Source of the DNA: a virus
Strand: one strand, 5' to 3'
Length of the DNA stretch: 39,262 nucleotides
Virus record (IMG/VR): IMGVR_UViG_3300044834_000097
Coordinates: 1-39,262 of that record
How positions within the stretch are numbered: position 1 is the first letter of the stretch; every line of letters begins with the position of its first letter. The position numbers and the translations under genes were made by a program. Positions 1 to 39,262 of this stretch are shown piece by piece. Below the pieces are notes generated by a model. It had not been told where the DNA came from. It ran no database searches and saw nothing but the letters and a program-made list of their open reading frames with translations.

Positions 1-246
1 TCATGTTGTCACAATCTCCGCATACCCTTTGCGGCCGTCGGCCGTCTCGGCGCCGAAGCGAATAGTCGTACCCGCTGCCGGGGTGACCGTGCCGGCGGGA
101 ATGTGCCCATTGGCGTCCGTAGTCAGACCCGAGAGCGCGGCGTCGTTCGTGACGTCATAGACTTCGACTGTTTGCAACGGCAGGGGCGTCTTGGCGCCAT
201 CGTCGTCTTCGGTCATGACATCAAAAGCAGCATAGGCGGAACTCAT
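1..246 (-). CDS. small tail-tip-associated protein, hypothetical
   Basis: A complete 81-residue ORF whose start overlaps the stop of the large tail protein upstream by 4 nt (ATGA), so it is translationally coupled and belongs to the tail operon. The sequence has the strand-rich, Thr/Gly/Pro-rich look of a small beta-sandwich, with a segment like VEVYDVTNDAALSGLTTD followed by a Gly-His-Ile-Pro turn, resembling carboxypeptidase-regulatory-like or pilin-type folds. No family was recognised with certainty. Position after the tail hub suggests a virion tip or baseplate accessory. It is the last gene before the window edge. Confidence 0.6.
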   Translation of the reverse strand: MSSAYAAFDVMTEDDDGAKTPLPLQTVEVYDVTNDAALSGLTTDANGHIPAGTVTPAAGTTIRFGAETADGRKGYAEIVTT

Positions 247-3200
247 GTTGCGGCCTCCATTAGTTTGAATCTAACTCGATCGGGTTCGATGGTTACCTCG
301 CCGGGATCGACCGGCACCGGCCCGGGAGGTATTCGTCGGTCGCCACCCGGATTACCCTGGCCGCCGGTCCCGATGATGGGCGGCGGCTGGGTGACCGACT
401 CGAGCTTGTCGTAATAATCGACCGGGTAAGCCTGCGCTGATATCTCAACCTTCAGGTTGGGCAAGCGACGAATACTCCGGATCCGGAAAAACTCAAATGG
501 CCGGGTGCCGGCGACGGTCCCGCTGGTAGTGACGATCGGTTCTTTATAGCGATCGAGACACGCCGACTTGACTTTGATCACCTGGTACTTTCGCAACGTC
601 AGGCAGTCGCTGAACCAGGCAGTGAATCGCACCCGCAGGTAGTTGACGGTCCCGCCTTCGTCGAACGGGCCCAGATGCAGCAGCAAGTTTCCGAGACGCA
701 CAGCCTCGCCGAGGTCGGTCACGCCCAGGGCCGTGTAAGTCTTCTCGACGACCCGGCGTGTAGTGTCACCGAAGGCAAAGCCGGCCCGGAGCTGCTGAAT
801 TGGATCTTCGAAAGGGAGTGGCCTCTCGGCGTTGTCATGCGCGGAGTCGTCGAAGATGACCATGGCGCGGTTAGGAACTTCCGCGTCGGAGACGATCTGC
901 CGGACCAGAGTGGACTTCTGATTCTCATCGACGCAGATGTTTCGCGAGCTCCCTTCGTCAGTGAAGGTTGGAAACTCATCATCGCTCGTGCGGTCCTGGG
1001 CCTCTGGGCTACCGCTAATTGCATTCAACGTATGCGCGCGGCCATAGAGAGTCAGGTCGTTCAGCCAGAACACGGCACCCCCGGGATCGGGCGGCCGGTT
1101 AAGACAGGCTAGATAGCAATCGTTAATGAACTCCTCGTCCGTGCGCGCGCGATCGGAGTACTCGGTTAAGTTAAAGAGCGCGGTAATTCGAGCGCGCGCT
1201 TCATTGAACAGCGCCAGGGGGGAGACCACCTGGGCCGCGTCCAGTGCGGCGATCCAGTCGTTGCGTTCGCCTTCAGTCGGCAACCGAACCAGCGCGCCCA
1301 TGAACGCATGGTCGGCAAACGGTCCGGCCGTGAAGATATCGACCTTCTTCAGCGGAACAATGCGCGACTTGCCCCGGTCGGGAAATGGCAAGCTATACCG
1401 GCCTGCGAGACAGATGTCATTGATTTGCTGTTGGGTGCTTCGATCGATGAGCTCGGCATTGAAGCTGGTGCGCCGGCCGGTGTAGATCGTGCCGTCGACA
1501 TCAGTGAACGAAACCGACTCGGCATCCCACTCCGCCAGAGCAATCCAGTCCTCCTCAATTTCGAACCTCGAGGTAGCGAGGCCGTGACCCCAGATCCTAT
1601 TGCGCAGGCAGTGAAGCAGCCACCAGGCGCGCACCCGTGAATACACTTCGGCGAAAGTGGTTTCATCAGAGTAGTGACGCACGTCGCGCAGCCCCTCGAC
1701 GTCACACTCGCCCTGGAGATCGCTGGCGCTGATCTTCGTAAAGTCGCCCTGGGCACGGCCGAAGAAAAGCGCGGTGCTCGAGTAGTTCGCCACCTGGGGA
1801 GAGAACCCGGTGCGCGCCTGGCGCGGTTCACCATTGCGCGCGTTCAAGTGCATGGCGCCGATGGCCACGCCATTCACTTTCTGATTCGATTGCGATTGGT
1901 TCGGCCCCTCGCTGATTTCGAAGAGCACCGCGACCGCGCCGCCCTCCGGATGCTTGGTGTCCGGCTCGACCGTATAAGCCAACAAGTCGAGCTCCGAAAC
2001 GTGGCGTTTGCCGGCAATGACTCGCAGCGGCCGTTTGAGATTTGATTCGTTTCCGCGCGTGGTGACGTTGATGTTTGGTCCCTTAGTTTGATTGACCGTG
2101 TAACTCTGAATGACCGTATCGAAGCCCAGATAGCTGAGGTCGTCTCCCAGGCGCGCGATGCACGCCGGCCGGTTGCGTGGGCAGTCCGTGTACGGTTGGC
2201 TTGTGGCCGGATCCAAATTGCCGACGGCGACACTCGCGCCGATATCGCCCACGGCCACACTCACGGAGGTTACGCCTGACCCCTCATTCTGGATCGCAAC
2301 CGCCAGGTAGAGCGTTCCTGCAGGCGCCGGCGGTGCGTAGCCTGACGGCCGTAATTCGGTCGAGCCCTTGAACAAGCGGAACGACCCCGCGCGCTTTTCA
2401 ATGCGCAGAGTATCTCCGCTTGAGGTGCTCGCAGCGTTGCCTCGCTGACTCGCCCCGTTGTTGTATTGAATCGTAAGAGACCCGTCCGGGTTCCACTGCA
2501 GTCCAATGAGAAAGTCCGTATAGCTTCGGGGGTTTGGCGTCGTCGAGAAGCCAGCAATCGCGTAGGGAGCGCCGCGTACTACTTCCATCACCGCGTCGTC
2601 GCCATCGCCGACTGCGGTGGCATGACTCGCGCCGGCATTCCAGGCGTTCCCGCCGGCGTTTTTGATTATCCCACTCGAGGTGTTGACGTTCGCCGCGCCC
2701 GCTGGTGTGAAGCCGGAAAGACTACCGGCCGTCAGGTGTCTGTTGTAAGGGCAGCCTGATTCGTCGATCTCTTCCTGCGTCGCCAGCCAGGCCCCGAAGA
2801 GTGCCGAGCAGCTATTGAGAATGGGACGCCGCGGAAGCGGGAGCATTGACGACCTGAAGCCAACCTCCGCGCTGCACTTAAACCAGTCCCGGCCGCCTTC
2901 CTCCATCGGCTGCATGTGACCAAACCACATTGGGAGAAGTAGCGCTACCTGAGGGAGCCAGTAAAAGATTTCGACACGCTGGCCGCTGCCATGCGTGGCT
3001 GCCAGATCCGAGATGACACCGTCCGCATCCCATAGCTTGAGAGGGACCCGATCGTCTCCGATCGTTGAGTCGCTCAGGATTTCTTGAAACGTCCGGCCGG
3101 GCAGCCGTAGTTCAATTGAAGAGGCATCGATCGGGATGCCACGGAAGAGATGAGGGTCCAGAGTACTCGAGTAGTAAATGTCGCCAGGATCTGGCCATGA

Positions 3201-3272
3201 AATCTTCACCAGCTCGACGACCTGTTTGCCGTCGATCTCTCGGAATGCAACTAGCTTCTCGGCGTCGGTCAT
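243..3272 (-). CDS. large tail hub / tail-tip protein with lectin-like and DUF4214-like insertions
   Basis: 1009 residues, the largest gene of the window, placed after the tape measure and gpM-like genes where siphophages encode the central tail hub or host-specificity protein. The N-terminal ~200 residues and C-terminal ~250 residues look like hub domains. Residues ~225-345 form a beta-rich segment of the pattern seen in concanavalin-like or lectin modules (GLQWNPDGSLTIQYNNG, then GDTLRIEKRAGSFRLFKGS). Residues ~655-760 carry two copies of a DUF4214/phycobilisome-linker-like motif (ALVRLPTEGERNDWIAAL and LACLNRPPDPGGAVFWLNDL). Both inserts are typical of cell-surface proteins. No good Shine-Dalgarno was found before the ATG; a CA/CT microsatellite lies upstream. 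The hub role rests on gene order and is inferred. Confidence 0.7.
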   Translation of the reverse strand: MTDAEKLVAFREIDGKQVVELVKISWPDPGDIYYSSTLDPHLFRGIPIDASSIELRLPGRTFQEILSDSTIGDDRVPLKLWDADGVISDLAATHGSGQRVEIFYWLPQVALLLPMWFGHMQPMEEGGRDWFKCSAEVGFRSSMLPLPRRPILNSCSALFGAWLATQEEIDESGCPYNRHLTAGSLSGFTPAGAANVNTSSGIIKNAGGNAWNAGASHATAVGDGDDAVMEVVRGAPYAIAGFSTTPNPRSYTDFLIGLQWNPDGSLTIQYNNGASQRGNAASTSSGDTLRIEKRAGSFRLFKGSTELRPSGYAPPAPAGTLYLAVAIQNEGSGVTSVSVAVGDIGASVAVGNLDPATSQPYTDCPRNRPACIARLGDDLSYLGFDTVIQSYTVNQTKGPNINVTTRGNESNLKRPLRVIAGKRHVSELDLLAYTVEPDTKHPEGGAVAVLFEISEGPNQSQSNQKVNGVAIGAMHLNARNGEPRQARTGFSPQVANYSSTALFFGRAQGDFTKISASDLQGECDVEGLRDVRHYSDETTFAEVYSRVRAWWLLHCLRNRIWGHGLATSRFEIEEDWIALAEWDAESVSFTDVDGTIYTGRRTSFNAELIDRSTQQQINDICLAGRYSLPFPDRGKSRIVPLKKVDIFTAGPFADHAFMGALVRLPTEGERNDWIAALDAAQVVSPLALFNEARARITALFNLTEYSDRARTDEEFINDCYLACLNRPPDPGGAVFWLNDLTLYGRAHTLNAISGSPEAQDRTSDDEFPTFTDEGSSRNICVDENQKSTLVRQIVSDAEVPNRAMVIFDDSAHDNAERPLPFEDPIQQLRAGFAFGDTTRRVVEKTYTALGVTDLGEAVRLGNLLLHLGPFDEGGTVNYLRVRFTAWFSDCLTLRKYQVIKVKSACLDRYKEPIVTTSGTVAGTRPFEFFRIRSIRRLPNLKVEISAQAYPVDYYDKLESVTQPPPIIGTGGQGNPGGDRRIPPGPVPVDPGEVTIEPDRVRFKLMEAAT

Positions 3273-3309
3273 TGGTTAGAAAGCGCCCGGCAGGAGGGCT
3301 CCCCGTTTT

Positions 3310-3347
3310 CCACACACACACACGCGCACACAAACACTCTCTCTCTT
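3310..3347. repeat. CA/CT dinucleotide microsatellite in leader of tail hub gene
   Basis: In the 121-nt gap between the gpM-like gene and the tail hub start there is a run of CA dinucleotides with one CGCG interruption, followed by a CT run. On the transcribed (minus) strand this reads as GA repeats followed by GT repeats, 20-60 nt before the hub start codon. Nothing else was recognised in this gap. Confidence 0.8.
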
Positions 3348-3393
3348 ATTAGCCCCGCCCAAACAAATTGAATTATTGGCGTTCATTCGGAAC

Positions 3394-4107
3394 CTATACC
3401 CGGCGTTGCCGAAGCTGCAGGCCGGTGGAGTAAACGGCCGAGCAGAGCATCCCGTAACTCAATTCGTGGTTGGGGTCGAAGAATTCCGCGTAAAGAATGG
3501 TGGCGCCGGTAACGTCCATCGGATCCTCGACCTGGAACGGCCGGTTACCTTTCACCTTCGATCGCAGAAAGAAATTCCAGAGATAAGCCGCGCGGGTTTG
3601 CCGGCCGTTGGCAAAGGCCACCTTCGTCAAGCGGGTGCCGTCCGTCGCCAGCGCGATTGAGTTGCCCCCAACGCCGGCCGTGTTGGCCATTAGCTCCACG
3701 AACGCGCCGTTCGCTTCAGACGTGCAGAGTGTTGTTGCTGTGTCGGCGTTTACTTTGGCGACGATATTGAGGGCGGTGGCAATCGCCTCGCTGCCGATTA
3801 GAATTTGGTCGCCGCTGGGACTGGAGGTTTTGAAGGTGTAGGTCTTGCCGCCGATCGTCATCGTGTCGTTATTGTTTGGCTGGCTGGCCAGCGTGATTTT
3901 TCCGCGGGCGTTTGCGTCGACCATAAAGCCGGCCTGGTCCGGAAGAGTTTCAATCTTCAGATTCCACGATCGCAGACCATCAGGTGAACCGATGAGGACG
4001 CCGTCGCCATAGCCGTCGCCAAAATCCGCGGTTAAGACACTCACGGCCACACGAATCTCGTCGAAGAGAAAGCCGTCAGTGTTTAGCTTCTCGTAGTAAA
4101 TGGTCAT
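3394..4107 (-). CDS. minor tail protein, lambda gpM-like, with inserted domain
   Basis: 237 residues. The N-terminal part contains the FGDGYGDGV...LRSWNLKIETL pattern typical of the phage minor tail protein M family (FGDGY...W), and the C-terminal part resumes a tail-like beta-rich sequence. Between them (about residues 70-165) sits an inserted domain of the type GGKTYTFKTSS...IGSEAIATALNIVAKVNAD...GGNSIALATD, a beta/alpha repeat often embedded in phage structural proteins. The start overlaps the tape measure stop by 4 nt (ATGA). It probably sits at the tail tip between tape measure and hub. Confidence 0.7.
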   Translation of the reverse strand: MTIYYEKLNTDGFLFDEIRVAVSVLTADFGDGYGDGVLIGSPDGLRSWNLKIETLPDQAGFMVDANARGKITLASQPNNNDTMTIGGKTYTFKTSSPSGDQILIGSEAIATALNIVAKVNADTATTLCTSEANGAFVELMANTAGVGGNSIALATDGTRLTKVAFANGRQTRAAYLWNFFLRSKVKGNRPFQVEDPMDVTGATILYAEFFDPNHELSYGMLCSAVYSTGLQLRQRRV

Positions 4108-6890
4108 GGCAGACGCAGCCTCCTGCCCATCCCCTCGCCAATGCTCGCGTCATGATCCATGGCGCGATGCAGCCCTCGAGCGCCGGTCATTACGACGTGG
4201 TCAGCCGGCATTGATCGCAATCTTCCGATCTCCCCGCGCAGCTCACCGAGAACCGCGAGCAACTCCGGGGAGCTCGCTCCGCCGCCGCCGCCCATTGCGT
4301 TCATAGCGTCGCGGTGTGAAAGGAAGCGGCCGTTGGCAGGAGCGAGGAACGGCTCGGGCCCTCGCTCGCCGGTCCAATACATTTGACCTCGAACTCCGGG
4401 TCCGCCATGCGCGCGGCCGGCCCTGCCAGGCAGGGACTTTGGTGCCGACGAAGAACGAAACACGCCGCCCGGTTGAAGACCGCCGGCGAGCCCGGTTACC
4501 ACCCCGCCCCAATTTCCGACCAGGGCGTTACTGGCCATGCCCGCGAGCTGCGAAGCGATCGGCCCAACGCCGGGAATGAAGCTGAGGAAGGGCGCGGCAA
4601 ATCCGAGCAGCTTTGAAAGGAACCCTCGCTTTTTACCGACCTCGCCGCCACCACCGGGCATCATGCCGGCGACTTGACCGAGCGCTCCGGAAATCTGGTC
4701 AACCAGGCTGAGGCCTTTAATCAGCTCCTCGCGGGCGGCCGTCTGGTATTCCTTCGTCAAGGCGATCGCCGTGTTGGCGTGATATTTCTCAGCCTGAATT
4801 AACGGAGCCATCGCGCGCGGGACGACCTGCGACATACTCACAAACTCCATGCCGGTTGCTCGGGTGCTTTCGATGAGGTCATCTGCCGACTTACCGAAAA
4901 ACTTTGTTACGCGCATCAGCGGCGAGTCTTCGCCATAGACAAGGTCGTCGACGCCAGGAGCCTGGAAGTTTCCAAAGCGGCCGGCCATGGCGCCATCAGT
5001 TCCGCGCAGTTCGCTGAGGCCACGGTTTCCCTGAGCAAGCAGTCGGTCGAGGTATTGCCCCTGACCGGTGGAGATTTTCACCGGCATCGGATTGGAATCG
5101 TTGATCGCCGCGCCGCCCAGGAACTGATTAAAGTGAGACATCCAGGACTGCATTGACCTTTGGCCGCCGCCGCCGATTTTCGAGCCAGGTGTGCTGGTCC
5201 AGTCTTTGGCAGCAATGCTTCTCGCAACGCCGATGTTGCCGGACTGAAGCGCCGGCAGAGCTCCGCGATCGATTAGCATCTGCAACGCCGCGAGTTGTTG
5301 AGAGTGCTGAGAAAAGTCCGGAAGGCCCAGACGTTGCTGAAGCCCAGGCTTGCCTCGCTTGCCGTACCAGTTCGTGCCGGTGATTTGATAACTACCGGCG
5401 GCAGTGCTGGGCCCTTTCGCCGTGCGCAGCCCCACGATGTTCGGGTGACGAGAGAGATCAGAAACTGTGCGGCCGCCAACGATGCGGTTCGGCGCGCCGC
5501 CCTCAGCCCACTCGATGGTCTTGAGCAATGCCTGAATTTTCGGGTCCTGCAGTAGCCGCTCCAATGTGGCGACAATCTGGTCGCGGCCTTCCCCCTCGAT
5601 GAAGCCCTGGAACCTGCGAACCATCCCCACGCCGATGCCCTCGCCGATCGGCTCGCCGACTTCGCGCGCGCTTCGTCTGCTGGGAGTATTGATATCGAAG
5701 ACCCCGGGACTCTTGAGGCCCTTCATGACGAAATCGCCCAAGCCCGTAAGACTCTGCATCATCGACGATGGGCTGAAGTTCAAAAGTCCCTCAGCCACGC
5801 CGCCGCCGATACTGACGCCCGCCTTCAGACTCTTCTCGGTGAAATCGACCAGCATGCCCGCGTACTTGTCGATGAATCCGACGACTTTTTGCGCCTGCGG
5901 ACTGTTGAGGATCGCGTCGGCTTTTTCGTAGAAATCACCGATGCCGCGCGTGATGTTCTGGGTGCCCTCCATCGCGCGCAACTGCATTAGCACGCCGAAT
6001 TGACGCTCGCGGCCGGCCACCGTGGCGCCGGTGCGCGCGGCGGCGAACCCGCCCTTGTCGCGCTCGATGCCCTCGGCAATTAAACGCGCCGCCACCTCGC
6101 CCCGTATGCGGCCGGACGCTATTAGCTTTTCGATCTGTTTTTCCTGAAGTCCGGTCGCCTCCGCCAGAATCTTCTTCGCGTTAATCCCGACGCGGTAAAG
6201 CTTCTGAAGTTCCCTACTGCTGAGTTCGCCTTTCTCCGCGATGAGGCCAAGCGTGTCGGCAACCTTCTGGAACACCTCGACGCTACCCCCGAAGTCCGCG
6301 GCCTGATCGGTCGCGGCGCCCAGCAGCGAGCGCGTGAGTTTCAAATCACCCGTCAGATCGTAGAGCTTCTCGGAAGTGTCAATGAGGACTTGCGGCAGGA
6401 TGCCAACTTCCTTCGAGGTCTGCAGCAGCTCGTTAAGATACTTGTTGGCTTCCTGCTCGCTGCCGGCGAAGGTCTTGAATTCGTAGCGGGTCTCCTCGAG
6501 TAGCTTGTTCAGCGCAATCCCGCCGCTGATTTGTTCCAGAACCAGCGGAGTGACTTTCGATAACGCGCTATCGATCCCGCCACCGATCGCCGACCCGATC
6601 GCTGTGCCAATACCCGGGGCCACGGCCGTGCCGATCAACCCGCCCAACGTCGAGACGCTGAACGAGCCGGCGATTGACGAAACCGCGGAGGCACCGAAGT
6701 CCTTTCCGAACTTCGCCCCGGCGCCGGCGCCGTCGAAAGCCTTGCTGGCTTCCTTGCCGGCCTTCTTTAAGTGGTCGGTGTAGTGGGAGACCAGGCCTTC
6801 CTGCTTTTTGAATTCAGCGGACTGCTGGCGCGCGTCCAACTCCAGACGCGTTTGTAGCTTGAACGCTGTGATTGTTCGCTGTGTGGCCAT
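4104..6890 (-). CDS. tape measure protein with internal GH104-like muramidase
   Basis: 928 residues. It sets tail length and is ejected with the DNA. Residues ~1-60 are helical; ~70-125 form a Gly/Ala-rich hydrophobic stretch (GTAVAPGIGTAIGSAIGGGI). Residues ~130-290 look like the tape-measure N-terminal domain. Residues ~450-592 match the GH104 phage lysozyme pattern (TIEWAEGGAPN...IVGG, STAAGSYQ, LGLPDFS, ALQMLIDRGAL), with the probable catalytic Glu early in the domain, so the tape measure carries its own cell-wall hydrolase. The C-terminus has the usual GERGPEPFLAPANGRFLS tape-measure tail motif. It lies directly downstream of the frameshifted tail chaperones, the canonical order. Confidence 0.9.
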   Translation of the reverse strand: MATQRTITAFKLQTRLELDARQQSAEFKKQEGLVSHYTDHLKKAGKEASKAFDGAGAGAKFGKDFGASAVSSIAGSFSVSTLGGLIGTAVAPGIGTAIGSAIGGGIDSALSKVTPLVLEQISGGIALNKLLEETRYEFKTFAGSEQEANKYLNELLQTSKEVGILPQVLIDTSEKLYDLTGDLKLTRSLLGAATDQAADFGGSVEVFQKVADTLGLIAEKGELSSRELQKLYRVGINAKKILAEATGLQEKQIEKLIASGRIRGEVAARLIAEGIERDKGGFAAARTGATVAGRERQFGVLMQLRAMEGTQNITRGIGDFYEKADAILNSPQAQKVVGFIDKYAGMLVDFTEKSLKAGVSIGGGVAEGLLNFSPSSMMQSLTGLGDFVMKGLKSPGVFDINTPSRRSAREVGEPIGEGIGVGMVRRFQGFIEGEGRDQIVATLERLLQDPKIQALLKTIEWAEGGAPNRIVGGRTVSDLSRHPNIVGLRTAKGPSTAAGSYQITGTNWYGKRGKPGLQQRLGLPDFSQHSQQLAALQMLIDRGALPALQSGNIGVARSIAAKDWTSTPGSKIGGGGQRSMQSWMSHFNQFLGGAAINDSNPMPVKISTGQGQYLDRLLAQGNRGLSELRGTDGAMAGRFGNFQAPGVDDLVYGEDSPLMRVTKFFGKSADDLIESTRATGMEFVSMSQVVPRAMAPLIQAEKYHANTAIALTKEYQTAAREELIKGLSLVDQISGALGQVAGMMPGGGGEVGKKRGFLSKLLGFAAPFLSFIPGVGPIASQLAGMASNALVGNWGGVVTGLAGGLQPGGVFRSSSAPKSLPGRAGRAHGGPGVRGQMYWTGERGPEPFLAPANGRFLSHRDAMNAMGGGGGASSPELLAVLGELRGEIGRLRSMPADHVVMTGARGLHRAMDHDASIGEGMGRRLRLP

Positions 6891-6892
6891 CT

Positions 6893-7497
6893 TTACTTTA
6901 AGTCCGCCTTCGCGACCTCCGCAGCAAGCCTGTGAACGGATTTGGCATATTCCACCTTGTTGAGACCGGCGATCGCGCGGGCCTGTTGGTCGAGAAGCAT
7001 GCGGCTGATGTAGTACTCATCCGCGTCGAGTATCTCTTCCACAAATCGGCCGAGCGCGAATCCCAGGTCTATGAGCTGCTGGTCATCGAGCGGAACGCCG
7101 CCGCCCGTGCGATACCACTCAGCCAGGCGCAGCAGATTTAGTTCGTAGGGTTTCCGAGGCGATCGTTATCAATCGCCTTACGAATGCGGTTCAATACAAA
7201 CCCATCGACCGTCTGGAAAAACTCAACCGAAGGCTCGATCGGCGCATCATCCTCGCCGACGATATCGGGCAGCGCGGCGATGTTGGCGGCCAGTACCTCG
7301 GGCAGCGCTTGTTCGGCCGGGACGCTGTCATACTTTTCATCGAGGGCCGCGGCCTCGCGGATCGACATGCCGCGGTAAACAACCCTGATTTCCTCGTCGC
7401 GAACAACACCCTGGGCATCGGCGATCGGAAGCTTTACGACTACGGTGTGGCGCGCGGCATCGGTATTGGTTAGCCGGCCGACTTGAAGCTTGGACAT
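6893..7497 (-). CDS. tail assembly chaperone, frameshift fusion (gpGT-like)
   Basis: The 119-residue frame-0 protein ends at 7138, but in the -1 frame an open frame continues to a TAA at 6893-6895, 2 nt before the tape measure start. That frame has no usable start codon near its beginning: a TAA precedes it and the first codons are CGA TCG CCT CGG AAA CCC. Slippage by -1 on A AAC CCT (7153-7147) yields a fusion of 117 + 84 = 201 residues. The extension (LLRLAEWYRTGGGVPLDDQQ...) is compositionally protein-like. Paired chaperones G and GT made by frameshifting just upstream of the tape measure are well known in siphophages; this instance is inferred from sequence. Confidence 0.75.
7138..7497 (-). 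CDS. tail assembly chaperone, short form (gpG-like)
   Basis: 119 residues in frame 0. The role, inferred from position between tail tube and tape measure, is to coat the tape measure during tail assembly and not enter the virion. The N-terminal half is beta-rich with a stretch like EEIRVVYRGMSIREAAALDEKYD, followed by a helical C-terminus ending at a TAA eight nt after the slippery heptamer. A GAGAGGAG ribosome-binding site lies upstream of ATG 7497, just next to a CTCAAAATGTTTTGGG palindrome. Confidence 0.75.
   Translation of the reverse strand: MSKLQVGRLTNTDAARHTVVVKLPIADAQGVVRDEEIRVVYRGMSIREAAALDEKYDSVPAEQALPEVLAANIAALPDIVGEDDAPIEPSVEFFQTVDGFVLNRIRKAIDNDRLGNPTN
7147..7153 (-). promoter_or_regulatory. 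programmed -1 frameshift slippery heptamer
   Basis: On the minus strand the sequence reads A AAC CCT in frame 0, fitting X XXY YYZ (X=A, Y=C, Z=T). The -1 frame reads AAA CCC TAC, which is the frame of the long downstream extension. It lies 6 nt before the frame-0 stop. Confidence 0.65.
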
Positions 7498-7514
7498 TTG
7501 AAAAAAGATCTCCT

Positions 7515-7530
7515 CTCAAAATGTTTTGGG
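7515..7530. repeat. dispersed palindrome copy A (CTCAAAATGTTTTGGG)
   Basis: Near-palindrome in the 94-nt gap between the chaperone start and the end of the coiled-coil gene. On the coding strand it reads AAAACATTTTGAG directly followed by the GAGGAG ribosome-binding site. Four related copies occur in the window. Confidence 0.5.
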
Positions 7531-7591
7531 TTTGGAATTGTTTCGTCGCGGGCTCGCGCGCGATGCGCGGCCGCGGTGGCGGGAAAAAAGC

Positions 7592-8050
7592 TTAGGAGGT
7601 TCCAGGTGCAGGCAGTCGCGCGTCAATGGCCTGCAGTGTGTTGGCGATCGTCGTAAATGCGGACCGGCTCTGCCGCGACTCCTCGGTCATTTGCGTGTGC
7701 ATGCGATCGAGCGCGGCCACGATCGAAAGCTGGGTTTCAGCGTCCTTGTGCAACTGATTCTGAATATCGGTTGCCTGCGCACGGAGTGAATCAAGATCGG
7801 TGCGGGCTTCCAGAGTGGCGATGCGCTGCAAATGATCCTTATTCTCATTGTTCAGTCGCTCTGCCCGAGCTCGCTGAATAGCCAGCTCCTCCTGAGCAGC
7901 ATCGGCGGTGCTTTTCCAGCGAGCCACCTCGCGGCTTTTTGAGAGCTGGATGAGATTGACGATTCCCGAGGCTATTAGCAGCGTGGCCCCGATGGCCGAG
8001 ACCCACCAAGACCCGGAGGACTCCGGAAGAATCTGCTGGAGTAAAATCAT
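7592..8050 (-). CDS. membrane-anchored coiled-coil protein, hypothetical
   Basis: 152 residues. Residues ~14-37 form one hydrophobic membrane segment (WWVSAIGATLLIASGIVNLI) and the rest is a long Ala/Gln/Glu/Arg-rich helical region predicted to be a coiled coil. It lies between tail tube and tail chaperone genes on the same strand. A membrane anchor inside the tail operon could mean a spanin- or holin-like accessory, but no such signature is seen. Function unknown. Confidence 0.65.
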   Translation of the reverse strand: MILLQQILPESSGSWWVSAIGATLLIASGIVNLIQLSKSREVARWKSTADAAQEELAIQRARAERLNNENKDHLQRIATLEARTDLDSLRAQATDIQNQLHKDAETQLSIVAALDRMHTQMTEESRQSRSAFTTIANTLQAIDARLPAPGTS

Positions 8051-8058
8051 TTCAGGAA

Positions 8059-8838
8059 TCAGTAGACGCGGTATTCGCCAAAACCGTCCGCCAGCGTCTT
8101 TCCAACACCGATGAGGGCCGGCCCTTTCAACTCATACTCCTGCGCGGTATTGCCCGTGCCGGTAGCGCTGCCAGCCTTCAGAGATATCTTACTGGCCGCG
8201 TCAAACTGGATGCGGTCGAAGATGGCGCGGAAGCGTTCGCCGGGAACCATCAGGTTCACGCCGTCGACCATGATGCCCAGCTCAGGCGGCGTGGCTGACA
8301 GAAGCTTGAGAATCGTGCTGAGCGCATAGCCGTAACTGAAGGCCTTGAACGGCTGCGTAAAGCTTCCGAGATTGACGAAGGTTACCAAGCCCGTGTTTGC
8401 GTCGTAGGTGAAGTGCGTGTTCAAAGTCAGCGACGCGGCCAGGGCGTCCTTGAGGACCAGATTCGTGATGCCGACGTGACGCGCTGGAAGCAGATAGCTC
8501 TCGCCGGCCTGAATGCCTGAAGGGAAAGCCTCGTTGCCGGTGTAGCTGCCAGCGGCCGGCGCGGTGCTAGCGCTGTAGAGAAGCTGTTCGAGATTCGCCG
8601 CGGTCTGCTCTTTGATCTGAATCATCAGGCTGCCGGTCCGCTTGATCGGGACATGGGCATCCTGCATGTTCGGAGCGTTGCGGCTGGTCTTGTAATTGTC
8701 GGCGTATTCGACCTGCTGGTCCCACTCGACAACGGGCGCTTCGCCCATGTCTACGAAGGCCGCCGGCAGGCCGGTGGTCGCATTCAACAGGGCCGCGCGA
8801 ACATCACAGGCGCCGATGAAATATTTTGGAAGTGACAT
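8059..8838 (-). CDS. major tail tube protein
   Basis: 259 residues, strand-rich, located immediately after the tail terminator and before the chaperones, the standard position of the major tail protein of long-tailed phages. Segments such as RTGSLMIQIKEQTAANLEQLL and the DRIQFDAASKISLKAGSATGTG beta-hairpin are consistent with tail tube subunits, which stack as hexameric rings around the tape measure. No specific subfamily was recognised. Confidence 0.7.
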   Translation of the reverse strand: MSLPKYFIGACDVRAALLNATTGLPAAFVDMGEAPVVEWDQQVEYADNYKTSRNAPNMQDAHVPIKRTGSLMIQIKEQTAANLEQLLYSASTAPAAGSYTGNEAFPSGIQAGESYLLPARHVGITNLVLKDALAASLTLNTHFTYDANTGLVTFVNLGSFTQPFKAFSYGYALSTILKLLSATPPELGIMVDGVNLMVPGERFRAIFDRIQFDAASKISLKAGSATGTGNTAQEYELKGPALIGVGKTLADGFGEYRVY

Positions 8839-8894
8839 GATTGCGTCTCCTGAGCTGCGACTTTAAAGCCGACCCGATCCCCTTGGTGGTTTCT

Positions 8895-9509
8895 TTACTC
8901 GTAAGCGTTGAACGGCCGGGTGTAGAACTCGACCTCGAAGCCGACCGCGGCGCCGTCAATCTGAAAAGTTTCCTGCGGAATGATGAAGCCGTCTGAGGTA
9001 GGCTTTGTGTCAATCGCCAGGCCTCCGAACGTCGGCTCGTATAGCCCCGTTTCCGGATCCCTCACGATCGCTCGCATGACATCGGCCATCATGATCCCGA
9101 GGTCGTCCGGAGTGGTGCCGCGCTTATGAAAGATGCGAACCTGCCCCGGCAGCGTATTTGGGATCGCTTTCTCGCGCGGGTCGGTCTGCGTCGACGTGTT
9201 GACCAAGTCGAAGATTCCCAGGCGGGTTGCTTCCTTCAGTTCCGCTTCCTGGTATTGCGCCGGCCATCGCTCGATCTCTTTCCCACCGTTCTTACCGATA
9301 TCGGTTTGGAATCCGTTAGCGATCGTGATGGCCGCAAGCCGCAGCTTTAGTTTGTCGACGACCTTCTGGCGCTTTGGAATTGGCGAGTCCGGCATAGCGG
9401 CCTTACTGAAGTGAGCTGAAGATTGAGTAGCAGTAACGGCCGCAGGCGCCGCGGGAACGGCGAGCAGCGCCAGGGTCATCAGCAGCAGAAAAGAAGCAAA
9501 GCGTTTCAT
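8895..9509 (-). CDS. tail terminator-like protein with an N-terminal signal-peptide-like extension
   Basis: 204 residues from ATG 9509, chosen because AGGAGG lies 8 nt upstream; longer frames overlap the neighbouring small gene. Residues ~40-204 resemble tail terminator/tail completion proteins (KRQKVVDKLKLRLAAITIAN..., then ...VEFYTRPFNAYE at the C-terminus) and the gene sits between head-tail connector and tail tube, as expected. Unusually, residues 1-27 look like a Sec signal peptide: MKRF, a Leu-rich core, and AAPAAV. An alternative start is the internal Met of MPDSPIPKRQK near 9396, which would remove the signal. Confidence 0.65.
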   Translation of the reverse strand: MKRFASFLLLMTLALLAVPAAPAAVTATQSSAHFSKAAMPDSPIPKRQKVVDKLKLRLAAITIANGFQTDIGKNGGKEIERWPAQYQEAELKEATRLGIFDLVNTSTQTDPREKAIPNTLPGQVRIFHKRGTTPDDLGIMMADVMRAIVRDPETGLYEPTFGGLAIDTKPTSDGFIIPQETFQIDGAAVGFEVEFYTRPFNAYE

Positions 9510-9541
9510 TGGTGGATCCTCCTGACATTTTTGAAAAGCGG

Positions 9542-9730
9542 TTAACCAACAGCGAGTGCGAGAACGAAAAAGAACATGCCGGCCCAGCCCCAATTGAAGC
9601 GGCGGTAAAACGGAGCGGGCGCCGGGGGTCCGATGAAAGCGGCAAACGCCAGCATCACGAGCGCGATGACCAGAAAGATGGCCGGCCACGGCACGCTGGC
9701 AAGTGATAAAGTTAAAAGAAACAGAAGCAT
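9542..9730 (-). CDS. small two-segment membrane protein, holin-like size
   Basis: 62 residues, almost entirely two hydrophobic segments (about 5-32 and 46-62) joined by a Pro-rich, basic turn (GPPAPAPFYRRFNWGW). The ATG lies 1 nt after the stop of the connector gene and is preceded by an AAGGAA-type ribosome-binding site, so it is probably coupled. Size and topology fit a small holin or superinfection-exclusion protein, but there is no family match. Confidence 0.55.
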   Translation of the reverse strand: MLLFLLTLSLASVPWPAIFLVIALVMLAFAAFIGPPAPAPFYRRFNWGWAGMFFFVLALAVG

Positions 9731-9731
9731 T

Positions 9732-10067
9732 TCAAAGTTCCTTCAGGTGGACCCGCGATGTGCCGGCGCCCTCAACTTTCCACCGCGCCACCTCGTAGGT
9801 TTTGCCGGAGCACCCCTCGTGCTTTTCGGCATTCGGAAACGTGACCTTCATCCCGCGCTTCACGCCGGCGAGATTTGAAGTCAGGCACTCGAGGGATGCG
9901 TCACCAGCCTCGACGCTCGTATCGTCGTAAACGCTGACGGCCTCCGAACCTTCATCAAAGATGACCGGGAATGTCCGGCCGAACTTCTGACCGTCAGTGA
10001 CGTGAGCCTCGGTTCCATCTCCGATTTCAAAGAACGACTCGAGATCTTCTTGCGTCTCGAAAGGCAC
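9732..10067 (-). CDS. head-tail joining protein (gpFII-like)
   Basis: 111 residues. The N-terminus (FETQEDLESFFEIGDGTEA), the central IPVIFD-type segment (TFPVIFDEGSEAV) and the C-terminal strand-rich part match the general pattern of lambda gpFII/head-tail joining proteins, and the gene lies between capsid-associated and tail-terminator genes. It would form the interface on which the tail docks. Confidence 0.6.
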   Translation of the reverse strand: MPFETQEDLESFFEIGDGTEAHVTDGQKFGRTFPVIFDEGSEAVSVYDDTSVEAGDASLECLTSNLAGVKRGMKVTFPNAEKHEGCSGKTYEVARWKVEGAGTSRVHLKEL

Positions 10068-10081
10068 GAGCGGCGGCCCTC

Positions 10082-10522
10082 CTAGACGAAGAGTTCGGCC
10101 GCATAGCCTCGGTCAGCTGCGGAGCGGGCGAAGGTCTCCCCGCGCGAAAGGCGCGCCAGCACGCAGGCGTACGTTCCGGCAGAGCCGTCACCGCCAGTGA
10201 ACGAAAGATCCAGGAACCGGCGCTTGCCGCGGCAGTCAACGTGAATCGCCACGACACCGTTGTCCGCGGTCGCGCTGGGCAGCGTGCCGTTAACCGAGTA
10301 GTCGGCGCCGGAAACGTCCACGTAAGGATCCGCAACGGCGTCGTCATCGGAGTGCCGCAGCTTCAACACCGCGACCGCGATATCGAGCGCGCCGAGGATG
10401 AGCTCGAACGTCACGTAGCGGTAGCCGAGCGTGTCGACGGGGGCGGTCACGAAGGCCGCGTTATCAACGATCGCCGCGGGCGGCGTGACGATGACAACTT
10501 TTTGGTTCAGCGCTTCATTCAT
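10082..10522 (-). CDS. capsid-associated or decoration protein, hypothetical
   Basis: 146 residues, beta-rich (YVTFELILGALDIAVAVLKL, ...KRRFLDLSFTGGDGS...). It follows the major capsid gene. The initiation region has a GGGAG ribosome-binding site preceded by a strong GC hairpin, which may tune expression relative to the capsid. Similar small proteins after the capsid gene occur in many siphophages and are usually unannotated; a decoration or head-completion role is inferred only from position. Confidence 0.6.
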   Translation of the reverse strand: MNEALNQKVVIVTPPAAIVDNAAFVTAPVDTLGYRYVTFELILGALDIAVAVLKLRHSDDDAVADPYVDVSGADYSVNGTLPSATADNGVVAIHVDCRGKRRFLDLSFTGGDGSAGTYACVLARLSRGETFARSAADRGYAAELFV

Positions 10523-10542
10523 GGTTTCTCTCCCTCAAGATG

Positions 10543-10558
10543 GCCCGCTTTGGCGGGC
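10543..10558 (-). terminator. GC-rich hairpin between capsid and next gene
   Basis: Perfect 6-bp stem GCCCGC/GCGGGC with a 4-nt loop, lying 20 nt before the downstream start codon and ~48 nt after the capsid stop. No U-run follows on the minus strand, so it is more likely a processing, stability or partial attenuation element than a complete terminator. Confidence 0.4.
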
Positions 10559-10605
10559 AACTTTCCAATACCCTCCCTCACGGGTCGGGGCGATTGCCTG
10601 GGCTA

Positions 10606-12069
10606 TTACGAGCTCGGCAGGTTCTGGCAGAACTCAACCGGATAGCCGCCAAACTGGAACGGACCGGCGCCGGCGAGATCGGCCGGCGTCGCACCGCCCG
10701 ATGCCATCAGGATTTTGCGCAGGACGCGGAAGTAGAACGTCTGGTGACAGAAGAAGACCGGGCGAATGCCGGGATACCGTGGCAGCCGGCCCATCAAGTC
10801 GTTAAGGTGATCTGAAGTCACCGCCGCCCAGCTGTCGGTTCCCAGCATCACGATTGGGCCGGCTTTCCGTTTCGCGGCGTCACTGTCGGCATTGCCGGGG
10901 CTATGCGCGATAAAGTCCAGGCGCACGCGACCTTTGAGGTCGATCGTGTCGTTGCGGAAGGACGAATGCTCGCTCATCGCGATGGTGAGCGCGGAACGAT
11001 CGCCGAGCAGCGTGCCCAACCGCAGGTCGCCCAGCACCAGCGGGACTTTACTGATGGCGTTGATAGTGCCGGCTGAAATGACCAGGCCGGCAATGTTCGC
11101 CTTCGTAGTCGAGACGTTCAGGATCTTCTGAATGATGCCGACAACGCCCTGGTAACCGGTCTCCGCCTGCTCGTTGCCGGTGCCGTCGGCCAGGAACCCG
11201 AGATCGTCTTCAAGCCGGGCCTCAGCCAGCGTCATCTCATAAGCGAGATCGTCAGCCTGATTGACGGATGAATCTTCACTCAGTTCGCTGGTGATGTTCG
11301 CCAGGCACAACCACTTTTTGGCGACGAGTTTATTTCCGCCCCACTTCTTTTTCTCGATCTCGACGTCTTCGCCTTCGCCCGCGGCGTGAAATTGCAGGCC
11401 CCCCTCGCGACGCCGAATGTTCTTTGTCTCGGCGGCCATCGGCTCGATCTTCGCGTAGCGACGAACCACACCGAACTCTTCGTGGAGGTCGATGGTTTCA
11501 GGGGACCACTCTTCCTGTACGGTGAAGCCGCCGGCTTCCGGGTCACCCTCGCTCTGGCCTTCCGCGGCACGCTGCAGCAGCCCGTGCTCCTGCGCGTAGC
11601 GATGGGCCTTCGCGATCGCCGGGACGTGGCTCGCACCGGTGCGGCCGTAGAACGCGTTCGCGAGCAGGCCGTTCCAGAAACGGTAAGCCCGCAGATCACC
11701 GCCCTCGCCCTTGAACACGCGCAGGCTCGAGGTGCGGCGGCCAGGAACAATGACTGAGTTCTGTGGGGGCTTCGCGGTGTTAACCGCGGCGCGCGATGCA
11801 GTCTTTGCCTTTTCGACCGCGGCCTTGAACATGTCAAGAGTCATCGCTTCATCACGGCCGTAGTCGCGCGCGAGCTGCGTGAACGCGGTAGTCTCTTCCG
11901 GTGTGTCGGCGAACACTCGCGCCCATCCGGTGTATTCAGCCTGGCGCTGTGCGATCAGCTGTTCGGGCGTCAGTTGCGCGGGCGGTGGCGGAGCAGCGCT
12001 CCTTTGGCCGGTATGCACCGAGCAATTGTCCGTGTCGCATTCCTCGGCAGAGCGGGCGTTACATCGCAT
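10606..12069 (-). CDS. possible internally initiated scaffold-capsid product
   Basis: In-frame ATG at 12069 (residue 226 of the fusion) has AAGGAG 7 nt upstream, a better initiation signal than that of the full-length frame. It would yield a 487-residue scaffold plus major capsid protein beginning just at the second Cys/His motif, leaving the protease only in the longer product. This parallels internal starts inside phage protease-scaffold genes. Inference only; both products may be made. Confidence 0.5.
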   Translation of the reverse strand: MRCNARSAEECDTDNCSVHTGQRSAAPPPPAQLTPEQLIAQRQAEYTGWARVFADTPEETTAFTQLARDYGRDEAMTLDMFKAAVEKAKTASRAAVNTAKPPQNSVIVPGRRTSSLRVFKGEGGDLRAYRFWNGLLANAFYGRTGASHVPAIAKAHRYAQEHGLLQRAAEGQSEGDPEAGGFTVQEEWSPETIDLHEEFGVVRRYAKIEPMAAETKNIRRREGGLQFHAAGEGEDVEIEKKKWGGNKLVAKKWLCLANITSELSEDSSVNQADDLAYEMTLAEARLEDDLGFLADGTGNEQAETGYQGVVGIIQKILNVSTTKANIAGLVISAGTINAISKVPLVLGDLRLGTLLGDRSALTIAMSEHSSFRNDTIDLKGRVRLDFIAHSPGNADSDAAKRKAGPIVMLGTDSWAAVTSDHLNDLMGRLPRYPGIRPVFFCHQTFYFRVLRKILMASGGATPADLAGAGPFQFGGYPVEFCQNLPSS

Positions 12070-12744
12070 TGTCGTTCTCCTTCGTCGTTGGGTTCGGCCG
12101 GCGTGTACCGGGCAATTTGTTTCTTCGCAATCGTCAGCAGTTTCGGCGTCGCACTCTTCGTCGGCGGAGTCAATCTCGCGGCGCGCGTGCGTACGGCCGA
12201 TGCCGGATCGCGTGTCAGCTTCGGTTGACGCGAGCGTCCCCGAGAGCAGGGTCCAACGCGTCGCCCGAACTATGGGGAATTCATCAATGTAGCCTTCGAT
12301 CTTTGGTGAAATTCGTTCGACCGAAAACCAGGCCGACGTGCCAGGTGAATCGCCGTGCTTGAGATCCTCCTGAACCTCGCGGAAAATTTCGTCGGCGTAC
12401 GGGCGGCTGCTGAAACGGGTCTTTACTCGTAGCACATGGCCGTCAGTCACGCCGTCGCGCATCCGGCCAAGCCGGCGATCAGGGTCGTGGTTCTCGTCAA
12501 AGCACGCACCGAATTGCAGGCGCTCAAGGTTTATGGACTTTGCATCGTGGTCGAGGATGACGTAGCAGGCCCCGCGGCCGCTGATCCAGTGCAACACCGG
12601 CTCATCAGAAGTGATAGCCATCCGCACAGTCCGCGCATCGACATCGATGTCCGCTTTGGAAACTTTGAACGCGCGCTGGAGAGGCTGGCCGATTATTGCC
12701 TGGGCGGCGCGAACATTCTTGAATGGGATCATGCGTGTGGCCAT
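10606..12744 (-). CDS. prohead protease-major capsid protein fusion (HK97-like)
   Basis: 712 residues from ATG 12744; an open frame extends further upstream but overlaps the portal gene. Residues ~15-185 are an S78-type prohead protease: the FDENHDPDRRLGRM motif gives the probable catalytic His86, and GTSAWFSVE the Ser137. Residues ~260-330 look like a helical scaffold/delta region, and ~360-712 an HK97-fold major capsid protein (GGFTVQEEW..., ENSKWLC-like region, C-terminal FYFRVLRKILMASGG). Between protease and scaffold lie two copies of a C-x7-C-x4-C-x2-H motif (C198-H214 and C228-H244) flanking an in-frame internal start at residue 226 with its own AAGGAG. No separate capsid gene is seen. 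Confidence 0.85.
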   Translation of the reverse strand: MATRMIPFKNVRAAQAIIGQPLQRAFKVSKADIDVDARTVRMAITSDEPVLHWISGRGACYVILDHDAKSINLERLQFGACFDENHDPDRRLGRMRDGVTDGHVLRVKTRFSSRPYADEIFREVQEDLKHGDSPGTSAWFSVERISPKIEGYIDEFPIVRATRWTLLSGTLASTEADTRSGIGRTHARREIDSADEECDAETADDCEETNCPVHAGRTQRRRRTTMRCNARSAEECDTDNCSVHTGQRSAAPPPPAQLTPEQLIAQRQAEYTGWARVFADTPEETTAFTQLARDYGRDEAMTLDMFKAAVEKAKTASRAAVNTAKPPQNSVIVPGRRTSSLRVFKGEGGDLRAYRFWNGLLANAFYGRTGASHVPAIAKAHRYAQEHGLLQRAAEGQSEGDPEAGGFTVQEEWSPETIDLHEEFGVVRRYAKIEPMAAETKNIRRREGGLQFHAAGEGEDVEIEKKKWGGNKLVAKKWLCLANITSELSEDSSVNQADDLAYEMTLAEARLEDDLGFLADGTGNEQAETGYQGVVGIIQKILNVSTTKANIAGLVISAGTINAISKVPLVLGDLRLGTLLGDRSALTIAMSEHSSFRNDTIDLKGRVRLDFIAHSPGNADSDAAKRKAGPIVMLGTDSWAAVTSDHLNDLMGRLPRYPGIRPVFFCHQTFYFRVLRKILMASGGATPADLAGAGPFQFGGYPVEFCQNLPSS
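12077..12082 (-). promoter_or_regulatory. internal ribosome-binding site (AAGGAG) inside protease-capsid gene
   Basis: AAGGAG on the minus strand, followed by a 7-nt spacer and ATG 12069 in the reading frame of the fusion. It supports separate initiation of the capsid half. Confidence 0.55.
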
Positions 12745-12796
12745 CGGGGCGAGAAGATAGCGGAAACGCGAAAGGGTATTAGGCGGGGGGTGACAC

Positions 12797-14452
12797 TCAG
12801 CGGGCTGAAGCTTGGCCGTTTCGACGCAGAGACGGGGGTAATAGATGGTGCTGAAGTTCGGGCAGAACGCGGTTTGTTCCCTGGTCAATCGGCTTTCCGT
12901 TGGAGTCGGTTTCTTCGTCTTGCGCAGATGACGCCGCAGAGCTCGCTGCCGGCGTTCCCCCAGGAATGACCGGCCATTCAAAACCCGCATCTTCCAGGAC
13001 CCGTCTAACCTTCTTGAGTTTTTCGACCATGTCGAGCCAGTCTTCCCCGCGCTCAGCGGCATCGTCGATGGGGGTGTCGAGAAAATTGTTGATAGCGAGA
13101 ATCGTCGCCTGGATTTCCTTCAGCGGCTCGATTGAGGGCCAACCGCGGCCGCGCCAATCGAGACGCACACGGTTGAAGTCCTGCAGCGAAACATTCACCC
13201 GGCCCGCCATTATCGCCACGCGCAGGAACTCCCAGCCGACGACGCGATTGAAGTGTTCGCGCATCCACGTCTGGCGCGAACGGTAAGTGCTTTGCTCCTC
13301 AGTGCGGCCGGATTTGAGAGAAGAATAATTTGCGCCCTCGAGATCGTTGGCAAGTGAGGCGTAAGCCATCTCGAGGCCGGCCGCCGCGCGACGCAGTTGG
13401 GCTTTCGCAAACTCCGGAAAGTTCGGGTTCGGATGCTCGGGCATGAAGGTCTTGACGTCCCAGCCGGGCGGCAAAATCTGCTGCACACCGGGTTGCACGT
13501 CCTGTTCGACCGGCCGCTTGATCTTCTCCGGACCCTGCGCCTCGAGATCGTTCGGATCCGGAAGTTGCTCCTCTTCCCCCTTGGGCGGGATCAGGTACGG
13601 GAGATTGCACGCGGCAATGTGAGCGTTGACGAGCTCGGCAAAGAACGCTTCATCAAGAACCTTCAGCGTCATGCCTGCGGTGTGGGTCTCGGGATAGCCG
13701 CGCGCCTGGCTTTCGTCGTCTTTACAAACAAAGGCGTGAACCATCTCTCCCGCCGGCACGAACTGGCGGTGCCGCTCGCGACTGAATCGCGTCGATGCGT
13801 AGAGATACTCCGCTGCCGGCATCGTCAACCAGTAACCCACGGGCCGATCGTCATCATCCACCTCGACACTCATGATGATGCGGTTGCCGGTGTTTGGATT
13901 GACACCGTTGTAAAACTCATCCAGCCAAGCCACATCAATGAACTTCAGTGTGTAGCGAAACGGGTTGTTAGCGCCGATGATTCGCCGGATAAGCGCCTCA
14001 CCGTCACGGTCCATCTGGCGTTGCAAAAGGCGCTGCTGATCGACGAACGAAAGTTTGCCCGAGGCCGAAGCATTCTCTGCGTGACTCCACTCTTCAAACG
14101 CGCGCTCGATCTCTTTTACGATCGCCGCATCGTGCTTCTGTTGCTCCTCTGAGGGATCGTCTGACAGCGGCTCGAGGCTAACCATGAACGTGAAGCCGTT
14201 TGGACCGGGGATATTATTTTCCCGCAGTGACAGGTAGCGCTTGATATAGTCGTCATTCTGACCCAGGTTCCGCGAGCGGTTACGCACCGCGCGGAGCTGC
14301 GCGCGCAGCTCGCGGTTGGGCGCGATCGGGAAAGCTGACCAGTTGGCAGTGAGCCGATTGTGCTGGGCCATCGCAAACGCGCGTTTGGCCCCGCCGCTCA
14401 TCACGGCGCGGAAAGTTCGCAAGGCTCGTTTAGTGGCGGACCAGACTCTCAT
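12797..14452 (-). CDS. portal protein, lambda family
   Basis: 551 residues. It forms the dodecameric portal through which DNA is packaged and ejected. Typical lambda-portal landmarks are an N-terminal basic helical region, RNLGQNDDYIKRYLSLRENNI, the KFIDVAWLDEFYNG segment, LTMPAAEYLYASTRFSRERH, the HAFVCKDDESQARGYPE motif and GLEMAYASLANDLEGANYSSL. The start ATG overlaps the upstream 76-residue gene's stop (ATGA). It is followed by the protease-capsid fusion after a short gap. Confidence 0.92.
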   Translation of the reverse strand: MRVWSATKRALRTFRAVMSGGAKRAFAMAQHNRLTANWSAFPIAPNRELRAQLRAVRNRSRNLGQNDDYIKRYLSLRENNIPGPNGFTFMVSLEPLSDDPSEEQQKHDAAIVKEIERAFEEWSHAENASASGKLSFVDQQRLLQRQMDRDGEALIRRIIGANNPFRYTLKFIDVAWLDEFYNGVNPNTGNRIIMSVEVDDDDRPVGYWLTMPAAEYLYASTRFSRERHRQFVPAGEMVHAFVCKDDESQARGYPETHTAGMTLKVLDEAFFAELVNAHIAACNLPYLIPPKGEEEQLPDPNDLEAQGPEKIKRPVEQDVQPGVQQILPPGWDVKTFMPEHPNPNFPEFAKAQLRRAAAGLEMAYASLANDLEGANYSSLKSGRTEEQSTYRSRQTWMREHFNRVVGWEFLRVAIMAGRVNVSLQDFNRVRLDWRGRGWPSIEPLKEIQATILAINNFLDTPIDDAAERGEDWLDMVEKLKKVRRVLEDAGFEWPVIPGGTPAASSAASSAQDEETDSNGKPIDQGTNRVLPELQHHLLPPSLRRNGQASAR

Positions 14453-14679
14453 CGGCGAAACGACATGGGCAACAGCGGCCGGCCGGCATTCTCCGGACCA
14501 AACTCGTTGCTGGAAACCTGAAGGACGATCGTTGGCGGCTCCCCGCGGTGACTGTCTTTGTGATGATGATCGAGCGCGACGTCGGTCACGCGCGCATCGC
14601 CTGGCAGCGGAGGCTCGCCTTTTGCGACCGACAAAACCTCCAGCAGCGCGTCGGCAGTGATTCTCAATTCACGAATCAT
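14449..14679 (-). CDS. small protein upstream of portal, hypothetical
   Basis: 76 residues from ATG 14679, with AGGGG just upstream; a GTG at 14691 is an alternative. The stop overlaps the portal start. It contains DHHHKDSHRGEPPTIVLQVSSNE with a His cluster. Position immediately before the portal suggests a head-completion factor, but the sequence is not recognised. Confidence 0.5.
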   Translation of the reverse strand: MIRELRITADALLEVLSVAKGEPPLPGDARVTDVALDHHHKDSHRGEPPTIVLQVSSNEFGPENAGRPLLPMSFRR

Positions 14680-14690
14680 TATTCCCCTCA

Positions 14691-14706
14691 CTCAAAACGT
14701 TTTATG
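14691..14706. repeat. dispersed palindrome copy B (CTCAAAACGTTTTATG)
   Basis: Lies between the end of the 189-residue gene and the start of the small gene before the portal. On the coding strand it reads AAAACGTTTTGAG followed at once by the AGGGG ribosome-binding site, the same arrangement as copy A. Confidence 0.5.
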
Positions 14707-15271
14707 ACGGCAGGTTAATGCCCGCCGACTCGAGGCGATCGAGGATGGCCGCGATGGTCGCGCGCGCTTCCTCGTCCTGTGTGGCGCCACCGCCCGGATC
14801 TGCGATATGCGCGCCCGCTACGATCGCGTCCTGCTTTAAGGCAAGCGCGGTGGTGAGTTCCGACTGCTCAACCATATCCACGGCAAAGCCGGGGTTGGGG
14901 TAGGTTCCCGAGAGCACCCCGCCGGCGCCGCCCGTCGGTGACCGCGCGTTACTGAGGCGCGCGTCGTTAGTCAGCACCGCATTCGCGGGATCGAAGCCAA
15001 GCAGGGTCGCGATGGCAACAAAGGCCCCCGTGCCGACCAACACTTCGGTCGCCACATTCGACAGCTTCTTGAGCAAGCCGTGCTTTGTTATGGAAGCGTT
15101 TGCGGTCGTGTTGTCGCTGAGCGCGAGCTCGTCTTCTGAGACAGTTACGCCGACGCCGTCGAGATCCACCATCCCGCCGTTCTGGTCGAAGCCAACGGCC
15201 TTGCCTGGGGTCAGACCGAACAGTTGAAACAACGCTTTTGTCAGGCTTCGCAGCCAGGTACCTGGGAACAT
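14702..15271 (-). CDS. tail-fibre-like structural protein, hypothetical
   Basis: 189 residues. The middle contains GGAGGVLSGTYPNPGFAVD, a variant of the LSGTYPNP shaft motif common in phage tail fibres and appendages; the C-terminus is helical (EEARATIAAILDRLESAG). The N-terminus MFPGTWLRSLTKALFQLFG may be an attachment region. It is part of a run of appendage-like genes lying between terminase and portal. Confidence 0.55.
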   Translation of the reverse strand: MFPGTWLRSLTKALFQLFGLTPGKAVGFDQNGGMVDLDGVGVTVSEDELALSDNTTANASITKHGLLKKLSNVATEVLVGTGAFVAIATLLGFDPANAVLTNDARLSNARSPTGGAGGVLSGTYPNPGFAVDMVEQSELTTALALKQDAIVAGAHIADPGGGATQDEEARATIAAILDRLESAGINLPS

Positions 15272-15280
15272 CGAATCACC

Positions 15281-15865
15281 TCACAGGGGTTTGAATCGCG
15301 CATTGATGGTTTGGATAAAGCTGCCGCCGGCTTTCACGCGGGCGCGCCGGCGCTCGACGTTGACGATTGCTTGATAGTGCGCACGCAGCTGCAGGAGCTC
15401 GGCGCGGCTGTAGTGACGTTTCTGGCGATTGCCGTGCGTGTACTCAGCACGGTCGCCCGGGAGAGTTCTTTCGATCAGGTCGTCAATCTCCGCAACGATG
15501 CGCTCTGCCTGGCTGCGGCCGTCGACGGGCGTGTCCGATTCGACGTCGGCAAGGCCCTGGCGGACGGTGACAATTCTTGAGACAACGTGATGGCGCGCGA
15601 GTGTTTCGTCGGCGCCTTTCGAGACCCAGCCCTCGACTTCGTAGCGCCCGGCGCTGAGTGTCAGAGATTGCCCGGCCGTCATAGTTGCGGTGTAGACGCT
15701 GCCATCATCGGTGGCCACGACATCGACGCCTTTGCCGGCGCCGCGGAAGTAGTAAGTGAGTGCCCAGCCGTCCGCCGGCGAATAGCTGGGTAGCGATTTT
15801 ATCCACGCGACCGTCTCGCCGCGCGTGATTTCAGAAGGTTCGAAGGTTGGAAGTTGAGAGCTCAC
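15281..15865 (-). CDS. head-tail connector-like structural protein
   Basis: 194 residues. The N-terminal ~100 residues form a beta-sandwich (ITRGETVAWIKSL...LTYYFRGAGKG...LSAGRYEVEGWVSKG). The C-terminal ~90 residues are helical (DGRSQAERIVAEIDDLIERT..., YSRAELLQLRAHYQAIVNVE), a pattern like lambda gpW-type joining proteins. Similar two-part proteins occur in many siphophage head operons. The gpW comparison is an inference from pattern. Confidence 0.5.
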   Translation of the reverse strand: MSSQLPTFEPSEITRGETVAWIKSLPSYSPADGWALTYYFRGAGKGVDVVATDDGSVYTATMTAGQSLTLSAGRYEVEGWVSKGADETLARHHVVSRIVTVRQGLADVESDTPVDGRSQAERIVAEIDDLIERTLPGDRAEYTHGNRQKRHYSRAELLQLRAHYQAIVNVERRRARVKAGGSFIQTINARFKPL

Positions 15866-15867
15866 TT

Positions 15868-16887
15868 TTAGGCGTTGTTGTTGAGCGTAATTACTGTGCC
15901 AGCGTTACCGTCATTGCCGTTGTTACCGGCATTCAGTCCGTTGCCATGCGTACCGCCAATCGCTTGAACCGTCCCAGCGTTCGTGTAGCTGTTGTAGACG
16001 AGAATCACAACGCCACCACCACCACCACCACCACCACCTGCGTTATTCGTCCCTGATCCATTCGCGCCGTTGCCGCCATTCGCGGAAATAATTGCGCCCG
16101 CATTGACGATAATCGTCTTTGCGTAAATACCGACTATTGCTCCACCGGCTCCACCACCACCGCCTATCGCGCTTGCGTTATTAGAACCGCCACCGCCGCC
16201 GCTTGCGCCATAGCTAAACCCGCTAGTTGATGCCTGCTGGGTATATGTGATTGCTTGTAGTAAATTGCGGGGCGATCCCTTTGGCCCTGGCGGGGCCGTA
16301 ACTACTCCCGCTGCTCCTCCCGCGTTTGTCGCGCTTCCTCCTGCGCCGCCATTGCCGCCGTAACCAACAAGCGATGCAGTCCCATTACCCCCCGCCGTGT
16401 TCACACCGCCAGCCGCGCCTACCACTGTTGCGGTTGAAAAGGTTCCGAGTCCAAAACTTATTGGTGCCGTGCCGCCCGCGCCGTTTACTGCTGCGTTTGC
16501 ATTGTTGTGAATCACCCCGCCTGGACTACCCGTAACTAAAGTGAGCGTGCCGTTGACAAAAATGCGAAAGTTCGCGGTCTTGATCGTGACACCGGCGTTG
16601 ACCGTCAGGTTCGTCGCATAGATGTCTCGCGTGAGGGTATAGACGTTTGATGATGGGGCCATGCCGAGGATCGTGGTCGAACCGTCATAGACAAGCGCAC
16701 CATCGGAGCCGTCGCCGAAGATTGCCGTGCCGGTTATGCCGCCGCCAGAGATCGCAGTGACGACCCCTGCGTCGTCTTTCGTCTTGAGCAGCTTATCCGC
16801 CGCATCGACATACAGTTCAGTCTGCCCCGACGCCGGCGTCGCGGGGGCAGACCGATTCAGAAATGTAAGTAGGCTGCGGATCTTCAT
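15868..16887 (-). CDS. glycine-rich tail-fibre or adhesin-like protein
   Basis: 339 residues. The N-terminal ~60 residues carry the phage-fibre pattern SGQTELYVDAADKLLKTKDDAGVVTAI (split here: SGQTELYVDAAD, KLLKTKDD). Residues ~60-130 are beta-rich. From ~140 to the end there are Gly/Asn/Ala-rich blocks including ASGGGGGSNNA, GGGGGAGGAI and an uninterrupted run of about nine glycines. Such blocks recall polyglycine-II sandwich adhesins of phage tips. The Gly codons create CCA trinucleotide repeats on the plus strand (16010-16037). It lies in the appendage block; receptor binding is inferred. Confidence 0.6.
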   Translation of the reverse strand: MKIRSLLTFLNRSAPATPASGQTELYVDAADKLLKTKDDAGVVTAISGGGITGTAIFGDGSDGALVYDGSTTILGMAPSSNVYTLTRDIYATNLTVNAGVTIKTANFRIFVNGTLTLVTGSPGGVIHNNANAAVNGAGGTAPISFGLGTFSTATVVGAAGGVNTAGGNGTASLVGYGGNGGAGGSATNAGGAAGVVTAPPGPKGSPRNLLQAITYTQQASTSGFSYGASGGGGGSNNASAIGGGGGAGGAIVGIYAKTIIVNAGAIISANGGNGANGSGTNNAGGGGGGGGGVVILVYNSYTNAGTVQAIGGTHGNGLNAGNNGNDGNAGTVITLNNNA

Positions 16888-16888
16888 T

Positions 16889-17968
16889 TTAGACGGTGCC
16901 GAGAATGTTTACTCGGTATTGGTTTGAAGTCGGGGCCACCGCAAAAGCTATGGTCACGTCGCCGTTGCTGGCTACCGACCGATCGGCGTCGACGTAATCG
17001 TTCGTACCGGCGTCGACGACTTGCACAATCTTCTTTCGGTTCCCGCCGGTCCCATGGGTTGCGGCCGCGATCGTGAAAGACGTGGCCGAGTTATCGCCTA
17101 CCGTTGCCGAATACATAAGCGGCACCACGGCTGTGTCGACTTGCACGCTGTCAGCATTCACAACGACACCGGTTCCGGCGCCGACGTTGAAGGTGTTGGC
17201 CGACTTGGTCAGGCCGGCACCCGCGACGGTTGTCTCGCCCGCATCTTCAGTGAAGGTCAGAGCGGTAGTTCCAACGGTGATTGGATTGTTCGTAGTGAGT
17301 AGCCAGCGGGTGTCCGCATTGACGGTGCCCTCTTCGATCGGGATCGTCAGGCCACCCGTCACCTCGACATCGGCGTCGGCGTCCGCGGCGCGAGCCCATG
17401 CGCCTGCGGCGACAACCCAGATGCCGTTCTCCGAGCCGGTCGTTTGGTTTTTGACCAGGACGCGATCGCCCGCGATGACCGCGACGCCATCAATGGTCTG
17501 CGTACCGGACAGCGTGATGTTCGCGGTCGTGGCCACGCGCGCCGAATCCTTCCAGTCACGACCCGCGCTGAGAGCGTCGGCATAGGATTTTGTCGCCGCG
17601 TCGGAGCCGGCGGTAGGCGTGCCAACGTTAGTCAGTTTGTGCCCGGCTATGGACAAGTCCGTATTCGGCGCGGCCATCTGGTCGAGTCGGGAACTCCGCA
17701 CCTGATTATCGAAGTCGCTGATCGTGCTCGCGGTTTGAGTGCCGGTGTGATTGGCACGCGCGCGATGATAAGCACTGTCCTGGCCGCCGAGCTTCTCAGC
17801 GTCCGTCAGATCCTTGAACGCCGTGCCATTGTGATATTCCGGATGGTGAGTGGTGGTGTTGTGATAGACCTGGCCTTCGGTCGGCGAAGCGGGCGCGGCG
17901 CTGAGAAGGTGCAGAACCATCTTGATGGCCTGGTTTAAGTTAAATTTTAGATTGGTGCGAAGATCCAT
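16889..17968 (-). CDS. tail fibre protein
   Basis: 359 residues with several hallmark phage-fibre motifs: EGQVYHNTTTHHPEYHNGTAF near the N-terminus (a GxVYYNTT...YWNG-like module), LSIAGHKLTNVGTP...DAATKSYAD, and the widespread module GTQTIDGVAVIAGDRVLVKN...NGIWVVAAGAWARA. The C-terminus (VVDAGTNDYVDADRS...) is another beta-rich knob. It probably forms trimeric fibres. It is encoded 10 nt after the collagen-like small fibre gene. Confidence 0.8.
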   Translation of the reverse strand: MDLRTNLKFNLNQAIKMVLHLLSAAPASPTEGQVYHNTTTHHPEYHNGTAFKDLTDAEKLGGQDSAYHRARANHTGTQTASTISDFDNQVRSSRLDQMAAPNTDLSIAGHKLTNVGTPTAGSDAATKSYADALSAGRDWKDSARVATTANITLSGTQTIDGVAVIAGDRVLVKNQTTGSENGIWVVAAGAWARAADADADVEVTGGLTIPIEEGTVNADTRWLLTTNNPITVGTTALTFTEDAGETTVAGAGLTKSANTFNVGAGTGVVVNADSVQVDTAVVPLMYSATVGDNSATSFTIAAATHGTGGNRKKIVQVVDAGTNDYVDADRSVASNGDVTIAFAVAPTSNQYRVNILGTV

Positions 17969-17977
17969 ATTGCCTCC

Positions 17978-18250
17978 TCAGTTGATATAGGCCTTTCCGC
18001 TGAACGGCGCGGTGAAGCTAATTGTCAGGGTGTCGTCGTCGATGTACTGAACCTCACCGATGACTAGGTTGTCGCCGCTATCAACGATCGAAACTGACGG
18101 CCGCTTGTGAAGACTGTGAACGACGGTCCAAGTGGCCGACGCGGCAATCTGATTGTGGACGTAAGTGAGATCTGTTCCTGGCGGGCCTGGCGGGCCTGGC
18201 TTCCCGATCGTGACGACGCGGACCGTTTCGGAGCTGTTAACTACTGGCAT
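17978..18250 (-). CDS. small fibre-associated protein with collagen-like segment
   Basis: 90 residues. A short GKPGPPGPPG collagen-like stretch precedes a common phage domain (WTVVHSLHKRPSVSIVDSGD, ...SFTAPFSGKAYIN). The start overlaps the end of the upstream gene by 10 nt. It is probably a subunit or cap of the tail-fibre assembly. Confidence 0.7.
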   Translation of the reverse strand: MPVVNSSETVRVVTIGKPGPPGPPGTDLTYVHNQIAASATWTVVHSLHKRPSVSIVDSGDNLVIGEVQYIDDDTLTISFTAPFSGKAYIN

Positions 18251-18663
18251 CGGATTCCTGTCCTCGGCGTTATGGCCACCAGACCCTCAAGGAGCGGCGT
18301 AACCCGGCCGGCCGGGTGCAGAATGTCGAGCCTCCAAGACCCGGCCGGAAAGAAAAGCTGATCAGTGCGCTCGTCGGTCACCAACAAATCGAACCAACCG
18401 GCGGTGTCGCCGCTCTGCGGTTGAATCGTAAAGTCGCCATCCTCATCGGTGAGCTCGAGCGCCGGATTCGGAACGCCTTTGGCGAAGACTCGCGCGCGGA
18501 TGTGGCAGCCGGTTAGGTCGACGGCCTCCTGCCCGCCATCGTCGTCTTCGGTGGACCACTGAAAACTGAGGGCGACCGTGCCGCCCTGCTGAATCTCCAG
18601 ATCGTATTGGCCGACATCGCTACTCAAAATGTTTTGACTACGCCCCTTCAGGTCGGGGCGCAT
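18241..18663 (-). CDS. phage structural accessory protein (fibre/baseplate-like)
   Basis: 140 residues if started at ATG 18663. The recognisable part begins at YDLEIQQGGTVALSFQW, and family members usually start just before this, so the true start may be a TTG or GTG near 18620-18630. The beta-rich sequence (LTGCHIRARVFAKG..., GWFDLLVTDERTDQLFFPAGSWRLDIL) resembles the N-terminal domain of many phage baseplate or receptor-binding accessory proteins. The disputed N-terminal 15 codons contain a perfect hairpin and copy C of the dispersed palindrome, supporting a later start. Confidence 0.65.
   Translation of the reverse strand: MRPDLKGRSQNILSSDVGQYDLEIQQGGTVALSFQWSTEDDDGGQEAVDLTGCHIRARVFAKGVPNPALELTDEDGDFTIQPQSGDTAGWFDLLVTDERTDQLFFPAGSWRLDILHPAGRVTPLLEGLVAITPRTGIRCQ
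18623..18638. repeat. dispersed palindrome copy C (CTCAAAATGTTTTGAC)
   Basis: Near-palindrome next to the start region of the accessory gene; on the coding strand it reads CAAAACATTTTGAG. It may lie in the leader if that gene starts downstream. Confidence 0.5.
18641..18660 (-). promoter_or_regulatory. GC hairpin after terminase gene
   Basis: Perfect stem CGCCCC/GGGGCG with an 8-nt loop, 45 nt after the large terminase stop and just upstream of palindrome copy C. No U-run on the minus strand; it may be a processing or attenuation element. Confidence 0.4.
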
Positions 18664-18705
18664 GATAGGTGATTGACTAGCGGCTATTGTGGCGGGGGTG
18701 ACACT

Positions 18706-20679
18706 TCACCTGCCGCGACCGCGGCGTGGAATACTAAAACCACGCGTGCGCGGTCCGGCGCTGGGAACTCGCGGCGACGCGGGCGGCGCGTCGCCAGTGT
18801 CCGGGGCGGTTTCGGGTTTAACCTCCGGAACTGAGCGTTCGTGCGCGAGCTGATCGGCTTTGGCAGAAAGATACTTGTGCAGCTTTATCATGTCGGGATT
18901 TAGGATTGCATACGCGGCCATCGCGTAGACCCGGGCGTCGAGCGCTTCGTTCCGCGCGGCCTCGCGGATTTTTCTCCAGACCCGCTTTCCTTTGTGAAGT
19001 TTCGGCCGTTCCGATAGTAACTGCTTGAAGTGGTCTTCATCATAGATCTTCCGGCCCTGTTCGAGCTGGCGCTCCATCGGGAAGTGACAGTAACCTGGGC
19101 CTTGTTCCTCAATACGCAGGTTGGCGATGAAGGTATCTTTCGCAGCTTCGGTTCCGAGCAGAAATAGCTTAACGGGAGGTCGTCCAACCACGCTCGGCTT
19201 GCCAACAAGCGGGCGCCCGGCCGTGGATGAACCCTTAACCGCAAAGCAACGATAGCCACGATTGGCATGCGTGAAGCGATAAACCTCGTTTGCATAGCCC
19301 CCATCGCCAGAATCGACAGTCGTGCATTCAACGCGCAGCTTCACGCCATCGACTCGCGTAAAGCCACGATTCAAGACTTCCTGCTTCACCTTTTCCCACA
19401 CCTGTGGCCGCGCGGGATCGCCGTGCACAACGACGTAATCGAGCGACCACGATTCGCCATTAAGCCCCCAGCCGGCAAGCTCCGACTCGAGGCGCGGATC
19501 GGTACTTTCGGATTGCAAGTCGACCCCGGCGGTCACCAGACAAACCCCGACCGGAATGGCGCCATCGTCGCCGGCGTAGTCTTCTCGGCGGTCTTCAAGC
19601 GTGGAAGTTGAAACGTTTTCTTCCGGATCCTGCCAGCCTTCGGCGAGACACATCGTCACCCAGACCTTCATTTGCTGGATATCGCCTGAGCGCTTCGCCG
19701 CCAGAAACTCCTCAGCGACCTCGCCCATGGTCACGAAGGGCGAATAAAGCATGTTCAGATGAAAGCCGGCGACGCCACGGAACTCAGCTTCAGCGCGCCA
19801 CTCCCCGGCCGCGACCATGGCCGGCTTGTCTTCCTCCTCAATTCGTTCGCCGCACGTCTCAGCCTCGCAAAGGTAATACGCAAGCAGGGGCTCGTCATCC
19901 CACCTCACCTGGGCCCACTTCAGGGTCTGAAAGGTTCCGCAGTGGGGGCACGGAACCCAATACTTGCGGCGGTCGCTGTCTTGATACTCGCGCTCAATCG
20001 GCGAGTAGCGCGGCGCGTCGAGCGCCGTGCCGGGCGGGTTTTCGAGACGATCGCCCGGGGTGGAGACTTTGACGAACAGCTTGTTCGGAAAAGTGCTGGC
20101 GGCCTTTTGAGTGTTAGTGACAAAATCACCGGCCTTAGTTTTTCTGTACGCGTCGCGCTCGTCAAAATAAATGACCCGGCACGCACGCGAAGTACCTGTA
20201 TCGGGTGACGTCGCGTACGCGACGGCCAGATGACCGCCTGGAAAGGCTTTCGCTCTGATGGTGTTATTCGCATCACGCATCCGGGAGTCGCGCACCAGGC
20301 CGGAGAGAACTTCCGTGTCGCGAATCATCGGCGCGAGTTTTTCACTGGACCAGGCCTCGGCCTTCTGCTCAACCTCCGCGCAGTAGAGTTGCGTCGTCGG
20401 TTCGATATGGATGAAGTAACCAATGATGTTGAGAACCGATTCAGTTCCGCCGCACTGCCGCGGCTTAACAAAAACGATCTCGCGCACGGTTGGATCTGAA
20501 GCGGCGTCCATGATTTCGCGCGTGTAGGGAACAAGATCCGTGCGCCAGCGCCCGGGCCGGGCAGACCGCTCAGAAACCATGCGATAGTTATCGGCCCACC
20601 GCGAGACGGTGAGGCCTGGCTCCGGAATCGCAATCTGGAGTGCGTCAGAGAAAACGCCTGAAGTCTGCTCGGAGATCAT
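18706..20679 (-). CDS. terminase large subunit (GpA family)
   Basis: 657 residues from ATG 20679; a TTG at 20712 would add 11 residues. It is the packaging ATPase and nuclease. Residues 71-80 (VKPRQCGGTE) are the GpA-type Walker A-like motif, 169-176 (VIYFDERD) Walker B, and 244-247 plus 271-276 (CPHC...CEAETC) a zinc-binding motif typical of GpA terminases. The C-terminal half carries the nuclease region (TAGVDLQ...), with GWGLNGESWSLDYVVVHGD. It overlaps the small subunit gene by 35 nt. Confidence 0.93.
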   Translation of the reverse strand: MISEQTSGVFSDALQIAIPEPGLTVSRWADNYRMVSERSARPGRWRTDLVPYTREIMDAASDPTVREIVFVKPRQCGGTESVLNIIGYFIHIEPTTQLYCAEVEQKAEAWSSEKLAPMIRDTEVLSGLVRDSRMRDANNTIRAKAFPGGHLAVAYATSPDTGTSRACRVIYFDERDAYRKTKAGDFVTNTQKAASTFPNKLFVKVSTPGDRLENPPGTALDAPRYSPIEREYQDSDRRKYWVPCPHCGTFQTLKWAQVRWDDEPLLAYYLCEAETCGERIEEEDKPAMVAAGEWRAEAEFRGVAGFHLNMLYSPFVTMGEVAEEFLAAKRSGDIQQMKVWVTMCLAEGWQDPEENVSTSTLEDRREDYAGDDGAIPVGVCLVTAGVDLQSESTDPRLESELAGWGLNGESWSLDYVVVHGDPARPQVWEKVKQEVLNRGFTRVDGVKLRVECTTVDSGDGGYANEVYRFTHANRGYRCFAVKGSSTAGRPLVGKPSVVGRPPVKLFLLGTEAAKDTFIANLRIEEQGPGYCHFPMERQLEQGRKIYDEDHFKQLLSERPKLHKGKRVWRKIREAARNEALDARVYAMAAYAILNPDMIKLHKYLSAKADQLAHERSVPEVKPETAPDTGDAPPASPRVPSAGPRTRGFSIPRRGRGR

Positions 20680-21148
20680 TGAAGATTTTTTCCATGTCGG
20701 CACGGCCGGCAATTTCCAAAGCGTCCGCTGTCTTTGAGCGATGCAACCGCCGCTTGTTGTCCCGCCAGTATGAAATTGTGATGGTCTGAAATAGACGGTT
20801 AAAGATTCTCTGCAGGACGTCGCGAACCTCGCCGTATTCGAGGAGATCGCCGCGCTCCTTTTTTAGCTTCAGCATTTCGCGCGCGGCCGCGACGTTCAAT
20901 CGTTTCAGCCGCGCGTCGGTGATTCCGGAGCGATCGCCGGCGGTCAGAACCTTTAACGCCTGGTCAGCGTCGTAGATCGTTCCACCGCCCGCGCCTTTCT
21001 TTTTTGCCTTTGGTTGGACACCGGCATCATCGAGACGCCTCGTAATCGTCGCGCGGTCCAGGCCGGTAGCACGATGAAGTTGTGATTTGTTGGCGCGGGC
21101 TTTCGTGCTTGCCTTTTTCTTGGAGCTTTTTTTAGACGCGGGACTCAT
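20645..21148 (-). CDS. terminase small subunit (Nu1-like)
   Basis: 167 residues. A Lys/Ser-rich N-terminal tail precedes a helix-turn-helix (NKSQLHRATGLDRATITRRL), a Nu1-like DNA-recognition domain that binds the packaging site; then YDADQALKVL and a helical assembly region (ARLKRLNVAAAREMLKLKKERGD, split across the linker). The start overlaps the preceding 45-residue gene by ATGA and the end overlaps the large subunit. Confidence 0.85.
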   Translation of the reverse strand: MSPASKKSSKKKASTKARANKSQLHRATGLDRATITRRLDDAGVQPKAKKKGAGGGTIYDADQALKVLTAGDRSGITDARLKRLNVAAAREMLKLKKERGDLLEYGEVRDVLQRIFNRLFQTITISYWRDNKRRLHRSKTADALEIAGRADMEKIFNDLRADFRRFL

Positions 21149-21282
21149 ACGTCATGGCCTCCGCGCGCTGGGGACGGCGGCGCACGTGCCCGGCGTAGAT
21201 ATCGGCGAGGGCGTACCCGAGCAGCTTCAGTGTTGCGCGGGTCATACTTCAGCTTAGTCTTGGTCCTTTTGCGCGTGGTCAT
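21145..21282 (-). CDS. 45-residue very basic protein, hypothetical
   Basis: A short ORF (MTTRKRTKTKLKYDP... ending ARGGHDV) that begins with an ATGA overlap with the 205-residue gene and ends with an ATGA overlap with terminase small subunit, strong evidence for a coupled gene. It is highly basic (many Arg/Lys), so perhaps nucleic-acid binding. A competing 37-residue frame (ATG 21245) overlaps it. Confidence 0.5.
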   Translation of the reverse strand: MTTRKRTKTKLKYDPRNTEAARVRPRRYLRRARAPPSPARGGHDV

Positions 21283-21896
21283 CTGGCGGTAGCGAAAGCT
21301 TTCTCCATCTGTTGGCCCAGGATTGGGCCGAAGCGTTTCGCGAAAATCTTTTCAGCCGGCCCCGCCAGGACGTCCTTCTCCCGGATTCGTGCCCGGCGAA
21401 CCAGGATGTAGAGCGCAACGCGTTTCGCGGACTTGCCGCGCCCCTGTTCCTGGAAGAGCACGAAGCCCTTTCCTGAGCGCATCGGCAGCAAGATGTCACG
21501 CTTTCCGCGGAGGTTGCGCGGCCGCTGGGCAGCGCGAATGAGATCCCGCTTGGTCCGTCGCACGTTCGTCGTCGGAATCGCGATGAAGTTTCCCCGGGGC
21601 AGCTTGATTTCGATCGAGCCCGGAGGTCCCTTCATAAACTTTTCCAGGAAGTCAGCCGCGGTCCCGACGAGTGCGAACGGCCGCGGCCAGTCTGTTTTCT
21701 TTGCGGCCTGTGTCTTGACGGCGTAAGGCCCGCGGATGTCCCAATTCGTGCGAACGGTGAACGTCCCCCGGATCTCTTTGACAACGGCCGGCTGAATTTC
21801 CTTCGCCGTCAGCGTCAACGCGGAGGCGTGCGCGAACGCCGTTTGCTTTTCGACGTCCGCGCTGCCCTTCCGCGTCGTGGTGAACTTCGACTTCAT
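21279..21896 (-). CDS. phage virion-associated-like protein, hypothetical
   Basis: 205 residues, basic. It resembles phage proteins of the type that contain a TxW...N/I...V motif followed by basic loops (TFTVRTNWDIRGPYAVKTQAAK, ...RTKRDLIRAAQRPRNLRGKRD), usually in head-completion or minor tail families. Here it is located just before terminase instead of in the tail module. Family assignment is uncertain. Confidence 0.55.
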   Translation of the reverse strand: MKSKFTTTRKGSADVEKQTAFAHASALTLTAKEIQPAVVKEIRGTFTVRTNWDIRGPYAVKTQAAKKTDWPRPFALVGTAADFLEKFMKGPPGSIEIKLPRGNFIAIPTTNVRRTKRDLIRAAQRPRNLRGKRDILLPMRSGKGFVLFQEQGRGKSAKRVALYILVRRARIREKDVLAGPAEKIFAKRFGPILGQQMEKAFATAR

Positions 21897-21969
21897 GACT
21901 TGTTGATGAAAATGAAAAAATTTCTATCGTTAGCGGTCCCGCGCGGTGGCGCGTTACCCTCGTTTGAAA

Positions 21970-22827
21970 TTAGTCCGGGGAAGGAACCGCGGGCGCCTGC
22001 GCCGACGTCGCGGTGACCGGCTGGCTCCGCGTGATCTTCGCCCCGTCCACCTGCACCACGACGAACAGTTGCATCGCGCGTTTGAACTCGAGCGCCTCCG
22101 TCGTGTTGGTCTGGGCGGTGGCCGTGTACAGCGCCCACGTGTCCTTCGTGAAGATTGAACTCGCCGGCAGGAAGATAACGAACGTCTGTGACGAGCTGGG
22201 GTTGATAATCACGGGCTGCATCCCGTGATCCATAATCCGTTGCAGTTGGGCTGGACTCATGTCAGGCCACACGTTCCGAAGGGCCGGAATGCCAGTGGCT
22301 GAAAGAATAGTCAGCGCGGTCGCGCCGCGTAGCGCCGTCAATGAGCTACCGACCAGGACTACAGCATCGAGCCCTCTAAACACCCGCGAGCGCAACGAGT
22401 TTGTTTCCCCTACCTGCTGGTCAGCGATGACTTGCCGCAGGTCTCTTGGTGCGTACGCAGCCGGCGCAGCAAAGTATTTGCGATAGAGCGTTTCACACTT
22501 ACCCGCGGCGAACTTCGCCCAGAATTCCTTCGTTGCGTGGCATTCATTCGGGTCGAAGATCCCCGCCAGACTGAACACCTGCAGGGACGCATTAGGATCG
22601 CTATTGCTCACCGTCACCTGAACAACCAGGCTGCGACTCGCAACGCTCTTCCCGTAGTTGTCTCTTACCGAGTGATAGTCAACGATCGTTGGCGCCACGA
22701 CTACGGAGCTGCCGTCGTTAGGCGGGGGCGCCGTTGCCCTTGCACTCACCTGAGCGTTAACACCCGCCACGAACAAGAAGGCGGCGCACACCAGCACGAT
22801 GGCGGCAATCAAACTTTTCTTTCTCAT
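21970..22827 (-). CDS. secreted protein with signal peptide, unknown
   Basis: 285 residues. MRKKS followed by a hydrophobic core (LIAAIVLVCAAFLFVAGV) and NAQVSA is a clear Sec signal peptide with probable cleavage near residue 25. The mature part is beta-rich with two Cys in the middle (FDPNECHAT...AAGKCETLY) that could form a disulfide. A CGGAGG ribosome-binding site precedes ATG 22827, and the start overlaps the upstream gene by ATGA. It lies between endolysin and terminase modules, so it is phage-encoded and not flanking host DNA. It may modify the cell envelope; function unknown. Confidence 0.65.
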   Translation of the reverse strand: MRKKSLIAAIVLVCAAFLFVAGVNAQVSARATAPPPNDGSSVVVAPTIVDYHSVRDNYGKSVASRSLVVQVTVSNSDPNASLQVFSLAGIFDPNECHATKEFWAKFAAGKCETLYRKYFAAPAAYAPRDLRQVIADQQVGETNSLRSRVFRGLDAVVLVGSSLTALRGATALTILSATGIPALRNVWPDMSPAQLQRIMDHGMQPVIINPSSSQTFVIFLPASSIFTKDTWALYTATAQTNTTEALEFKRAMQLFVVVQVDGAKITRSQPVTATSAQAPAVPSPD

Positions 22828-23291
22828 AAGACCTCCGTTCCAGAAAGGGCAGGGGAAACACCTCCACCCGGGGTTGATTTGGTAGGACGCGCGGGCCGGT
22901 AATAAACGTGATCCGTGGGGCGGCCGTCCTTAGTCCTTCGTGGCACGTTGCCATCGCGATTAACTTCGTCCACCGTGCCTTGGGTAACCATCGCCGCCAG
23001 TTCGGTGCGCACGCTCACGATGTCAAAGTTTGTGTCAGTCACCAGCTCGTCAACATCCAGCAACGGCCAGCCCGAGTTTCTTAGGCACCGCATAATGGCG
23101 GCCTGTTTCTTATCTGAGGGCTGAAGCTGATTCCTGACGTACGCCTGGAGCTTGAAGAGTTCGGAGCGAAAGCGGGGGTATCGTTCGCTTAGAGAATTCA
23201 GTTCCCGCGCCAGTTGGAGGATAGCTAGCTCCTCGGGAGTGCGTTTTCGATCCCGAAAGTCTCGGCGGCGGTCGGCTGGGGGTTGATCCAC
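22824..23291 (-). CDS. winged-helix-like protein, hypothetical
   Basis: 155 residues with a GTG start. The N-terminal third is Arg/Asp/Glu-rich. Residues ~65-130 look like a winged helix (KKQAAIMRCLRNSGWPLL, ...SVRTELAAMVTQGTVDEV, then a charged wing and YYRP). It could be a late-gene regulator or packaging factor. It lies between the endolysin gene (7 nt gap) and the secreted protein (ATGA overlap). Confidence 0.5.
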   Translation of the reverse strand: MDQPPADRRRDFRDRKRTPEELAILQLARELNSLSERYPRFRSELFKLQAYVRNQLQPSDKKQAAIMRCLRNSGWPLLDVDELVTDTNFDIVSVRTELAAMVTQGTVDEVNRDGNVPRRTKDGRPTDHVYYRPARPTKSTPGGGVSPALSGTEVL

Positions 23292-23297
23292 TTTTTG

Positions 23298-23936
23298 TCA
23301 AACTGAACTAACTAACGCAGCCCACGTTCCCGGGCCGACAACGCCGTCGGCCGCCAGTCCTCTTCCCTTTTGAAACGCCTTTACCGCGGCCGTGGTGTTG
23401 GGTCCAAAGCGGCCATCTGGAGTGAGCCGGAGTCTCTGTTGAACTTCAGCCACGTCCGAGCCGCGGTCACCCTCTCGGACGACTTCGTGGAAAGCGCGCA
23501 AGCGAACATGAAAATGATTGCCATGGCCGGCGTGCTCGCGACTGAGGCCTGCCGCAATACAGGCCCGGTCGTTGAACAACACGAGTTTGACCGGCGCGGA
23601 CTTCCACCAGAGCTCGATTAGCTCCTTAGTCAGTCCCGCGTCGTACTGAGAGCTGCTGATATCAACGCCGAGGTTCGCCCCGTCTTTCCGGAGCGGCCGC
23701 ACGTCAACGTCGCAACCGTCCTGGTGCGACAAGTGTGGGGGGAAGGCGCCCCCGCCCTTTCTGCTGATTTGCCCGACCGACATTGGGCGGTTCCCGTGGA
23801 GTAGATGCCAGCGCCGCGCAACTTCCTTTGCGGCTTGAATCGTCGACGACTGGCCATAGTGTGTGTTGGGTCCGCGATTGTTTGTGACGAAGCCCTCGCC
23901 CTCAGTCGGGAACAGCGTTTGAATCAGATCCTTCAT
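23298..23936 (-). CDS. endolysin: MepA/M74-like murein endopeptidase with peptidoglycan-binding domain
   Basis: 212 residues from ATG 23936 (GGAGGAG 5 nt upstream; ATGA overlap with the nuclease gene). Residues ~10-148 match MepA-like metallopeptidases: the SHQDGCDVDVRP motif (H71, D78) and the HAGHGNHFHVRL motif (H141, H143) supply zinc and catalytic residues. Residues ~150-212 are a PG_binding_1 repeat (GSDVAEVQQRLRL, DGRFGPNTTAAVKAFQ, GVVGPGTW). It cleaves cross-links in peptidoglycan at lysis. No signal peptide is present, so a holin is needed. Confidence 0.85.
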   Translation of the reverse strand: MKDLIQTLFPTEGEGFVTNNRGPNTHYGQSSTIQAAKEVARRWHLLHGNRPMSVGQISRKGGGAFPPHLSHQDGCDVDVRPLRKDGANLGVDISSSQYDAGLTKELIELWWKSAPVKLVLFNDRACIAAGLSREHAGHGNHFHVRLRAFHEVVREGDRGSDVAEVQQRLRLTPDGRFGPNTTAAVKAFQKGRGLAADGVVGPGTWAALVSSV

Positions 23937-24274
23937 TTCAACTCCTCCAGGATTTTTCCGCTCTGCCAGTCTTCGGGCGTCCACAACGCCGCATTTCCAC
24001 CGGCCGCATTCATGGTTTCGATCGTCGTAGTCTGTTCGGGTGTTGGCTCACCAAGACGCCCGCGCGCGTCGTAACCCTTCAGTTCGCGGTGCAGGATAGA
24101 CCGTCTGTCAAGGTGCCTGATCGGGATGAGTTGTAAATCCAGAATCCCTTTTGAAGAGTTGTAGGTCTTTCGGAGCCACAGAAACCGCCAGCCCAGCGCG
24201 GCGCACGCATCGCGAATATTCTCGCCCAGCTGTTCCTCGTCGAGGATGATTTGGTTTAGGTGACGGTTTGGCAT
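23933..24274 (-). CDS. VRR-NUC family nuclease
   Basis: 113 residues. The compact PD-(D/E)XK core is visible: helix ENIRDACAALGWRFLWLR, the motif SKGILDLQ with D46, then HRELKG with E64-x-K66, then EPTPEQTTTIETMNAAGG and the C-terminal ALWTPEDW. Such stand-alone VRR-NUC proteins are common in phages as structure-specific nucleases, perhaps acting on replication or recombination intermediates. It overlaps both neighbours. Confidence 0.8.
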   Translation of the reverse strand: MPNRHLNQIILDEEQLGENIRDACAALGWRFLWLRKTYNSSKGILDLQLIPIRHLDRRSILHRELKGYDARGRLGEPTPEQTTTIETMNAAGGNAALWTPEDWQSGKILEELK

Positions 24275-24483
24275 TGGCCCGTGTCGGCAACACTCGCGGC
24301 GGGTTCCTGGTTACGTTGCCAGTGTGAGCATTGCGCGGACTCGCAGCTTTGCGGAAAGTGACACTCGAGCAGATGCCCGGTCCGACACAGCAGCGCGGCC
24401 GCTACCGTTGTGCACTGACAGTTGGGGTCAGCGCGCGTCGCTTCGTCATCGCCGCCGGGGCTTCCCATCGCCTTGCTGAACAT
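24256..24483 (-). CDS. Cys-rich, probably zinc-binding small protein
   Basis: 75 residues from ATG 24483, whose ATG overlaps the stop of the ThiF gene (TGATG). It contains eight Cys and two His in the central region (CQCTTVAAALLCRTGHLLE, CHFPQSCESAQCSH), which suggests one or two zinc sites. Its tight coupling to the E1-like gene makes it a possible accessory of that cassette. Family not named. Confidence 0.55.
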   Translation of the reverse strand: MFSKAMGSPGGDDEATRADPNCQCTTVAAALLCRTGHLLECHFPQSCESAQCSHWQRNQEPAASVADTGQCQTVT

Positions 24484-25511
24484 CACACGCCCTCCGCTAA
24501 TCCGGCCTCAATACCCCGGCGCGCGCCGATTTGCCGAACGTGGTCAGCAACGACGGTGCGATCGAAAGTCGGTCCTTCTTTCCGCATCACGAACTCTTTG
24601 CTGCGGCGAATCTCGCCGGCTACTTCCTCGGGCGTGCAGTAGGAAGACCTCACTGAGCCGGACGCCATGTTAACTGCGCATTGATAACGTTTGAGGTTGT
24701 GGGTGACCAATAGACGGGTGAGAAAGTCGGCGGCCTGCACGGCGATCGCTGCGTTGATATTCAGCGATTGCAGGTTTGCCATCTGCAGTTCGGCGCAGCT
24801 CATTTCACGCCCGGCGAATTCATCGCGCTGGGGAATCAGCAAGTCTGGCGATTGCAACACCGGCGAGGGGAGCGCGACGCATCTTTTCGAATCGATGAAC
24901 GCTCCGCGGCACCCTTCCGCAACCGGTGCTGTCCCAAGCAACACACGCCCTGTGTCTTTCAAGTTTCCGCAGTCGAGCCACCAGTATTTAGGCAGCACGT
25001 GAGGTCCCGGCCGCTCGGGATTGCGCCCGAGCGTGTGGCTGATATCGCGCCGCCCCGACGTGCTGTCAACGCAGCCGACGATGATGTTGAGGTCAGTCTC
25101 GCTGTGTAGGAGTAGCCGCTCTGAGTATTCCTCGACCGCGGCAATCGTGTTTAACCCCCAGGCTCCGCTATAACGCCGCGCCAGCGCGAGGGCCTTTGGC
25201 ACCCCGATCTCCGCCTCACAGAAAAGCTGCCGGCCGAGATTCTCAGCACCGACGATATCGGGATCGCAAAGAGTGAGGTTGACGCCTTTGACGCTGTCGT
25301 ATAGCACACGCATCATCCGGCCGACGTGCATCGTCATGTACGCGCCGATGCCGCCACAGCCGACTATGACGATCTGCACCTTCTTGAACTCGCCGGCTAC
25401 GACGGTCGCCGCATTCATATAGCCAAGGTTCAGCGACGGCGCCGCCGGGAGCGCGGGCGTCTCGCGCGCCATCAGTTGCCTATGTTTTAGCTTTTCGCTT
25501 CTGCGGCTCAT
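24483..25511 (-). CDS. E1-like ThiF family adenylyltransferase (PRTRC type)
   Basis: 342 residues. It adenylates the C-terminus of a ubiquitin-like protein. Residues 46-56 (QIVIVGCGGIG) are the ATP-binding Rossmann turn; LCDPDIVGAENLGRQ supplies the acidic and Arg contacts (D83, D85, N91, R94), followed by the usual IG-x-x-KA; CVDS (149) is a second conserved Asp. The segment MSCAELQMANLQSLNINAAIA is characteristic of PRTRC ThiF proteins, and C239 is a candidate thioester cysteine. The E2-like and Ubl-like genes lie upstream in the same operon. Confidence 0.85.
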   Translation of the reverse strand: MSRRSEKLKHRQLMARETPALPAAPSLNLGYMNAATVVAGEFKKVQIVIVGCGGIGAYMTMHVGRMMRVLYDSVKGVNLTLCDPDIVGAENLGRQLFCEAEIGVPKALALARRYSGAWGLNTIAAVEEYSERLLLHSETDLNIIVGCVDSTSGRRDISHTLGRNPERPGPHVLPKYWWLDCGNLKDTGRVLLGTAPVAEGCRGAFIDSKRCVALPSPVLQSPDLLIPQRDEFAGREMSCAELQMANLQSLNINAAIAVQAADFLTRLLVTHNLKRYQCAVNMASGSVRSSYCTPEEVAGEIRRSKEFVMRKEGPTFDRTVVADHVRQIGARRGIEAGLAEGV

Positions 25512-25521
25512 TCCCTTTTTT

Positions 25522-25815
25522 TCAACCTAGCTTGATGTCCGCGCCGCCGTACCGTTGGCTTAGTTTCGCCTGATAGCCGTCGACCTCGCGTTGCATAAAT
25601 TCGATTAAACGGTCGTAGTACTCGTCCTCTGTGAAGATGAGTTTCTCGAGTAGCAGCGACGCCAGTGCGGCGTGGTCACTCATTGCGGCGTTGACTCCGA
25701 CCCGCAAGTGTTTGGGCGTCGTGTCAGTCGGATCGTTTTCCATTTCGTACGCGACCCCCGTTTGCATGGCGTGGCCTAGCGCCTTGTATTTGGCCCTTTT
25801 CTCTTCCAGTGTCAT
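25522..25815 (-). CDS. small helical protein between E1 and E2 genes, hypothetical
   Basis: 97 residues, mostly helical (EEKRAKYKALGHAMQTGV, PKHLRVGVNAAMSDHAALAS, EDEYYDRLIEFMQREVDGY) ending in SQRYGGADIKLG. Comparable small proteins occur in phages and mobile elements. The start overlaps the E2-like gene by ATGA, so it is part of the conjugation-like cassette; its role is unknown. Confidence 0.65.
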   Translation of the reverse strand: MTLEEKRAKYKALGHAMQTGVAYEMENDPTDTTPKHLRVGVNAAMSDHAALASLLLEKLIFTEDEYYDRLIEFMQREVDGYQAKLSQRYGGADIKLG

Positions 25816-26699
25816 GACGGAATCACCCCCGTTTCAAAGTAACTACTGATTGCCTGGTCCAGCGTCACGCCGACGCGGTCGACCTGGCGCATGAGATCGT
25901 CGATCGGGTAAGACGGACCGATCAGCTCGATCTCCGGCAGCGGAGAGACGAACTGTCCCGGCTCAAAATCCGCCTCCATTTCAGCCACGGGTACCATCGC
26001 CGGGAATTCCGCGGCGGCGCGGGCTAGATCTCGCAGCATCACGCGCACGTCGTCCCGCTTGCTCTTCGATTTTGCGTTAGCCAAGTGATTGTTGAAGGTA
26101 GTGCCCATGAACAGGTCATAGGCTTTGAAGAGAGTTTTTGCGGTCATCCGCTCGGGCTTAACCAGGCCCCAGCAGATCGAGCCGTCCGCGTAAATGTTCG
26201 GCAGCGGCGCGCGGTAGATTTCCTGATAAGGCTGAAGCGTTTCCGTCTTGACCGCCCAGATCCAATAGCTCGTTGCGATGCCGAACCAGACCAGGCCGGG
26301 CAGCGGGACCCGAATGCGATCGATCTCGCTCGCCAGCGGTGGCACGGGCGTCCCGGCCGTGGGGTCAGCACCAGGGGCGGTGGCAACTTCGCGCGTCAAC
26401 TCCAGCTCGTGAACTCGCGGCGGGATAAAGCCAACGGCCCACTCGCCGCGGATGCCGTTGCCCCAGCGCATTACTCCAGGCGGCAGCCACCCCGACTCGA
26501 TCGGAATGCCGGTAAAGGCCTGGCGCACCTGCGCGGCCGAAATGAATCGCTCCACCAGCCCGCCAGCTTCGTTCGTCATGCAAAACACAAACTGGCCGTC
26601 GCGGAATTCAATTCGCGGGTTTTCCTTCGCGCTCTGAATCGGCGTTGTAAGGCTTGGCACTTCGGGCTTGCGTGCAAAAATAAGGGCTTCGTCAATCAT
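25812..26699 (-). CDS. E2-like protein (PRTRC protein B / prokaryotic E2 family)
   Basis: 295 residues from ATG 26699, chosen for its ATGA overlap with the preceding gene. Residues 166-177 read LPNIYADGSICW, which mirrors the HPNxY..G.xCL active-site motif of ubiquitin-conjugating enzymes (His replaced by Leu), with Cys176 as probable catalytic residue. Upstream are WLPPGVMRWG and PGLVWFGIATSYWIWAV, downstream a helical FKAYDLFMGTTFNNH, as in PRTRC-B proteins. It would accept the Ubl from the E1-like protein. The C-terminal ~90 residues are less recognisable. Confidence 0.8.
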   Translation of the reverse strand: MIDEALIFARKPEVPSLTTPIQSAKENPRIEFRDGQFVFCMTNEAGGLVERFISAAQVRQAFTGIPIESGWLPPGVMRWGNGIRGEWAVGFIPPRVHELELTREVATAPGADPTAGTPVPPLASEIDRIRVPLPGLVWFGIATSYWIWAVKTETLQPYQEIYRAPLPNIYADGSICWGLVKPERMTAKTLFKAYDLFMGTTFNNHLANAKSKSKRDDVRVMLRDLARAAAEFPAMVPVAEMEADFEPGQFVSPLPEIELIGPSYPIDDLMRQVDRVGVTLDQAISSYFETGVIPS

Positions 26700-27604
26700 G
26701 CTCTCACCATCTCCGTGTCCTGAATTTGCAGCCGGTCTTCCGCGTGCCATTCGCGCGTGGCCTCATCAATGTAAAGCCCTTCCGCACCGGCGGCGCCCTC
26801 TTTACTCGCAGCGTCGTTCCACAATTCAACCGCGCGCCTGATTCGCGCCGGCGGATCTTCATCGAACCATTTAGAGAGTTCGACAATCGCGTCCCCAAAG
26901 CGATTGGCGTCAACCATGGCAAGATGCAACTCCATGATTTTCTCGAGCGACCACTGGAAACCGAAAAAACCCACCTGCGGTAGATCCAGCCACGGGTTGC
27001 CGGTCTTGTAATTGATCATGTGAAAAGCGATCGGGAAGTAGCGCAGTGGCGAATCTTCGACGTGGCATGAATAGCTAAACAGCGACCAGCCGACGGCGGC
27101 CAGCGGTTTCGCCGGTGCCGGCTCTCTCGCTATTCCATGATTCAGGCACAACGCCGACCAGCCTTCCCCGCCGGCGCCGGTCATTCTCGCGAGCACCTGG
27201 GCAATCCGGAACGCCGATTCAATTTCCCAAAAGTGAAACTGGCCGCCGATCCAGGTGTGTCTCTGTATGCCGCGCATCGGAATGAAAGGGAGAAAGAATT
27301 GCGGCTCGCGCCGGATGTGGGTTTCGATGTCAACCGTCTCGCTCAGCAGCAGCGGAAAAAGGTTTGCGTCAACGAGTCGATAAAGTTCTTGCTCGCGCTG
27401 TGTCGAAAGATAAGGGCTGGTGGAGTTGGCCCACTCCTCCGGAAACGAAGCGCGATAGATTTCCATCGCGTTCAGTGCAACCCGGCACCGCTTGTCGTAA
27501 GACTCGCGATCTGTCAGCGCGACGTCGAGATACTCAGCAGCACCCAGCGGCGTACGCGTCCGGATGCGCCCGGCCAGATATAGCTTTGATTCGGTAAGGT
27601 TCAT
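26696..27604 (-). CDS. PRTRC-cassette-associated protein, possibly PRTRC F-like
   Basis: 302 residues from ATG 27604 (ATGA overlap). Aromatic-rich and soluble, with QFFLPFIPMRGIQRHTWIGG and NPWLDLPQVGFFGFQWSLEK; the last part (KWFDEDPPARIRRAVELW) is helical. The location just before the E2-like gene, and general features, suggest a divergent PRTRC F protein, but I cannot show homology. The N-terminal 60 residues include charged helices. Function unknown. Confidence 0.6.
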   Translation of the reverse strand: MNLTESKLYLAGRIRTRTPLGAAEYLDVALTDRESYDKRCRVALNAMEIYRASFPEEWANSTSPYLSTQREQELYRLVDANLFPLLLSETVDIETHIRREPQFFLPFIPMRGIQRHTWIGGQFHFWEIESAFRIAQVLARMTGAGGEGWSALCLNHGIAREPAPAKPLAAVGWSLFSYSCHVEDSPLRYFPIAFHMINYKTGNPWLDLPQVGFFGFQWSLEKIMELHLAMVDANRFGDAIVELSKWFDEDPPARIRRAVELWNDAASKEGAAGAEGLYIDEATREWHAEDRLQIQDTEMVRA

Positions 27605-28620
27605 GCCGGGTACTGGCTCCACTCGCGCCCGTCGAGCAGGCGGCCCGCGGTTTTCTTTCCGACTCTTCGCATTTCAATCCCCGCCGGGACCGGGCCTCCA
27701 TAAGTTTCAACTAAGCCGGTCTGAAAGGTGTGAGTTGGTGCGTTTGGCGAATCACCGAAGCCGAGGCGGGCCGTCTCTCCCCACTCGCCCCACTGTTTGA
27801 AGAAAAACGCGACACCGGCGCTCTTACATTGGTCACGAATTGACCGCGCCCAATCCGGGTGCATCGGTCTTGCGTGCGGGCCGGACTCGCCGCCAACTAC
27901 GACCCAATCGAGACCGCGACAGCTCCCGTCATGAATTGTGCAGTTTGGGTCTTTGCAGCCGCCGACAAACTCGTCTAGGTCAACCGGCCCGAGCAGCGGC
28001 TCCGCGCTAATCCACCTCACCGCTGCTTGCGTGCTGAACAGTGTCCGGATTCGATCATCCGCAGTCTTTTGGTCTTCGACTGAAACGCCGAGCCATACGT
28101 TTGGGAGCGGCCACTTCCAACCGATCCGGTCTCGCCGCTTCACATCCAGCGCGCGGAACATTCGGCGCGGGCCGATGCCGCCGCCACGCTGGATCGCTTC
28201 AAACTGCCGGATTATGCCGTGGTCGCCTCGCGCCAAATAGGACTGCATTCGCTCCGGCCGCTTCGTAAGAATCTGAAACGTGTGCCAGTGAGCCAGCGCC
28301 ATGATTCCGAAGATGTCAGTGATTTGCTGGTCGGGGACTTTCTCGTGAAACAAGTCGCTCATCGAGTTGACGAATATGCGATGAGGCTTTTTCAGTTGCA
28401 GCGGGTACTCGAGCAGTTCCGGAACGAAGCGCACGTCGCCGGTCCACGTTGGCCCATGTGCGCCAACTCGCGTCAGGCCTTCATACGCGCCGCCCGGCCG
28501 GTTTGACCGGTGGGCTTGGCGCATCGCGTAGCAGTTCCTGCAGCCCTCGGAAACAATGCTGCACCCGCGCACCGGGTTCCAGCTCGCCTCCGTCCATTCG
28601 ATTTTTGATTTGCCGCCCAT
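27601..28620 (-). CDS. phage Gp37/Gp68 family protein (DUF5131)
   Basis: 339 residues. The N-terminus KSKIEWTEASWNPVRGCSIV followed by SEGCRNCYA is the hallmark of the family: three cysteines C-x6-C-x2-C resembling a radical-SAM iron-sulfur motif. Other family landmarks: RIFVNSMSDLFHEKVPD, FQILTKRPERM, NVWLGVSVEDQKTADDRI, WISAEPLLGPVDL, and DWVVVGGESGPHARPM. The biochemical role is not established; it is frequent in phages and mobile elements. Here it is embedded in the PRTRC-like cassette. Confidence 0.92.
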   Translation of the reverse strand: MGGKSKIEWTEASWNPVRGCSIVSEGCRNCYAMRQAHRSNRPGGAYEGLTRVGAHGPTWTGDVRFVPELLEYPLQLKKPHRIFVNSMSDLFHEKVPDQQITDIFGIMALAHWHTFQILTKRPERMQSYLARGDHGIIRQFEAIQRGGGIGPRRMFRALDVKRRDRIGWKWPLPNVWLGVSVEDQKTADDRIRTLFSTQAAVRWISAEPLLGPVDLDEFVGGCKDPNCTIHDGSCRGLDWVVVGGESGPHARPMHPDWARSIRDQCKSAGVAFFFKQWGEWGETARLGFGDSPNAPTHTFQTGLVETYGGPVPAGIEMRRVGKKTAGRLLDGREWSQYPA

Positions 28621-28625
28621 CCGTT

Positions 28626-28874
28626 TCAGAAACCTACTGGAACTTCCTTCGATGGCTGTGGGTACGAGTGGCCACAGTTCATTAGTGTCCGCTGAACCGC
28701 GCGTCCCTCGAGCTCGCCCGCTTCGATCGCGCGCTCCGCCTCGCCGGATTTGATTGATTGTTCGACTGTCGCGGCTTCGCCCAGGGCCTCAGCTTGCTGG
28801 AGCCGCACTGCTAGCGCGATCGCCGGGTTTACGAACTCGGGCGCCGCGCGCAGGGCGTCGATCACTTCCTTCAT
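28626..28874 (-). CDS. small helical protein, hypothetical
   Basis: 82 residues. ATG 28874 has GAGGAA about 8 nt upstream. Mostly helical and Ala/Glu-rich (VIDALRAAPEFVNPAIALAV, LQQAEALGEAATVEQSI) with a C-terminal NCGHSYPQ. Its first 29 codons overlap the end of the metallopeptidase gene in another frame, longer than other overlaps here, so either its start or the metallopeptidase C-terminus may be mis-set. Confidence 0.5.
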   Translation of the reverse strand: MKEVIDALRAAPEFVNPAIALAVRLQQAEALGEAATVEQSIKSGEAERAIEAGELEGRAVQRTLMNCGHSYPQPSKEVPVGF

Positions 28875-29376
28875 TTGCTTGTTCCTCAGGGAAAGGGGAT
28901 TCCTTGAAAGCGGTGGCTATTGGCCGAATAGACTCGCGCCAGATACCGAACCGTTCGATCTCGGCTGAGAATCCTTCGAACTCGTGACCGCGGCTGGTGG
29001 GCAGACCGTTTTCATCCTGATCAATGTGCAGCAGCTCGTGAAACATGAGGGCGGCGAGGTTGATTCCCGCGCGGTCGCGGCAATGATCGGCAGCGAGCCA
29101 AACAACAAAATCAACCTTGCCGAAATAGAGCGTCAGTCCTGAAAGCTTCACACACTTTCCGAGCGTGGCCATGCCTGTCGACTTACCACCCGTGCGTTTC
29201 CACGCGAACTTAATTTTGAACTCGCCGGCAGCTTCGACTTCGTCACAATGCTCTATCAAGACATCCGCCAGAATTTGCGGCGCCGGGCCCTCGACATAAT
29301 CCTGACTGAATTCGTCATCCTTCGGAACGGTGATCGCCTTGAGCGCCTTGTCGCGCGCGCTTTCGTATTCGCTCAT
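28789..29376 (-). CDS. phage metallopeptidase (zincin, HExxH)
   Basis: 195 residues from ATG 29376, with AAGGGGG upstream. Residues 108-117 (AALMFHELLH) contain the HExxH zinc motif (H113, E114, H117), followed by IDQDENG, then H131 in SRGHEFEGFSAEIERFGIW as probable third ligand. This matches the putative phage metallopeptidase family. The C-terminal ~30 residues are Arg/Ala-rich and overlap the next gene. In this operon it sits where PRTRC cassettes often have a JAB peptidase, but the fold is different; substrate unknown. Confidence 0.8.
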   Translation of the reverse strand: MSEYESARDKALKAITVPKDDEFSQDYVEGPAPQILADVLIEHCDEVEAAGEFKIKFAWKRTGGKSTGMATLGKCVKLSGLTLYFGKVDFVVWLAADHCRDRAGINLAALMFHELLHIDQDENGLPTSRGHEFEGFSAEIERFGIWRESIRPIATAFKESPFPEEQANEGSDRRPARGARVRKPGDRASSAAPAS

Positions 29377-29386
29377 AAAACCCCCT

Positions 29387-29599
29387 TCAGTTCCTACTAT
29401 TCCAGACGCCAATCTGAAGCGACGCTCGGTACATACAGCCCGGGCAAAAGCCAATGGCACCGTTCTTAACCAGCCGATTCGAGATTTCATCAGCGACGCA
29501 CTTCACTCCGCATAGCGCGCACCAAACGAAACCGGCACAGGTCTCGGGTACCACCGGGAACTCCGAAACGGGCCTGACTATGACAGCGGGTCGGAACAT
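29387..29599 (-). CDS. zinc-ribbon-like small protein
   Basis: 70 residues. WCALCGVKC and GFCPGC give two Cys pairs, plus an isolated Cys in PETCAGF. The ATG follows the stop of the Ubl-like gene by 1 nt (TGAGATG), so the two are coupled. May be a partner of the Ubl-like protein or an unrelated nucleic-acid-binding protein. Confidence 0.6.
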   Translation of the reverse strand: MFRPAVIVRPVSEFPVVPETCAGFVWCALCGVKCVADEISNRLVKNGAIGFCPGCMYRASLQIGVWNSRN

Positions 29600-29600
29600 C

Positions 29601-29807
29601 TCAGCCTTTCGGTGTCGCTCGCTTAACTACCGTCGCCGACTTTCGTTCAGTTACCACCGCGGCCGCCGCCGGCTTATCGATCGTGATGTCCGCGTTCTCA
29701 ATGTCCGGAATGTCAACCGCCAGCGCCATGCGAATCGCCTCGACGCCGGCGCCAATGATTTCATCCGGCACCGTGATTGATTTGTCGCCAACATGAACCA
29801 GGCCCAT
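29601..29807 (-). CDS. ubiquitin-like small protein ending in glycine (PRTRC C-like)
   Basis: 68 residues from ATG 29807. The pattern is that of a beta-grasp protein: strands (LVHVGDKSITVPDE), one helix (GVEAIRMALAVDIPD), IENADITID, then strands ending VVKRATPKG. PRTRC protein C (prokaryotic ubiquitin-like family) has the same organisation, with a YPEL-A-TA-like segment after the helix and a C-terminal GTKG; here IPDIENADI and ATPKG. The coding sequence ends directly after the Gly codon, so no C-terminal processing would be needed before adenylation by the E1-like protein. The ATG overlaps the Acb2-like gene stop (TGATG). Confidence 0.65.
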   Translation of the reverse strand: MGLVHVGDKSITVPDEIIGAGVEAIRMALAVDIPDIENADITIDKPAAAAVVTERKSATVVKRATPKG

Positions 29808-30025
29808 CACCGGCCTCCGTTCGCGATTGCCGAGCTGAAAGCCATCCGGGCGTCACTGAGTTTTCGCAGGGCGGCCGTCTTGCCCGGTCCGTCCGGAATA
29901 ACGTCATAGATCGCTTCGACCAGGCTCACGAACACGGCATTGACCAGTTCGTATTTCGGCAGCGTCTCCCCGTTCGGTGCTTTGTAGCGGAACATTTCGA
30001 TTGCTTCTTCTTTCGTTCTCATCAT
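29807..30025 (-). CDS. Acb2/Tad1-homology (DUF7681-like) protein, candidate anti-CBASS sponge
   Basis: 72 residues. The pattern FRYKAPNGETLPKYELVNAV, then SLVEAIYDVIPDGPGKTAAL and RKLSDARMAFSSAIANG fits the compact helical Acb2 family: xY-x-P near the N-terminus, a Tyr/Lys pair, a central IPDGPGKTAAL helix cap (family: P.S.EKxxAL), and the C-terminal ANxAIA-type helix. Acb2 proteins bind cyclic di- and trinucleotides and block CBASS immunity. The start overlaps the ParB-related gene (ATGATG), the end overlaps the Ubl-like gene. Assignment is from motif memory. Confidence 0.6.
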   Translation of the reverse strand: MMRTKEEAIEMFRYKAPNGETLPKYELVNAVFVSLVEAIYDVIPDGPGKTAALRKLSDARMAFSSAIANGGR

Positions 30026-31005
30026 TTCCCCTTTCCGTTTAGCTGTTCGACAATTTGCGCGAGGACCATTTGCGGCATGCGCGGCAGTTCGTGCGTTGCC
30101 ATCGTCTGCCGGGTCGCCTCGCTGCCAGGGCCACGACTAACCGAAACCGTCACGCCCGGCACCTTCGGGATAAAGATGAACTGAATGTAAAGCGGCTTAC
30201 CGTTCAGCAGCTCCGCAATCGGTTTTTCTTTCTTGCCCTCGCCGATCATCCCAGGAGCCGGCCCGGCCGGCACAGGCGACCTCGCCGTACCGTCCTCGTT
30301 AACTCGCCGCTTGTCGGTCACCGCCGGCGCGCAAGAACTACACAGATCGTCTTCGACCCAATAGCACCCGCCCGGGCAGGGCTTGCTATCAGTGCAGCCG
30401 CACTTCCGGCATGGGTGCTTTCGCGTTTTCTTCCGCTGTTTGGCCTTGCCGATTTTGGCGGTCGATCTCGCGACGCCATCGGCGCCAACTCGCTTCGCCG
30501 GCCGGGCACTCAAAACGTTCTGAGTGGCCTTTCCCCGCTCGCCCTTTTCAGGCGGGACCAGATTCTCCGTCTCTCGGCGCAAGGCCGAAACGAACGGCTG
30601 CGAAACCTTTGCGCGACGCGCAATCACGCCGTCGCTCCAGCCGACCCATTCATCGTCAGCCAGAATCGTCCGGACAGCTTTCCGCTTGTCAGCGTTCGAC
30701 CGGGGCAGGCCGTGTTCGGCGTTGGCGCCAATCGCAAACAGGGTTGCTTCGCGCACGCCACCCTTCCTCACGCTGGCCGGGATGCCGCCTTTCATTCCGG
30801 TCTTCTCGAACGCAGCGACGCGATGCCAGCCGTCAGCCAGCCAGTTCACTTTGCCATCGAAGAAAACAACGATCTCCGGAAAGCTCTCTATGCCGTCGCC
30901 TTCCTCCATCGCCTCGGCAAAGCGACTGACCGTTGCCTGGTCCAGCTTCTCGCGCATTTGCGTCGCCGGGTCCCGACGAATGTCTTTAATTTCCAGTCTC
31001 TTCAT
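30022..31005 (-). CDS. ParB-related DNA-binding protein with zinc-finger insertion
   Basis: 327 residues. The N-terminal ~90 residues are ParB/Srx-like (EIKDIRRDPATQMREKLDQ, then VNWLADGWHRVAAFEKTG). A helix-turn-helix follows (WSDGVIARRAKVSQPFVSAL). At ~195-225 there is a zinc-binding block with a cluster of Cys (CRKCGCTDSKPC, PGGCYW, DLCSSC). The C-terminal part is basic then beta-rich. ParB-related proteins are one defining member of PRTRC cassettes. A role in regulation or DNA maintenance is possible. Contains one copy of the dispersed palindrome. Confidence 0.8.
   Translation of the reverse strand: MKRLEIKDIRRDPATQMREKLDQATVSRFAEAMEEGDGIESFPEIVVFFDGKVNWLADGWHRVAAFEKTGMKGGIPASVRKGGVREATLFAIGANAEHGLPRSNADKRKAVRTILADDEWVGWSDGVIARRAKVSQPFVSALRRETENLVPPEKGERGKATQNVLSARPAKRVGADGVARSTAKIGKAKQRKKTRKHPCRKCGCTDSKPCPGGCYWVEDDLCSSCAPAVTDKRRVNEDGTARSPVPAGPAPGMIGEGKKEKPIAELLNGKPLYIQFIFIPKVPGVTVSVSRGPGSEATRQTMATHELPRMPQMVLAQIVEQLNGKGK
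30508..30523. repeat. dispersed palindrome copy D (CTCAAAACGTTCTGAG)
   Basis: Nearly perfect palindrome within the ParB-related coding sequence (one mismatch between arms). It may be chance, as it is coding. Confidence 0.35.
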
Positions 31006-31256
31006 TTGGGCTCCTTCTTCGGGCTGCTACAGGTTGCTAAGTGGTTTGTGTAGAGATCGCTTCCGCGCTGGAGCGCGCGTTCGATCATTCCCGCCTCAAG
31101 CTTGAACGTCGTCATTTCGATTTCATCCAGCACGTACCGGCCGGTGACCGTATTCGGCTCCTCGTCGAGGGGCAGCGGGCGGCCGTTACATCTGGCCCAC
31201 AGAATCGGCGCGGCGCAGCGCTTACATTTATCCTCGGCCCTCTGACGCTTACTCAT
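31002..31256 (-). CDS. zinc-finger small protein
   Basis: 84 residues from ATG 31256 (a TTG lies further upstream). CKRCAAPILWARCNGRPLPLD is a motif common in small phage proteins (C-x2-C then W-A and PLD), and the C-terminus has HLATC, giving a C2HC-type zinc site. The stop overlaps the ParB-related start (ATGA). Function unknown. Confidence 0.7.
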   Translation of the reverse strand: MSKRQRAEDKCKRCAAPILWARCNGRPLPLDEEPNTVTGRYVLDEIEMTTFKLEAGMIERALQRGSDLYTNHLATCSSPKKEPK

Positions 31257-31374
31257 AGGCGGTTTCAAAATTTGCGCTGCCCGTCAAGCGACCTAAGTAG
31301 GGCAGCGTCCCCGTCCCCTCACTGCGCCGGGAGATCCTTTGTAGCGTGGCGCTGGTCGCTGACGGGAAACTTTT

Positions 31375-31662
31375 TCAGTGCGCGCCGACTCGCCCTTCCA
31401 GCCATTCGGCGTACCGTGCTTCGACCTCTTCCGTGAAATAAGACAAGGAGCGAATTCTCATCTCCGGGCATTTGCTCGCGCGCCAACTCGCGGCGTCGTT
31501 CATCGTGCCGATCGGGATATGAAGCGGAATTCCTCGCTCCTGCCATTCGCTGATTAGCTCCAGATCGAGCGGTGACAGATCGAAGCCCGCGCCGCGCAGC
31601 TCAATAAATTTGTCGCCCACCTCGCCGGCATAAACTCCCTCACTAATCGATGGCATGGTCAC
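31375..31662 (-). CDS. hypothetical helical protein
   Basis: 95 residues. The core GFDLSPLDLELISEWQERGI followed by PLHIPIGTMNDAASW and RIRSLSYFTEEVEARYAEWL resembles a short helical domain I have seen in acidobacterial hypothetical proteins. The start overlaps the preceding winged-helix gene by 20 nt. The 118-nt gap after it (31257-31374) contains no recognised element. Confidence 0.6.
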   Translation of the reverse strand: MTMPSISEGVYAGEVGDKFIELRGAGFDLSPLDLELISEWQERGIPLHIPIGTMNDAASWRASKCPEMRIRSLSYFTEEVEARYAEWLEGRVGAH

Positions 31663-31987
31663 AAGTCACCCGGCCGTCAGTCGTAAACGTGAAGTGCGCG
31701 CGGCGCGCGGTGTGCTTGAACAGGTAGCGCTTGGCCGTCTCCGGCGAAACGTCGAGTTCGTACGACGCCTCGCTCATTACCGCCCGCACCGTCCGCGGCC
31801 CCTCATCCACGATGAATCTGCAAATCAAATTTACGAAGGCGTCCTCGGCCGCCGAGTTGAATGCGTTCAGATCCGTGCGTTTTAGCTCCGCGAGCTCGGC
31901 CCGCTCTGAGGTCGACCGCCCCGGCGCCGGCGTAATTCGGTGGCGCGTGGCGCGCCGCCGGGGCCTTCTCAGAGTCGGAACGCTCAT
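31643..31987 (-). CDS. winged-helix-like DNA-binding protein
   Basis: 114 residues. Arg/Pro-rich basic N-terminus, then a helical part and a probable HTH (SYELDVSPETAKRYLFKHTA) with a wing (HFTFTTDGRVTCD). Start overlaps the upstream gene by ATGA. Likely a regulator or replication-associated protein; family not identified. Confidence 0.55.
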   Translation of the reverse strand: MSVPTLRRPRRRATRHRITPAPGRSTSERAELAELKRTDLNAFNSAAEDAFVNLICRFIVDEGPRTVRAVMSEASYELDVSPETAKRYLFKHTARRAHFTFTTDGRVTCDHAID

Positions 31988-32220
31988 CCCACCCGCCGTA
32001 GGATTTGTGCCGGCACATAACCCGCTTCGGTTTTCTTCACCAGGCCGCGCGCTTGCAGCAGCTCGAGCGAGCGCGCAACCTCGCCGCGCGTGCCGCCGGT
32101 CATGCTTTCGATCTCAGCTTCGGTCCGCGACTCGCAAAGCACAGCTCGCAGCACGTCTTCCGCAACAATCGGTTCGCGGCGCTCGCTCCTGACTGATGGT
32201 TTTCGTTTGAAGTGCTGCAT
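31984..32220 (-). CDS. winged-helix protein
   Basis: 78 residues. A MarR/IclR-like layout: ILRAVLCES-type helix (VLRAVLCESRTEAEIESMTG), TRGEVARSLELLQARGLV and a wing (KKTEAGYVP). Coupled to the next gene. Probably a small transcription factor of the early region. Confidence 0.6.
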   Translation of the reverse strand: MQHFKRKPSVRSERREPIVAEDVLRAVLCESRTEAEIESMTGGTRGEVARSLELLQARGLVKKTEAGYVPAQILRRVG

Positions 32221-32232
32221 GATTTTGGTTCC

Positions 32233-32577
32233 CTAATCGACGTACTCGAATTCGATCCGCGTGACCATGGCCGCTAGCCCGTTGCCAGTGAGCGCGCAAA
32301 AGCGGGCTGCGAACTCGCGCGCTGAAAGTTTGGGGTAGCCCTCGAGGGCGGCGTCGTTCGGATACTCCATGATTGCGGCGACCGGCTCGCGCCTTGTCTT
32401 GACGATTCGAATGACTGCTAGCTTCTCCATCCGCTCGCCCTTCTTCAGCCCTTGCGCTTTGTCGACGGCCTGGACCAGGTCGCCGGCTTTGAGAAACGTC
32501 CACCCCGGGCGCCGCGTCACCGTCTTGGTGCGCGCGCGAATCTGCGCCGTCGTGAACTGAAAGGCCATGTTTCTCAT
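32233..32577 (-). CDS. ASCH-domain-like phage protein
   Basis: 114 residues from ATG 32577 (ATGA overlap); ATG 32568 is an alternative. MAFQFTTAQIRARTKTVTRR followed by GWTFLKAGDLVQAVDKAQGL is a recognisable phage version of the ASCH domain, a PUA-like RNA/nucleotide-binding fold, ending with VTRIEFEYV. Common in phage early regions. Confidence 0.75.
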   Translation of the reverse strand: MRNMAFQFTTAQIRARTKTVTRRPGWTFLKAGDLVQAVDKAQGLKKGERMEKLAVIRIVKTRREPVAAIMEYPNDAALEGYPKLSAREFAARFCALTGNGLAAMVTRIEFEYVD

Positions 32578-32897
32578 CCTTGGGTGCCCTCCCCCACGGT
32601 TTCGCCCGTCTGACCTTCGTCTGCGGCCTGCTGTGCGCCCGTCGCACCGGCATTGAAAAGCTCGGGCTCCGCAACCTTGGCCGATTGCCTTCGGGCCCTC
32701 GTGAAACGCCGTCCACAGAGCCGGCAGGAAGTTCCTGCCTTGACCGCGCGGCGCTCCCGCTTGTCCGCGCTGCGGCAATCATCCGAGCAAAAGGTTGAAC
32801 CGCGGGCAACGCGCTCAGGGGCGATCGGTTTCCGGTCGCGCACACAGAAGCGCTCTGGCGGTTTCACTTCCTGACGTGTTTTGCTTTTTGCTCGCAC
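32574..32897 (-). CDS. zinc-finger protein
   Basis: 107 residues. Basic; contains FCVRDRKPIAPERVARG, TFCSDDCRSADKRERR and CRLCGRRF, giving two possible zinc sites. The C-terminus is Ala/Gly/Glu-rich. It overlaps the ASCH gene. Possibly nucleic-acid binding. Confidence 0.65.
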   Translation of the reverse strand: MRAKSKTRQEVKPPERFCVRDRKPIAPERVARGSTFCSDDCRSADKRERRAVKAGTSCRLCGRRFTRARRQSAKVAEPELFNAGATGAQQAADEGQTGETVGEGTQG

Positions 32898-32901
32898 TTT
32901 G

Positions 32902-33048
32902 CTAACCCGCTAAAATTCGCATCACCGCCCAGATCGCGCCAACAATGAATCCACCGACCGCCAGTCCCTTGCCGCCCATCCAGCGGCAGTCAACACAGAA
33001 TGGCAACCAGTGCTTTGGACAACTGACACCGCATTGTCGACACCTCAT
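32902..33048 (-). CDS. 48-residue zinc-ribbon plus membrane-segment protein
   Basis: A short ORF: MRCRQCGVSCPKHW, then FCVDC, i.e. C-x2-C...C...C-x2-C, followed by one membrane segment (GLAVGGFIVGAIWAVMRIL). The start overlaps the excisionase-like gene stop by ATGA, supporting real translation. The arrangement of an N-terminal zinc ribbon and C-terminal membrane helix recalls small membrane-tethered regulatory proteins. Function unknown. Confidence 0.6.
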   Translation of the reverse strand: MRCRQCGVSCPKHWLPFCVDCRWMGGKGLAVGGFIVGAIWAVMRILAG

Positions 33049-33434
33049 GACTTTGCCCTTCGTTTTTTCTTCTTGGAAAAAATCTCGCTCGCCTTAGCTA
33101 CGTGATGCGATCGTAAGTACCGCGGCAGACTCGCCACATATATCGGCTCGAGATCCCCGTCCTTCCGCAGCTTGGCAATAGTCGGCACGCTCACCTGGAG
33201 GATCTCCGCGAATTGCTCTTCAGTCAGAAAATCATCGTTGCGGCGTTCAACCTCGAGGCGCGCCTGCCGGAGTTCTTCCTCCTGAACGCTAATCGCTGAG
33301 CGGGCGGATGCGAGTGCGTGAAGCACGGTTGATTCAGCCTCGGCGAGTTGCCTTCTGACGTCGGTAGTTTGTTCCTCGACTGTCACTTTCAATCTGTCCC
33401 GGTCCGAGGCGCGACGCTCAAATGCGGTCCACAT
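33045..33434 (-). CDS. excisionase-like HTH protein with coiled coil
   Basis: 129 residues from ATG 33434; the frame is open to 33656, so the start could be earlier. Residues ~1-75 are a coiled coil (VTVEEQTTDVRRQLAEAEST...). Residues ~78-129 are an HTH_17/MerR-like module (FLTEEQFAEILQVSVPTIAK, LRKDGDLEP) typical of excisionases, with a Lys-rich tail. If started here, 33435-33567 is non-coding, with nothing recognised. May be the directionality factor for the integrase, though it is remote from it. Confidence 0.6.
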   Translation of the reverse strand: MWTAFERRASDRDRLKVTVEEQTTDVRRQLAEAESTVLHALASARSAISVQEEELRQARLEVERRNDDFLTEEQFAEILQVSVPTIAKLRKDGDLEPIYVASLPRYLRSHHVAKASEIFSKKKKRRAKS

Positions 33435-33567
33435 CCCGAAATTGAGGGCCGCGCCTCTTTGCGGAAAACGATCGACGACTCCGGAGCCCGCCCAGGCCTG
33501 AAGAGCCGTCGACCGAACCAACGGGCCGGACACGTCAGCGGCAGCAAGCGTGTCCGCCCTATGGCAA

Positions 33568-33987
33568 CTAACTCGCTCCCATATCGCCCGACCCGGCCGG
33601 GGCGACTTCGCCGCCGGCTTCGTCCGCGGCATCAACCTGAGAGTCCGGTATGTCATCTACCTTCCCGACCCGCACTCTCAGTTCTTCCAGCTCGCTGATT
33701 GCCTGCGCGACGAGCGGACTATCATGCGGCTCTTTCAAAGCCAGGATGATCGCGTCAATGCGCGATTCCATTTCGCCCTCAGCTTGCGCGAGGCCCCGCA
33801 CGGCTGTAAGTAAATCTTCCTGTTGGTTTCCCATAGCTTCCTCCTTCCCTCGAGCGTCGAGCAGCAAAGTACGCAGCCCGCGAACGCCGGCCAAGACTGC
33901 CAGCAGCAAAACAAAATTGATGGCGTTAAGCAGTAGGCTCAGAATCGCGCACACTGCGACGGCCATAATGGCGAGCGCTTCCTTCAA
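33568..33987 (-). CDS. membrane-anchored coiled-coil protein, hypothetical
   Basis: 139 residues. One long hydrophobic segment near the N-terminus (ALAIMAVAVCAILSLLLNAI, continuing NFVLLLAVLAGV), a coiled-coil middle and an acidic, Gly/Ala-rich tail. Start overlaps the preceding small gene (ATGA). Similar in layout to the 152-residue protein at 7592-8050. Function unknown. Confidence 0.6.
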   Translation of the reverse strand: MKEALAIMAVAVCAILSLLLNAINFVLLLAVLAGVRGLRTLLLDARGKEEAMGNQQEDLLTAVRGLAQAEGEMESRIDAIILALKEPHDSPLVAQAISELEELRVRVGKVDDIPDSQVDAADEAGGEVAPAGSGDMGAS

Positions 33988-34169
33988 CGCGCGGCCGCCT
34001 CCTCGCTGTCTTTCCCCAGAGACTTCTCGACGTCCCGGTCCCCTACCAGCAGCGCACAGAGCCGGCCTTCCAGATCCGTTAGCGCGGCTGAATTCTCTGC
34101 CGCCAGCAGCCGGTACAGATCGGTCTTAGCCTTAGCTAGCTCTGCGCGGTTTTGTTTTTGAACACCCAT
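33984..34169 (-). CDS. small helical protein, hypothetical
   Basis: 61 residues, charged and helical (RAELAKAKTDLYRLLAAENS). Directly after the repeat-containing gene (12-nt gap) and overlapping the next by ATGA. Not recognised. Confidence 0.5.
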   Translation of the reverse strand: MGVQKQNRAELAKAKTDLYRLLAAENSAALTDLEGRLCALLVGDRDVEKSLGKDSEEAAAR

Positions 34170-34181
34170 TAGTTTTTCCTT

Positions 34182-34937
34182 TTAGGCCGCGGCCTCCGCA
34201 GCCATAGGCGCCGCCTTCAATAGCTCAATCAACTTCGCCGCGCCGCGTTCTATGCCGGCGTCATAATCAGCGGCACGAGCGGCAAGAGCGGCACGAGCGG
34301 CAAGAGCGGCAAGATCGGCACGAGCGGCAAGAGCGGCAAGATCGGCACGAGCGGCAAGAGCGGCAAGAGCGGCAAGATCGGCAAGAGCGGCACGAGCGGC
34401 AAGAGCGGCAAGATCGGCAAGAGCGGCAAGAGCGGCAAGAGCGGCACGAGCGGCAAGAGCGGCAAGATCGGCAAGAGCGGCAAGAGCGGCGTCCGGAGAC
34501 TTCATGGCGTCCGCGACGGCGTTGATGTACCGCGTAATCGAAACCCGCTGCGCATCATTCGGCTTCAGTCCCTCGAGCAAGCCTTCTTTCGGATCCAGCC
34601 AGGCCCAGAGGAAAAAGTCGGCGACAATCGATGAGAGGTCCGCGCCGACCTGGATTGCGGTAAGGAAATCAACCGGCCAGTTCAGGGCGGTTTCGCCCGC
34701 GGGCAGCCATTCGAAAATCGTGTCCTCGACGCGCGCCAGGGCCTCAGGGATGCCGAGCTCGGTCTCATAGGCGTGATGGTCGCTTCCGTGAATGGTGCAA
34801 CCGACCGCGCAACCTTTCCCGTTCTTCCAGTATCCGTAGCCCTGAACAATTTCATCCGCGGCGCGGTGTGCCATCACGCGCGCCAGGTATTTTTCCTTAA
34901 TGGCGGGATCGCCGTGGAATGCCACTAATGCTGTCAT
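34182..34937 (-). CDS. phage early protein with 24-unit Ala-rich tripeptide repeat
   Basis: 251 residues from ATG 34937 (GAGGAGG 7 nt upstream). Residues 1-145 are a known type of phage hypothetical domain: MTALVAFHGDPAIKEKYLAR, GKGCAVGCTIHGSDHHAYET, LGIPEALARVEDTIFEWLP. Residues 151-222 are 24 uninterrupted tripeptides, each ALA, DLA or ARA, followed by ADYDAGIERGAAKLIELLK. The repeat should form a long Ala-rich helix. Related phage proteins have imperfect versions at this place; this copy is perfect at DNA level. Confidence 0.75.
   Translation of the reverse strand: MTALVAFHGDPAIKEKYLARVMAHRAADEIVQGYGYWKNGKGCAVGCTIHGSDHHAYETELGIPEALARVEDTIFEWLPAGETALNWPVDFLTAIQVGADLSSIVADFFLWAWLDPKEGLLEGLKPNDAQRVSITRYINAVADAMKSPDAALAALADLAALAARAALAALAALADLAALAARAALADLAALAALAARADLAALAARADLAALAARAALAARAADYDAGIERGAAKLIELLKAAPMAAEAAA
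34272..34487. repeat. 9-bp minisatellite, 24 perfect units of three variants
   Basis: On the plus strand units are GGCAAGAGC, GGCACGAGC or GGCAAGATC, differing at only two positions, with no other substitutions in 216 bp. They encode ALA, ARA and DLA on the minus strand. The absence of silent drift implies recent expansion or homogenisation. Confidence 0.95.
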
Positions 34938-35005
34938 TGGCTGCCTCCTCATTTTGTCTTGTTACGGGCCTTTCGCCCGTGTTACTATCGCGCCTGATAC
35001 TATGC

Positions 35006-35311
35006 TCAAGCAACCGCGGCCTCTTCTATCCCAAAGCGCGCCTCATATTCGGCGCGCAGATTCCCGGCGACGGCGGTCCAGTTCGGCTCGCCGCCCCAGA
35101 GCGCCTCATACATCATGTTCAGATACAGGCAGAGTTTGACGCGCACCCGCTCGTTGCGACGGGCGCGCGAAATGGTTTCAGACAGCCGGCGATCGTTCTC
35201 GCCGATCTCCATTGCAACACCCTTGATGTCTTCGTTACGCAGGGCCACGAGGGCGCTGAGTTGGCTGGGCGGGATGCCCTGAGAATTTAATGTCTGCGGG
35301 GTCTGATTCAT
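35006..35311 (-). CDS. Cro-like or first early protein
   Basis: 101 residues from ATG 35311. The central part (LSALVALRNEDIKGVAMEIG, then RRLSETISRARRNERVRVKL) has the layout of a small HTH with an RR-containing helix, and the C-terminus reads MMYEALWGG. It is the first gene of the leftward operon, divergent from the CI-like repressor, i.e. the position of Cro. The transcript from the early promoter would have a leader of about 40 nt. Confidence 0.6.
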   Translation of the reverse strand: MNQTPQTLNSQGIPPSQLSALVALRNEDIKGVAMEIGENDRRLSETISRARRNERVRVKLCLYLNMMYEALWGGEPNWTAVAGNLRAEYEARFGIEEAAVA

Positions 35312-35330
35312 GTTATCGTGACGGCGACTG

Positions 35331-35348
35331 CGGAACTTCCCGCAGGTC
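35331..35348. promoter_or_regulatory. operator-like repeat 1
   Basis: CGGAACTTCCCGCAGGTC on the plus strand; the first part forms an imperfect palindrome (GCGGAAC/TTCCCGC). It lies just downstream of the predicted early transcription start. It matches operator-like repeat 2 at most positions. Confidence 0.55.
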
Positions 35349-35359
35349 GAGCGCGGCGC

Positions 35360-35388
35360 AGCATACGGAATTCCCGCAAGTCTGTCAA
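35360..35388 (-). promoter_or_regulatory. leftward early promoter (TTGACA-17-TATGCT)
   Basis: On the minus strand a perfect -35 TTGACA (35388-35383), a 17-nt spacer, and -10 TATGCT (35365-35360). Expected start near 35353. The spacer contains operator-like repeat 2, so a bound repressor would block it. Confidence 0.75.
35366..35382. promoter_or_regulatory. operator-like repeat 2
   Basis: CGGAATTCCCGCAAGTC, a direct repeat of the element at 35331, 35 bp away centre to centre, with a palindromic core CGGAATTCC(C)G. It fills exactly the promoter spacer. Confidence 0.6.
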
Positions 35389-35412
35389 ACTTCTGATGCG
35401 ATAAAACCGAAG

Positions 35413-35880
35413 TTGAGCGAACCGAGTACATTCGGTCGGCGTTTGAGGCAGGCGTTCAAAGGCAAAAAGAATGCGGAAATAGCCAAGCTATTGAACGTCG
35501 GGAACTCTACGGTCACGGATTATATGAAGGGTACGAGTTACCCGACCGGCGATGGCTTTCTTAGAATTGCGGGAATAACGAAGTGCAGCCTTCATTGGTT
35601 GCTGACCGGCGAAGGCGAAGCGGACCTCGATCCCCTTCGATTCCTGGATGACCGCAGCCGCAGCGTCGTCGAACGCCTGGCGTCGATCGCTCGCCAGAGC
35701 CCGGAGGAGATGCTAGCCGACCTCACAGTCGAGGCTCTCACCCGCCGCGCGGCCGAGATGCTGGAAAATTACCGGCAGCTCGACGGCGCGCAGATTGACC
35801 AACTCCACGCCATCATGTCTCTGATTGATTCCCCGGAAGATGAGGCGGCGGCCGGCAACACTCGCCGCGCCAGCCGGTAG
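35413..35880 (+). CDS. CI-type phage repressor
   Basis: 155 residues if started at TTG 35413, which follows a GATAAA that could be a -10 box; the frame is open from an ATG at 35290, but that start would place the operators inside the gene. Residues ~5-70 are an HTH of the phage CI type (FGRRLRQAFKGKKNAEIAKL, NVGNSTVTDYMKG, LHWLLTGEGEADL). The C-terminal half is helical and charged with no S24 autopeptidase domain, so RecA-stimulated self-cleavage is not expected. Convergent with the TPR gene; stops are 2 nt apart. Confidence 0.75.
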   Translation: MSEPSTFGRRLRQAFKGKKNAEIAKLLNVGNSTVTDYMKGTSYPTGDGFLRIAGITKCSLHWLLTGEGEADLDPLRFLDDRSRSVVERLASIARQSPEEMLADLTVEALTRRAAEMLENYRQLDGAQIDQLHAIMSLIDSPEDEAAAGNTRRASR

Positions 35881-35882
35881 GT

Positions 35883-37187
35883 TTACTTCTTGACGATCAT
35901 GCTGCGGTGCCGCGGGCGGCGGTTGGAAGCCGGCCGCAGTTCCTGATGCCTGGTCTTCAGGATGAAGGACATAGCCTGCTGACTCTCGCCGAGCCGCACG
36001 CCGGCCGCCGTGACATTGCCGCCGGTCTCCTGCAGCGCCGCGCGAATTACGCTGGCTTCGAACGTGAGGCGCGCATGGTCCAGCGTCGCGTGGCCACTCA
36101 AGCATACCTCACCCGCCAACTCGCTAATCATCTCGAGCGCAATCTCGCTCGCCTGCCGGCTGCCCAGCCGATCGCCGGCCAGTGTGTACGCGCGAACATA
36201 AACCGTCAGGGCTGATTGGTCCTTTAGCCGCGCCAATGTCCGCGCATGGGTGACGAGGGATCGGCAGAGCAGCGCGTGTTCGTCGCCGGCTTCGAAAATC
36301 TCCACCGAGCGGCGCGCGGCCGCTTCGGCTTCGGCAAAGTTTTCTTCCTCGAGATAGCAGAGAGCGCGCGAGTCGCTCAGGTGTCCGCGGTGAAGTTCAT
36401 CACTGACACTGCGCGCAAGACGTTCCGCGCGGTGCAGCTCCAGATGCGCCGCCGAAAAGTTCCGCGCCTTTCGATAGAGGTTGGCCAGATTGTTAATGGC
36501 CAGGATCCGCCCGATCGTATACCCCGCCTGTTCGAAGTGATGAATGGCCGCCGTGATTTCGATAATCGCCGCATCGATCGCGCCCAGGTTCTCGAGCGCG
36601 TTTTCCAGCGCGGTGTAGTAGTGGCCCTTTAGCAGATCGCCGGGAGTGTGAGTGACCGGCGCCGCCATTTTTCGTAAGCGCGCCAGGGCCTCCGCATTGC
36701 GCCCGTCGTTGATTTCAACGATCGCGAGAATTAGCTGCAGACAAATCCACAGTTCATTCTTCGACGGGCCGAGTCGCTCGAGCGCGGCCGTTGCGATGGC
36801 GCGCGCCTCAGGGAGTGAGCCTTCGCGCCAGTAACACAACGCCAGTGATTTCTGCGCCCGGCCCCAGCCGGCTAGATCTCGCGCGGATTCAAAGCGCGCC
36901 GCCGCTTCGCTTAGCAGGTCCTTTGCTCTTTCCTGCCAGCCCTCGATCTGTTTCTTACTTCCCAGCCAGGCAGTCAGGCTTCCCGCGCGGGTAAGGAGCT
37001 CGCCGGCAACGTGGTCAGGGAGGCTATTGACATCCGGCCGGGTGCCCGGCCCGCTCCAGAAAGGCGCGAGCAACTCACAGGCCTCCTCGTACTCGCCGAT
37101 CTCCTCACGCGCTTTTGCCGCATGACAACACGTCTCGATCCGCGCCGAGGCTTTCTGGGGAAAGGTGAGAACTGATGGGCCGGCCAA
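35883..37187 (-). CDS. TPR-repeat regulator with C-terminal Fis-type HTH
   Basis: 434 residues, TTG start. Residues ~10-370 are helical hairpins of TPR type (e.g. AREEIGEYEEACELLAPFW, GWGRAQKSLALCYWREGSLP, LAINNLANLYRKARNFSAAH, SRALCYLEEENFAEAEAAAR). Residues ~375-425 carry a Fis/NtrC-type HTH (VIRAALQETGGNVTAAGVRL, GESQQAMSFILKTRHQEL) and a basic tail (RRPRHRSMIVKK). This architecture recalls a family widespread in Blastocatellia. TPR regulators commonly sense peptides. It is divergent from a small exported peptide gene, with a palindrome between them. Confidence 0.8.
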   Translation of the reverse strand: MAGPSVLTFPQKASARIETCCHAAKAREEIGEYEEACELLAPFWSGPGTRPDVNSLPDHVAGELLTRAGSLTAWLGSKKQIEGWQERAKDLLSEAAARFESARDLAGWGRAQKSLALCYWREGSLPEARAIATAALERLGPSKNELWICLQLILAIVEINDGRNAEALARLRKMAAPVTHTPGDLLKGHYYTALENALENLGAIDAAIIEITAAIHHFEQAGYTIGRILAINNLANLYRKARNFSAAHLELHRAERLARSVSDELHRGHLSDSRALCYLEEENFAEAEAAARRSVEIFEAGDEHALLCRSLVTHARTLARLKDQSALTVYVRAYTLAGDRLGSRQASEIALEMISELAGEVCLSGHATLDHARLTFEASVIRAALQETGGNVTAAGVRLGESQQAMSFILKTRHQELRPASNRRPRHRSMIVKK

Positions 37188-37218
37188 AGTTTTTGACTCC
37201 GCTAGTCTTTGACGCGTA

Positions 37219-37232
37219 ACAAGAAAACTTGT
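37219..37232. promoter_or_regulatory. palindrome ACAAGAAAACTTGT, copy 1
   Basis: Perfect inverted repeat ACAAG-AAAA-CTTGT between the TPR regulator and the small exported protein gene, overlapping the -35 box of the latter. An identical 14-bp element is at 37705. Candidate binding site of the TPR/Fis-HTH regulator. Confidence 0.6.
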
Positions 37233-37257
37233 GCTTTGAAATTGCCCGTTCTATCAT
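37229..37257 (+). promoter_or_regulatory. promoter of small exported protein gene
   Basis: TTGTGC (37229-37234), 17-nt spacer, TATCAT (37252-37257); expected start near 37264, giving a ~20-nt leader with GAGGAG before ATG 37284. Confidence 0.55.
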
Positions 37258-37283
37258 CCGCGCCACAACGAGGAGAACGCGCA

Positions 37284-37526
37284 ATGAAAAAACTTTTAGC
37301 AACTCTAGTCATCCTGACCGCACTTGCAGCACCCTGCTTGGCTGACTGCACCGACCCGGGCCAGACCAATTCACCCCCGGGGCCTGGACCCCAATGCTCG
37401 ATTGCGACAACGAACCCAGACGATCCCGGCGACGCGCTGACCCTACCAGTCAGCGAGGTCAAGGCTGAGGTTGGTTTTGATGGTGTAGTCAGGAGCATCA
37501 TCCTGCTAGCGATTTCCGTTTGGTAA
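37284..37526 (+). CDS. small exported protein, candidate signalling pro-peptide
   Basis: 80 residues from ATG 37284, with GAGGAG 8 nt upstream. Residues 1-20 form a Sec signal peptide (MKKLLATLVI..., cleavage predicted after A20). The mature ~60 residues contain two more Cys, the segment DCTDPGQTNSPPGPG, an acidic middle (NPDDPGDALTLP) and a hydrophobic C-terminus (VRSIILLAISVW). Small exported proteins with DPGQTxxPP segments next to TPR/HTH genes seem recurrent in acidobacteria, from memory. Divergent from the TPR gene with a shared palindrome. The role as pro-peptide is an inference. Confidence 0.6.
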   Translation: MKKLLATLVILTALAAPCLADCTDPGQTNSPPGPGPQCSIATTNPDDPGDALTLPVSEVKAEVGFDGVVRSIILLAISVW

Positions 37527-37704
37527 GCGGGCGATTAGTCACCGCGGTCAAAATAAAACACGCTGTGGTAAAAAAGTTCGTGCCGATGGGCGATGAGCAA
37601 ATCGGCGTGTGTCCGGAGCGCCGTCTGAAGCTGGGGCGGGGTTGAAAATACCACAACTCGCCCGAGTAGCAACAACTTTTGCGGGCTTCGGCCGCGACCG
37701 CCTC

Positions 37705-37718
37705 ACAAGAAAACTTGT
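37705..37718. promoter_or_regulatory. palindrome ACAAGAAAACTTGT, copy 2
   Basis: Identical to the element at 37219-37232. It ends 2 nt before the -35 box of the upstream promoter of the xre-integrase operon. The stretch 37527-37700 between the small gene and this site holds no recognised gene; only a short inverted repeat (ACTCG-CC-CGAGT around 37654) was noted. Confidence 0.6.
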
Positions 37719-37720
37719 TA

Positions 37721-37749
37721 TTGCTCCGGGGCGGAAGCTCGGCTATACT
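37721..37749 (+). promoter_or_regulatory. promoter P1 of xre-integrase operon
   Basis: TTGCTC, 17-nt spacer, TATACT; expected start near 37756, leader about 65 nt. The palindrome copy 2 lies immediately upstream. Confidence 0.6.
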
Positions 37750-37780
37750 AACGGGCGTGATAGTATCCGTCAAGCTACTG

Positions 37781-37809
37781 TTGCGCGCGTGAGGGTTTTT
37801 GCGTATAGT
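37781..37809 (+). promoter_or_regulatory. promoter P2 of xre-integrase operon
   Basis: TTGCGC, 17-nt spacer, TATAGT; expected start near 37816, only about 4 nt before ATG 37820, so transcripts from P2 would be nearly leaderless. Confidence 0.5.
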
Positions 37810-37819
37810 GCGCGCCCAA

Positions 37820-38053
37820 ATGGCACACAACCGCTGGCGGTTCGGAATCCGGGAGAAATTCATCGCGAAGGGGCTGAACACGGGTTACAAAATCCAAAAG
37901 GAAATGAACAAGGCAAACCCAGCCGACGCGATGCGACTCCTCAACGCGGACCGAAAACAAATCACTATCGATACCATCAACGAACTTTGCGAATTCTTTG
38001 GCTGCGCGCCCGGCGATCTGTTCGTCGCCGACAAGCCCAAGTCGAAGAAGTAA
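37820..38053 (+). CDS. Xre-family HTH regulator
   Basis: 77 residues from ATG 37820. The sequence fits the HTH_26/YozG-like Cro/C1 fold: RFGIREKFIAKGLNTGYKIQ, ...MRLLNADRKQITIDTINELC, EFFGCAPGDLFVAD. Short basic tail. It is 15 nt upstream of the integrase in the same operon and probably autoregulates or controls integration. No clear ribosome-binding site, consistent with near-leaderless expression. Confidence 0.75.
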   Translation: MAHNRWRFGIREKFIAKGLNTGYKIQKEMNKANPADAMRLLNADRKQITIDTINELCEFFGCAPGDLFVADKPKSKK

Positions 38054-38068
38054 CCGGAGGTCAATCTG

Positions 38069-39262
38069 ATGCCACGAGGATTCAAAGACGGTAGTGTCCG
38101 TGAGACGCAGCCGGGCCGCTGGGTCGTGCGCCGGCGTTACACCAACCTGAAGGGCGAACAAAAAGAAAAGAAGCGCATCGCTTTTTCTGCCACTGAAGCT
38201 GTTCGCCTGAAGCGCAAAATCGATCGTGACATAGAAAGCGAACTCGCCGGGGCCGCGCCGACGGTCGCCCGTGCACGTAGTTTCTCCGACCTGGTGACGT
38301 TTTGCCGCCAGCGGGAAGTCGCGCCGGCCGAGTACTCAGGCGAAACAAAGATCGCCGGAATGAGATCGTGGAAGTCGGCAGAGAGTTATCTAAAAACCCT
38401 CGGGGCTTTCTTCGGCCCGATGTCGATAGCGGCAATCACCTATGACGATCTGCTGGATTACAAGCGCGAGCGGCTGAAAGGTAAAACTGAGCGCGGCGGG
38501 CGGCGATCGATCGCGTCGGTCAACCGAGAGTTGACACTCCTGCGCAAACTCTTCTTCGTCGCCCTTCGTGAGCGATGGATTACTGAACATCCTTTTCACC
38601 GCGGCGCCCCGCTGATTCAGAACGCGGACGAGGTTGAGCGGATGCGAATTCTCACCTTCGACGAGGAGGAGAAGCTGCTCACCGTTTGTACGGGAATGCG
38701 CGCGCACCTTCGACTGCAACTGATCTTCGCTCTCGAGACAGGAATGCGCCAGAACGAACAATTGACGCTCACCCTCTCGGACATAGACCTCGAGGACGGG
38801 ATCATTGAACTCCGGGCGTTCAACTCTAAGACCGCCCGGCGGCGCGTCATTCCGATCTTCGGCCGTCTCGCGCGGGAGCTACAGATCGAACTCGGCGGGT
38901 TGGCTCGCAGGAATGCGAAGCCGGAAGATCTTCTGTTCGGAACCGGCAAACCGCGCCAGGCTTTCACCAGGGCGTGCGAGCTGGCCGGGATCGAAGGGCT
39001 CCGCTGGCATGACCTGCGGCACACGGCCATCACGCGAATGCTTCACACCTACGGTCTGCAGTCGGCTGAGGTGATGAAGATCTCCGGACATACGAATCTC
39101 AAAACGTTTTTGAGATACGTGAACATCGACCGCGAAGTCGCCCGATCGATAGCCGCTCGAGTCGACGCGGCAAGGGCCGTGCCTCAACCGGTGCCGTCAA
39201 TCATTCCGGCCGCTGAAGCCCCGGAGATATTCGACATGGGTGACATTGGGGAGGCGGGGTAG
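38069..39262 (+). CDS. int: tyrosine recombinase, phage integrase
   Basis: 397 residues, complete; stop at the last base. GGAGG lies 8 nt before ATG. N-terminal arm-binding-like part (RWVVRRRYTNLKGEQKEKKR), SAM-like core-binding domain ~100-185, and catalytic domain ~195-370 with R227 (ALETGMRQNE), K254 (FNSKTARRRVIPI), H314-x-x-R317 (LRWHDLRHTAITRM), H341 (ISGHTNLKTF) and nucleophile Y350 (LRYVNI). All six catalytic residues are present, so it should be active. It catalyses site-specific integration and, with an excisionase, excision. The attachment site must lie beyond the window. Confidence 0.95.
   Translation: MPRGFKDGSVRETQPGRWVVRRRYTNLKGEQKEKKRIAFSATEAVRLKRKIDRDIESELAGAAPTVARARSFSDLVTFCRQREVAPAEYSGETKIAGMRSWKSAESYLKTLGAFFGPMSIAAITYDDLLDYKRERLKGKTERGGRRSIASVNRELTLLRKLFFVALRERWITEHPFHRGAPLIQNADEVERMRILTFDEEEKLLTVCTGMRAHLRLQLIFALETGMRQNEQLTLTLSDIDLEDGIIELRAFNSKTARRRVIPIFGRLARELQIELGGLARRNAKPEDLLFGTGKPRQAFTRACELAGIEGLRWHDLRHTAITRMLHTYGLQSAEVMKISGHTNLKTFLRYVNIDREVARSIAARVDAARAVPQPVPSIIPAAEAPEIFDMGDIGEAG
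39098..39114. repeat. dispersed palindrome copy E (CTCAAAACGTTTTTGAG)
   Basis: Perfect arms CTCAAAA/TTTTGAG with a 3-nt centre, within the C-terminal part of the integrase gene next to the catalytic Tyr codon. Being coding, it may be fortuitous. Confidence 0.35.

Follow-up and report, generated by a model that had tools for sequence, protein, structure and literature searches.

A putative regulated secreted-cargo module, with its own TPR regulator, between the repressor and integrase genes of a temperate phage

Analysis of one complete IMG/VR virus record, 39,262 bases in length (the whole of which is referred to here as the window), identified a pair of divergent genes lodged between the CI-like repressor and the integration genes of a temperate phage, one of them encoding a TPR protein with a C-terminal HTH of the Fis type and the other a small protein that carries a signal peptide. 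We favour, with moderate confidence, the reading that these two genes form a regulated secreted-cargo module, which would possess its own regulator, would be tied to integration, and would occupy the repressor-integrase slot of its phage. That reading draws upon the architecture of the locus, upon a dyad that is repeated in front of the integration operon, and upon the contents of the same slot in phages with related integrases.

Organization of the locus

The window encodes terminase, portal, head, tape measure and integrase genes, and the gene order at its right end is CI-like repressor (+), TPR gene (-), 80-aa gene (+), xre (+) and integrase (+) (Table 1). The repressor and TPR genes are convergent and separated by a gap of 2 nt, while the start codons of the TPR gene and of the 80-aa gene are divergent and lie 96 nt apart; ORF coordinates and domain matches thus confirm the placement of the pair between the CI-like repressor and an xre-integrase operon, as given in the original prediction. 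The stop codon of the integrase gene (39260-39262) coincides exactly with the end of the record, as if a provirus boundary had been trimmed at that point. Searching the window with Rfam and for tRNAs returned no matches.

Elsewhere in the window, the minus strand contains a 256-aa ORF (34182-34952) with a long alanine/leucine-rich repeat (ALADLAALAARA...), where a second open frame corresponds to a Leu/Pro repeat; a tape-measure-like protein (4104-6890) that also displays matches to endolysin/lysozyme families (phrog_90, phrog_17230); an 818-aa ORF (10606-13062) that matches both major head and head-protease families (phrog_4523, phrog_617) and overlaps the portal ORF at 12797-13062; and, within the leftward early region, a ParB-like protein (30022-31005; phrog_1033).

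Table 1. Features at the right end of the window (a dot in the strand column: no strand assigned)
Feature	Position	Strand	Basis or remark
CI-like repressor	35290..35880; start perhaps TTG 35413	+	Phage_CI_repr 5e-8
Candidate CI operators, putative function (TTCCCGCARGTC)	35331..35388 (repeats at 35337-35348 and 35371-35382)	.	differ from dyad
TPR protein of 434 aa, HTH of Fis type at C-terminus; putative transcription regulator that responds to a ligand	35883..37187	-	Pfam TPR_12, HTH_8
Dyad ACAAG-AAAA-CTTGT, TPR/80-mer divergent promoter region	37219..37232	.	centre about -38 from predicted 80-mer start site
Predicted 80-mer promoter, TTGTGC-17-TATCAT	37229..37257	+	consensus match only, weak; -35 overlaps dyad
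Secreted protein of 80 aa (mature part 60 aa) with Sec/SPI-like signal peptide; C-terminus hydrophobic (FDGVVRSIILLAISVW)	37284..37526	+	ORF, signal-peptide scan
Second, identical dyad, upstream of xre-integrase	37705..37718	.	centre about -44 from predicted start site
Predicted xre-int promoter, TTGCTC-17-TATACT	37721..37749	+	consensus match only
Small Cro/CI-type XRE protein, 84 aa	37799..38053; ATG at 37820 possible	+	HTH_26 6e-7
Tyrosine integrase	38069..39262	+	PF00589 9e-21; phrog_1 4e-48

The TPR protein and the secreted protein

The original prediction had described a 434-residue TPR protein with a C-terminal Fis-type HTH and, divergent from it, an 80-residue protein with a signal peptide and a hydrophobic C-terminus, and both descriptions were upheld. 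In the first of these proteins, TPR_12 was matched with an E value of 3.1e-6 over profile positions 9-75 of 77 (at 27.7 bits, which is below the Pfam cut-off of 30.1), and HTH_8 was matched at residues 376-400 of 434 (3e-4, and above the Pfam cut-off in a six-frame search), with the TPR repeats preceding it. The gene begins with a TTG codon that has the sequence GGAG 9 nt upstream, and its codon score of 0.30 is typical for the genes of this phage. AlphaFold models produced without an alignment were too poor for fold comparison, both for the TPR protein (all-helical, with a mean pLDDT of 48) and for CI (pLDDT 56).

Relatives of the TPR protein were found neither in viral contigs (including by motif scans, for which the motifs were drawn partly from putatively similar proteins), nor in genome contigs, nor in phage or plasmid records; these scans detect exact short words or near relatives, so the family may nonetheless occur in bacteria. 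Genome contigs that were scanned with an integrase alignment also gave no match. TPR-Fis proteins of a similar kind may occur in Blastocatellia, which provides a lead only.

The gene for the 80-aa protein is preceded by a ribosome site (GAGGAG), and its product carries a Sec/SPI-like signal peptide (MKKLLATLVILTALAAPCLA/D) that was called by a rule-based scan of our own together with inspection. The window has three ATG ORFs that combine an SD sequence with a signal-peptide-like N-terminus, a number well above chance, since shuffled windows average 0.05. The codon score of the gene is near zero, so that codon usage speaks neither for nor against it. No relative of the protein was found in Pfam or in plasmid or phage records, and PADLOC gave no defence match. 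A short-word scan of viral contigs produced three matches that cover residues 1-32 only, which are mostly signal peptide; matches in Gordonia phages, with E values of 4 or worse, were dismissed.

A repeated candidate operator

The divergent promoter region of the pair and the region upstream of xre-integrase contain an identical 14-bp dyad, ACAAGAAAACTTGT, which occurs in exactly two copies in the window and accounts for all of the ACAAN6TTGT sites found there. When both intergenic stretches were shuffled, a common 14-mer of any kind appeared in 3 of 20,000 trials, and a repeated 5-4-5 dyad arose somewhere in 15 of 200 shuffled whole windows. The dyad was absent from the other loci compared. 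A description of the element as a perfect palindrome was ruled out: its two 5-nt arms are inverted repeats of each other and enclose a central AAAA (5-4-5). Its centre falls at about -38 from one predicted start site and about -44 from the other, a position that suits an activator or a repressor alike.

A different repeat, TTCCCGCARGTC, surrounds a near-consensus leftward promoter (TTGACA-17-TATGCT, 35388-35360), and its copies are likely to be the CI operators. Because this repeat flanks the repressor's own promoter, CI is disfavoured as the binder of the dyad, and the candidates are then the small XRE protein and the TPR regulator; we infer from the two sets of repeats that CI works at the TTCCCGCARGTC region and that the dyad goes with one or the other of those proteins. 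The geometry of the dyad (ACAA-N6-TTGT, across 14 bp) is that of 434-type XRE operators, which slightly favours XRE. Since the dyad is common to the promoter region of the pair and to xre-int, the pair appears to be wired to the integration operon through a common candidate operator.

The presence of that dyad in front of xre-int, together with the convergence of the TPR and CI genes across a 2-nt gap, might also suggest that the TPR protein responds to a metabolite or protein of the host and functions as an antirepressor or as a regulator of integration, with the 80-mer as an unrelated neighbour. However, the candidate CI operator differs from the dyad, and known antirepressors display no homology to the TPR protein; we regard this explanation as very improbable.

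The same slot in phages with related integrases

Three viral contigs with integrases related to that of the window were available for comparison of the slot. In the first (L005, with an integrase 60% identical to that of the window), a 313-aa signal-peptide protein is encoded between the repressor and the integrase, and in the other two (L034 and L036, both with approximately 43% identity) the same position is held, respectively, by a 193-aa protein with a signal-like N-terminus and by a 289-aa ORF that has an internal signal-like segment and an uncertain start codon. The three slot proteins are mutually unrelated and are unrelated to the 80-mer, and no TPR match was found in the record of the L005 phage, nor in L034 or L036. 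Beyond the integrase, the L005 phage and the window have little in common. Taken together, these arrangements, drawn from a small sample, point to the repressor-integrase stretch as a cargo slot that would favour secreted proteins, and they display the pattern that is looked for in morons (that is, a gene that varies at a fixed phage position and that relatives lack). In L036 (phage G014), at 10873-11348, the integrase is followed by tRNA-Arg(CCT) and then by a gene for an M20 amidohydrolase, an arrangement that points to an attachment site at the tRNA and to flanking host DNA.

The variable secreted cargo in the slot of these phages, the XRE-type (434-like) geometry of the dyad, and the fact that neither gene has phage relatives in the collections scanned would all agree with a passive moron, in which both genes are putative host-derived cargo that, once the host is lysogenized, acts on its envelope or its genes and takes no part in phage regulation, and in which the dyad serves as an XRE operator that does no more than time the expression of the cargo. 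A dedicated regulator of 434 aa is nevertheless large for passive cargo, and we consider this explanation unlikely.

For the regulated secreted-cargo module that we prefer, we infer a ligand, a binder of the dyad, and a role for the 80-aa protein as follows. The TPR protein would act in the cytoplasm as a DNA-binding regulator, sensing a ligand through its alpha-solenoid; its C-terminal Fis-type HTH would act on the common promoter region and hence would control the secreted protein, a relationship that is assumed from the divergent arrangement of the two genes; and the repeated dyad would allow a single DNA-binding protein (either the small XRE protein or the TPR regulator) to co-ordinate the module with integration.

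Peptide signalling as an alternative

The RRNPP_detector signature consists of five generic criteria and an architecture filter (PMC10075063). With regard to the generic criteria, the pair comprises a candidate propeptide of 80 aa (range 10-100 aa) with a Sec/SPI signal peptide by our own rule, and a candidate receptor of 434 aa (range 250-500 aa) in which TPR_12 is matched at E 3.1e-6 (E<1e-5 and coverage >65%), though below the Pfam cut-off, and the two genes are separated by 96 nt (range -60 to 400 bp), all of which agrees with the published values (PMC10075063). The architecture rule, according to which the TPR region is C-terminal and the HTH, where present, is N-terminal (PMC10075063), filters the pair out, because here the TPR repeats lie at the N-terminal side and the HTH at the C-terminal end. 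The original prediction had itself noted that contrast with RRNPP proteins, including the Fis type of the HTH, and the location of HTH_8 behind the TPR repeats bears it out. No homology of the TPR protein to RRNPP receptors was found in NCBIfam or among PDB sequences, AimR gave no match, and AimP_fam scored 11.9 bits against the 80-mer (cut-off 35), across signal-peptide residues 1-15 only. The failure of the architecture rule and the absence of a match to RRNPP families or structures together place the pair, as judged from its sequence, outside the RRNPP group.

The broader proposal was that of an arbitrium-like module, in which the 80-mer would be exported and cut, and a short peptide, probably from its hydrophobic C-terminus, would be taken up again and bound by the TPR regulator; the regulator would thereby govern transcription of the 80-mer and of xre-int and, with it, the lysogeny decision. 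The anatomical part of that proposal stands, in that the pair fits the five generic criteria, lies beside the lysogeny genes, and has a dyad in common with the integration operon, but the pair falls outside RRNPP, and the phages with related integrases carry, in the same slot, unrelated secreted proteins of 193-313 aa and no TPR regulator, which favours cargo over signalling. Nor was a co-conserved partner found in the collections scanned by short-word or near-relative searches. The arbitrium-like scheme is, in our assessment, rather unlikely; more doubtful is the claim that the locus represents an independently evolved peptide-communication switch outside the Bacillota, in which the TPR receptor would read a peptide cut from the 80-mer and act at one operator before both the peptide gene and xre-integrase.

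To our knowledge, arbitrium-type phage peptide communication has so far been described for phages of Bacillota. A receptor-propeptide-like pair that displays another domain order, and that appears to be tied to integration genes by a common candidate operator, offers a small and testable candidate elsewhere; even if the pair is cargo, the locus would represent a phage slot that has repeatedly gained secreted proteins, and has done so once with their own sensor-regulator.

Comparison with known systems

RRNPP(A) pairs, including phage AimR-AimP, resemble the present pair in that a TPR regulator of 250-500 aa adjoins a small ORF with a Sec signal, near lysogeny genes (PMC10075063, PMC6458997). 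They differ in that the known systems belong to Bacillota, whereas here the HTH is C-terminal and of the Fis type and there is no sequence match to the family, and in that validated RRNPP propeptides are 21-50 aa in length, such that the 80-mer is longer (PMC10075063, PMC6458997). Fis and the C-termini of bacterial enhancer-binding proteins have HTH_8 in common with the TPR protein, but the latter has no AAA+ module, and its HTH is instead fused to a TPR solenoid. MalT-like LuxR regulators are TPR regulators with a C-terminal HTH, and therefore exhibit the same order (sensor solenoid first, HTH last); unlike theirs, the HTH of the TPR protein is of the Fis rather than the LuxR type, and an NTPase domain was not seen in it. 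Finally, morons (lysogenic-conversion genes) located between repressor and integrase are similar to the present locus in providing a secreted protein within a variable slot beside the integrase, whereas the 80-mer is accompanied by a dedicated regulator and by a candidate operator common to xre-int.
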